Source: a virus. From it: a DNA stretch of 40,995 nt. The first letter of the stretch is position 1. Every line of letters starts with the position of its first letter. The notes under the pieces were generated by a model. The model was given only the letters and a program-made list of their open reading frames with translations. It made no database searches and was not told the origin of the DNA. Positions 1 to 40,995 of this stretch are shown here, piece by piece. Location: IMG/VR virus record IMGVR_UViG_3300046170_000095, positions 1-40,995 of that record; one strand, 5' to 3'. Made by a program: the position numbers and the translations under genes.

Positions 1-1
1 T

Positions 2-319
2 CAACGTATCGAGACTACTACGAGTAATGGAGTTCCTGATTTCATGGTTATCCTGCCGTCTCGAATACTTCTTATTGAGAGCAAGTTTGAAACTACAAGG
101 CTACGCCCTGAACAAGCAGCGTTCCAAATTAAAGTCAATGGAATACAGAAGGATGCTGTCTCGGCTTGCTTCACATTCTCCGCCTACCCAAAAACCAAGA
201 GACTTGTAGTCACTGAGTACAACCCAAGCTCCATAGGAGAGGGTGGTGTTGAGCCTGCGAGCAGCAGCACATACACCCTTGACTCCGATGGCTTCAAGCA
301 ATTCTATGATACTTTATAA
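2..319 (+). CDS. VRR-NUC-like phage nuclease, 5' end missing
   Basis: The open frame runs in from before the window and stops with TAA at 317-319. The visible 105 residues carry G-V-P-D early, then L-I-E-S-K about 15 residues later, then an R-P-E-Q-A-A-F-Q stretch. This order (PD, E-x-K, helix with Q) is that of PD-(D/E)xK nucleases of the VRR-NUC type. In phages these cut branched DNA or act as small endonucleases in replication and recombination. Being beside the DNA polymerase fits that role. The N-terminus is outside the window, so length and start cannot be judged. The motif order is seen directly; the family is inferred. A T7 endonuclease I-like resolvase would be the main alternative. 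Confidence 0.6.
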   Translation, partial: QRIETTTSNGVPDFMVILPSRILLIESKFETTRLRPEQAAFQIKVNGIQKDAVSACFTFSAYPKTKRLVVTEYNPSSIGEGGVEPASSSTYTLDSDGFKQFYDTL

Positions 320-378
320 ACTTTCTCATCATCCCAGACGCAATCCGAACACTCTGTTATTACAGGTCTAGGCACGCT

Positions 379-519
379 ATGAAGGTCACTGAGCAACCGC
401 AACTCTACACAGCGGCTCCTAGTGTAGACTGGGCGACACACGACATTCCAAGGAATATGCATCGACCGTCTCTCCCAGATAACTGGTTAGCCCCTTCGGG
501 GGCGACCCAGCCAATTTAA
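379..519 (+). CDS. possible 46-aa small protein
   Basis: A short frame opens with ATG at 379 and closes with TAA at 517-519, filling most of the gap between the nuclease and the next gene. The product would be 46 residues, rich in Pro, Asn and Trp, with no recognisable domain. The start has no Shine-Dalgarno sequence, like most starts here. A strong GC hairpin at 490-503 lies inside its last codons. It may be a real small gene or an accident in a leader region. I give it low weight because length and composition alone cannot decide. Confidence 0.3.
   Translation: MKVTEQPQLYTAAPSVDWATHDIPRNMHRPSLPDNWLAPSGATQPI
490..503 (+). promoter_or_regulatory. UUCG tetraloop hairpin
   Basis: GCCCC-TTCG-GGGGC gives a five-pair GC stem closed by a UUCG tetraloop, an exceptionally stable small RNA hairpin. 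No T-run follows, so it is not a classical intrinsic terminator. It lies 35 bases before the next start codon and could be an mRNA stability or processing element. Confidence 0.4.
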
Positions 520-537
520 TCACCAACCCAACTACTA

Positions 538-795
538 ATGCTTGACAATGAATCCCCGATAAAACAAATCCTTGACATGGTTCACTCTAAATCGGAGGAC
601 ATGTTAAAAAAAGACCCATGCTACCAACACTGGAAGGCAGTCAAGTGGGGTGAGAAACACGGGTTGATTAGGGATTTAACTCCCGAAGAAATACAACGAC
701 GCATGGATAACAGAGAGTGGCGTAAGGTTAACAAAACAATTATACAAAATGAAAATAGAAATAATGACACTGATTCTAGCTCTCATTCAGGTTGA
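538..795 (+). CDS. hypothetical protein, 85 aa
   Basis: I do not recognise this protein. It is charged and probably mostly helical, with a Trp-rich centre (Y-Q-H-W-K-A-V-K-W) and an R-R-M-D-N-R-E-W-R segment, ending in a Ser/His/Asn-rich tail. It has no membrane segment. Its last 47 bases overlap the start of the lysozyme-like gene in another frame, which suggests co-translation. The ATG at 538 follows an A/C-rich leader without a Shine-Dalgarno sequence. It sits in the DNA-replication arm, but that is the only hint to its role. Confidence 0.55.
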   Translation: MLDNESPIKQILDMVHSKSEDMLKKDPCYQHWKAVKWGEKHGLIRDLTPEEIQRRMDNREWRKVNKTIIQNENRNNDTDSSSHSG

Positions 796-1117
796 GAGTG
801 GTGGTAACGACAAAGCTGTTGGTGACAACGGCAAAGCTTACGGATGTTTACAGATACATAAAGAGTATGTAGCTGACGTTGCTTGGGCTTCAGGTCTACC
901 CTACTCTCACGACGAAGCATTCGACAGGCAGAAATCTATTGACATGTTCATGATTTACATGAGCGTGTACGCAACCAAAGGACGATTGAACCGAGAACCT
1001 ACGGCACAAGATATGGCACGCATCCACAACGGTGGACCCAACGGCTGGAAGAAACCAAGCACGCTTGACTACTGGAAAAAAGTGGAGGCTATCCTTAATG
1101 CAAATACCTCTCTTTGA
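749..1117 (+). CDS. lysozyme-like / lytic transglycosylase (SLT fold) protein
   Basis: The 122-residue protein begins with a hydrophobic helix ending in Q-V-E-S-G-G-N, followed by Y-G-C-L-Q-I. This is the signature of the SLT/goose-type lysozyme fold, in which the Glu (about residue 16) is the catalytic acid and the G-x-x-Q-I strand lines the substrate cleft. It would cleave the glycan strands of peptidoglycan. The length fits a single catalytic domain. There is no cleavable signal peptide, so it would need a holin or act from the virion. It lies directly before PolA, overlapping it by 20 bases, as T7 keeps its lysozyme among the DNA-metabolism genes. An endolysin role is inferred; a virion-associated role is possible. 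Confidence 0.72.
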   Translation: MKIEIMTLILALIQVESGGNDKAVGDNGKAYGCLQIHKEYVADVAWASGLPYSHDEAFDRQKSIDMFMIYMSVYATKGRLNREPTAQDMARIHNGGPNGWKKPSTLDYWKKVEAILNANTSL

Positions 1118-2924
1118 ACCCAAGTCTCTGTGGCGTCCGCCCAGTGTACTACCACAGCTTGGTAACGTAGTAGCTGTTGACCTTGAGACGTGTGACCCAC
1201 AACTAAAACAACGAGGCGCAGGCTATCGCACACACACAGGTAAGGTAGTTGGTATAGCACTAGCTGACGAACACACAGAAGTATACTTACCCTTTGACCA
1301 CCTCAACGGTGACAACCTAGACAAGAACATTGTCCTGTCCTATGTCAGTAATGTAATAAAGAACAGCACAGAACTACTGTTTGCCAACGCAACCTATGAC
1401 CTAGGCTGGCTACATACTATGGGCATCAAAGCTACCTGTCCTGTCCGTGACATACAGGTAGCGGAAGCACTGCTTGATGAAGAAAAATTTAGTTACTCAC
1501 TCAACTCACTGTGCAAACAATACCTCGGTGTCACCAAGGAAGAGACACACCTAAAGGAAGCAGCCACAGCCTACGACATAGACCCCAAGGGTGAGATGTG
1601 GAAGCTGGGTGCTAGACACGTAGGTCTCTACGCTGAACGTGATGCACGTTACACGTGGGACATATACCAAAAGCAGATACCATTACTACGTGAGCAAGAC
1701 CTCTGGTCTGTATGGGAACTGGAGTGTGAGCTTATACCTGTGCTACTACACATGAGTATCATGGGTGTGCCTGTTAATCTAGATGCAGCAGAACAACTGA
1801 ACACTGACCTTATCACACGAGAACGTGAGCTAAGCCACCACTTCAAAGACTTAGACATCTGGTCAACACCGCAGCTAGCTCGGCACTGTGAAGGATTGGG
1901 GCTTACCATTCCTCGCACTGACAAGGGTAACTACTCAGTATCAAAAGAATTCCTTGCTAACTGTGACCACCCTGAAGTAAAGAAGCTACTTGAGATTAGG
2001 TCAATCAATCGCTTACGTAAAGTATTCATTGAAGATGCCATCCTCAAAGGTCACCACAACGGACGGATACACGCAGAGTTCAGACAAACTGCATCAGATT
2101 CAGGAGGCACTAGGTCAGGTCGCTTGTCTTCCTGCAATCCTAACATGCAACAAGTACCTAAACGTAGTGACATAGGCAAAGCTATCCGACAACTGTACAT
2201 AGCAGAAGAAGGTAAGCTCTGGTGTAAGGCTGACTACAGCTCACAAGAACCCAGACTACAGGTACACTATGCCTTGCTTGGTCAGTTCGGTAAGCCACTA
2301 CCCAAAGCAGAAGAAGCACGTGATGCTTTCGCTAACGGAGAGAAGCTCTACACTTTCTTTGAGAAGGCAACAGGTCTGCCCTATGACACCTGCAAGATGT
2401 TGTGTCTCGGCATCAGCTACGGTATGGGCAACATAAAGATGGCACGCACACTCGGCATATCAGAAGAGATGTGTCAGACAACAATGCGTAAGTTCAACAC
2501 TCAAGCACCCTTCCTAAAAATCTTATTCGACAACGTAATGAACCGAGCTAGCAAGCGAGGTTACATCCGTACCATACTCGGTCGTCGTGCACGCTTTGAC
2601 TTCTGGACTCCAAGCTTTGAAGACAAGCCAGTCAAAGGTTACGAGCAAGCTAAAGAGAAGTATAAGGATAAAGAAATATACAGAGCATTCGCATCCAAAG
2701 CACTCAACAGACTTATCCAAGGCAGTGCTGCCGACCAAGCTAAGAAGGCTATGGTTGACGCATACAAGGCTGGCTTTGACCTACGACTCCCTGTTCACGA
2801 TGAGATTAACTGCATGGTTAATTCTGAAAAGGAGAGTTTGGACTTGAAATTGCTCATGGAGAATGCTATCCCTCTAAACGTACCAGTTATTGCAGACATA
2901 GACCTCGGTAAAACATGGTGCTAA
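1098..2924 (+). CDS. polA: family A DNA polymerase with 3'-5' exonuclease
   Basis: This is the replicative DNA polymerase, 608 aa from the ATG at 1098; that start overlaps the lysozyme-like gene and leaves the exonuclease domain intact. Exonuclease motifs are complete: D28-x-E30 (V-D-L-E-T), N97/D101 (N-A-T-Y-D), and Y178-x3-D182. Polymerase motif A is D379-Y-S-S-Q-E-P-R, motif B is K433-M-L-C-L-G-I-S-Y-G, and motif C is V-H567-D-E. In motif B the residue matching E. coli Pol I Phe762 is Leu437. Leu at this site is common in PolA of environmental phages and is associated with slower, more accurate synthesis. The protein is shorter than T7 gp5, so a T7-style thioredoxin-binding insertion is probably absent. 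A 5'-3' exonuclease domain is absent. Confidence 0.96.
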   Translation: MQIPLFEPKSLWRPPSVLPQLGNVVAVDLETCDPQLKQRGAGYRTHTGKVVGIALADEHTEVYLPFDHLNGDNLDKNIVLSYVSNVIKNSTELLFANATYDLGWLHTMGIKATCPVRDIQVAEALLDEEKFSYSLNSLCKQYLGVTKEETHLKEAATAYDIDPKGEMWKLGARHVGLYAERDARYTWDIYQKQIPLLREQDLWSVWELECELIPVLLHMSIMGVPVNLDAAEQLNTDLITRERELSHHFKDLDIWSTPQLARHCEGLGLTIPRTDKGNYSVSKEFLANCDHPEVKKLLEIRSINRLRKVFIEDAILKGHHNGRIHAEFRQTASDSGGTRSGRLSSCNPNMQQVPKRSDIGKAIRQLYIAEEGKLWCKADYSSQEPRLQVHYALLGQFGKPLPKAEEARDAFANGEKLYTFFEKATGLPYDTCKMLCLGISYGMGNIKMARTLGISEEMCQTTMRKFNTQAPFLKILFDNVMNRASKRGYIRTILGRRARFDFWTPSFEDKPVKGYEQAKEKYKDKEIYRAFASKALNRLIQGSAADQAKKAMVDAYKAGFDLRLPVHDEINCMVNSEKESLDLKLLMENAIPLNVPVIADIDLGKTWC

Positions 2925-2941
2925 CATCAACCTATAACAAT

Positions 2942-3526
2942 ATGACAGACAACCTATTAGAAGAATCCAACATCATCCCCCTCGCTAAGGTGGATGGCGT
3001 GTCAACAGAACACGTACCAGCTAACGACCTAGCCCTAGTCACTGAGCTAGGCACTGCATTAAAGAAACTCGACGATGATATCATTGACGCAGAGATTGCA
3101 GTTAGCCAGCTCAAACAAAAACGTAAGGTCATAGCTGAAGAACACATCCCCGAAGTCATGGCTAAGCACGGACTCAAGCTTATCCAACTTGATGACGGCA
3201 CCAAAATAAAAGTCGATGACTTTGTTGACGCACGTATTACTGACCCTGACCAAGCCTTTGCTTGGTTGGAAGAAACTAATAACGATAGCATCATTAAGAA
3301 TTCAATCACCATCACACTCGGTCGTGACCAAAACGAACAAGCCGAAGAGTTGGTAAACAAAATTAAAAGAGAGTATGATATTGATGCTGACCGCAAGATA
3401 GCTGTCCATCATGCAACCCTCAAATCTTTCTGTCGTGATGCTTTGGAAAATCCAGAGCTGGCAGAATCCTTACCACGTAAAGCCTTCGGAATATACGAAG
3501 GCAAGCGTGCTAAGATATCCAAGTAA
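2942..3526 (+). CDS. conserved phage protein of the replication region, 194 aa
   Basis: I do not recognise a named family. The N-terminal half is coiled-coil-like (A-L-K-K-L-D-D-D-I-I-D-A-E-I-A-V-S-Q-L-K). The centre is a mixed segment, and the C-terminus is basic (about G-I-Y-E-G-K-R-A-K-I). Proteins of this shape beside phage polymerases are often nuclease inhibitors, DNA-end-binding or recombination factors, but no motif here proves that. I prefer ATG 2942, whose A/T-rich leader resembles other starts. ATG 2915 is also possible and would overlap the polymerase stop. Its stop codon is the first of a tandem 8-base repeat. Confidence 0.8.
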   Translation: MTDNLLEESNIIPLAKVDGVSTEHVPANDLALVTELGTALKKLDDDIIDAEIAVSQLKQKRKVIAEEHIPEVMAKHGLKLIQLDDGTKIKVDDFVDARITDPDQAFAWLEETNNDSIIKNSITITLGRDQNEQAEELVNKIKREYDIDADRKIAVHHATLKSFCRDALENPELAESLPRKAFGIYEGKRAKISK

Positions 3527-3566
3527 CCAAGTAACCAAGTAATCAAGTAATCAAGTAATCAAGTAA
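3519..3566 (+). repeat. six tandem 8-base units, YCAAGTAA
   Basis: The end of one gene and the start of the next are separated by six head-to-tail copies of an 8-base unit: CCAAGTAA three times, then TCAAGTAA three times. The first unit supplies the TAA stop of the upstream gene. Because 8 is not a multiple of 3, the TAA triplets fall in all three frames and so block any read-through. The last unit ends five bases before the ATG at 3572. Tandem short units of this kind change copy number by slippage. Confidence 0.9.
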
Positions 3567-3571
3567 TCATT

Positions 3572-4315
3572 ATGGCATTCGATATCACACAAGTATCAGG
3601 TCAAGGTACAGAGAATCTGGACTCAGGTTCCGCCTTGCCTATCATCCGTATCCTACAGGATATGTCCCCCCAACTGAAAAAACAAAAAGAAGAATATATA
3701 GAGGGGGCAGAAGCTGGAGACTTGTTCTTCAACAAGACTCAGGATATTATCCCCAAGACCGTTGAGGTTATCCCTTGCTATACACAATCCGTGTATACTG
3801 AGTGGGTTCCTCGTGCCAAAGGTGGCGGTCTTGTAGCTACCCATCCGCTAACAATCGTGTCCCATCCCAGTTATGAGAAGGGTCGTGAGCGTAGCTACGA
3901 TGAGTGGCTCGGAGAGAATGAGCTTAAGTACACAACCTACTTCTTTGTTCTTATGAACTTAGATGGTAAGTGGGAACAAGCTGTCATTCCATTCACAATC
4001 TCACAGCTCCGTGTATCACGTAAGCTAGTGAGCGACATCAACCGATTCCGTTATGAAAGTGACGAACTTAAAGGCATTGCTCCTCCGCTGTATGCCCAGA
4101 AATGGGAACTTAGTACGGTGTTGGAAACAAATAAAAACGGTGACGATTATTACAACTTCTCGTTCACTAACAGCACTCCGTTGGACTTGGAAGCTGACGA
4201 AGAACTGCTCAGTATGGCTGCTGATACCTATTCTGCTGCTACTGATACTCCTCTTCTCCAGACTGAGTCATCTCCTCAACTGGTTGACTCCCAAGCTGCG
4301 GATACTCCGTACTAA
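3572..4315 (+). CDS. conserved phage replication-region protein, 247 aa
   Basis: The protein belongs to a type often met near phage replication genes: an N-terminal L-P-I-I-R-I-L-Q-D-M-S-P-Q-L segment, a G-A-E-A-G-D-L-F turn, then a beta-rich core with V-I-P-C-Y-T-Q-S-V-Y-T-E-W-V-P-R. The family has no assigned function that I can state with certainty; a single-stranded-DNA-binding role would suit its place but is not shown by any motif. The C-terminus is acidic and rich in Ser, Thr and Asp, a feature shared with many SSBs. The start follows the 8-base repeat without a Shine-Dalgarno sequence. A strong terminator follows the stop by 25 bases. Confidence 0.8.
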   Translation: MAFDITQVSGQGTENLDSGSALPIIRILQDMSPQLKKQKEEYIEGAEAGDLFFNKTQDIIPKTVEVIPCYTQSVYTEWVPRAKGGGLVATHPLTIVSHPSYEKGRERSYDEWLGENELKYTTYFFVLMNLDGKWEQAVIPFTISQLRVSRKLVSDINRFRYESDELKGIAPPLYAQKWELSTVLETNKNGDDYYNFSFTNSTPLDLEADEELLSMAADTYSAATDTPLLQTESSPQLVDSQAADTPY

Positions 4316-4340
4316 ATTAAAAGACCTGTAAATCTTTTGA

Positions 4341-4372
4341 CCTTGGGGGAACACCACCCCCAAGGTTTTTTT
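4341..4372 (+). terminator. intrinsic terminator
   Basis: CCTTGGGGG pairs perfectly with CCCCCAAGG around a seven-base loop and is followed at once by seven T residues. This is a textbook Rho-independent terminator for the + strand. It ends four bases before the ATG of the primase gene, so the T-run occupies the place where a ribosome-binding site would be. It probably ends most transcripts of the PolA block, leaving limited read-through into the primase and helicases. Confidence 0.93.
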
Positions 4373-4376
4373 ACCC

Positions 4377-5918
4377 ATGATTCCATTACTTGACATAGCA
4401 TACAAATTTCACGACCTGTTCACCTGCAACACAGAAGTGTACGGTCAAACATCCCTGACTGGTAAAGTCCGTGACCGTGACGGCAAAGCAGATTCCAAGT
4501 CTTTCCTAGTCAAAGAAGCACTGACTCCTGAAGTATGGGAGTCACACCTTAAAGGTGAGCGCATCATTGGCTGCACCCCATTGTTTGATGAAGACAAAGT
4601 ACGATGGGGCTCACTGGACATCGACGTGTATCAAGACGCAGATACAATCGAAGACCTTAAGAAAGCTATCACAGAAGCTGAGCTACCCTTTGTCCTCTGC
4701 CGTTCCAAGTCAGGCGGTGCTCACGTGTACCTCTTCATGTCCGAACCTACTCTAGCCAAGGACATGATTGATAAGCTCAAATCTTTCAGTGCATTCTTTG
4801 GTCAGGGTGTGTGTGAGATATACCCGAAGCAACCAAAGATTGGCAACCGCAAGGACAACAGCAAGTACGGCAATTGGATTAACATGCCGTACAGTGGCAA
4901 CCCTACCCTACAGTACGCCATCAATGACAAGGGTGACGCCCTTGACCCCATGCAATTCCTTGAGTACGCACAGGCACGAAGCCTAAGCAAGGAACAATTT
5001 GAAAAGCTTGCTGTCCCACAGACAACAGAAGAGTTGTTACCTGAAGGACCACCCTGCCTTAACTACATATTCGAGAAGCGTACAAAGGAAAGCGAGAACC
5101 GTAACGTCACCCTGTCCAACGTAGCTGTATACCTTAAGAAAGCTGAGCCGTCTGACTGGAAGTCACGACTGCACAAGTTCAACAAGATGTTCAGTGACCC
5201 ACTACCAGAACGTGAGGTTGATGCAATCATTACATCCTACGAACGTAAGGACTACAAGTACCAGTGTGCACAGGAACCACTGTGTCGGTACTGTGACGCC
5301 AAGCTATGTGGTCAGCGCAGGCACGGCATTGGACAAGAAGAGTTCTTACCTAACAACCGTTCATTGATACAGCTCAAGAGTGACCCACCTCTGTGGTTCT
5401 TAACCCTTGACCACGAAGAGATACACCTGACTACCGAAGAGTTTGATAACTTTAACAAGTTCAACCAACGTGTAATGGAGAAGCTGCTGTTTAAATATCC
5501 ACCTGTTAAACAGGAGGATTGGATTAAACAACAGAACCTACTACTCAAGAACTGTATACGCATTGACGTACCCTTTGAGATGACACCTGTTGGTCAGTTC
5601 GTTGAGTACCTGTCTTCCTTCTGCTCTGCTGCTAGTGAAGACATCACTCACATCAGGCATGGTGCTGTCAAACAACCCAATGGTTTCTATGTGTTCAGGA
5701 TGGTAGACCTCAAGGACTACTTGAATCAACAACGATTCTCTGAGCTGGCAGACAACAAGTTAATCTCTGTAATGAAACGAACACTCAAGGCTGACACAAC
5801 GAGAGTGTGTGCTGGGGGTGCAGGCAACCAGATACGTTGCTGGCAAATCCACAAGGATAAGCTACACCTCGACCCCACCCAACCCATGCCTAACCTAGAA
5901 GACAACGATGAGTACTAA
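4377..5918 (+). CDS. archaeo-eukaryotic-type primase (AEP) with Cys cluster
   Basis: This 513-aa protein looks like a primase or primase-polymerase of the AEP superfamily, of the kind seen in TOTE conflict systems and phages. Motif I is L80-D-I-D83-V-Y (the metal-binding DxD). Motif II is S110-K-S-G-G-A-H116-V-Y-L-F. A following G-N-W-I-N-M-P-Y segment at about 165-172 fits the conserved strand after motif III. Past residue 225 lies a PriCT-like helical part, with cysteines at about 227, 297, 303, 306 and 311 suggesting a metal or Fe-S site. It would lay down primers for the neighbouring PolA; there is no DnaG or DnaB-type protein in the window. The gene overlaps the next start by 11 bases. 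The start is placed directly behind a terminator. Confidence 0.85.
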   Translation: MIPLLDIAYKFHDLFTCNTEVYGQTSLTGKVRDRDGKADSKSFLVKEALTPEVWESHLKGERIIGCTPLFDEDKVRWGSLDIDVYQDADTIEDLKKAITEAELPFVLCRSKSGGAHVYLFMSEPTLAKDMIDKLKSFSAFFGQGVCEIYPKQPKIGNRKDNSKYGNWINMPYSGNPTLQYAINDKGDALDPMQFLEYAQARSLSKEQFEKLAVPQTTEELLPEGPPCLNYIFEKRTKESENRNVTLSNVAVYLKKAEPSDWKSRLHKFNKMFSDPLPEREVDAIITSYERKDYKYQCAQEPLCRYCDAKLCGQRRHGIGQEEFLPNNRSLIQLKSDPPLWFLTLDHEEIHLTTEEFDNFNKFNQRVMEKLLFKYPPVKQEDWIKQQNLLLKNCIRIDVPFEMTPVGQFVEYLSSFCSAASEDITHIRHGAVKQPNGFYVFRMVDLKDYLNQQRFSELADNKLISVMKRTLKADTTRVCAGGAGNQIRCWQIHKDKLHLDPTQPMPNLEDNDEY

Positions 5919-6186
5919 GATATACGTAGCCAGTGCAGGTACAGGTAAGACAACCACCTTAATGGATGAGCTTACCAAATGTCTGGAAGATACACCACCA
6001 AACAGGATTTGCTTTACAACGTTTACCAAAGCAGCAGCACAAGAAGCCATCGACCGTGCTTTAGCTAAGCACCCAGCTTACAGTCACCAAGACTTTACTG
6101 CGTTCAGTACACTACATGCGTTGTGCTTCCGACGGATACCCCGCAAGCAAATGCTCAACTACCAAGACTACAAGTTACTAGGGTGA
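5908..6186 (+). CDS. UvrD/Rep-type helicase, N-terminal part (before frameshift)
   Basis: The 92-residue frame carries the start of a superfamily 1 helicase: Walker A A-S-A-G-T-G-K-T-T-T near residue 9, and motif Ia F-T-T-F-T-K-A-A-A-Q-E-A. It ends at TGA 6184-6186 after Y-K-L-L-G. The rest of the helicase continues in the +1 frame, where the codons read G-E-L-L-G-F-S-V-N-G without a break. The two frames together span 1513 bases, or 503 residues with one base skipped, a normal length for a small UvrD-like helicase. Either a programmed +1 frameshift at GGG-TGA, a true mutation or an extra G in the assembly explains the split. The gene overlaps the primase end by 11 bases. Confidence 0.85.
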   Translation: MSTKIYVASAGTGKTTTLMDELTKCLEDTPPNRICFTTFTKAAAQEAIDRALAKHPAYSHQDFTAFSTLHALCFRRIPRKQMLNYQDYKLLG

Positions 6187-6190
6187 GCTG
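6176..6190 (+). other. +1 frameshift site in helicase gene (GGG-TGA)
   Basis: In the upstream frame the codons are CTA GGG TGA; skipping one base gives CTA (G) GGT GAG, which continues into the downstream helicase frame. A Gly codon followed by the weak stop TGA is a plausible +1 slip site. A single extra G in a three-G run is the simple alternative. Confidence 0.6.
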
Positions 6191-6211
6191 CTTGGTTTCT
6201 CTGTCAACGGT

Positions 6212-7420
6212 ATGAGTACCCTGATTGACAACAACACATACACAACATCTGGTAAGGGCGACAAGTTACTACAGTACGAGGCACTCATGCGTAATATGAA
6301 ACAACCTGCGTCCAGTGTTCTACACACACAGGTCAACAGTAAGTTTACACCCGAAGACTTGGATGAGTTCTCCAAGTTCTTCCGTCGGTTCCGTGAAGAA
6401 AGAAACAAGTATGACTTCACTGACCAGCTTGAAGTGTTTCTTAAATGCAAGATAAAGCTAGGTGTTGACTACCTGTTCCTTGATGAGGCACAAGACTTGT
6501 CACCACTACAGTGGGATATCATAGACCACATAAGCCAAGAGGTTAAGGACGTAGTAATCGTTGGTGATGACAAGCAGAGTATCTTCAAGTTTGCTGGCGG
6601 TGACCCCAAGTCTTTGATTGACAAGGAAGGCACAAGGATTGTTCTCGACACATCCTACCGACTACCCAAGAACGTGCTGGAGTACGCTGAGCAGGTAGCA
6701 GACAGGATAACAGAGAAGCAGGACTACACAGTTAAACCGTACAAAGACAACAGCGATGGCTTAGTTGCTAAGATACGTAGCGTTGACGACCTCAATCTAA
6801 ACGAAGGCACTTGGTTCTTCCTGTGTCGTAACAAAGCTATGATGCCTGTCTTTGAACAGTACCTAACTAAGAAACAAATCCTGTTTGTTTCCAGTAGTAG
6901 TACATCCCTGTTCAATGAGAAACAATTATTCTTTATCAAGATGTGGGAACAACTACGTCGAGGTTACAGGTTCAAGGCTTCGTTCATCAAGGAACTGTAC
7001 CGTGACTACCTACCATCAGGCACAGCCGTAGCTCGTGGTTCTAAAGTTCTTATGGACACCATGCCCGACAACGAGATGTTTGACAAAGAAACTCTCATCG
7101 ACCAGTTCGGTCTCAAGACCTTAGCCAAGTGGGACACAGTCTTTAAACTACCTGATACAACTAAACGTATCTTACTTAAAGCAGAGACTGAAGGACGACT
7201 TGACAAAGCTAACAACGTTGAAGTTAATACGATACACTCATCCAAAGGTAGAGAGGCAGACAATGTGGTAGTGTTGCCTGACATGACTCATACTACCTAC
7301 CAACAATACAGTAACGATCCCAACAACGAACACCGTGTATTCTACGTAGCTTGCACTCGTGCAAAGAAGAACTTGTATCTTCACTACCCAGTAACATCAC
7401 GGTTCTATCCCCTCCCATGA
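6212..7420 (+). CDS. UvrD/Rep-type helicase, C-terminal part (after frameshift)
   Basis: The 402-residue frame carries the remaining SF1A helicase motifs in order: Walker B L-F-L-D-E-A-Q-D, motif III V-G-D-D-K-Q-S-I-F-K-F, motif IV L-D-T-S-Y-R-L, motif V V-N-T-I-H-S-S-K-G, and motif VI V-A-C-T-R-A-K-K. The frame is open from 6182, so the ATG at 6212 is probably internal and not a true start. On its own this part lacks Walker A and could not hydrolyse ATP. A 3'-5' DNA helicase here would serve replication or recombination beside PolA and the primase. Its TGA stop overlaps the ATG of the SNF2-like gene. Confidence 0.88.
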   Translation: MSTLIDNNTYTTSGKGDKLLQYEALMRNMKQPASSVLHTQVNSKFTPEDLDEFSKFFRRFREERNKYDFTDQLEVFLKCKIKLGVDYLFLDEAQDLSPLQWDIIDHISQEVKDVVIVGDDKQSIFKFAGGDPKSLIDKEGTRIVLDTSYRLPKNVLEYAEQVADRITEKQDYTVKPYKDNSDGLVAKIRSVDDLNLNEGTWFFLCRNKAMMPVFEQYLTKKQILFVSSSSTSLFNEKQLFFIKMWEQLRRGYRFKASFIKELYRDYLPSGTAVARGSKVLMDTMPDNEMFDKETLIDQFGLKTLAKWDTVFKLPDTTKRILLKAETEGRLDKANNVEVNTIHSSKGREADNVVVLPDMTHTTYQQYSNDPNNEHRVFYVACTRAKKNLYLHYPVTSRFYPLP

Positions 7421-8826
7421 TATACAAAACCAAACCATTCAAGCATCAGGAAGATGCAGTCAAGCGTTTCGTAGACAAACCATACGGTGCTTTGTTCTGC
7501 GAGATGGGTACAGGTAAGACTAAGATAGTCTTGGACATTGTCCAGAATGCAGAAGACACAGTAGATGTGGTTGTCATTGCACCCAACGGACTACACCACA
7601 ACTGGGGTATCAATGAGATACCCACACACTGCGTCAAAGATGTAGATGTGTACTGTTGGCGTGGACCAATCAAGACACGTAAAGCACAGCAGGAGTTCAA
7701 TCGGTTTATGTCCAGCGACAAGGGTCGCATCCTACTCATTAACGTAGAAGCTTTGCGTACATCAGCAGGCTTTGACACAGCTGACCAATTCCTTGACTCC
7801 TGCAATCACGAAGTTCACATGATTGTTGACGAGTCAACCTGTATTAAGAACCCCAAAGCTATGCAGACCAAGCGTGTGCTTAAGCTCTCACTCAAAGCCA
7901 ACTGCAAATGGATACTCAACGGAACACCTATCACACAAAGCCCTCTAGATTTATTTTCTCAGTGCAAGTTTCTACACAGAAACGCTCTGCCTTACAATAC
8001 ATATACAGCGTTCAAGCACGCCTTCGCAGTTGAGACTACGATGACAATGGGTAGCCGTTCGTTCCGTAAGATTATCGGCTATCAGAACCTTGACACCCTG
8101 ACCAAACTACTGGAACCATTCAGCCTACGTATTGAGAAGAAGGATTGTTTGGACTTGCCAGACAAAGTCTTTACCCAACTGGCTGTAGAACTTACACCTC
8201 AACAAGCACGGCTGTACAAGAGTATGAAAGATGACTGCTTGGCTATGCTTGAGGGCGGTGAGCTGGTCACAACTACGCTGGCACTAACCCGCATAGTTAA
8301 GCTACACCAGATACTAACAGGTTTCATCAGCGACGACGACGGCACAGAACACGCCATTGATAACAACAGGATAGCTGCTCTCATGCAAATTGCAGAGACT
8401 ACCCAGCCTTTGGTTGTGTTCTGTGCTTATCGTCACAACGTAGCCAGTATCTGCGAAGCCCTGTCCAACAAGTACGGAGCAGACAAAGTCGTAGCATTCA
8501 GCGGTGACGTAAGTACACCCGCACGTAACGAGGCTGTGGCTAGGTTTCAGAACGGTGAAGCTGACTTCTTTATTGCTACCTCAGCAGCAGCCAAAGGTTT
8601 GACATTACACCGTGCATCTACAATGGTATATTATTCAAACAATTACAGCCTTGAAACTAGACTCCAGAGCCAAGACCGTATCCACCGCATCGGACAGGAC
8701 AGCAAATGTACCTACATTGACTTGGTCGTGCCTAACACAATCGACCAAGCAATCCTAGACAGACTTAAACAAAAGAAAGAACTGTCCAGTATGGTACTGG
8801 ACGACCTAATAGAAATAATAAAATGA
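7417..8826 (+). CDS. SNF2-like DEAD/DEAH-family helicase
   Basis: From the ATG at 7417 (ATGA overlap with the preceding helicase stop) the product is 469 aa. It shows the SF2/SNF2 motifs in order: Q-like K-H-Q-E-D-A-V, Walker A C-E-M-G-T-G-K-T-K, motif II V-D-E-S-T-C-I-K-N (DExx), motif III L-N-G-T-P-I-T-Q, motif V A-A-A-K-G-L-T-L-H, and motif VI Q-S-Q-D-R-I-H-R-I-G-Q. The R-x-x-R-x-G-Q ending is typical of SNF2 ATPases, which translocate on double-stranded DNA. In phages such proteins accompany replication and recombination genes. No accessory domain is visible. Compact size agrees with phage versions of the family. Confidence 0.93.
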   Translation: MIYKTKPFKHQEDAVKRFVDKPYGALFCEMGTGKTKIVLDIVQNAEDTVDVVVIAPNGLHHNWGINEIPTHCVKDVDVYCWRGPIKTRKAQQEFNRFMSSDKGRILLINVEALRTSAGFDTADQFLDSCNHEVHMIVDESTCIKNPKAMQTKRVLKLSLKANCKWILNGTPITQSPLDLFSQCKFLHRNALPYNTYTAFKHAFAVETTMTMGSRSFRKIIGYQNLDTLTKLLEPFSLRIEKKDCLDLPDKVFTQLAVELTPQQARLYKSMKDDCLAMLEGGELVTTTLALTRIVKLHQILTGFISDDDGTEHAIDNNRIAALMQIAETTQPLVVFCAYRHNVASICEALSNKYGADKVVAFSGDVSTPARNEAVARFQNGEADFFIATSAAAKGLTLHRASTMVYYSNNYSLETRLQSQDRIHRIGQDSKCTYIDLVVPNTIDQAILDRLKQKKELSSMVLDDLIEIIK

Positions 8827-9014
8827 GTATACCCGCAACCAATCGTCCCCTGTTCCATCAATCTTCTGAGCACATTCTTACCCGAGCCTTGAACTCAATG
8901 ACTCTGGCTTGTGATGCCCTAACAAAAGAGAAGTCTCAACTAAACAGTCAAGTAAAAGACCTTGAAGCAGAAGTAACCCACCTCAAAGATAAACTCATAA
9001 CAAACAGAGTATGA
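8823..9014 (+). CDS. small coiled-coil protein, 63 aa
   Basis: The C-terminal two-thirds is a clear heptad-type helix (E-K-S-Q-L-N-S-Q-V-K-D-L-E-A-E-V), so the protein probably oligomerises. No enzymatic motif is present and I cannot assign a function. It overlaps both neighbours by four bases (ATGA), so it is translated with the SNF2-like helicase and the phosphoesterase, and could be a partner of either. Confidence 0.7.
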   Translation: MSIPATNRPLFHQSSEHILTRALNSMTLACDALTKEKSQLNSQVKDLEAEVTHLKDKLITNRV

Positions 9015-9976
9015 AAAAAGTAGACGTAGTCCGACAGTATATAGAGAAGTTCCCTGAGCATGGCAACAGAACCCTAGCTCAAGTAATCCTCAAAGACAGC
9101 CCCAACCTCTACCCCACGCTAGATGCAGCACGTTCTGCTGTACGCTACGCTCGTGGCAACATGGGCAATACAGAACGTAAACGTGCAACACATCCACGCC
9201 CTAATGGTAAGGCTGGTGAGTACAAGATACCCAAGTCCCTAACCTCCAAGAGACGTATCGTTCGTATACCTGACGGCAAGACACTACTTCTATCCGATAT
9301 CCATTTACCCTATCACGATGTCGAGGCACTTGAGTGTGCCTTGGAACATGGAAGCGACGCCGATAACATCGTACTCAATGGTGATACTGTAGACTTCTAC
9401 GCCACTAGTCGCTGGGAATCAGACCCCAATAGCCGTGACCTCGCTGGAGAATTGCAAGCAAGTCGTCAGTTCCTGATGCACCTGCGTGAGCGGTTCCCCA
9501 CTGCCAACATCTTCTTTAAGGTTGGCAACCACGAGGAACGCTGGGAAAAGTTCCTATGGCGTAAAGCCCCTGAAGTCTGCGGTGTCCCTGACTTTAAACT
9601 GGAGAAGCTACTCCGCTTTGAAGACCTTGACATCCAAGAGATTGGTGGTCGTCAACTAACCAAAGCTGGTGGACTGTGGCTACTGCACGGTCACGAGTTC
9701 TTCAACACCTTTGACCCTGTCAACTTTGCTCGCACCTTGCAGGTCAAGACTGGTGTCTGCACAATCGCTGGTCACAAGCACAAGACCAGTCAACACTCAG
9801 TCAAATCTATGGACGGTGATACCATCGCCTGTTGGTCGGTCGGTTGCCTATGTGACCTTGAGCCTGACTACATGCCAGTCAACCAATGGAACTTAGGCTT
9901 TGCTGAGATTACCCACAAGGGTAAACAGTTTGAAGTTAACAACTACCGCATCATTGACGGAGTTGCTTATCGTTAA
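9011..9976 (+). CDS. calcineurin-like metallophosphoesterase
   Basis: The 321-aa protein holds the full metallophosphoesterase signature: S-D-I-H (D-x-H) near residue 96, N-G-D-T-V-D (GDxxD), G-N-H-E, then L-H-G-H-E, and finally A-G-H-K-H (GHxH). These residues bind two metal ions and cut phosphodiesters. The N-terminal 80 residues are basic and may be a helical nucleic-acid-binding part. In phages similar enzymes act as nucleases (SbcD/Mre11-like) or as nucleotide phosphodiesterases; a nuclease role is the better guess next to helicases. The stop meets the convergent virion operon tail to tail with a four-base overlap and no visible terminator between. Confidence 0.9.
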   Translation: MKKVDVVRQYIEKFPEHGNRTLAQVILKDSPNLYPTLDAARSAVRYARGNMGNTERKRATHPRPNGKAGEYKIPKSLTSKRRIVRIPDGKTLLLSDIHLPYHDVEALECALEHGSDADNIVLNGDTVDFYATSRWESDPNSRDLAGELQASRQFLMHLRERFPTANIFFKVGNHEERWEKFLWRKAPEVCGVPDFKLEKLLRFEDLDIQEIGGRQLTKAGGLWLLHGHEFFNTFDPVNFARTLQVKTGVCTIAGHKHKTSQHSVKSMDGDTIACWSVGCLCDLEPDYMPVNQWNLGFAEITHKGKQFEVNNYRIIDGVAYR

Positions 9977-10662
9977 GCTACTGTAAAATAGCCGCCAGTA
10001 TACCGAGTGTCTCCATATGTAGAATATCTGTAGAAATAAACTATAAGAGCCTTAGTACCAGACTGTGTAAAGTTAAAGCTTAACGACCGTGTTATAATAC
10101 TAGACGGAGGATTAGCAGTATTAGTGTACCTTGCCAAGTTTGGGTAGCCAGTACCTGATGTAAAATAGTCGTATTCTGCAATAACTACATCAAATCTAGT
10201 TCCCCTCCAAGTAAACCCTGTAACTGTAACCCCTTCTGGTATCTCTACTATTGCATAGGCTCTACTAAAGCCCAGATAAATACTTGCACCATAACCATTA
10301 TTCCAAGTATCCAACGTAGTCTTGTTGTTGGACATATTAGCTTGAAATAAATCATCGGTGTGGGCGAATTTAGATATTGGAACAGGTATTTTGCTAATAG
10401 CAGAACTTGTATCCACATAGTCCTTAACAGCAGCACTTGTAGGAATAGTGTCGTCGTTGTCGTTCAGGGCAATCTGGTCAGCCTCCGTTACAAGGGCTGA
10501 CCCTGCAAGGTTTGTTAAGTCAAGATTGTTAACGGCTGTATAAACACCTCCGCTAGTAACCATATTTTCGCTAATAGGTCGTGGTGAAGTATCAGCATTG
10601 TGTACCTTGCCAATGGCAGCATCAATGTCAAAACCTATGTTTGTTAAAGGGTATGTGCTCAT
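9973..10662 (-). CDS. tail fibre-like protein, shared N-terminus, copy B
   Basis: The first 84 residues of this 229-aa protein are nearly the same as those of the gene just upstream (S-P-R-P-I-S-x-N-M-V-T-S-G-G-V-Y-T-A-V), while the remaining 145 differ entirely. The S-G-G-V-Y-x-A repeat style is common in phage tail and fibre proteins. The C-terminal part is Ser, Thr, Tyr and Gly rich and predicted beta, as in receptor-binding tips. I infer that the shared part attaches to the virion or trimerises, while the variable part meets the host or a partner. It is the last gene of the virion operon. Function is inferred from layout, not from a named domain. Confidence 0.65.
   Translation of the reverse strand: MSTYPLTNIGFDIDAAIGKVHNADTSPRPISENMVTSGGVYTAVNNLDLTNLAGSALVTEADQIALNDNDDTIPTSAAVKDYVDTSSAISKIPVPISKFAHTDDLFQANMSNNKTTLDTWNNGYGASIYLGFSRAYAIVEIPEGVTVTGFTWRGTRFDVVIAEYDYFTSGTGYPNLARYTNTANPPSSIITRSLSFNFTQSGTKALIVYFYRYSTYGDTRYTGGYFTVA
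10411..10662 (-). repeat. duplicated 5' gene segment, copy B
   Basis: These 252 bases encode the shared 84-residue N-terminus and match 11010-11261 at the DNA level through long stretches, for example around the T-S-A-A-V-K-D-Y-V-D codons. The two copies lie 599 bases apart in direct orientation, so recombination between them would fuse or delete a tip domain. Confidence 0.85.
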
Positions 10663-10667
10663 AATCG

Positions 10668-11261
10668 TTAAGCTAGTTTTTTCAATCTAGCAAACTTAGT
10701 GTTGTCCATTGCATCTATTGTTATAGTATACGACTCGTTTTTAGCTATTGGAACCACCATATGCATATAGTCGCTGTAAGATGTACTAGTTTGTATGTTT
10801 GAATACTGAAAAAGTACTCCACCCACAGTAACACTTATTGACCCTACTGAATATGCAGTTCCAAAAGGTCGAAAAGAACCAGCACGACCCGATGCAATTA
10901 TAAAACCAGAGTCAGAAGCAGTGCCTGAAACTGTCTGAATACTCTCATATCGGTCTCCGTCATCTGAAAGTAAAGTAGTAAACCCTGCTTGCATAACAGA
11001 AGCATTGTCATCTACATAATCCTTAACAGCAGCACTTGTAGGAATGGTGTCGTCGTTGTCGTTCTGGGCAATCTGGTCGGACTCCGTTACAAGAGCTGAG
11101 CTTGCAATATTTGATAGGTCAAGATTGTTAACGGCTGTGTAAACACCACCGCTAGTGACCATGTTAGCGCTAATAGGTCGTGGTGAACTATCTGCATTGT
11201 GTACTTTGTTTAGTGCTGAGTCAATGTTAGCACCTACTAGTGATAGTGGATAGTCAGCCAT
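10668..11261 (-). CDS. tail fibre-like protein, shared N-terminus, copy A
   Basis: This 197-aa protein shares its N-terminal 84 residues with the following gene and has its own beta-rich C-terminus (about residues 85-197). The pair looks like duplicated fibre genes that have exchanged tips. It starts one base before the DUF6321-type gene ends. I see no enzymatic motif. The alternative is that these are two subunits of a decoration or base structure; the position at the far end of the virion operon, after the tail chaperone and lysis genes, favours late-added receptor-binding modules. Confidence 0.65.
   Translation of the reverse strand: MADYPLSLVGANIDSALNKVHNADSSPRPISANMVTSGGVYTAVNNLDLSNIASSALVTESDQIAQNDNDDTIPTSAAVKDYVDDNASVMQAGFTTLLSDDGDRYESIQTVSGTASDSGFIIASGRAGSFRPFGTAYSVGSISVTVGGVLFQYSNIQTSTSYSDYMHMVVPIAKNESYTITIDAMDNTKFARLKKLA
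11010..11261 (-). repeat. duplicated 5' gene segment, copy A
   Basis: This is the partner of 10411-10662: same reading frame, same 84-residue product, same orientation. DNA similarity ends close to the Y-V-D codons, where the two genes become unrelated, marking the module border. Confidence 0.85.
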
Positions 11262-11501
11262 TTAACATTTCCATTTACGAAGAGCCAACGCCTTGCGGGT
11301 TGGGCGTCCCTTTGAATCTTTCATTGGTCCTTTGACTCCAGACATACGAGCACAAAATGACTTACGACGACCCGCTGCTTTACTACCCTTCGGTGCTTTA
11401 CCAGTAACAGGGGGCTTTAGGTTAGCTCCCTCCTTACGTTTAAAGTACCGACGACCAGCAGCAGTCAGACCACCTGTCTTACTCTTGTGTTCCTTCCTCA
11501 T
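11262..11501 (-). CDS. basic protein of DUF6321 type
   Basis: The 79-residue, strongly basic protein contains G-L-T-A-A-G-R-R-Y, N-L-K-P-P-V-T-G, and a C-terminal block R-R-K-S-F-C-A-R-M-S-G-V-K-G-P ending R-K-A-L-A-L-R-K-W. This pattern is that of DUF6321 proteins of aquatic phages; its biochemical role is unknown. The charge suggests binding to DNA or another polyanion, perhaps as a virion-carried protein. Its ATG overlaps the stop of the preceding 34-aa gene as TAATG, so the two are coupled. Confidence 0.8.
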   Translation of the reverse strand: MRKEHKSKTGGLTAAGRRYFKRKEGANLKPPVTGKAPKGSKAAGRRKSFCARMSGVKGPMKDSKGRPTRKALALRKWKC

Positions 11502-11605
11502 TATTTACTGTATTTAATTTTCTTACCCTTCTTTTTAGCAGCAGCTTTCGCCATTGCAATTCCTTTTGGGGTGTATGAGTATTTTTTTCCGTTTACGTTA
11601 GGCAT
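11501..11605 (-). CDS. tiny basic protein, 34 aa
   Basis: A short frame starts at 11605 and stops at 11501. The product begins M-P-N-V-N-G-K-K-Y-S-Y-T and continues with an A-A-A-K-K-K-G-K-K helix. It is almost entirely Lys, Ala, Gly and Tyr. Both its start and its stop overlap neighbouring genes as TAATG, the same joint used throughout this cluster, which strongly supports that it is real despite its size. Similar very short G-K-K-Y-x-Y-T-P-K-G proteins recur in marine phages; function unknown, nucleic-acid binding likely. Confidence 0.8.
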   Translation of the reverse strand: MPNVNGKKYSYTPKGIAMAKAAAKKKGKKIKYSK

Positions 11606-11880
11606 TATTTGTTTCTCCTTATTGATTTTACACGCTTAGGTTTGCCTGCTGGCTGACCCATACGTTTCTTCTGTGAAATTCTAGAACGTTTTTGGCTTGC
11701 TGTAATCTCTCCAGCAGTAGCAGGAGTCTTTGAGCTGACACGTTTGGAGGGTCTGCAATAGGGCGTTCCTCGCTTTTCTCCCTGTTGTCGTCCGCAAGGC
11801 TTTCCCGACCGCACATCGACCCATTTCTCCTTGAACCATCTCTTGAGGGCTGCGCCCTTTGCTGTCTTCCGTACTGCCAT
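11605..11880 (-). CDS. basic protein of DUF5872 type
   Basis: The 91-aa protein carries L-K-R-W-F-K-E-K-W-V-D-V-R-S-G-K-P-C-G-R, then G-T-P-Y-C-R-P-S-K-R-V-S-S-K-T-P, which is the core of DUF5872, a short domain found in phages and large viruses. The two conserved Cys may bind metal. The C-terminus is Lys/Arg rich. Function is unknown; with its neighbours it forms a set of small basic proteins made late, which could be packaged or act on DNA. The stop overlaps the next start (TAATG). Confidence 0.8.
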   Translation of the reverse strand: MAVRKTAKGAALKRWFKEKWVDVRSGKPCGRQQGEKRGTPYCRPSKRVSSKTPATAGEITASQKRSRISQKKRMGQPAGKPKRVKSIRRNK

Positions 11881-12012
11881 TCACTTCTTAGCTTTGAGTT
11901 TTCTACGAGGACCACCTGCCTTACGGCATTTGGCAATTGCCCCACTTGCATAGGCAGATGGGAACACTTTATACTGTGCTTTCACTTTACGATAACAGGC
12001 GTCTTTAGGCAT
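11881..12012 (-). CDS. tiny basic protein, 43 aa
   Basis: The frame starts at 12012 and stops with TGA at 11881-11883, directly before the next start. It reads M-P-K-D-A-C-Y-R-K-V-K, then V-F-P-S-A-Y-A-S-G-A-I-A-K-C-R-K-A, with a basic tail. The F-P-S-A-Y-A-S-G-x-x-x-K-C-R motif recurs in small proteins of aquatic phages, and the two Cys are conserved there. Function is unknown. The start shares bases with the stop of the upstream membrane-protein gene (TAATG), which supports the call. Confidence 0.78.
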   Translation of the reverse strand: MPKDACYRKVKAQYKVFPSAYASGAIAKCRKAGGPRRKLKAKK

Positions 12013-12416
12013 TACTTAACTTGGGATGAGCCAAAGTAGAATCCTACAATGGCGAGTGCGGTTTGTCTGACTTCGGGAAGTATAACGTATCCAGTAACGG
12101 TCTCCCACTTAGCTCCTTTGATAAGACCAAAGAAGAAGCTGGTGTCCTGCTGGATAGATACTCCCAAGTCTGTGAAAGCGATGATGAATGGTGCAGCTAT
12201 TACTGCAAACATTGTACTAACGACAATAAAGCGACGGATCCAAGCACCACTCGCACCACCACGTTGAGCAGCAGCATCAGCACTTTCATCCGCTGTCTGC
12301 TGTTTCTTGATTGTTTGTTCAAAGAGTCGTGCTTGGTTTTGTGCTTGCTGTGCTAGGAACTTCATTACGAAGCCTGATACGCCACCTCCAAGCATTGCTA
12401 TAAGTTCGGGTGTCAT
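12012..12416 (-). CDS. membrane protein, possible holin or spanin partner, 134 aa
   Basis: The product has a polar, Gln/Ala-rich N-terminal helix with some hydrophobic character (residues 5-25). A clear membrane segment follows, F-I-V-V-S-T-M-F-A-V-I-A-A-P-F-I-I-A-F (about 63-81), then a second weaker hydrophobic stretch near the C-terminus (Q-T-A-L-A-I-V-G-F-Y-F-G). It follows the 53-aa holin candidate with an ATGA overlap, so a role in lysis is likely. A related possibility is that it regulates the holin. Unlike most genes here it has a GGAG eight bases before its ATG, though that lies inside the preceding gene. Confidence 0.6.
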   Translation of the reverse strand: MTPELIAMLGGGVSGFVMKFLAQQAQNQARLFEQTIKKQQTADESADAAAQRGGASGAWIRRFIVVSTMFAVIAAPFIIAFTDLGVSIQQDTSFFFGLIKGAKWETVTGYVILPEVRQTALAIVGFYFGSSQVK

Positions 12417-12574
12417 TTACGTAACTCCTTGATTACCTTGACTGCTGATGCCGTCATGTAGACAAATGTCGCTACACCTACACAGAAGCCCAATATCTCG
12501 TTGACAGGGGTGAGCCCGATGGTGGCAAAGAAACCACTAACACCCACTACGCTTCTGTATATGATGTCCTCCAT
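12413..12574 (-). CDS. small holin candidate, 53 aa
   Basis: The frame runs from ATG at 12574 to TGA at 12413-12415. The product is two hydrophobic segments joined by a short turn: V-V-G-V-S-G-F-F-A-T-I-G-L-T then I-L-G-F-C-V-G-V-A-T-F-V-Y-M-T-A, followed by a basic tail V-K-V-I-K-E-L-R-K. Two membrane helices plus a charged C-terminus in about 50 residues is the layout of class II holins, which permeabilise the inner membrane to release the endolysin. The stop overlaps the next ATG (ATGA). Confidence 0.7.
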   Translation of the reverse strand: MEDIIYRSVVGVSGFFATIGLTPVNEILGFCVGVATFVYMTASAVKVIKELRK

Positions 12575-12578
12575 TGTG

Positions 12579-12965
12579 TTATGGGGCTATGGGAAACTCT
12601 ACTTCGCCATTCTCGTCGACGTTGTCGGTGATGTCACGAAGAGCCTGACGATAAGCTGCCCAAGCTGCTCGTTTGTCTTCAGATAACGAGGAGTCGTTTA
12701 ACTGTGTCCAGTCGGAATCAGCCAACAGTTGGTCGCGCTCTGGTCGAATAGCTTCTTTAATTAATTCTGGGTCTTCAGTCCACAGCTTAGTCTTAAGTGG
12801 AACTAAGGCTCCGTCCACGAAACACAACGGCTGGCTCGAATCAAGAACTTGGTCAGCCTGTTCGTCGGTAATCTCAACGACTGACTGACCGTCCACGGCT
12901 AGTTCATACTCCGTATCCGCTGTTGCTGTGATAGTACCTCTTGGGGTAGTTGATGCATATTTCAT
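12579..12965 (-). CDS. tail fibre assembly chaperone-like protein
   Basis: The 128-aa protein has a beta-type N-terminus and a C-terminal half containing R-D-Q-L-L-A-D-S-D-W-T-Q-L, then K-R-A-A-W-A-A-Y-R-Q-A-L-R-D-I-T. This R-D-x-L-L-x-x-S-D-W-T-Q plus W-x-x-Y-R-Q-x-L-R pattern marks the phage tail assembly chaperone family. These proteins help fold or attach tail fibres and are usually coded near them. Here it lies between the sulfotransferase and the holin, and its clients may be the LRR protein or the two fibre-like proteins. Its ATG overlaps the sulfotransferase stop by four bases. Confidence 0.82.
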   Translation of the reverse strand: MKYASTTPRGTITATADTEYELAVDGQSVVEITDEQADQVLDSSQPLCFVDGALVPLKTKLWTEDPELIKEAIRPERDQLLADSDWTQLNDSSLSEDKRAAWAAYRQALRDITDNVDENGEVEFPIAP

Positions 12966-13762
12966 AGTTCGTTTATCCAGTTGAATTTTTGGTTAAGCTG
13001 TTCTGAAAGTTGGCGACCGAGTATCTCGTGCCAGTCGTTCTTTAAAGGTTTGACTTCTTTACGAATAACGTGGTCTCCGTAAGGAAAACCAATGTCGTGT
13101 TCTTTTGTGTACTGCTCTACATTGGAAGTGTTGTGGATGAAGGGTTCTTCTCCCAAGTACTCCCATACAGCGTTCATTACTTCTTGAGGATTTGATGTTA
13201 AGTCGTCAGCGTGGACGAACATAAGCTTGTCACCAAAGCGTTCCTTGGCTTCATACAATCTTTCGATTGCGATACCAATAGGGGGAGTCTGCAACCACCC
13301 ATTGACACGTTTTTCAATCGTTGTCCAGTTTGCAGGGCTCTGTTGCTCAGCAGCACTAAACACTTGAGGGTGCTGTCGACGTTTCTTCTCCATACTGGAC
13401 AAGATACCTCGGATGTCTCGAACAGGTACAAGAACCTTAGCGTCCTTCCATACCTTGTATAGTTGGTCTAGATGACCAATCCAAGAACGGCTTTTGTCGA
13501 TGACGACAGGTCTGTCTGTAAGGCTGTTGTAAGCATTATCGCATCCAGCCCTAACGAAGTCCAGATACATAGGCTCAAGGACATGCTTCATATCCACCGC
13601 CTTAGCCTCTTCGGTCTGAAAGACCTGTCGAGCAATATAACCCATTTCGTGCAAGGCACTAGTAGGCGAGGCGTGAACCCGTGGGTTCTGTGCAAGGAGG
13701 TTGCACAACAATGTTGAACAAGAGCGTGGAAGCCCAGAGACGAAGTGTAATTGTTTACTCAT
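12962..13762 (-). CDS. sulfotransferase (PAPS-dependent)
   Basis: This 266-aa protein carries the two cofactor-binding signatures of sulfotransferases. The 5'-phosphosulfate loop is S-G10-L-P-R-S-C-S-T-L-L, and the 3'-phosphate site is V-P-V-R115-D-I-R-G-I-L-S122-S. It would move a sulfate from PAPS to a hydroxyl or amine, perhaps on surface glycans or a small molecule. In a virion operon next to the tail chaperone and an LRR protein, a role in modifying a surface or virion component is tempting but unproven. Sulfotransferase genes are known from marine viruses. A host-derived auxiliary metabolic gene is the alternative. The Cys in the loop replaces the more usual Gly. Confidence 0.88.
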   Translation of the reverse strand: MSKQLHFVSGLPRSCSTLLCNLLAQNPRVHASPTSALHEMGYIARQVFQTEEAKAVDMKHVLEPMYLDFVRAGCDNAYNSLTDRPVVIDKSRSWIGHLDQLYKVWKDAKVLVPVRDIRGILSSMEKKRRQHPQVFSAAEQQSPANWTTIEKRVNGWLQTPPIGIAIERLYEAKERFGDKLMFVHADDLTSNPQEVMNAVWEYLGEEPFIHNTSNVEQYTKEHDIGFPYGDHVIRKEVKPLKNDWHEILGRQLSEQLNQKFNWINEL

Positions 13763-13810
13763 GAAGTAAGTTAAAAACTACATCTTTATTAGTGTCAACC
13801 TCTATATGTC

Positions 13811-15139
13811 TTACAAGTCAAAGACAACAGTCTTACCTTCAATACTTGCGGGGTATCCAGTAGCTCCAGTCGGAACGTGAATTTCAGTCAAGCTATTAAC
13901 TTGGAAGAAGACGTTGCTTCCAAAGGTAGGAGCTGTCGTTGCTAAGATGTTCAGCGTTGAAAGCGAAGATGCGTAGTAGAACGCATAAGAACCAATCGAG
14001 GTTACTGTTGCGGGTAATGTACACGATGTCATAGCAGTAGCATTGCTGAATGTACTAGATCCAAGTGAGGTTACACCACTATGAACGGTAATAGCTCCTG
14101 CCATAGCAGAACACCCATTAAAGCATCCTAAGGGTAGGGCGGTAACCGAGCTAGAAGCACCAAACGGATAACTGGTAAGTTGATTACAACTAGCAAATGC
14201 ACTTGCACCTACTGTTGTCACACTGTCTGGAACCGATATGGTTGAAGCTTGCATGCTTTGAAAAGCAGAAGCTCCAATCGAAGTCAGAGAACTTGGAAGC
14301 GTAATGCTTGTAATAGGTACAGAGGTCAACGCTTTATCCCCTATGGAAGTAACCCCGCTGGGGATTGAAATCGTCGTCGTCGAATCAGCCACAGTATAAA
14401 ACGTTGTTCCGTCCTTACTTAAAACCTGATTGTTTTCGGACTTAAGGTTTGGATTATCCGTCGAAACTGTCAAACTTGTTATGGTATTAGCTGTCGAAGA
14501 AAACGTAGAACCATTCACCGCAGTAAGTCCAGCCCCAATCGAAACAGATGTCATTGCGTTTTGGCTGAAGCAGTTGTCACCGATTGTTGTAACACTATCT
14601 GGGATGACGACGTTAACAAAGTTGTTGTTCCTGAACGCTGAACCACCAATGGACGTGATGTTATCTGGGATGTCGATTGAGGCAAGCTCGTTACTAGAGA
14701 AACAACTATTCGGAATGGAAGTTAAGCCTGTTCCAAGTTTAACAGTATCCAAATCACAGTTGTTGAAACAGCTATTACCGAGTGACGTGACGCTGTTTGG
14801 GATTGTGATTTCGGTCAAATTACTACAAAAGGTGAAAGCATTATCGCCTATTGAGGTTAAGTTGCTTGATAACACAGCCGTGTCCAGTAACTGACAGAAG
14901 TAAAAAGAATTAGTTCCAACCGTAGTTACACTACTACCCATGTAAACAGACTGCACACTACCATAAGCAAACCCGCTGGAGTTAGTAATGGAACTCAGAT
15001 TACGGTTTCGTTCAGTACCATTAGACAGGAAGTCTGTAGTGAAGGGGTAGTTAGTTGAACCAGCGGAGTGACCGATGTCAGCCGTGGTAGACGACTTCAT
15101 CATCGTATCAACTGCTGAAGATACTGTTATGTTTGGCAT
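13811..15139 (-). CDS. BspA-type leucine-rich repeat protein (LRR_5)
   Basis: The 442-aa protein is mostly tandem 22-23-residue repeats of the form L-T-S-I-G-x-x-A-F-x-x-C-x-x-L-x-x-I-x-I-P-x-S-V. That is the BspA / Treponema LRR_5 consensus. At least a dozen repeats are visible from residue 60 to 430, with one interruption near 230-260. The first 50 residues lack repeats and may be the virion attachment part. LRR_5 proteins bind proteins or surfaces, so this is a candidate adhesin or host-range protein. There is no signal peptide, as expected for a virion component. The start follows an AT-rich leader (TATATC before ATG) with no Shine-Dalgarno sequence. Confidence 0.88.
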   Translation of the reverse strand: MPNITVSSAVDTMMKSSTTADIGHSAGSTNYPFTTDFLSNGTERNRNLSSITNSSGFAYGSVQSVYMGSSVTTVGTNSFYFCQLLDTAVLSSNLTSIGDNAFTFCSNLTEITIPNSVTSLGNSCFNNCDLDTVKLGTGLTSIPNSCFSSNELASIDIPDNITSIGGSAFRNNNFVNVVIPDSVTTIGDNCFSQNAMTSVSIGAGLTAVNGSTFSSTANTITSLTVSTDNPNLKSENNQVLSKDGTTFYTVADSTTTISIPSGVTSIGDKALTSVPITSITLPSSLTSIGASAFQSMQASTISVPDSVTTVGASAFASCNQLTSYPFGASSSVTALPLGCFNGCSAMAGAITVHSGVTSLGSSTFSNATAMTSCTLPATVTSIGSYAFYYASSLSTLNILATTAPTFGSNVFFQVNSLTEIHVPTGATGYPASIEGKTVVFDL

Positions 15140-15145
15140 GATATA

Positions 15146-23514: not shown

Positions 23515-26500
23515 TAGTTTAAGTCTGTCTTAGTTATTAATGCTGCAACAGTCAACTCGTTCGGAGTGTCTTGTACGATCTCAGGTATCTTGTCCACACC
23601 AAAGTGGGAGCCTGCTACTGGCTTCTCACGATCAAATCCTGTGAACTGAACCTGCTTCTTGGACGCATCTGCTGTCTTATCATCTGTGGACACGAAGCCC
23701 TCCAACTCAATAGTTTCTTTGTTGTCACCAACACCGTACTTATAGGTGGAACTGGATATCAGGTATAACCTAGAGGACACAACACGTATCTCATCAGTAC
23801 CAAAGGATGGTTTATTAGCCCCATCCCATGTGGGGTACATTGGTTGAATCGTACCTGTGTACCTGTATCCAAACACAACACGTATCGGTGTTGATGAGTT
23901 CTGCATTGGTATGCGGATGTATGTTCCATTGGGATTAACCGTGCCGTAGTAGACACCATCCAGCACTACATCAGGGAACGCTGTAACGGTACTGTCTCGG
24001 TACTGCATGTTAATTAGGATGCTTGGATCAATAAGCATGTCGCCTTGGTTTGCATCATACGACGCACCTGACGGAGCAATGTCAAAGGTTTGAGATGAGT
24101 CCAAGAACACAGCGTCTGTGCCAGAAGTAGACTCGTCGTTTAGTACATCATAGGACACGATGTCATCTACACGATTCACTGCGACCACAACCATGTCCTG
24201 TCCTGATGCATACCCTTCCCGCACAACTGTGATGTCGTGAATGGTTGCAAGGTCAATCCTGTTGTTTTTGAAAGTAGTTACCTTAGCCCAAGCATAGTAG
24301 TCCTCCTGTCTCTGGTACACCATCGTGTACAGGATACCAGACTCAGTCAGCACCCAAACACGAGCTTGTGGTGCTTCCTGAATAGCAATCTTTTTAATGG
24401 GATCCAGTGGAAATGTTGGGTATATAAACTTAGCCAAGTCGTTGGCGTTAAAGCGTTGGATGTTCTGGTCGAACTTGTACTCCATCAAACGAGTACCTGA
24501 CTCATCTGGGAAGAACACAGATGTCCCCAACATAACCGCCTCACCCTTACAGTTGACATCGTCCGCCAAAGAGATGCGGACTGTCTTGGGGCTTATGGCT
24601 GCTTCGTATTGGTTGGGTGCAATTCTAAAGATACCCTGAGTTGTTCCAATGATTAACTCCTCTGCTGCCAGAGTCCATCTAATAGATGCGTTGACATTAC
24701 CCAAAGGGTATGTGAACCCATTGGTGTCCAACACCTGACCATCATCTTCTGTTGGGGCAAAGCTGGTGTCATCACCAAGCTTACTTACGAATAAAAAATT
24801 TGGATGTGTATACGTACCTCCGTAAAATCTACGGCGTTCGTACTTGGCAACTGTGCGAGGATAGTTGTTCTCGAACCACGCACCCATTGCAAACGAGTTG
24901 AACACCCCTGAGTTCTCGTACTCCTGTGTGGACGTAGTTGGCACAGGGGATCGAAGCAATGCACGAACCTGACTAGAGTTATCCCACTCAAGTATCTTCA
25001 TGTACACTACACCAGTTGGAAGTTTACCTTTGATGTATCGACCCACACTTTGCTCAGGGTCAAAGAACGACGCAGATGTAGTCACCTGAACATCATTAGC
25101 AATCTCCGTTGCTGTTGTTGTACCTACTGGTACTATGAGGTTATCGCCAGTCTCAATCTTAAGGCTTTCGTCGCACTTGACGACATCCATTGTCTTGCCT
25201 GTAGACAGGTTTCCGATAACGCTTGATACTACAAAGCTGTGGGCTTGATTGGAGTTGGATGCATCAGATAAAGTACCACCTGTCCAACTAAACGTTCTGT
25301 TACCCGAAGCAACGACCTTACCTGTGGTGTTGTTAGATCCATCAAGGACTTGGAAGCCCTCCGTGTGGTAAGACCTGTACACATTACCGTACACATAGTT
25401 AGTGTAGTCTCCGCAATCAGTCCCCCTAAAAAATTCAACAGGGTGTGCTTCAGTACCAAGGTACTCCGCTACTTTTACCCAACGGCTTGTGGTTCTGGTC
25501 TGACCAGCAACTATCTGATCGGACTGACGACTATTCGGTACTCGGATAAAGGAGTTAACCTGTGCACTGCTAAACACTGCTGTGTCGGAGCGAAGATGTA
25601 CCTCACCAGTTGGAACACCATCTTCTTCTAGTTTCGCTTGGTCAGCTGCTACAGCTTCCTCACTGTCCAGTAGGTACAGCTTAGCTGCGTCATCCTCAAT
25701 AGTTGTGACTGCATCAACAGCGTCAAGGTAAACAGTTGTTCCATCAGCAGACGGACCAGTTACCTCTGGATAGTTCGTTGACGAATCAATGACCTTACCC
25801 AGTAACTTAATACCCTTAACTGTGTACTCAACATACCAGTCTTGGCTGAATGTGTTGGGTGTACCACCTGAGTAGTCCGAGTATATAGATGAGAAGTCAC
25901 CAGCTGTGCTAACAACCTTTACGATCTCCTCACCCTTAGTAATGCTCATCCTTGTTGTAGAGACATCATCTTCAAGGAACGGCTCAATAAAGGTGTCTAT
26001 CTCAGTAAGAGACCAACTGTTGTCTCCTGAAATAGCCACAGCTGCACGTAACTGATTGAGGTCACTGTCCAACAAGTACTCACCGTTGTCGTCTATTAAA
26101 TCTTGGAACTCGTAGACAATGTCCGCTTGTAAGTAGCGGGGTCTGTGTGTGGGGTGCGCTATGTACAGGATGTCCGTCTCTGAACTAAACCGTAAATCCC
26201 GTAATTCGTTTCTGCTGTACGGTGTGACTACTGTGTCTTTAAGAGTGCCGTCAGTGTCATATACCTTAGCTTCCAGATTCCCAAAGACAACACGGTATTT
26301 GTTATCTGTGGCTAGGACAACTGTAGTCTGTACTACATCTGACTCTGTGTTGTTGGTGTCAACAACGTGCTGCTCAAAACCACGTCGGTAGGTAGCTGGT
26401 CCTTGTAGTGTAGGTAAGAAGTTCTCCAGCTTACGGCAAGAGTTAGCAGTCCGTGCTAGGTCTGTGCGACCAGCCAAGTTGTCGGTGATTAAACCACCTG

Positions 26501-26534
26501 AGAAGTTTGTTTGGACATTACTGTATCTCGCCAT
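23514..26534 (-). CDS. tail tubular protein B (T7 gp12-like nozzle)
   Basis: The 1006-aa protein begins A-R-Y-S-N-V-Q-T-N-F-S-G-G-L-I-T-D-N-L-A, with G-R-T-D-L close behind and L-P-T-L-Q-G-P-A-T-Y-R-R-G-F-E. This N-terminus is the hallmark of gp12-like nozzle proteins in podoviruses. The body is beta-rich with repeated V-Y, T-W-T-L and F-P-D-E-S-G-T-R-L-M-E-Y segments. It forms the end of the short tail tube, below the adaptor made by the next gene upstream, and holds the fibres. Its 5' end overlaps tail tubular A by 17 bases. Length is somewhat above T7 gp12, suggesting inserted domains. Confidence 0.93.
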   Translation of the reverse strand: MARYSNVQTNFSGGLITDNLAGRTDLARTANSCRKLENFLPTLQGPATYRRGFEQHVVDTNNTESDVVQTTVVLATDNKYRVVFGNLEAKVYDTDGTLKDTVVTPYSRNELRDLRFSSETDILYIAHPTHRPRYLQADIVYEFQDLIDDNGEYLLDSDLNQLRAAVAISGDNSWSLTEIDTFIEPFLEDDVSTTRMSITKGEEIVKVVSTAGDFSSIYSDYSGGTPNTFSQDWYVEYTVKGIKLLGKVIDSSTNYPEVTGPSADGTTVYLDAVDAVTTIEDDAAKLYLLDSEEAVAADQAKLEEDGVPTGEVHLRSDTAVFSSAQVNSFIRVPNSRQSDQIVAGQTRTTSRWVKVAEYLGTEAHPVEFFRGTDCGDYTNYVYGNVYRSYHTEGFQVLDGSNNTTGKVVASGNRTFSWTGGTLSDASNSNQAHSFVVSSVIGNLSTGKTMDVVKCDESLKIETGDNLIVPVGTTTATEIANDVQVTTSASFFDPEQSVGRYIKGKLPTGVVYMKILEWDNSSQVRALLRSPVPTTSTQEYENSGVFNSFAMGAWFENNYPRTVAKYERRRFYGGTYTHPNFLFVSKLGDDTSFAPTEDDGQVLDTNGFTYPLGNVNASIRWTLAAEELIIGTTQGIFRIAPNQYEAAISPKTVRISLADDVNCKGEAVMLGTSVFFPDESGTRLMEYKFDQNIQRFNANDLAKFIYPTFPLDPIKKIAIQEAPQARVWVLTESGILYTMVYQRQEDYYAWAKVTTFKNNRIDLATIHDITVVREGYASGQDMVVVAVNRVDDIVSYDVLNDESTSGTDAVFLDSSQTFDIAPSGASYDANQGDMLIDPSILINMQYRDSTVTAFPDVVLDGVYYGTVNPNGTYIRIPMQNSSTPIRVVFGYRYTGTIQPMYPTWDGANKPSFGTDEIRVVSSRLYLISSSTYKYGVGDNKETIELEGFVSTDDKTADASKKQVQFTGFDREKPVAGSHFGVDKIPEIVQDTPNELTVAALITKTDLN

Positions 26535-27132
26535 ATCGTTGATGACTTTCTATTACCCTTGAAGTTCCGTCGCTAATAAAAGCTTGTGCTGGTCCCTGCC
26601 GAGCCTCGATAGCTCTTGCTCGACGAAGAGCTTTTACGTACTGCACGTGAAGAATCTCGTGTCGATTCTCTGAGCCTGACAATTCGATTGCCATGTTCTG
26701 TGCCATATGCAATGACAACAGACGTGTGATAAAAGCGGGAAGCCCTGAAGCTGATGTCTCAAGATCAGGAATGTAGGTATATGTTAGCTTCAGGGTTTCC
26801 TCAGAAGAGTAGATTTTGCCGTTGGCAAAACGATAGTCGGCTGCTAAATAATCGTCCGCAGTCTCGACTCTTACAAAAAGATTAAAGTCATTAGGGAACG
26901 TATACTCCTTAGTATAGTCCTTGAATTCGGTGGCGTCCACGCCTGTAAGCGAAACTCGCTTTGTGTTGTAGTTGAATATGTTATCGCCAAACAACTCCGT
27001 TACTGCTTGGGAGTATGCTCGACTAGCAATCTCATACGTCGTGCTGGTCTCGTCATCACTTTCCAAGTGATAACTGCCTACCATACGTAGGGCGGAGTTC
27101 AGGATGTTCAGCTTAGTTGCTTCGATTGCCAT
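26518..27132 (-). CDS. tail tubular protein A (T7 gp11-like adaptor)
   Basis: The 204-aa protein shows the usual gp11 pattern: K-L-N-I-L-N-S-A-L-R-M-V-G at the start, an E-I-A-S-R-A-Y-S-Q-A-V-T-E-L helix, W/F-N-type F-N-Y-N-T-K-R, then Y-T-F-P-N-D-F-N-L-F-V-R-V. It forms the ring between portal and nozzle. It lies directly after the capsid gene, separated by a strong hairpin, and overlaps tail tubular B. Size matches the family. Confidence 0.92.
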   Translation of the reverse strand: MAIEATKLNILNSALRMVGSYHLESDDETSTTYEIASRAYSQAVTELFGDNIFNYNTKRVSLTGVDATEFKDYTKEYTFPNDFNLFVRVETADDYLAADYRFANGKIYSSEETLKLTYTYIPDLETSASGLPAFITRLLSLHMAQNMAIELSGSENRHEILHVQYVKALRRARAIEARQGPAQAFISDGTSRVIESHQRYGEIQ

Positions 27133-27140
27133 AGGAAGGA

Positions 27141-27172
27141 GTAGCCTCCCCCGAATTGACAGGGGAGGCTAC
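27141..27172 (-). terminator. strong hairpin after capsid gene, possible weak terminator
   Basis: An 11-pair perfect stem (GTAGCCTCCCC with GGGGAGGCTAC) and a 10-base loop fill the gap between capsid stop and tail tubular A start. On the - strand it is followed by CTCCTTCCT rather than a T-run, so termination would be partial; it may also be a processing or mRNA-protecting structure. T7 carries its main late terminator in the same place, right after the capsid gene. The effect would be more capsid than tail protein. Confidence 0.7.
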
Positions 27173-27180
27173 GATTGAGA

Positions 27181-28227
27181 TTAGGACTCGTTACAGCGGA
27201 TTTCTCCAGCAACTTCACCCCACATACGAGAAGCATCTGCACAGAGCTTGAAGTAGATGTAAGGGATGTTTTTCTTGGAGGGATCACGCCACATGTCACC
27301 TTTAAGCCCAGTGCCAACAGACATCTTAAGGGCTTTGGGAGCTGCAACAATAACCCGACGCTCGTCGCCATCACCACCAGTAGAGAGCGGAAGACGCTCG
27401 GTGTGGATGAAGCGGAAGCCGAGGAAGGTTGTAACAGTTCCTTCAACAAGGGACTTGCGTACTGCGTAGTCGGAGTTAACGACTTCATCAATGCCGAGAA
27501 GGTCGTCGAGCTGCTTAGCAGAAACAAAGCAGTTGATGATTTCTTCTTGGTCGATTGCGTGAAGGCGGAGCATCGTCCGACGTACTGCACGAAGTTTTTC
27601 AAGGGTAAGACCCGAGCTTACTGCTCCGTAGTCTCCACCAACAGAGAAGCCTTCTTTGTCACCAGCGACAACGGTGAAGTCACCAGATGTGGTGATTTCT
27701 CCAGCGGAGAGAGCACCAACAGAAATGCCAGCACTGTTCTCATCTCCAGCACCAGTTACATAGGAGACGGTGGTTCCACCGTTCTTACCTGTGTAGGCGT
27801 TGCCGAAGTAGTTGTCTACGATGATGTCATCAATCTTACGTTTACCCGACGCAAGCAGAGCTTGGGTGTAGGCGTTCATAGGATCGGTGATTACACGCTT
27901 AAGGTCTTTCTCGTCGATGTATTTACCGAGTTCGTAGTCCTTAAGACCGAGGCGACGACGATCGTGATTGATGTCGCTGTTGGGGTTGGTTCCGAAGCGA
28001 GAAGTATCTTCAGCCATGTCGTCGGCGGTGCCGATGCGGTCGAAGTACTGATACTCTTCAGCTTGGGTTTCTTGTTCAAAATACGGTTGAAGCTTCGATT
28101 CGGTTTGTTGGAACGCTTGTTCAAAACCTTCACGGAAAGCTGCAACGTATGCTTTTTCGATATAGTTTTCAGGACTCGACGCTGTTGCGTTGGAGTAACC
28201 CTGAGAGCCTACTGCTGATAATGCCAT
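27181..28227 (-). CDS. major capsid protein
   Basis: The 348-aa protein has the place and character of a podovirus major capsid protein: Ala/Ser/Gly-rich start, a helical E-K-A-Y-V-A-A-F-R-E-G-F-E-Q-A-F segment, a D-R-R-R-L-G-L-K-D-Y-E stretch, and a C-terminal half with V-A-A-P-K-A-L and a final W-G-E-V-A-G-E-I-R. The Phe/Gly and beta balance suits the HK97 fold, which all such phages use. It lies between scaffold and tail tubular A. A terminator before it and a hairpin after it mean it may be a separately controlled transcript. The start lacks a Shine-Dalgarno sequence (AAATTATC before ATG), unusual for the most abundant virion protein. Confidence 0.93.
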   Translation of the reverse strand: MALSAVGSQGYSNATASSPENYIEKAYVAAFREGFEQAFQQTESKLQPYFEQETQAEEYQYFDRIGTADDMAEDTSRFGTNPNSDINHDRRRLGLKDYELGKYIDEKDLKRVITDPMNAYTQALLASGKRKIDDIIVDNYFGNAYTGKNGGTTVSYVTGAGDENSAGISVGALSAGEITTSGDFTVVAGDKEGFSVGGDYGAVSSGLTLEKLRAVRRTMLRLHAIDQEEIINCFVSAKQLDDLLGIDEVVNSDYAVRKSLVEGTVTTFLGFRFIHTERLPLSTGGDGDERRVIVAAPKALKMSVGTGLKGDMWRDPSKKNIPYIYFKLCADASRMWGEVAGEIRCNES

Positions 28228-28298
28228 GATAATTTAATAATTAGAAGTTAGTTTGAATAGTTTGCTTTTTCGATGAGCTACCCTTTCGGACTCTTCTA

Positions 28299-28325
28299 GT
28301 TATAACGTGACTAACGGCTTTCCAA
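28299..28325 (-). promoter_or_regulatory. weak candidate promoter for the capsid gene
   Basis: On the - strand, TTGGAA (28325-28320) and TATAAC (28304-28299) are separated by 15 bases. The spacing is short, so the call is weak, but a promoter is needed somewhere in this 174-base gap because a terminator lies just upstream. GTTATAAC is also a palindrome. The rest of the gap has no gene. Confidence 0.25.
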
Positions 28326-28341
28326 AGCTGCTACCAGACCC

Positions 28342-28377
28342 AAAAAATGGGCTACCTAGTATGTCCTAGATAGCCCA
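28342..28377 (-). terminator. intrinsic terminator between scaffold and capsid
   Basis: On the - strand a TGGGCTA stem, an unpaired base, and a CTAG inner stem close on a six-base loop, and the hairpin is followed at once by TTTTTT (28347-28342). It therefore acts on transcripts coming from the scaffold gene and ends them 115 bases before the capsid start. On the + strand no T-run follows. The position inside a virion operon is unusual and implies either leaky termination or a new promoter. Confidence 0.88.
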
Positions 28378-28401
28378 CTGTATATTGCTTGTCAAGTAGT
28401 T

Positions 28402-29331
28402 TTAGCCTTGTCCGTACATAGTTTGGTACAACTTAGCACGTTTAGCCAGAATCTCTTCTCGCTTAGAACGCTCAGCTAAGTTCAGCGTAGCTGGGTTAGA
28501 CAAAATCAATTCGGAGTTTGATTCATCCAGTTCTTGGATTGCATTACGTATACCCTGAACAGTTCCAGAACCAAACGGATTGGGTGGGTTACTGCCTGCT
28601 GCTGGGATAGTGTCCTTAATTAAACCAGACAGCTTATTGAATAGCTTCAAGGTGGCTGGGTGGTTTGCTACTACTGGGTCAGAGATTAACTCATTCAGTT
28701 CTGGAATCTCCTGTGACAATGCACTGAAGGCTTCCTTACTGTTCTGAAGGTTCACATCAAAGTCATCTTGCCACTCAGCTTGCATCGAAGTCTTAAACTC
28801 TTTCAAGGTAGATGCCTGATCCTGTGCTACTAGTTGGTTGCCTTCTACAGACATCTGAGCCCAACGGCTGTACAGAGAATCGAACTGCTGCTGGTTAAGT
28901 CCAAGACCACCAGCAAAGTCAACAAGCTCTTGTAAAGCATCGTCGCTAAACTCAGGTATCTGGGCGTCACCAAACTCCTCTGGGAGACTAATCTCATCAG
29001 GGATGCTGTACTCTCCATCTTCTGGTCGCATTGTGTCGTAGAACTCATTCCACTTATCACCATCCCAGTCTTCAGACGGAGCCTCCAGTCGTTTCTTACC
29101 CAACGCACTCTGTGCGTTTAGCAGTTGGTTGGCAAGAGACGAAAAGTCTTTTGTCTCCTGAATAACGGATGAACCCTTAAGTTCATCAGGCAATGTATCC
29201 ACAAACTGTCGATACATGTCCTCGTTTGCAAAGTCCATTGCTGGACTAGCTTCCTCCACTACGGGAGTCTCTTGTGTTTGTGTGGGTTCGCCCTCAGTGA
29301 TGGCTCCCCCTAGTACGGCTTCTTCACTCAT
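28402..29331 (-). CDS. capsid assembly scaffolding protein
   Basis: The 309-aa protein is strongly acidic at the N-terminus and helical and Gln/Glu/Asn-rich through the body, with D-F-S-S-L-A-N-Q-L-L-N-A-Q-S-A-L-G-K-K-R and W-D-G-D-K-W-N-E-F-Y. The L-A-x-x-x-x-x-x-Q-x-x-L-G-K-K pattern is common in podovirus scaffolds. It lies between portal and capsid, the standard place. Its ATG overlaps the preceding gene by 8 bases. The basic C-terminal helix (E-R-S-K-R-E-E-I-L-A-K-R-A-K-L) would contact the capsid protein. Confidence 0.88.
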   Translation of the reverse strand: MSEEAVLGGAITEGEPTQTQETPVVEEASPAMDFANEDMYRQFVDTLPDELKGSSVIQETKDFSSLANQLLNAQSALGKKRLEAPSEDWDGDKWNEFYDTMRPEDGEYSIPDEISLPEEFGDAQIPEFSDDALQELVDFAGGLGLNQQQFDSLYSRWAQMSVEGNQLVAQDQASTLKEFKTSMQAEWQDDFDVNLQNSKEAFSALSQEIPELNELISDPVVANHPATLKLFNKLSGLIKDTIPAAGSNPPNPFGSGTVQGIRNAIQELDESNSELILSNPATLNLAERSKREEILAKRAKLYQTMYGQG

Positions 29332-29590
29332 CTTTTTGTGCTTCTAACTTATTTATTAACTTGTGAGGGTCATCCTCACTTAGCAAATCCAGATAGCTCA
29401 TAGCAAGCCTACGCCGTCCTTCACACTCACGCAGCTTGTTATCATCGCTATGAAACACAGGTTTCGTAACGTGACACTCCCTTAAGAAGTTCTGGAAGAA
29501 GCGTTCTCCTTCTGGTAACTTTAGGATTGTCTGTAGGTCTTCTTTGAGTTTAGCCTTCTCACGAAGGCGTTTCAATGTAATGTCTATCAT
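29324..29590 (-). CDS. Bbp19-like small virion-operon protein
   Basis: The 88-aa protein reads L-K-L-P-E-G-E-R-F-F-Q-N-F-L, then a loop with V-F-H-S-D, then E-C-E-G-R-R-R-L-A-M-S-Y-L-D-L-L. The pattern p-e-G-x-R-F-(x)-x-x-L ... G-R-R-x-x-x-x-x-L fits Bbp19-type proteins, small conserved phage proteins coded beside the portal. Their role is not known. It overlaps the scaffold start by 8 bases and is one base from the portal stop. Confidence 0.65.
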   Translation of the reverse strand: MIDITLKRLREKAKLKEDLQTILKLPEGERFFQNFLRECHVTKPVFHSDDNKLRECEGRRRLAMSYLDLLSEDDPHKLINKLEAQKDE

Positions 29591-29591
29591 A

Positions 29592-31208
29592 TTAAATGTT
29601 TAGCAACTGACCCACACCTTCGGGATCAACCTGCTTAGCCTGTGCAATATCCTTAATCGCACTGCTTACTTGGGGCGCAGCCTGAGCTGTCATCTGCATC
29701 TCCTGCTGTTCAGCCTTCTGTTGGTTCTCTGCGTCAAGGGCTTCCTGACTACGGATAACAGATGGAACTACGTTGCGATAACGTGCGTACTCGTCAAGCA
29801 TCTGACGAGCATCCATTGCCTGAACAATCTCAGGGTTGGTCTGAGCAAGCGGGGCTAGGTCACGCAGGAACGCACTCATGTCTGAAAGTCGAGTGGCGTA
29901 CTGAGCCTGCGACGCAGGGCTGGTGTAGCTAATCTCAAGCTCGGCATCAGCCAAAGAAGCTGGTGCTTCTGGAAGCTGGTTGGTACGAGAGAGTAACTCA
30001 TAGGTGATCTCAATAGCTGGTCCAATGTACTCGGACTCCATGCGATTAAGCAAGGGGGCAAGCTGGTTGAGCATCTGACCACGAACGTCCTGAATCTCAG
30101 TAACACTCTGACGCTCCTTCTTCTCCTGACGGATAATCTGGTCAACAAAGAATGAGCGGTTGATTGTCTCACGGTACATACGGATCATCTCCATAAGGTA
30201 CTGTGGTTGGTTACCTGCTAAGATGGGTGATGGCTTTTCACTGCCAGCTTCGTGGAAGACAACCTGACGTGAGCCGTACTTCATCGGCAACAGGATGCTG
30301 TCCTCTTCTGCTGTGAGTGTGGGGAAGTTAAGATACTCAGATGAGATCAAAGCTTCCTTAACCAACTTGTTCAACACACGGATCTGAGACAGGCAGGTGA
30401 ATGCAGGACCACGTCCGTACACTTCGTCTGCCAGCTTAGACCAGCGGGGTACAAGGAAAGTAAAGTAGCTGGAGCCGTCCACTTGCAAGGGCTCCTTAAA
30501 TTCGGGACACCACTGTGTTACTGTGTAAGGGCGTTCTGCTCCAACTCGTCCACCCTTCTTGGCACGTTTGTCCGAGCTAGGTTGGATCGTGTAGACAAGC
30601 TCATACTTGCCAGACGTGTTCCGATTCTTGTCAAAGCCCCGCATATCTTCCACCTGTGGGAACATCTGCAACAACTGACGTGCTGTCTTAAAGCAACGAT
30701 AGAACACAGTGTCTACTCTACCATGAGAGTCTACATCAAAGAAAGTATCTGCCAGAGGTCTGGCTCGGAAGTTGATTACTCCATTAACATCGCTGACCTG
30801 AACTGGGGAAGTACCATAAGCACCTATGTCTAGGAAACATTCGTGCGATGAAGAATAGAACTGGGACTCTGGGAGAGAGAACTCATGTAGAATCCTGTCG
30901 CTTACTTCTTGTAAGTATTGTCGCTCTTCAGGTCGCAGATCCGTGTTCACGCGATTTTTTACACGAAGGTACATCCACCTATCCGACTTAGGGATCATGT
31001 TGGATGCCAGTCCGTTCGCAAACATTTGGTTACACCAGACGGCTGTGTCGTCGAATATCTCTCGTGAGTCGTCGTCTTTGCGTGTCGTGTGGTGGTGGTC
31101 GAACTCGTTGGAGTTGGGACGCACGTATCGCTGGGAGTCAATGAACATGTGGTCGAGGTTCGACCGCAAGAGTTTTAACTCCTCATACCTCTGTAGTAAA
31201 GCTTGCAT
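29592..31208 (-). CDS. portal protein (head-tail connector type)
   Basis: The 538-aa protein shows the podovirus head-tail connector pattern: an N-terminal R-Y-E-E-L-K-L-L-R-S-N-L-D helix, I-F-D-D-T-A-V-W-C-N-Q-M-F-A-N-G-L-A-S-N-M, G-A-Y-G-T-S-P-V-Q-V, and G-R-G-P-A-F-T-C-L-S-Q-I-R-V-L-N. The C-terminus is Gln/Ala rich, as in T7 gp8. Twelve copies form the DNA gate at one vertex, used for packaging with the terminase and joined to tail tubular A. Length and gene order agree. Confidence 0.94.
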   Translation of the reverse strand: MQALLQRYEELKLLRSNLDHMFIDSQRYVRPNSNEFDHHHTTRKDDDSREIFDDTAVWCNQMFANGLASNMIPKSDRWMYLRVKNRVNTDLRPEERQYLQEVSDRILHEFSLPESQFYSSSHECFLDIGAYGTSPVQVSDVNGVINFRARPLADTFFDVDSHGRVDTVFYRCFKTARQLLQMFPQVEDMRGFDKNRNTSGKYELVYTIQPSSDKRAKKGGRVGAERPYTVTQWCPEFKEPLQVDGSSYFTFLVPRWSKLADEVYGRGPAFTCLSQIRVLNKLVKEALISSEYLNFPTLTAEEDSILLPMKYGSRQVVFHEAGSEKPSPILAGNQPQYLMEMIRMYRETINRSFFVDQIIRQEKKERQSVTEIQDVRGQMLNQLAPLLNRMESEYIGPAIEITYELLSRTNQLPEAPASLADAELEISYTSPASQAQYATRLSDMSAFLRDLAPLAQTNPEIVQAMDARQMLDEYARYRNVVPSVIRSQEALDAENQQKAEQQEMQMTAQAAPQVSSAIKDIAQAKQVDPEGVGQLLNI

Positions 31209-31439
31209 CTACATCTGAGAACCCAAGCCCATGCCACTTGCTGACAAGTTGCGACGACGTTCGGTTGTGAGTTGTGGACGGCGGGGAAGTGCCTGACCTA
31301 ACGCTGTAATCTTAGCGGGAGTTACTGTTCTCGACGCTTGGGTAGGCTTACGAATCGGCTGCCTCGGTGCGGGTGCTGGGGGTGGCGGTGGCGGAGGAGG
31401 TGGCGGAGGAGGTGGCGGTGGTTTAGGTTTGCTTCCCAT
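31209..31439 (-). CDS. proline-rich small protein, 76 aa
   Basis: After M-G-S-K-P-K there is an unbroken run of 15 Pro, then A-P-A-P, then a basic tail. It is encoded by GGN-type repeats at 31376-31424 on the + strand. Small proteins starting M-G-x-K-P-K-P-P occur between terminase and portal in other marine phages; their role is not known. A stiff polyproline arm followed by R/K suggests a linker in the packaging or head vertex. Codons of the run are mixed (CCA, CCT, CCG and CCC), so it is not a simple slippage product. Ribosomes without EF-P would stall on it. Confidence 0.75.
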   Translation of the reverse strand: MGSKPKPPPPPPPPPPPPPPPAPAPRQPIRKPTQASRTVTPAKITALGQALPRRPQLTTERRRNLSASGMGLGSQM

Positions 31440-31803
31440 TTGATAATCTGATTAATCTGTTCCAGCTATAAAATTTATTGGAGTCTGGTTTCTCCTTTGT
31501 CATATGTCGATACCGACTAAACGCCACCGTGTCAAGTTTGTATGGGGCTAATTTAAAAAAGTAGAACAAGGCATCCTCCCTGCGGGACGCAGCATACACC
31601 ACCCGCCAGAACCGTCCATGCTCTTCGTCCTCTGCATCCTCGGCTAGAATCAGGTAGTCTGGCGCACTGTATACATACCGCTTGTACGGATCTCTGTAGT
31701 TTAAATACTGATCCAGTAGCTCTATAAAATCAAAGCCCTTCGAGTGGTAACGTACCACCGCCTCGTCTATCAAGGATAGATCACCAACGGATTGCTGCAA
31801 CAT
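31423..31803 (-). CDS. conserved hypothetical protein, 126 aa
   Basis: I do not recognise a named family. The protein reads as a small mixed alpha/beta domain with Y-L-I-L-A-E, W-R-V-V-Y-A-A-S-R-R-E-D and a C-terminal R-Y-R-H-M-T...F-Y-S-W-N-R-L-I-R. The aromatic strand pattern weakly recalls small acetyltransferase-like virion proteins such as T7 gp13, but I see no acetyl-CoA loop. It overlaps the terminase stop by 23 bases and the proline-rich gene by 17, so it belongs to the packaging block. Confidence 0.7.
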   Translation of the reverse strand: MLQQSVGDLSLIDEAVVRYHSKGFDFIELLDQYLNYRDPYKRYVYSAPDYLILAEDAEDEEHGRFWRVVYAASRREDALFYFFKLAPYKLDTVAFSRYRHMTKEKPDSNKFYSWNRLIRLSNGKQT

Positions 31804-33094
31804 CGTACTGTCCTTTCGGTTTCTTGTTATCCAGCTTCGGAGTCTTCAAGCCCACCGCCATTGTGCGGAAGGCGTCAGCTCCGTGAGAATTAGAATCGTG
31901 TACTGGGGTCTTGCGGAACACACCTCGGCTGGAGTCGAACTCCTTGTGGTATCCCTTGAGGGCTTCAATCCCACGAGCGCACTTAACCTTGTTGAACCAA
32001 CATCTCGGTAGCATCGCTCTGACTGCGTCAATGCCGTCAATGATCGGGAGCTTCTTAACTGTTGTGAATTTCAAACCCATACTTCTCGCTATCTCCAATC
32101 TACTCTTACCTGTGCCTAGCTCACGGACTTTGATATCATGGGGAGCGTAATGTCTTCCGTATACGATGTCATGCTGAACTGCGTAGCGGTTAAGTTCTCT
32201 AGCGTAGTGTGGTAAACCCTCACCGCTGTTCTCGTAGTAGTAGAGGATTCGGATCTCGTTTTTGTATAACTGGAAGAACCATATGGTAGTGGCGTCGTCC
32301 ATACCCAAGTCCCATGCTGTGTGGACTGGGAGGATGGGGTCGGGTGACAACTCATCCAGTATTCGTTTGTCCTTATAGGCTCGGCTGATGTATGGTCCAT
32401 AGTAACTGCCCTCGACAGGTGTCTTGAAAGAACACATGTACTCCGTCTGGAATCGGGCTTCGTTGTTAAGCTCGTCTCTTGCACGTCGTAGCTCTTCGGG
32501 CGATATAGCCTTCGTGTCCTTAACAGACAGGTGGCTGCTGTACCAAGCTCCGTCGCTTTGCGCTTTTAATAAAATTTTATAGAAGTGATTCTCGCCACGA
32601 GGTGTACCGTTGAACAATGCCCACCCGCCATTCTCAGCAAGGATCGGATTAATCAATTGCCAAGCTGCTGGGTCGGAGATGCTGAACTCAGAGAACACCA
32701 CACCTATGGGATTTGCTCCCACCATTTTGTCAGGGTCGTCGGATCCCATCAGTTGAATCACGCTACCGTTCTTTAGGTGGATACGCATCTCCTGCTCGCT
32801 GATCTTCTCAACCAGTTCCTTGGGGAAGTAGTCGATGAACTTCTTGCCCTCACCTGTCATGCCGTTCCAAATGATACGGCGTGCCTGATTAGCGTACGGT
32901 AAAACGTACCAGTAGGTTCCCACTCGTTGCATTGCCTTGATCGCCAAGACATTGATACAGGTCAAATCCTTACCCGCACGACGATGCCACGCAACAACCG
33001 CACGCAGGTTGCGCTTGTTCTGAGACATGTATTTCAGAAGTGGGAGCTGATAGGGTCTAGGCTCCCACCCCTGTGCGGGGACTTGTATACTCAT
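31781..33094 (-). CDS. terL: terminase large subunit
   Basis: The 437-aa packaging motor has an N-terminal ATPase with Walker A W-H37-R-R-A-G-K42-D, Walker B V132-V-F-S-E136, and the coupling motif N-G-T-P-R-G near 162. A C-terminal RNase H-like nuclease has W-D-L-G-M-D near 265 and D-S-N-S-H-G-A-D-A-F near 407. It pumps DNA through the portal and cuts it. Its ATG overlaps the 83-aa gene stop (ATGA). Length and motifs are complete, so it should be active. Confidence 0.96.
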   Translation of the reverse strand: MSIQVPAQGWEPRPYQLPLLKYMSQNKRNLRAVVAWHRRAGKDLTCINVLAIKAMQRVGTYWYVLPYANQARRIIWNGMTGEGKKFIDYFPKELVEKISEQEMRIHLKNGSVIQLMGSDDPDKMVGANPIGVVFSEFSISDPAAWQLINPILAENGGWALFNGTPRGENHFYKILLKAQSDGAWYSSHLSVKDTKAISPEELRRARDELNNEARFQTEYMCSFKTPVEGSYYGPYISRAYKDKRILDELSPDPILPVHTAWDLGMDDATTIWFFQLYKNEIRILYYYENSGEGLPHYARELNRYAVQHDIVYGRHYAPHDIKVRELGTGKSRLEIARSMGLKFTTVKKLPIIDGIDAVRAMLPRCWFNKVKCARGIEALKGYHKEFDSSRGVFRKTPVHDSNSHGADAFRTMAVGLKTPKLDNKKPKGQYDVAAIRW

Positions 33095-33342
33095 TCTTCT
33101 TCGTAGTCCTCGTCGTCATCTATGGTCTCCCATTCAATGTCATCGAGTTCGTGGCTTGTGCCACCAGAGATAAAACTTTCGTGATATTCAGTTGCGGATT
33201 CCAGCAGCCCCTTGGCTGCGTAAGGATCGCTGAAGCGTACGTCGTAGGCTAGAGGAGCTTCGTCGTCAGATGCTATTACAACGTAGTTGCGGAAGTGTTC
33301 CCCCAACAACCCTGTTACCTGATTCATAACCTCTTCACTCAT
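33091..33342 (-). CDS. acidic hypothetical protein, 83 aa
   Basis: The protein lies between the two terminase genes, overlapping TerS by 8 bases and TerL by 4. It has a short N-terminal helix, a V-V-I-A-S-D-D-E segment, and a very acidic C-terminus (I-D-D-D-E-D-Y-E-E-E). No named family is evident. The place suggests a packaging or DNA-mimic function, but there is no motif to prove it. Confidence 0.7.
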   Translation of the reverse strand: MSEEVMNQVTGLLGEHFRNYVVIASDDEAPLAYDVRFSDPYAAKGLLESATEYHESFISGGTSHELDDIEWETIDDDEDYEEE

Positions 33343-33910
33343 GTCTGTCTTCGTCGCTTACAAATTCGTCATACTCTGCTTCCACTATCTCTGCTTCCAC
33401 AGGATTTGCAATAGCGGACTTGGATACTTTGGAATAATCTACGGTCATGACTTTTAGCTCACCGCTCAGGGTTCCCTGTACGTCCACGCTCTTCAGCTTG
33501 GGCTGGGTGTAGCTACAGATCTCTTTCCAAATTGCTATCTTGTCTCGCTTCTCCACGTCAGGGTCAGCTGCATAGCCCAGTAGTTCTTCGATGGGGTTGA
33601 TGCCCTTCTCGTAAAATAATGCCAGTAGTGCCTTACGCTGCTGGGCTGGCGTAGGGGCTGAGTTCATTACCTCCAAGAACTGCTGCTTGATGTCGAGTTC
33701 CTTCTCAACCTTACGCAGTTTGGTCTGGGCTTCCTTCATGTCCTTCTCTGCTTTCATACGTTTACGATGACACCTGCTGCGTTTGGCTGCCTGTTGCTTG
33801 GTTACCTGTTTCGGTTTGCCTGCTGCGTAGGTTCGCTTGTCTACTTTTTCCTGTGGCACTCCATAATCTATGGGTGAGGGTTCTAAGTTTGTCAATACCA
33901 TAGACACCAT
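33335..33910 (-). CDS. terS: probable terminase small subunit
   Basis: The 191-aa protein has a basic N-terminal half with a coiled-coil stretch (K-D-M-K-E-A-Q-T-K-L-R-K-V-E-K-E-L) and a later A-L-F-Y-E-K-G-I-N-P-I-E-E-L-L...W-K-E-I-C-S-Y-T-Q-P-K-L-K-S-V-D-V-Q-G segment. The second part is typical of phage small terminase-like proteins, which recognise the packaging site. I chose ATG 33910 because AGG stands five bases before it; ATG 33901 or GTG 33916 are also open. TAGACAC heptamers run across all these starts, so translation or transcription here may be controlled by whatever binds them. First gene of the virion operon. Confidence 0.68.
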   Translation of the reverse strand: MVSMVLTNLEPSPIDYGVPQEKVDKRTYAAGKPKQVTKQQAAKRSRCHRKRMKAEKDMKEAQTKLRKVEKELDIKQQFLEVMNSAPTPAQQRKALLALFYEKGINPIEELLGYAADPDVEKRDKIAIWKEICSYTQPKLKSVDVQGTLSGELKVMTVDYSKVSKSAIANPVEAEIVEAEYDEFVSDEDRHE

Positions 33911-33953
33911 AGACACCTGATAGACACCTAAAACAGGGGGGGTGTCTATACTT

Positions 33954-33981
33954 ACTATATAAGATAATCAACGAGTTATGA
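33954..33981 (-). promoter_or_regulatory. candidate promoter of the virion operon
   Basis: On the - strand, TTCATA (33981-33976) and TATAGT (33959-33954) are 16 bases apart, four and five matches to the sigma-70 consensus. Transcription would begin near 33947, inside a GGTGTCTA heptamer, and reach terS within 40 bases. Heptamers flank it on both sides, so a heptamer-binding protein could block or aid it. Confidence 0.4.
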
Positions 33982-34082
33982 AATCATAGACACATTAGAC
34001 ACTTATTTTACTCAAACAATACGGCAGTTGAACTTGCTCAGAAAAAAGTGTCTAACCTGTCTATGGTTTCGTAAGTCGTTGA
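33968..34082. repeat. imperfect 35-base inverted repeat
   Basis: 33968-34002 and the complement of 34048-34082 agree at about 30 of 35 positions, both starting TCAACGA and both ending TTAGACAC. They flank 45 bases. Each arm holds two heptamers nine bases apart. The arrangement suggests symmetric loading of a protein on a central AT-rich segment. Confidence 0.8.
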
Positions 34083-34204
34083 TAAAGATACTAGTTTATG
34101 ATAGACACCTAGCTTAAAAAAGTGTCTATGACGTGTCTAACCTGTCTATCGAAAAACTGAAAAATTTATACGCAGGTAGGGACTCCTATGTCGTTCTAGT
34201 GCTC

Positions 34205-34992
34205 GTTTCCCCCAGCGGGGGGTACATGTACCTAGTTTCGTAAACAAGGAACTCTCGATCTTGCGAGAGCTTCCTTGTTCACCAGAGTGCTTCGTCAATG
34301 CGGATCGGATCCCGATCCAGACGAACCGTTAATCCTCGGACCTGCTCGACTCACGCATCTTGTTCAGATGCTCAGGTCTCGCAGGTCCTCGGAGCTGTCG
34401 CTCTCCGATACATCGTCTCAATGTACATGCACCTCCAAAGACCCAGCCACCTGACCCATCGTACCCACGTCCGTAAGCCATTGGATTCCAATACCTTACG
34501 TCCTCTCTTCCTCAGCCGACTAAGCATCCTGTTCCAAGGGACAGCCAACGTGTGCACCCTTCCGTTCCAAACCCCACAGTATCAAGGACTTAGCGTAGCC
34601 TCATTGCATACGCCCCTGCCAGACAAGCTGTCAGTTGCGCCAAGGGTCTCGCCCCTTGGATTACGACCAAGATTGAATCTTGGAGCACACCTCCGATTAC
34701 CCTGCCACTTTCCGAAAGTGGACAAAGGAGCTTTCGTCCTTACGGACGAGTTACTTGGAGTCATCCAAGTAACCAAGATGACTCTTACAATCGAGCAGAG
34801 AGCCCTCACACAACAAAGGGGGAGCAGTCAATAGGGTTGCTGTGCGAACCTGCTCATGCCAGCTTCCGTCTCCTCTGATTGTTCTTCCGCCAGCTCCAGA
34901 ACAAGGAGGAGCAAACCCTGCTCACGCAGGGCGGGCTGGTCATGGCAGGAGCTCCATTTGGAATGCCACTAAAGTGTCAACCAAATGGGCTC
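34205..34992 (-). ncRNA. candidate large structured RNA, about 790 nt
   Basis: This gene-free stretch contains some 18 perfect or near-perfect stem-loops almost end to end. The main ones are 34949-34992 (12 pairs, one bulge), 34916-34931, 34822-34855, 34734-34749, 34705-34721, 34667-34683, 34640-34659, 34472-34500, 34338-34388, 34302-34318, 34243-34279 (15 pairs, one bulge), 34221-34232 and 34209-34221. The - strand is favoured: there 34916-34931 gets a GUGA loop, 34734-34749 a GUAA loop, and 34338-34388 symmetric GA/GA and UGA-type internal loops, all stable only on that strand. Size and phage setting recall GOLLD and ROOL RNAs, but I cannot confirm membership. Between 34993 and 35076 I see nothing certain. 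Confidence 0.72.
34751..34784 (-). other. mutually exclusive hairpins within the structured RNA
   Basis: TTACTTGG (34751-34758) pairs with CCAAGTAA (34765-34772), but GAGTCATC (34758-34765) pairs equally well with GATGACTC (34777-34784). The second stem uses the loop of the first, so only one can form at a time. Both are 8 perfect pairs. Confidence 0.75.
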
Positions 34993-35076
34993 GTCCCCGA
35001 CCTATCTGACAACTCCCTTACCCTTTGGTTGTGTGCACGACGCATACCGCCACTTAACCTAAACATACTATATATC

Positions 35077-35280
35077 ATGAACAATATTACCATCGCCGAC
35101 AAAGTAAACGCCGCCTCTATCGACCAGCTCGAAGAGGAGCTTATCATCTGCTGCCTGCCAAGCATAGAAGAATACGGTTCAGCGGACGTAGCTCGTCACT
35201 ATCTTATTCAGCATCTCGAAGAGGAGCGTGAGTTCTTTCAAGCGCTCTACTTCTCTTCTTCTTCTTCTCTCTCTCTCTAA
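35077..35280 (+). CDS. hypothetical acidic protein, 67 aa
   Basis: First gene of the rightward arm. I chose ATG 35077 (leader CTATATATC, no Shine-Dalgarno). The N-terminus is helical and acidic (I-D-Q-L-E-E-E-L-I-I-C-C-L-P), with a second helix I-Q-H-L-E-E-E-R-E-F-F-Q-A-L, and it ends in a S-S-S-S-S-L-S-L tail coded by a TCT/CTC microsatellite just before the stop. No family recognised. Such small acidic early proteins often act on host enzymes, but nothing here proves that. Confidence 0.65.
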   Translation: MNNITIADKVNAASIDQLEEELIICCLPSIEEYGSADVARHYLIQHLEEEREFFQALYFSSSSSLSL

Positions 35281-35331
35281 TGAGATGGACTAACCGACAA
35301 TCCTGTCATCTAACCTAAAACAATACATAAT

Positions 35332-35631
35332 ATGTCAATCGTACTCAATCAACCTAACACCACGTCAACAGCACGTGTTCTTATTACCGAAGCCAAAAAA
35401 GACCTCGGCGACGTAACGAAGCCGAAGGCTCTCACGAAGGTCATCACTCAAGACCGAATCTCTCTGGAGTTCTGGTCTGACACCAACGTACCGCTCGGCA
35501 AGTCGGGCGACGTCGTTGATGTCATCGTCACCACCGAGGGCAACCTCATCCCCGATAAGGAGACAGGTGAACCGAGTGACCGTTACTACTTCACGTTCGC
35601 TGTCGCACCGTCGGACTTCTTCACTAACTAA
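35332..35631 (+). CDS. hypothetical protein, 99 aa
   Basis: The protein is probably an all-beta domain: strands T-A-R-V-L-I-T-E, D-R-I-S-L-E-F-W-S, D-V-V-D-V-I-V-T-T-E-G and R-Y-Y-F-T-F-A-V, joined by turns with Gly and Asp. The five-strand pattern is like an OB or SH3 barrel and could bind nucleic acid, but no family signature is seen. The start has an A-rich leader. Its stop is 42 bases before the next gene, a gap filled by the repeated leader element. Confidence 0.7.
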   Translation: MSIVLNQPNTTSTARVLITEAKKDLGDVTKPKALTKVITQDRISLEFWSDTNVPLGKSGDVVDVIVTTEGNLIPDKETGEPSDRYYFTFAVAPSDFFTN

Positions 35632-35637
35632 TCTAAC

Positions 35638-35668
35638 CGTCCTGAGCATGACGTTAATCTGCTCCTTT
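35638..35668 (+). promoter_or_regulatory. repeated leader element, copy 1
   Basis: CCTGAGCATGACGTTAATC followed by TGCTCC recurs, with few changes, at 36707 and 37859, each time shortly before a gene. GAGCA and TGCTC can pair around an 11-base loop. The ATG inside opens a nine-codon frame (M-T-L-I-C-S-F-T-L) whose TGA overlaps the start codon of the following gene. It may be a translational leader or a protein-binding hairpin. Confidence 0.7.
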
Positions 35669-35673
35669 ACATT

Positions 35674-35847
35674 ATGAACCTACCAACCTACACCGTCAGT
35701 TGGATATCATCCGACGACCAAACCCAGTCAGTCCTCACCGAGGAGCTTGACTCTATCGAGGAAGCGTTCGAGTTCGCTACCTTAAAACTGGACGATGGCG
35801 AGCTCAGCGTTCAAGTCTTCCCCAATCACCTAACGGAACCCGAGTAG
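35674..35847 (+). CDS. small acidic protein, 57 aa
   Basis: The frame runs from ATG 35674 to TAG 35845-35847. The product is acidic: V-S-W-I-S-S-D-D-Q-T-Q-S, then E-E-L-D-S-I-E-E-A-F-E-F-A, then L-D-D-G-E-L-S-V-Q-V-F. Two strands around a helix suggest a small alpha/beta fold. It lies between the repeated leader and the 278-aa gene, seven bases apart, and is likely to be real. No family recognised. Confidence 0.65.
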   Translation: MNLPTYTVSWISSDDQTQSVLTEELDSIEEAFEFATLKLDDGELSVQVFPNHLTEPE

Positions 35848-35854
35848 TAATATT

Positions 35855-36691
35855 ATGAACATACCTAATCTAGTAAACCGCACGCTGTCATCCGAACGTT
35901 ATTCCGATGACTGGAACGAGGGCTGGCGTCAGCTCTTTATCTTAGCTAAAGCTGAGTCCCGCAGAATCCGAGCTCGCACACGTGGCTCTGTCTTCCAACG
36001 TGACATCGACCCCGACATGATTGTCGATGCGTGGGTCTTAGAACACGAGCTCTATACCGACCACACCAACCCCAACGACGATGCCCAATGCGGCGACATG
36101 TCCTGCTTGCAGGCTCTATCTCGTCAGCAAGACCAGTACATTGCTGACCTCTATCGTCTCTGGCATAAGTTGCTACATGACGACACCGTCCCACATCACG
36201 CAGTCGAGCGTGCCTATAAGATGCTGAAGGACGAACTCAATACGTCCATCTCATCTGTTCGATACGAGACTTACGAGCAACTCCACGAATCAGCGATGCC
36301 TGACCCAGTCGATTCTCTCGACGAGACCGAGGAGTTCGTCCGCCTCAAGGACTACCACAAGTCCTTCAAGCAAGACCCCGAGTGCGACCCCGACGACTCA
36401 CTCTACGTCAACGACACCTCTCGTCTCAATCGTGGCAAGCCTCGTGGTTCCAAGGGTGTACTCAACGGTCTGTATGAGGACAGCCTACCCGAGCCCAGCT
36501 ATCGTCCCAAGGACAAACGCATCACGCTTATCAAGACGATGCTCTCCAGCAACAACGCTGACGACATCCGTCTCGCCTACTCAATGACTATCCCCAAGCG
36601 TCGTCCATCCGACACTCTCGACCAGCATCGCGACCGTATCCACATGAGAAGGCGTGAGTGCGAGAAAGTAGTAGCGTCTCGCAGTTCATAA
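35855..36691 (+). CDS. hypothetical protein, 278 aa
   Basis: I do not recognise the family. The N-terminal half is helical with W-R-Q-L-F-I-L-A-K-A-E-S-R-R-I-R-A-R and D-M-I-V-D-A-W-V-L-E-H-E-L-Y; a middle part is acidic (D-P-E-C-D-P-D-D-S); the C-terminus is basic (H-R-D-R-I-H-M-R-R-R-E-C-E-K-V). The helical start weakly recalls the core of small sigma factors, but no helix-turn-helix is clear. Codons are more C-ending than in the rest of the window (GAC and CTC rather than GAT and CTA), suggesting a different origin. Confidence 0.7.
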   Translation: MNIPNLVNRTLSSERYSDDWNEGWRQLFILAKAESRRIRARTRGSVFQRDIDPDMIVDAWVLEHELYTDHTNPNDDAQCGDMSCLQALSRQQDQYIADLYRLWHKLLHDDTVPHHAVERAYKMLKDELNTSISSVRYETYEQLHESAMPDPVDSLDETEEFVRLKDYHKSFKQDPECDPDDSLYVNDTSRLNRGKPRGSKGVLNGLYEDSLPEPSYRPKDKRITLIKTMLSSNNADDIRLAYSMTIPKRRPSDTLDQHRDRIHMRRRECEKVVASRSS

Positions 36692-36706
36692 TAGTAGTAA
36701 TCCCCA

Positions 36707-36738
36707 CGTCCTGAGCATGACGTTAAACTGCTCCTTTT
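36707..36738 (+). promoter_or_regulatory. repeated leader element, copy 2
   Basis: This copy differs from copy 1 at one base within the core (T to A before CTGCTC) and keeps the GAGCA / TGCTC pairing. Here the inner ATG at 36717 is in frame with the following gene, giving a possible ten-residue N-terminal extension. Confidence 0.7.
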
Positions 36739-36746
36739 TTCTTATC

Positions 36747-37007
36747 ATGCAAAACCTAATACAATCCAAACCATCTCGCATCCTGCTCGCAATCGCAGCA
36801 GTCATGCTGTTCATCAAAGAAGTACGTGAGCGTGTCGTCGCTGCGTGGAACATGGTACCTGTTGGTATCCGTCACTCATTCATCGGTTCGTTCTGTGCCA
36901 TCGCTCTTGTTTCGATGGTGCTATACTTCAGCCTCGTCGAGTTCATGACCCTGCTCATGTTCAAGGTTCTGACTATTCTCATACTGCCCTCCGCACCTAC
37001 GGACTAG
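36747..37007 (+). CDS. membrane protein, 86 aa
   Basis: The protein has a first hydrophobic helix R-I-L-L-A-I-A-A-V-M-L-F-I and a long second one G-S-F-C-A-I-A-L-V-S-M-V-L-Y-F-S-L-V, with a third stretch T-L-L-M-F-K-V-L-T-I-L-I-L. A basic patch near the N-terminus suggests that end stays inside. It could be a holin, an antiholin or an early superinfection-exclusion protein; holin candidates already exist in the late operon. ATG 36747 is preferred; ATG 36717 in the leader element is in frame. Confidence 0.65.
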   Translation: MQNLIQSKPSRILLAIAAVMLFIKEVRERVVAAWNMVPVGIRHSFIGSFCAIALVSMVLYFSLVEFMTLLMFKVLTILILPSAPTD

Positions 37008-37080
37008 GGGAGGAGGCACCAAAACATCCCATTAAAAAAACTTAATATGCATCCTCATAAATAAGAGAGACAAAATTTTT

Positions 37081-37407
37081 ATGGAAATTTTATTTCTTAG
37101 TTTACTATGTGCATTATCCTACATCATCATACTGTGTAAGATATTTTCTTTGCGTGTGGTAGCTAAGACCCAAGTCTTTTGGGACGTACTGTTTACCTTG
37201 GGTGTACCGTTCTTATTCATCGGCACATTCTCAGGCATGACAACAGCCATCATAACAGGCGTAATCTTTTCTATGATAACTTTTTTCTTATCCTTTCTTG
37301 TTGATACAAAGGAACCACTAGTCAAGCTGCCGTCCTTTTTGTATGACAGGAACCGTAAGAAAAATAGTGACTGCTGTGCTCATCCCCCTCGCTCTGGACG
37401 TTGCTAA
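37081..37407 (+). CDS. membrane protein, 108 aa
   Basis: Three hydrophobic segments are clear: L-F-L-S-L-L-C-A-L-S-Y-I-I-I-L-C, W-D-V-L-F-T-L-G-V-P-F-L-F-I-G-T-F, and T-A-I-I-T-G-V-I-F-S-M-I-T-F-F-L-S-F. The C-terminus is basic with several Cys. Proteins with V-F-W-D-V-L-F-T-L-G-V-P-x-L-F-x-G-T-F-S-G-M occur in other marine phages without a known role. It lies ahead of the ubiquitin-like module. Membrane location is sure; function is not. Confidence 0.75.
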   Translation: MEILFLSLLCALSYIIILCKIFSLRVVAKTQVFWDVLFTLGVPFLFIGTFSGMTTAIITGVIFSMITFFLSFLVDTKEPLVKLPSFLYDRNRKKNSDCCAHPPRSGRC

Positions 37408-37482
37408 CTGTATGCTAAGACGTGCAATGTACAAAGTTTCAAGAGGACGTAAACGCTGGCGATGAACAGTATGTATATAAAA

Positions 37483-37513
37483 GCAGCCCATCTGTATCCC
37501 TCAGATGGGCTGC
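37483..37513. terminator. strong hairpin upstream of the ubiquitin-like gene
   Basis: A perfect 12-pair stem (GCAGCCCATCTG with CAGATGGGCTGC) has a seven-base loop. After it the + strand reads CCAATTTATG, a poor T-run; on the - strand it is followed by TTTTATATA, closer to a terminator. It lies in a 219-base gap (37408-37626) with no convincing gene, although a 17-codon basic frame opens at 37412. Confidence 0.6.
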
Positions 37514-37566
37514 CCAATTTATGAATAACAATACAACATCATATACAAATGATGAGAGCAATCTAC

Positions 37567-37594
37567 TGTGGTTGATGCAACAATGTCAACCACA
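37567..37594 (+). promoter_or_regulatory. second leader hairpin of the ubiquitin-like gene
   Basis: TGTGGTTGA pairs with TCAACCACA around a ten-base loop, 32 bases before the ATG at 37627. With the stem at 37483 it makes a two-hairpin leader in front of the module, suggesting control of its expression. Confidence 0.6.
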
Positions 37595-37626
37595 AAACAA
37601 CAACAACATCAACCCATATATATATC

Positions 37627-37851
37627 ATGGCAACTGTAACTATCCGCTACGGTCTGACTAACTCAGTCACCCGTGACTTCGACGACGATGCTACTATCAA
37701 CGACTTGCTCGGTGATAGCGCAGTCCGTGCAGCCCTGTCTGCACCAGAGAACGTCCGTGCTGTAAGCAACGGTCAAACCCTTGACGGTCACAACTACGTG
37801 ACTGGCTACAGCTCCATCACCTTGGAGCAGCAAGCATCCAGCAAGGCTTAA
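37627..37851 (+). CDS. ubiquitin-like beta-grasp protein
   Basis: The 74-residue protein has the beta-grasp order: strand V-T-I-R-Y-G, strand S-V-T-R-D-F, helix T-I-N-D-L-L-G-D-S-A-V-R-A-A-L, strand N-V-R-A-V-S-N-G-Q-T-L, and final strand S-S-I-T-L-E-Q-Q. This is the size and shape of ThiS, of PRTRC protein C and of ubiquitin. Followed by E2-like, E1-like and JAMM genes, it is best read as the tag of a conjugation system. It ends S-S-K-A, with no di-glycine; either the tail is trimmed, or this group uses another C-terminus, or the tag is bound and not conjugated. The family call leans strongly on neighbours. Leader TATATC before ATG. Confidence 0.75.
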   Translation: MATVTIRYGLTNSVTRDFDDDATINDLLGDSAVRAALSAPENVRAVSNGQTLDGHNYVTGYSSITLEQQASSKA

Positions 37852-37858
37852 CACTAGT

Positions 37859-37889
37859 CCCTCCTGAGTACGAGATGAAACTGCTCACC
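37859..37889 (+). promoter_or_regulatory. repeated leader element, copy 3
   Basis: CCTGAG (37863-37868) and CTGCTC (37881-37886) keep the same 24-base span as in copies 1 and 2, although the bases between have changed. GAGCA became GAGTA, which can still pair with TGCTC through a G-U wobble. It stands 21 bases before the E2-like gene. Confidence 0.55.
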
Positions 37890-37909
37890 TCATTAAACTA
37901 TTTAATCTT

Positions 37910-38725
37910 ATGTCAAACACACCAGAAATTACAAGCCAAGAATACATCTTGGATGCAGACGGTAGGTTCCACCGTCGTACAACCATCACCACCCCAATCA
38001 TTAATGCAGACAAACTCCTGTCTGAGATTAAAGATGACGGTGTTCTCATTCTTCAACCGTACTATCAAACAGTATCAACTGACGGTGTAGATGACGGCTC
38101 AATAGTAGAACATCCTACACGTTTCCTGTCGTACAGCACCACACCTCACTTGGTCAATGTAGTAAGCAAGTTGGAGTACTTCCCATTCAAAGGCGCACAC
38201 CTTGAAGAATCCGATGAAACTGACACATACCGCATGTTCATCCCATCATCAGGAGGTGGCATCCCAGACCACGTAACAAGGCACGGTGCGTTGAAGTGGG
38301 AACCATACTACCTCGGCTTCGACATGTACACCTACGTTCAATACAACTTCGAGCAAAAGACTGCTGGCAGTATGTACATCTTCTTGGTCAGGGACAACAA
38401 AGCATACTTTCCTGACATACCCAACGTCTTTGAAGACGGTAGGCTCTGCGCTGGTAATGACTACGAAGCTAGATTCAACAAGCGGAGTATGGATTCCATG
38501 TTAGATTTGCACAGGCAAAACCACACACTCCTGTACAGATCACCATGCAACAACGACCTTCGTAACCTTAGCAACGAGAAACACTTCGTAATCTTTGACA
38601 GCACTGGTCAAACCAAAAGCCCACGTAGCGGGTTCTCTAGTAGCTCAGGATACAGCAGGTTCTTCAAACCCAGCACTAATATGTTTATTAATACGTTCGC
38701 AGAACGAGCACAATCAAACCTATGA
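37910..38725 (+). CDS. E2-like ubiquitin-conjugating protein (PRTRC-B type)
   Basis: The 271-aa protein contains Y-I-F-L-V-R-D-N-K-A-Y-F-P-D-I-P-N-V-F-E-D-G-R-L-C180-A-G-N. The run strand, then F/L-P-x-x-P-N-V-(F/Y)-x-D-G-x-x-C-x-G, is the core of bacterial E2-like folds known from PRTRC protein B, where the Cys is the candidate thioester residue. Cys180 would carry the tag from the E1-like partner. The first 150 residues are mainly beta and have an internal T-P-H-L-V-N-V-V-S-K helix; the last 60 are Ser-rich and flexible. The stop overlaps the 111-aa gene (ATGA). The fold is inferred from this motif and the neighbours; I put moderate weight on it. Confidence 0.68.
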   Translation: MSNTPEITSQEYILDADGRFHRRTTITTPIINADKLLSEIKDDGVLILQPYYQTVSTDGVDDGSIVEHPTRFLSYSTTPHLVNVVSKLEYFPFKGAHLEESDETDTYRMFIPSSGGGIPDHVTRHGALKWEPYYLGFDMYTYVQYNFEQKTAGSMYIFLVRDNKAYFPDIPNVFEDGRLCAGNDYEARFNKRSMDSMLDLHRQNHTLLYRSPCNNDLRNLSNEKHFVIFDSTGQTKSPRSGFSSSSGYSRFFKPSTNMFINTFAERAQSNL

Positions 38726-39057
38726 GTAACATACACAGCTATTTCGTAAACGCTGAAGCAGTGTATGGTCACATGCACACTGCTAGGAACATTCGTACTA
38801 TTCTTCAAGACTCTCCTCGACAACGTGCTCACATAACTGACGGTGTTGAGAATGAACAAGCACGCCTTGAAGACACCTACGAGATTCAACCTGACCTAAC
38901 TCCAGAGCAACTGCGTGTGCTCTTCAAGATTATCAACAAACAATTACCTGATTGTGGTCGTAAGCGTGGTGCAATCCTCCGTTACATCAGAGCTTACATG
39001 CCAGAACCCGAACCCAACTACGGTTCAAAAATCCTACAACGTCTTAAGAATCTATGA
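38722..39057 (+). CDS. unknown component of the ubiquitin-like module, 111 aa
   Basis: The protein is predicted mostly helical, with L-T-P-E-Q-L-R-V-L-F-K-I-I-N-K-Q-L-P and a basic R-K-R-G-A-I-L-R-Y-I-R-A-Y segment, a Pro/Glu linker, and a short last helix. It has a single Cys, so it is not a RING or HECT-like ligase. It overlaps both the E2-like and E1-like genes by four bases, so it is made with them and is probably a partner, adaptor or substrate. No known PRTRC or Bil component matches it by eye. Confidence 0.7.
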   Translation: MSNIHSYFVNAEAVYGHMHTARNIRTILQDSPRQRAHITDGVENEQARLEDTYEIQPDLTPEQLRVLFKIINKQLPDCGRKRGAILRYIRAYMPEPEPNYGSKILQRLKNL

Positions 39058-39779
39058 AACCAAACCTAAAAGCAGTAATCATCGGTGCAGGTGGCGTCAC
39101 AAGCTACATGCTACCCGCCCTCCGCAACAGCTTCGACTTGCACGCTACCCTCATTGACGGTGACGTGCTTGAGAAGAAGAACCTTGACCGTCAGTTGTTT
39201 CGCAACAACATGGTTGGTCAGCACAAGTGCGTTGCTCTCATGAAACAATACAACTTCCGCAAGGAAGAAGGTCAGGCTATCCGCTCATACTTTGACATGG
39301 AGATGCTAGACACCGAGTACAAGTACTGGTTCAACCAAGCAGACGTTATCATCTGCGCTGTTGACAACCACCCAGCTCGCCTTGCTGCTATCGAAGCAGC
39401 CAAGCAGACACGCACACCAATCGTAATCTGCGCTAACGAGTATCACACAAGCCAAGCGTACATCTACTGCCCTGTCTTTGCTGACGAGTTCGAGATTCCA
39501 ATGATGGACCCACTCAATCGTTACCCAGAGATTGCAACTGACAAGTCAGGCAGCCCAATGAGTTGTCAAGGTGAAGCCCTTGAGTCTGAACCACAGCTTG
39601 CCATTGCCAATCAAGTAGCAGCATCCTTTGCTAACTACCTGCTTTGGACTTGGTTCGGTATGCCACGTCAAGCAGAAGATGCTGTCAAGTATATGCCTGT
39701 TGAATTCCAATCTACATTCTCACGAATGCAAACCCTAACCATCGAAGACATTGAAAAACTGTACAAACAATCAGCCTAG
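39054..39779 (+). CDS. ThiF/E1-like adenylyltransferase
   Basis: The 241-aa protein is an E1-type enzyme. It has the nucleotide loop I-I-G11-A-G-G14-V-T, then L-I-D35-G-D37-V-L-E-K-K-N43-L-D-R46-Q-L-F, then C-A-V-D104-N-H-P-A-R. These Asp, Asn and Arg bind ATP and Mg and activate the C-terminus of a ubiquitin-like protein. M-S-C171-Q-G is a candidate thioester Cys, as in the P-S-C-A of PRTRC ThiF. No CxxC zinc pair is seen. It is short compared with MoeB/ThiF but complete in the catalytic part. It overlaps the 111-aa gene before it (ATGA) and the JAMM frame after it. Confidence 0.9.
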   Translation: MKPNLKAVIIGAGGVTSYMLPALRNSFDLHATLIDGDVLEKKNLDRQLFRNNMVGQHKCVALMKQYNFRKEEGQAIRSYFDMEMLDTEYKYWFNQADVIICAVDNHPARLAAIEAAKQTRTPIVICANEYHTSQAYIYCPVFADEFEIPMMDPLNRYPEIATDKSGSPMSCQGEALESEPQLAIANQVAASFANYLLWTWFGMPRQAEDAVKYMPVEFQSTFSRMQTLTIEDIEKLYKQSA

Positions 39780-40971
39780 CCAAGTATATCACGACGGCTT
39801 CGTGTACGAAGAGGACATCAACGACCTCTTCGTTACATACCGACAAGTCGCTGAGCTACCCGAACAAAAGGACTTATCTCCTGAGTGGCTGGGTAAGCCC
39901 ATCCCACTTGACATGTGGAAAGAAATCCTTGCGTTCATGAAGCAGTCACAAGACAAGTTCAAGTCAGAAGCACTTGCCTTCTTGTACTACGACGTAAGCA
40001 ACGACGACAACCCTTGGTCTTACTGGGTTCCGCCACAGGAAACAGCAGGCATGACTGTCAAGTCCTTGCCTGATGACTCACTCTGGCGTGAGCAACGCAG
40101 CAAGTATCCAGACACACAGTTCGGTACAGTGCACCACCACTGCACAAGCTCAGCCTTCCAGTCTGGTACTGACGAAGCTGACGAGGTCAACCGTGAGGGT
40201 CTGCACTTTACCATCGGTAAGCTCAACGACGTTGACAACCTTGACGTTCACTTCCGACTATCAATCGGTGGTCACTGCGTAGAGATGGACGCTGGCACGT
40301 ACATCGAGCAAGCTGAGTCACCATTCAAAGCAACCTGCCGTGTCACTGACAGTGTACAAGACCAAGTACGCAACCACCTGCACAAGATAGACATTGCTAC
40401 CTTGCCTGACAAATGGGAAGACATGGACTTCACAGTACAGATGGACAACGTGCACAAGAAAACATACTCCGTTACATCATACTCAGGTTACAGTAAGCAT
40501 AAGACTATGCACCAAGGCACACTTGGTTATGCCTACGGCTATGACCCAGACGATAAGTACTTTAAAAAAAACACAAACGAAGCAGAAGACATGGCTCCCA
40601 TAGAGCAGCTAAGTCCAAGCGAAAATCTCGCTGAAGATTTTATCACAGCAATTATGACTGACTATAGATATGAAGAAATCCTTGAACAATATTATATCCA
40701 CACGAACAACAGTATTGATAAGACTGCGTTACTTACAGGCACTCTTGTTGATACGCAAATCTGCAACGACTTGTGTAACATGTTTAGAGATAACGAGTTT
40801 ATGTATACTGCTGAGTATAAGAATGTTGAAACAACGGTTGATGAGTTTCTTAAAGAATCTTCGCAGTTTGGTCTTGCCTACACGCAGAAAGACCTTATCA
40901 ATGGACTCCAATCGCTTAACAATGCAGAAGGAATCGGAGTTGAATACATGGATAAGGAGAATGTTCTATGA
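39751..40971 (+). CDS. JAMM/MPN metallopeptidase (deubiquitinase-like)
   Basis: The frame holds an exact JAMM site: E73 in K-S-E-A-L-A-F-L-Y-Y-D, then H128-H-H130, seven residues, S138-G-T-D141. HxHx7SxxD plus an upstream Glu coordinates the catalytic zinc in deubiquitinases and in PRTRC protein A. W-V-P-P-Q before the motif also fits. The enzyme would remove or mature the tag. The 250 residues after the domain match nothing I know. There is no good ATG: a TTG at 39751, a GTG at 39802 or an internal ATG at 39913 are possible, or a +1 frameshift from the ThiF gene could fuse the two. The stop overlaps the next gene (ATGA). Confidence 0.88.
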   Translation: MKNCTNNQPSQVYHDGFVYEEDINDLFVTYRQVAELPEQKDLSPEWLGKPIPLDMWKEILAFMKQSQDKFKSEALAFLYYDVSNDDNPWSYWVPPQETAGMTVKSLPDDSLWREQRSKYPDTQFGTVHHHCTSSAFQSGTDEADEVNREGLHFTIGKLNDVDNLDVHFRLSIGGHCVEMDAGTYIEQAESPFKATCRVTDSVQDQVRNHLHKIDIATLPDKWEDMDFTVQMDNVHKKTYSVTSYSGYSKHKTMHQGTLGYAYGYDPDDKYFKKNTNEAEDMAPIEQLSPSENLAEDFITAIMTDYRYEEILEQYYIHTNNSIDKTALLTGTLVDTQICNDLCNMFRDNEFMYTAEYKNVETTVDEFLKESSQFGLAYTQKDLINGLQSLNNAEGIGVEYMDKENVL

Positions 40972-40995
40972 GCAATCTAATCATAAAGTTTGTGT
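40968..40995 (+). CDS. start of a further gene in the module, cut by window end
   Basis: ATG at 40968 overlaps the JAMM stop as ATGA and opens M-S-N-L-I-I-K-F-V before the window ends. The overlap suggests that the operon continues, so the module may have another component outside the window. Confidence 0.6.

Follow-up and report, generated by a model that had tools for sequence, protein, structure and literature searches.

Five genes lie in a row near the end of the window, by which we mean the whole stretch of DNA that was analysed (40,995 nt, from a bacteriophage that is probably marine). In order, they encode a candidate beta-grasp tag, an E2-like protein, a small protein that we call X111, an E1/ThiF-like enzyme and a JAMM peptidase (Table 1). 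All five open reading frames claimed for positions 37627-40971 in a preliminary description of this DNA were found there, and the last four genes overlap as it had claimed: the E2 and X111 genes share 4 nt (ATGA), the X111 and E1 genes another 4 nt (ATGA), and the E1 and JAMM genes 29 nt, provided that the TTG start is used for the JAMM gene, which has no in-frame ATG near the N-terminus. The tag gene ends 58 nt upstream of the E2 gene, without overlap.

Table 1. Genes of the module and the adjoining flank, with positions in the window.
Feature	Positions	Strand	Product	Remarks
Ubiquitin-like tag gene	37627..37851	+	74 aa	C-terminus ...ITLEQQASSKA
E2-like gene	37910..38725	+	271 aa	Putative catalytic Cys180 at 38447-38449 in PNVFEDGRLCAG
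X111 gene	38722..39057	+	111 aa, all-helical prediction	Motif GRKRGA(I/V)(L/M)RYI
E1/ThiF-like adenylyltransferase gene	39054..39779	+	241 aa	Putative thioester Cys171 at 39564-39566
JAMM/JAB metallopeptidase gene	39751..40971	+	406 aa	Counted from TTG start
VRR-NUC nuclease gene, start region	40969..40995	+		Continues at window position 1; flank, not module member

The record is circularly permuted. The VRR-NUC frame runs across the join between its end and its start without a stop, so the module does not lie at the end of the genome; it is directly upstream of a cluster of VRR-NUC, small ORF, lysozyme-like and DNA polymerase genes. The order from JAMM through these genes to the DNA polymerase is kept in relatives, and in the clade of the window the module lies within the replication cluster, while the structural genes are on the other strand. 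An edge artefact can be ruled out by the circular continuity and by the internal position of the module in relatives.

All five genes occur together, in the same order, in each close-relative locus of sufficient length. Where the DNA polymerase is at least 65% identical, the module is present in 26/26 loci (those with enough upstream sequence), and where it is at most 43% identical, in 0/21. In two loci (L190 and L208, polymerase identity 73% and 66%) the ~1.8 kb of available upstream sequence holds small genes of other kinds but not the module; these loci are not counted as absences. The preliminary description had raised the question of whether relatives consistently lack these genes; the opposite is seen, with the module found clade-wide. 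Mean pairwise identity is 69% for E1, 60% for the tag, 49% for JAMM, 37% for X111 and 33% for E2. Because genes, order and strand recur despite the low values for E2 and X111, the cassette is more than a chance arrangement. The rapid divergence of these two, the fastest-evolving members, matches what would be expected of target-facing parts. One locus, L042, carries the tag as two tandem copies, and X111 is not recognisable in it. Another, from a Sneathiella MAG (L043), has the same module flanked by phage genes, and so we treat the contig as phage DNA and do not use it as evidence for the host.

Both enzymes at the downstream end have the complete motifs attributed to them in the preliminary description. 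By sequence, the E1 carries GxGGxxS, DGD, NLxRQ, K, D and a putative thioester cysteine (GAGG at residues 11-14, NLDRQ at 43-47, D104 and Cys171), and its catalytic residues, including Cys171, are invariant in 38/38 relatives. Cys171 aligns with the cysteine of PRTRC and most MoeB/ThiF-type E1s (the row for Acinetobacter phage ME3 is not counted). The JAMM protein has an N-terminal JAB-N-like region and a variable C-terminal part of ~200 aa. Its residues E64 (39967-39969), H119/H121 (40132-40140), S129 and D132 (40171-40173), numbered from position 39778, form the canonical motif E...HxH-x7-S-x2-D, which is invariant in 38 relatives and in L042.

PRTRC is the ParB-related, ThiF-related cassette of plasmids, with proteins A, B, C, E, F, ThiF and ParB. 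The E1 matches Pfam ThiF at 4.7e-15, and its best NCBIfam match is PRTRC_ThiF (TIGR03736; 8e-14, 51.5 bits, below the cut-off of 144.75); in hhalign, PRTRC ThiF is matched at 99.5% (2e-23). By these profile comparisons, the E1 is homologous to PRTRC ThiF yet outside the family as defined. In a tree, it is separated from cellular MoeB/ThiF-type E1s with 100/100 support (Bil and Cap2 E1s being outside this tree). Matches in the PDB include ThiF, MoeB and MccB, along with weak likeness to Cap2 and BubCD structures, and there is weak similarity to E1-E2 defence models. The JAMM protein matches NCBIfam PRTRC_A (TIGR03735) at 2e-4 (20.9 bits, below the cut-off of 101.8) and PRTRC A in hhalign at 96.1% (3e-9), and at the profile level the two are demonstrably related.

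The preliminary description regarded the known counterparts as bacterial, which is incomplete. Divergent versions of the module sit in sequenced phage isolates, namely Vibrio phages D69, D181 and D148, Salmonella phage Arash and Bacillus phage vB_BauM_KLEB27-3, and partial ones in Acinetobacter phage ME3 and a faecal phage contig; the original observation is confirmed and reaches wider than first reported. The cultured phages have E2-like, JAMM and E1 genes adjacent to one another, like the window module, and hhalign of D69/Arash with the window family gives 99.3% for E1 and 96.9% for JAMM. They differ in having genomes of ~180-235 kb and in that X111 was not recognised.

The tag has no di-glycine and ends in EQQASSKA; the final ASSKA is invariant in 29/29 relatives. 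With the tag profile, four of five PDB matches are beta-grasp proteins (redesigned ubiquitin at E=0.0076, Hydra-1ubq, SAMP2 and PF1061). The Pfam matches of family members are weak and all to beta-grasp families (ThiS, TGS, Ub-Mut7C and SAMP2), and the L042 tandem tag matches ThiS at 4e-4. The individual matches are weak, but together they point to a beta-grasp tag, and the C-terminal residue of the 74-aa protein is small and conserved. In CBASS, the conjugated protein terminates in Gly or Ala, which the invariant terminal Ala of the tag fits (PMC10097602). The tag has no NCBIfam match to PRTRC C (TIGR03738; hhalign 0.6%), and hhalign did not find a relationship with the D69 tag. The tag genes of some cultured phages encode polyproteins, with three copies in D69 and four copies and a short extra tail in KLEB27-3, ending in GTKG or GVKG; against PRTRC_C, the KLEB27-3 tag scores 61 bits, above the cut-off of 45.95. 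A tail motif stands at each repeat end in the multi-copy tags (two in L042, three in D69, four in KLEB27-3), which suggests processing by JAMM, as for polyubiquitin. A tag was not found in Arash; gp251c was considered and rejected, being without resemblance.

The E2-like protein has its cysteine in the context that had been expected of an E2, PNVFxxGxxCxG, and a second motif, SPCNNDLR, at residues 211-218. Residues N172, G177, C180, G182, N214 and L217 are invariant across 26 members. Of the beta-grasp and UBC-like folds proposed for the tag and this protein, the first is supported by the tag profile, with nearly all matches beta-grasp; for the second, the E2 model (AF2, pLDDT 86.4) found no UBC/E2 match in the PDB with Foldseek. 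Among viral models Foldseek found one uncharacterised phage protein (A0A6J5NI06, 2e-7), without an E2 name. The E2 profile matched nothing in the PDB, and neither did a profile of the E2 core to which D69 and Arash had been added. With no UBC fold recovered by Foldseek, it is the motif and the profiles that support calling this protein an E2. PRTRC B is the sole PRTRC protein that the family matches in hhalign, at 43.6-57% (E=2e-4 at 43.6%, in the Cys region), with Cys aligned to Cys; NCBIfam PRTRC B (TIGR03737) matched none of the 26 members. On this sequence evidence, the E2 appears weakly related to PRTRC B. Pfam Prok-E2_D has weak matches in 7/26 members.

The missing UBC match, by sequence and by Foldseek, and an hhalign value of only 44-57% to PRTRC B would also suit an unrelated phage protein in which PNVFxxGxxC came to resemble an E2 active site by convergence. 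We consider this decidedly improbable: the 271-aa gene is always between tag and E1, its best and only PRTRC match is PRTRC B, in which Cys falls on Cys, the family matches the D69/Arash E2s at 93.9% in hhalign, and the E2s of D69 (4e-4), Arash (0.02) and KLEB27-3 (3e-4) themselves match Prok-E2_D.

X111, for which 29 homologues were aligned, combines conserved charged residues with fast divergence, and its AF2 model is all-helical (pLDDT 78, pTM 0.46). Foldseek of the model gave no match, and searches against the PDB, Pfam and PRTRC gave no convincing relative; the protein had been put forward as new, and it is without relatives in any library searched. In the neighbourhood search, X111 never turned up without this module's E1. 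A BEN domain is matched by Pfam in 2/29 members (best 4.5e-4), alongside assorted singletons, and is unproven after 29 tries.

Like the window module, PRTRC has a JAMM (A), an E2-like protein (B), a small Ubl (C) and a ThiF-type E1 in one operon. Homology is clear for E1 and JAMM and weak for E2, and in hhalign each of the three matches, among the PRTRC proteins, its own counterpart alone, which agrees with the earlier claim of a tag, E2, E1 and JAMM module with PRTRC-like enzymes in a podovirus. The systems differ in order (E-C-F-B-A-ThiF in PRTRC vs tag-E2-X111-E1-JAMM here), in the additional X111, and in the tag, which ends in Ala and has no detectable relation to PRTRC C; the NCBIfam PRTRC matches of the window module are all below cut-offs. 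No module protein matches PRTRC E or F, ParB is absent beside the module, and in relatives the module is flanked by phage genes. No PRTRC B was found in a search of 385 genomes from a single bacterial class, but the control searches matched nowhere either, so this negative carries no information.

The Bub gene set consists of Ubl, E1, E2 and JAMM; BubCD was seen solely as the weak E1 match. BilABCD is alike in gene content (PMC11354881). Bil and Bub are bacterial defence systems, unlike the phage module, and BilA is a double Ubl. CBASS Cap2/Cap3 shares the E1/E2/JAMM logic and a conjugated protein ending in Gly or Ala (PMC10097602), whereas in the phage module E1 is not fused to E2 and the tag is a beta-grasp protein; none of the five module proteins is a CD-NTase/nucleotidyltransferase, and there is no effector. 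Operon type 6d comprises a Ubl, a JAB with JAB-N, an E1, an E2 and an alpha-helical protein that diverges rapidly (PMC1779556; Iyer, Burroughs and Aravind 2006), the same five kinds of component as here, with X111 likened to the helical one by its fast divergence, its predicted all-helical structure and its conserved charged residues. In type 6d (PMC1779556) the conserved last residue of the tag is Gly and the E2 has a conserved downstream His; the window tag ends in Ala, and its E2 has S-P-(C/F)-N-x-D-L in that region. The TAPI and TAPK proteins of Lambda/T1 tail assembly likewise combine a Ubl and a JAB peptidase in a phage (PMC1779556), but these are tail assembly genes, without E1 or E2.

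Judging from the encoded proteins, it is likely that the five genes provide a self-contained, phage-owned cycle of ubiquitin-like conjugation and deconjugation. In the cycle that we infer, the E1 would adenylate the C-terminal Ala of the tag and form a thioester through Cys171, and the tag would be handed on to the E2 cysteine, Cys180. From there, the E2 would join it to amino groups of target proteins, with X111 probably acting as an adaptor or substrate selector. JAMM would remove the tag and, in relatives with two to four tandem tag copies, also mature the precursor. Because the module adjoins replication genes, its activity probably precedes or accompanies phage DNA replication. The same tag and E1 have ThiS/ThiF-type relatives (ThiF, MoeB and MccB in the PDB) and could instead be a ThiS/MoaD-like carrier and its activator in small-molecule synthesis or sulfur transfer, with JAMM as processing protease. 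That is highly improbable, given that the GG typical of sulfur carriers is missing from the tag, that there is always an E2-like protein, with its Cys invariant, that the E1 is split from the cellular enzymes in the tree, and that rhodanese, cysteine desulfurase and thiamine/molybdopterin genes were not recognised beside the module.

As to what a conjugation cycle would be for, we would hold any single biological purpose only tentatively. The module might mainly interfere with host Bil, Bub or CBASS Cap2/Cap3, through deconjugation by JAMM or a decoy tag, a proposal about purpose that does not conflict with the conjugation cycle. Such host systems act on phages (PMC10097602), the E1 resembles defence models and structures, if weakly, and E2 and X111 diverge fast; yet a full tag, E1 and E2 of its own, kept clade-wide, goes beyond the needs of a deconjugase or decoy, and the nearest E1 family is PRTRC ThiF and not a defence family (with the scope of the tree as given above), which makes this unlikely. 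The Arash relatives of E2 and E1 are annotated 'structural protein', and in the Arash record the module and the terminase gene lie at opposite ends. These observations would fit a tag placed on a phage structural protein, or virions that contain E1/E2, in the service of assembly or of taking over the host at entry; this likewise concerns purpose. The basis of the Arash label is not known, however, and in the window clade the module's place among replication genes, opposite in strand to the structural genes, argues against a virion role, so that we regard it as quite unlikely. A broader proposal, possible but doubtful as a whole, is that several distant tailed-phage lineages carry complete ubiquitin-like systems of their own, including polyubiquitin-style precursors matured by JAMM, and that X111 is a new E3-like adaptor directing tagging in replication in the window lineage.

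The open-access literature yielded no paper on a phage PRTRC-like or ubiquitin-like E1-E2-JAMM module; as most subscription papers and preprints were outside the scope of this search, priority is not certain. Bacterial ubiquitin-like conjugation is currently studied mainly as anti-phage defence. Here the roles are reversed: a phage lineage as a whole has a full gene set for conjugation and deconjugation, and the virus may label proteins for its own ends. With related modules in cultured Vibrio, Salmonella and Bacillus phages, one of them with a four-copy, polyubiquitin-like tag gene, the question can be tested in the laboratory, and the phage modules may help to explain the function of the long-known, uncharacterised PRTRC cassettes of plasmids.

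By its sequence, the module would work like a ubiquitin-like conjugation system with enzymes related to those of PRTRC, the plasmid cassette of A (JAMM), B (E2-like), C (Ubl), E, F, ThiF and ParB. The module is not itself a PRTRC system, however: by sequence its tag falls outside PRTRC C, and it lacks ParB, E and F. In composition it is similar to operon type 6d (PMC1779556). Searches of mainly open-access literature turned up no account of a phage-owned tag-E1-E2-JAMM set.

The five ORFs claimed in the preliminary description were confirmed, all on the plus strand, as were the overlaps among the last four genes: E2-like/X111 and X111/E1 share 4 nt each (ATGA), and E1/JAMM share 29 nt, a figure that depends on TTG as the JAMM start. 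The tag gene is separate from this chain, 58 nt upstream. The VRR-NUC frame is continuous across the end-to-start join of the 40,995-base virus record; the map is thus circular, with the module immediately upstream of a cluster of VRR-NUC, small-ORF, lysozyme-like and DNA polymerase genes. Head-tail adaptor, capsid, tail protein and terminase genes lie on the opposite strand. The portal and the polymerase are distantly related to those of Pelagibacter phages and of MW202510.1, an environmental podovirus genome, which supports the earlier label of podovirus and suggests a marine phage. No such module appears in the annotation of MW202510.1, nor did this genome match the E1; nucleotide-metabolism genes occupy the corresponding region.

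Coordinates of features in the window and in compared loci
Feature	Sequence	Positions	Details
Module	window	37627-40971	tag, E2-like, X111, E1, JAMM
Apparent inverted repeat	window	37483-37513	perfect, 12 bp, GCAGCCCATCTG / 7-nt loop / CAGATGGGCTGC; upstream of tag gene; no trailing T-run
40-nt direct repeat	window	35629-35668, 36698-36737	88% alike; each upstream of small ORFs
Stretch resembling 40-nt repeat	window	~37863-37890	CCTGAGTACGAGATGAAACTGCTCACC; ahead of E2 gene
243-nt direct repeat	window	10395-10637, 10994-11236	84% identical; adjacent minus-strand ORFs
Double tag	L042 (GC-rich viral contig, 71.8 kb)	6254-6697	two Ubl domains, each ending AQEKA
Three-repeat tag protein	L045 (Vibrio phage D69, OZ195729.1)	1355-2143	263 aa; each repeat ending GTKG
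Four-copy tag, gp199	L157 (Bacillus phage vB_BauM_KLEB27-3, OM634661.1)	718-1422	near-identical 57-aa tandem copies, each ending AGVKG
Nucleotide-metabolism genes	L166 (MW202510.1)	8317-10614	dCMP deaminase, thymidylate kinase, pyrimidine hydroxymethylase; immediately upstream of polymerase

The 40-nt repeat and the stretch ahead of the E2 gene may represent a common promoter or regulatory element, and the 243-nt repeat is a possible gene duplication.

The E1 matches ThiF in Pfam (4.7e-15) and PRTRC ThiF by hhalign (99.5%); PRTRC_ThiF is also its top NCBIfam model, at a score far below cut-off. All nucleotide-binding motifs and Cys171 are invariant in relatives, and Cys171 occupies the alignment column of the Cys in PRTRC E1s and in most MoeB/ThiF-type enzymes. 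In E1 trees the window clade forms a single group (96/90 and 100/98), which along with the E1s of PRTRC and of large phages splits from cellular MoeB/ThiF-type E1s (100/100); branching order among the phage and PRTRC groups is uncertain because of long branches. JAMM residues E64, H119, H121, S129 and D132 are invariant at canonical spacing, and the protein matches PRTRC A (hhalign, 96.1%).

Invariant residues of the E2-like protein are N172, G177, C180, G182, N214 and L217. Against PRTRC B, hhalign gave 43.6%, rising to 57% after two phage E2s were added, with Cys on Cys. The E2s of D69 and Salmonella phage Arash match the window family at 93.9%, and Prok-E2_D matches those of D69 (4e-4) and KLEB27-3 (3e-4); the D69/Arash proteins bridge the window family and PRTRC B. 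The predicted model (pLDDT 86.4, good) places strand, PxN, Cys, helix, S-P-C-N-N-D-L loop and helix in the order of UBC proteins. A Foldseek search with it recovered no E2, a real gap in this assignment.

Four of five PDB matches to the tag profile, and every Pfam match to family members, are beta-grasp, each weak; the L042 tag matches ThiS (4e-4). The tag's C-terminus, ASSKA, is invariant. CBASS conjugates a protein whose last residue is Gly or Ala, and a Gly-to-Ala change lowers conjugation without abolishing it (PMC10097602); the terminal Ala is therefore no objection. X111, predicted all-helical with the motif GRKRGA-x-x-RYI, found no convincing family in profile and fold searches.

Profile scans matched overlapping sets of viral contigs (E1, 38; tag, 49; X111, 51), and X111 was always accompanied by the module's E1. 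Where a member is missing, the contig ends on that side; the sole exception, L042, has no recognisable X111. A 116-aa protein stands at the X111 position there, and a 411-aa protein separates E1 and JAMM. With DNA polymerase as an independent marker, we inspected the region upstream of it. The module was present in 26 of 26 loci with at least 65% polymerase identity and at least 1.9 kb upstream; at that identity three more, with shorter upstream sequence, hold part of it, and the 13 module-less loci all have <1.9 kb. Locus L212 (polymerase 50%) has a diverged version, probably including a diverged X111 (weak match, 0.013). At ≤43% identity, the upstream region held the module in 0 of 21 loci.

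Among cultured phages, consecutive E2-like, JAMM and E1 genes occur in Arash and in Vibrio phages D69, D181 and D148, the last two placed by E1 and E2 matches only. The Arash E1-/E2-like gp246c and gp248c are annotated 'structural protein'. Upstream in D69 lies a protein of Ubl/PRTRC C-like repeats, with an acidic linker between repeats two and three. KLEB27-3 gp199, followed by E2-like, JAMM and E1 genes, scores above the PRTRC_C cut-off, matches Prok_Ub (5e-27) and carries a short extra tail, MPRIVVK; its gene reads as a polyubiquitin-like precursor gene. The annotation of Acinetobacter phage ME3 includes PRTRC A and ThiF genes. Phage copies are thus already in databases, annotated gene by gene. 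Tag tails (K-A in the window lineage, K/R-G in other phages) suggest a shared end.

The module is probably a closed conjugation/deconjugation cycle: E1 would activate the tag's C-terminal Ala, the tag would move to E2 Cys180 and be attached to target proteins, and JAMM would remove it, also maturing the precursor in relatives with a poly-tag. From its position, strict co-occurrence and fast divergence, common to E2 (mean identity among relatives: E2 33%, X111 37%, E1 69%), we infer that X111 is an adaptor. As to purpose, a virion-related role seems improbable and counter-defence unlikely, if slightly less so; our tentative preference is that the phage may use the module for its own ends, in replication or host takeover.

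Follow-up and report, generated by a model that had tools for sequence, protein, structure and literature searches.

Near one end of the window (the whole stretch of DNA analysed, 40,995 nucleotides long) lies a block of five genes, all on the + strand between positions 37627 and 40968 and arranged in the order Ubl-E2-MID-E1-JAMM, with the JAMM gene last. Most of these open reading frames share a few bases of overlap with their neighbors. The genes and the features within them are as follows.

37627..37848, + strand: Ubl, 74 aa, predicted beta-grasp protein (from the ORF, alignments and family matches of homologues)
37834..37848, + strand: conserved Ubl tail ASSKA, predicted reactive C-terminus, in which Ala replaces the usual Gly
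37910..38725, + strand: E2-like putative conjugating enzyme, 271 aa (from PF14460 matches of homologues and a model)
38447..38449, + strand: predicted catalytic cysteine C180 of the E2, in PN-x4-G-x2-C
38722..39057, + strand: MID, 111 aa
39054..39779, + strand: E1/ThiF-type activating enzyme, 241 aa (from PF00899)
39564..39566, + strand: candidate catalytic cysteine C171 of the E1
39751..40971, + strand: predicted JAMM/JAB deconjugase, 406 aa, with a TTG start (from conservation and a model)
39871..40449, + strand: JAMM/MPN+ domain, residues 41–233 (from VIA-align)
39967..39969, + strand: codon of Glu73, predicted to be catalytic
40132..40173, + strand: JAMM motif H128-x-H130-x7-S138-x-x-D141
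40606..40929, + strand: C-terminal helical domain, residues 286–393, clade-specific

The structural genes of the window (terminase, connector, capsid and tail) are on the − strand, and the cassette lies on the + strand together with the replication genes; once the ends of the window are joined, it is followed on its 3′ side by VRR-NUC and DNA polymerase A. The ends (40995 to 1) join in frame inside the VRR-NUC/Holliday-resolvase-like ORF (NHKVC-V-QRIETTT), and the joined ORF differs from its relatives at one residue. This in-frame join suggests a complete, circularly permuted phage genome, though the record is classed as being without end repeats. No tyrosine integrase was recognized in the genome; near the cassette no RNA elements scored above threshold, and promoter and terminator patterns are not more frequent across it than in shuffled sequences. 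The nearest isolates by terminase and polymerase include pelagiphages, and the contig of one relative was binned as Sneathiella. In the relative L007, an ORF immediately upstream of the Ubl gene (4202–4504) encodes a sigma-70 region-4-like protein (GEEYGITRERIRQLEAKALRKLR).

The last gene of the block encodes a protein that includes ...GTVHHHCTSSAFQSGTDEADE... and in which the earlier note had recognized a JAMM motif at 40102–40200. The motif is there: H128-x-H130, seven residues and S138-x-x-D141 occupy 40132–40173, and Glu73 precedes H128 by exactly the 55 residues that had been counted. The pattern HxH-x7-SxxD has a single match in all six frames of the window, against an average of 0.16 in composition-matched shuffled six-frame translations, and a shuffled copy of the JAMM protein matches it with a probability of 0.003; given these chance rates, the bare motif is suggestive and not conclusive by itself. 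The window protein falls below the Pfam cut-off (13.6 vs. 25 bits), and a single-sequence search with it in viral contigs found nothing because the six patterns of the query are not conserved; the family was reached via E1 and then via a five-sequence alignment. Among 61 viral-contig homologues, with identity down to 19%, E73, H128, H130, S138 and D141 are all invariant.

An AlphaFold2 model built on the homologue alignment (mean pLDDT 83; mean 64 in the loop 131–140) finds Rpn11 (3.7e-5), 8tyx (6.6e-5) and Sst2/AMSH as its best solved structures in Foldseek. With VIA-align, model residues 41–233 superimpose on Sst2/AMSH with a Z of 10.6 (144 residues, 3.5 Å), and the model aligns equally to 8tyx_B, a bacterial Ubl-deubiquitinase (Z 10.6, 140 residues, 3.5 Å). 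In the model the HxH ends strand 123–129, S138 and D141 begin helix 139–146, and E73 just precedes strand 75–80; both this secondary structure and the way in which the model superimposes on active JAMM enzymes are compatible with a predicted assembled site. Conservation and structure together are conclusive evidence for the JAMM identity proposed from the sequence, and a chance motif is ruled out by the invariance in 61 homologues and by the JAMM/MPN+ fold. Compared with the JAMM/MPN+ deubiquitinases (Rpn11, AMSH/Sst2, PfJAMM1 and 8tyx), the phage protein has the same fold (Z about 10.5) and the same E, HxH, S and D set, but it carries Cys where Pro commonly follows the HxH, and it adds an N-terminal hairpin and the clade-specific C-terminal helical domain.

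A long C-terminus of some 250 residues, with no domain that could be named, had also been described. An ordered helical domain without a name is present, but it spans about 108 residues and not 250: the JAMM fold runs to about residue 235 and is followed by a disordered linker (237–285) and then by the helical domain (286–393), where pLDDT is mostly above 90. When the model was compared by fold with viral models, other phage JAB proteins came up, and nothing that named the C-terminal domain.

The first gene of the block encodes a protein of 74 residues, the length expected of a beta-grasp Ubl, that ends ...SITLEQQASSKA. K73 is invariant in the alignment of 36 Ubls and A74 is present in more than 90%, and the 37 distinct Ubls of the window's clade all terminate exactly at Lys-Ala. 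The window protein by itself has no direct family match; its homologues match ThiS (PF02597, 2.3e-6) and several other Ubl families, and the best structural matches of the Ubl profile are to ubiquitins and ubiquitin-like proteins at non-significant E-values of 0.03–0.1. Its designation as a putative Ubl rests on these homologues, on the motif and on weak structural similarity. Efficient activation of an Ala-ended Ubl by known E1s is not expected.

The products of the second and fourth genes carry motifs of enzymes that would act on such a modifier. The E2-like protein contains P-N-V-F-x-D-G-x-x-C, with the spacing of the E2 HPN...C motif, and N172 and C180 are present in 52 of 52 homologues, with G177 in 42 of the 52. 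The protein of the window by itself gave no direct family match, and 19 of the 52 homologues match Prok-E2_D (PF14460, best 5.1e-8). Foldseek returned no confident match with the E2 model (pLDDT 88); in VIA, six of the seven best rows are E2/UEV folds, at weak Z values of 3.7–4.5. The homologues, the motif and this weak structural similarity point to a probable E2. The E1 matches ThiF (PF00899) at 4.7e-15, above the Pfam cut-off, its profile matches eukaryotic E1 catalytic subunits (5e-15), and its best NCBIfam match is PRTRC_ThiF (8.1e-14, below the cut-off). The ThiF/E1 adenylation motifs GxGG, DxDxxExxNLxRQ, K and DN are all present together with a conserved Cys, and G11, G13, G14, D35, D37, N43, R46, Q47, K58, D104, N105 and C171 are invariant in 38 sequences. 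Between these two genes, MID encodes a mostly helical protein with the motif D-x-GRKRGAILRYI and no family match. Identity of MID with PRTRC E or F found no support in profile comparison, which gave no similarity.

Proteins of these types could also serve a sulfur relay, in which the E1 would charge the Ubl as a thiocarboxylate (like ThiS, MoaD or TtuB) for sulfuration of tRNA or a cofactor and the JAMM protein would free the C-terminus, and both the membership of the E1 in the ThiF superfamily and the ThiS matches of the Ubl homologues are in keeping with this. However, the cassettes always include an E2-like protein with an invariant Cys and the canonical E2 motif, the Ubl has a Lys-Ala end where sulfur carriers have Gly-Gly, the genome is without a rhodanese, and the cassette is without a recognized sulfur-acceptor gene. 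We regard a sulfur relay as very unlikely, and prefer to read these genes as a Ubl conjugation system.

Several features bear on the conservation of the genes as a unit. First, upstream sequence of 3.6 kb or more is available for 40 of the 75 distinct JAMM loci, and in 40 of 40 of these Ubl, E2, E1 and JAMM are all present; since the search for loci went by way of JAMM or E1, and loci keeping only Ubl and E2 would be missed, this count means that JAMM and E1 do not occur without the rest and does not show the reverse. Second, the order Ubl-E2-E1-JAMM is found on one strand in 39 of the 40, with MID between E2 and E1 in the window's clade. Third, the four core genes are under purifying selection, with dN/dS values, measured for the window against its nearest relative (L008), of 0.22 for Ubl, 0.34 for E2, 0.16 for E1 and 0.24 for JAMM; in the same comparison MID, at 0.55, is above these four (0.16–0.34), and within the JAMM gene the core is at 0.14 and the C-terminal domain at 0.29. 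Finally, the four proteins show correlated pairwise distances in each of two clades (Spearman 0.45–0.80), and 0 of 200 permutations gave values as high.

The second, divergent clade (L069–L085 and L111) has the JAMM core in common with the window's clade (hhalign 9e-49). Only 3 of its 17 Ubls end exactly in Lys-Ala; the other 14 extend beyond it or end otherwise, the extended ones continuing for 1–10 residues past Lys-Ala, and four loci (L072, L080, L081 and L111) contain tandem repeats of two Ubls. Tailed and tandem Ubls are the expectation if the JAMM protein processes precursors. In this clade only, an extra conserved protein of about 180–310 aa, protein X, is encoded between E1 and JAMM. 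Protein X (e.g. L069 7012–7863) has an acidic C-terminal half and belongs to no family; in L072 (6216–7415) and L081 (6508–7356) it is separated from E1 by Cys-rich or HNH-like (homing-endonuclease-like) genes. The C-terminal domain of the JAMM protein is conserved inside the window's clade, and profile comparison found no detectable similarity between the JAMM C-termini of the two clades. A targeting module shared outside the window's clade was rejected for this domain, which has no profile match to the divergent C-termini, to protein X or to MID.

Bacteria themselves use related chemistry in Ubl-type immunity (CBASS Cap2/Cap3, Bil, Bub), and the cassette might be a means of disturbing it, through competition for host conjugates or their removal. 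Host Ubl systems act against phages (PMC10097602, PMC11153139). Similarities are seen between the E1 and the E1 portion of PADLOC E1-E2 proteins, and between the JAMM fold and that of a bacterial Ubl-deubiquitinase. Bil, Bub and CBASS share with the cassette the E1, E2 and JAB chemistry predicted for the phage proteins, and the tandem Ubl of Bil has its counterpart in the divergent clade; they are host defenses with other E1/E2 architectures, whereas the cassette is phage-borne, and the similarity is weak (E1 to PADLOC E1-E2 4.8e-10; tandem Ubl to BilA 0.0011). Stripping, moreover, would need the JAMM protein alone, but 40 of 40 loci have retained E1, E2 and Ubl as well, and purifying selection acts on these genes. 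As an account of the cassette we find counter-defense unlikely; as a purpose it is compatible with the conjugation system that we prefer.

Relatives of the cassette are present in named phages. Profile matches were obtained in Salmonella phage Arash to E2 (2.6e-6), JAMM (5.9e-18) and E1 (5.6e-26), in Vibrio phage D69 to E2 (3.3e-9) and JAMM (6.5e-20), with a weak match to E1, and in Flavobacterium phage FpV4 to JAMM and E1. In crAss001 the E1 is found by profile at 1.6e-16, and the JAMM protein weakly by profile and at 2e-21 by tblastn from FpV4. Neighboring genes in FpV4 and crAss001 resemble Ubl and E2 by position and motif. Homology of these Ubl and E2 genes to those of the window gained no support from profile comparison, and we therefore call the two cassettes related via JAB and E1, and name their presumed Ubl and E2 solely from gene context and the motifs that can be seen. 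In Bacteroides phage crAss001 the genes concerned are gp76–gp79 (L126 3977–8384), comprising ThiF, JAMM and two upstream genes in the Ubl and E2 places, and they are annotated only as thiamine biosynthesis and metalloprotease. Vibrio phage D69 (L127 2484–3275) encodes, upstream of E2 and JAMM, a three-repeat protein in which each repeat ends TGTKG, similar to the AGAKG in PRTRC C from a plasmid; this protein has the look of a PRTRC C-type ‘polyubiquitin’ precursor encoded by a phage.

The gene neighborhoods bear on a possible role in virion maturation, in which virion proteins would be tagged with the Ubl or would contain it for processing, and the JAMM protein would reach the particle by way of its C-terminal domain, one of the destinations that the earlier note had suggested (compare lambda tail proteins K and I). 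Lambda-like phages have JAB and Ubl genes in their tail-assembly clusters, where tail proteins I (Ubl) and K (JAB plus NlpC/P60) form a phage Ubl-JAB pair (PMC1779556), and in Arash the label ‘structural protein’, whose basis was not found, is given to the homologues of E1 and E2 and also to neighboring ORFs. The lambda-type clusters, however, are without E1 or E2 and stand in an unrelated gene context within the tail cluster, whereas the cassette of the window is on the strand of the replication genes, opposite to terminase, connector, capsid and tail. The cassettes of crAss001 and FpV4 also adjoin replication genes (primase, uracil-DNA glycosylase and exonuclease), and that of L070 is near a Rad52/Mgm101-type annealing gene. 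A virion role for the conjugation system thus seems improbable to us.

The nearest known kind, judged from the predicted proteins, is the PRTRC or ‘type 6d’ operon of plasmids (Iyer, Burroughs and Aravind 2006, PMC1779556), which likewise has, within a single operon, a Ubl, a JAB, a ThiF-type E1, an E2-like protein and an additional protein. The E1 profile matches PRTRC ThiF at 4e-24 and the JAB profile matches PRTRC A at 4e-10 in a test set of 11 proteins, and the E1 of the window matches an annotated plasmid PRTRC ThiF at 2e-12. The E2 homologues, and not the window protein alone, match Prok-E2_D, which we take to be the family of PRTRC B. There are also several differences. First, the phage Ubl is of another family and ends Lys-Ala, whereas the PRTRC Ubl ends in Gly. 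Second, the phage order is Ubl-E2-MID-E1-JAB and the PRTRC order C-F-B-A-ThiF. Third, the phage JAB has the C-terminal helical domain. Fourth, the carrier is a phage, here one without a recognized tyrosine integrase. The PRTRC equivalog cut-offs are missed by both the E1 (51.5 vs. 144.75 bits for PRTRC_ThiF) and the JAB (20.9 vs. 101.8 bits for PRTRC_A), and the PRTRC-type downstream His has no counterpart in the E2 alignment, in which no column has His in at least 30% of the 52 sequences. A search of the genome gave no match to PRTRC ParB, for which control genomes were positive, and none to PRTRC E and F, for which the control genomes were likewise without a match. Because the C-terminal Gly, the downstream E2 His, the equivalog scores and the ParB partner are all missing, we do not file the cassette as PRTRC.

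We consider it highly probable that the JAMM protein is the deconjugating isopeptidase of a phage-encoded Ubl conjugation system, and in relatives a precursor-processing enzyme as well. In the scheme that we infer from the catalytic residues, E1 would adenylate the C-terminal Ala74 of the Ubl, which would then be held as a thioester on C171 of E1 and handed to C180 of E2; E2 would ligate it to lysines of target proteins, perhaps with MID as an adaptor, and the zinc JAMM enzyme would take the tag off again. In the divergent clade the JAMM protein may also mature the tailed or tandem Ubl precursors. Which way the tag is relayed, what MID and the C-terminal domain do, and which proteins are tagged are likewise predictions. 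Since the phage itself has genes for Ubl, E1 and E2 immediately before that of the JAMM protein, the natural JAMM substrate is most likely the phage's own conjugates and not those of the host. The placement of the cassette is the only pointer to function: because it adjoins replication and recombination genes, we think that host or replisome proteins are what the system acts on, early in infection, or what it protects from host defense, and we favor early action on host or replication proteins, possibly in counter-defense, over a virion role. In its widest form the proposal is that a phage lineage in which no integrase is recognized carries a complete, dedicated and reversible Ubl system, with a modifier activated at Ala and a JAMM protein that matures (in the divergent clade) and removes the tag, and uses it to reprogram host or replication proteins during infection, a strategy that the related systems in crAss001 and in Flavobacterium, Vibrio and Salmonella phages would make general among phages; our confidence in this wider proposal is evenly balanced.

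Bacterial Ubl conjugation has so far been mainly a matter of host antiphage defense and of the unexplored plasmid PRTRC operons. Some phages now appear to carry their own reversible protein-tagging system into the cell, in a block kept by dozens of relatives, and if this is true, the Ala-terminated tail widens the range of ends that E1 enzymes are thought to activate. The cultured relatives (crAss001 on Bacteroides, FpV4 and Fpv1 on Flavobacterium, Arash, and Vibrio D69) make phage tagging directly testable, and with it the question of whether bacterial viruses tag host proteins, comparable to the manipulation of ubiquitin by animal viruses. No prior description of the phage cassette was found in the open-licence literature, and an earlier report elsewhere is possible.

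Two of the relatives have genes interrupted by inserts. In the uncultured crAss-like phage cr106_1 (L128 2465–3668) an HNH endonuclease gene splits the Ubl-like gene directly after its Lys-Ser-Gly codons, the presumed Ubl C-terminal tail, and this insertion has no Rfam intron match. In Flavobacterium phage Fpv1 (L131 3501–5790) the JAMM gene is split exactly at the codons of the HxH (GH|IHSH) by an endonuclease-bearing insert that matches the group I intron model RF00028 (1.9e-9; 43.4 bits, below the gathering score of 50). Group I introns prefer highly conserved sites. Unlike that of Fpv1, the JAMM gene of FpV4 is uninterrupted.
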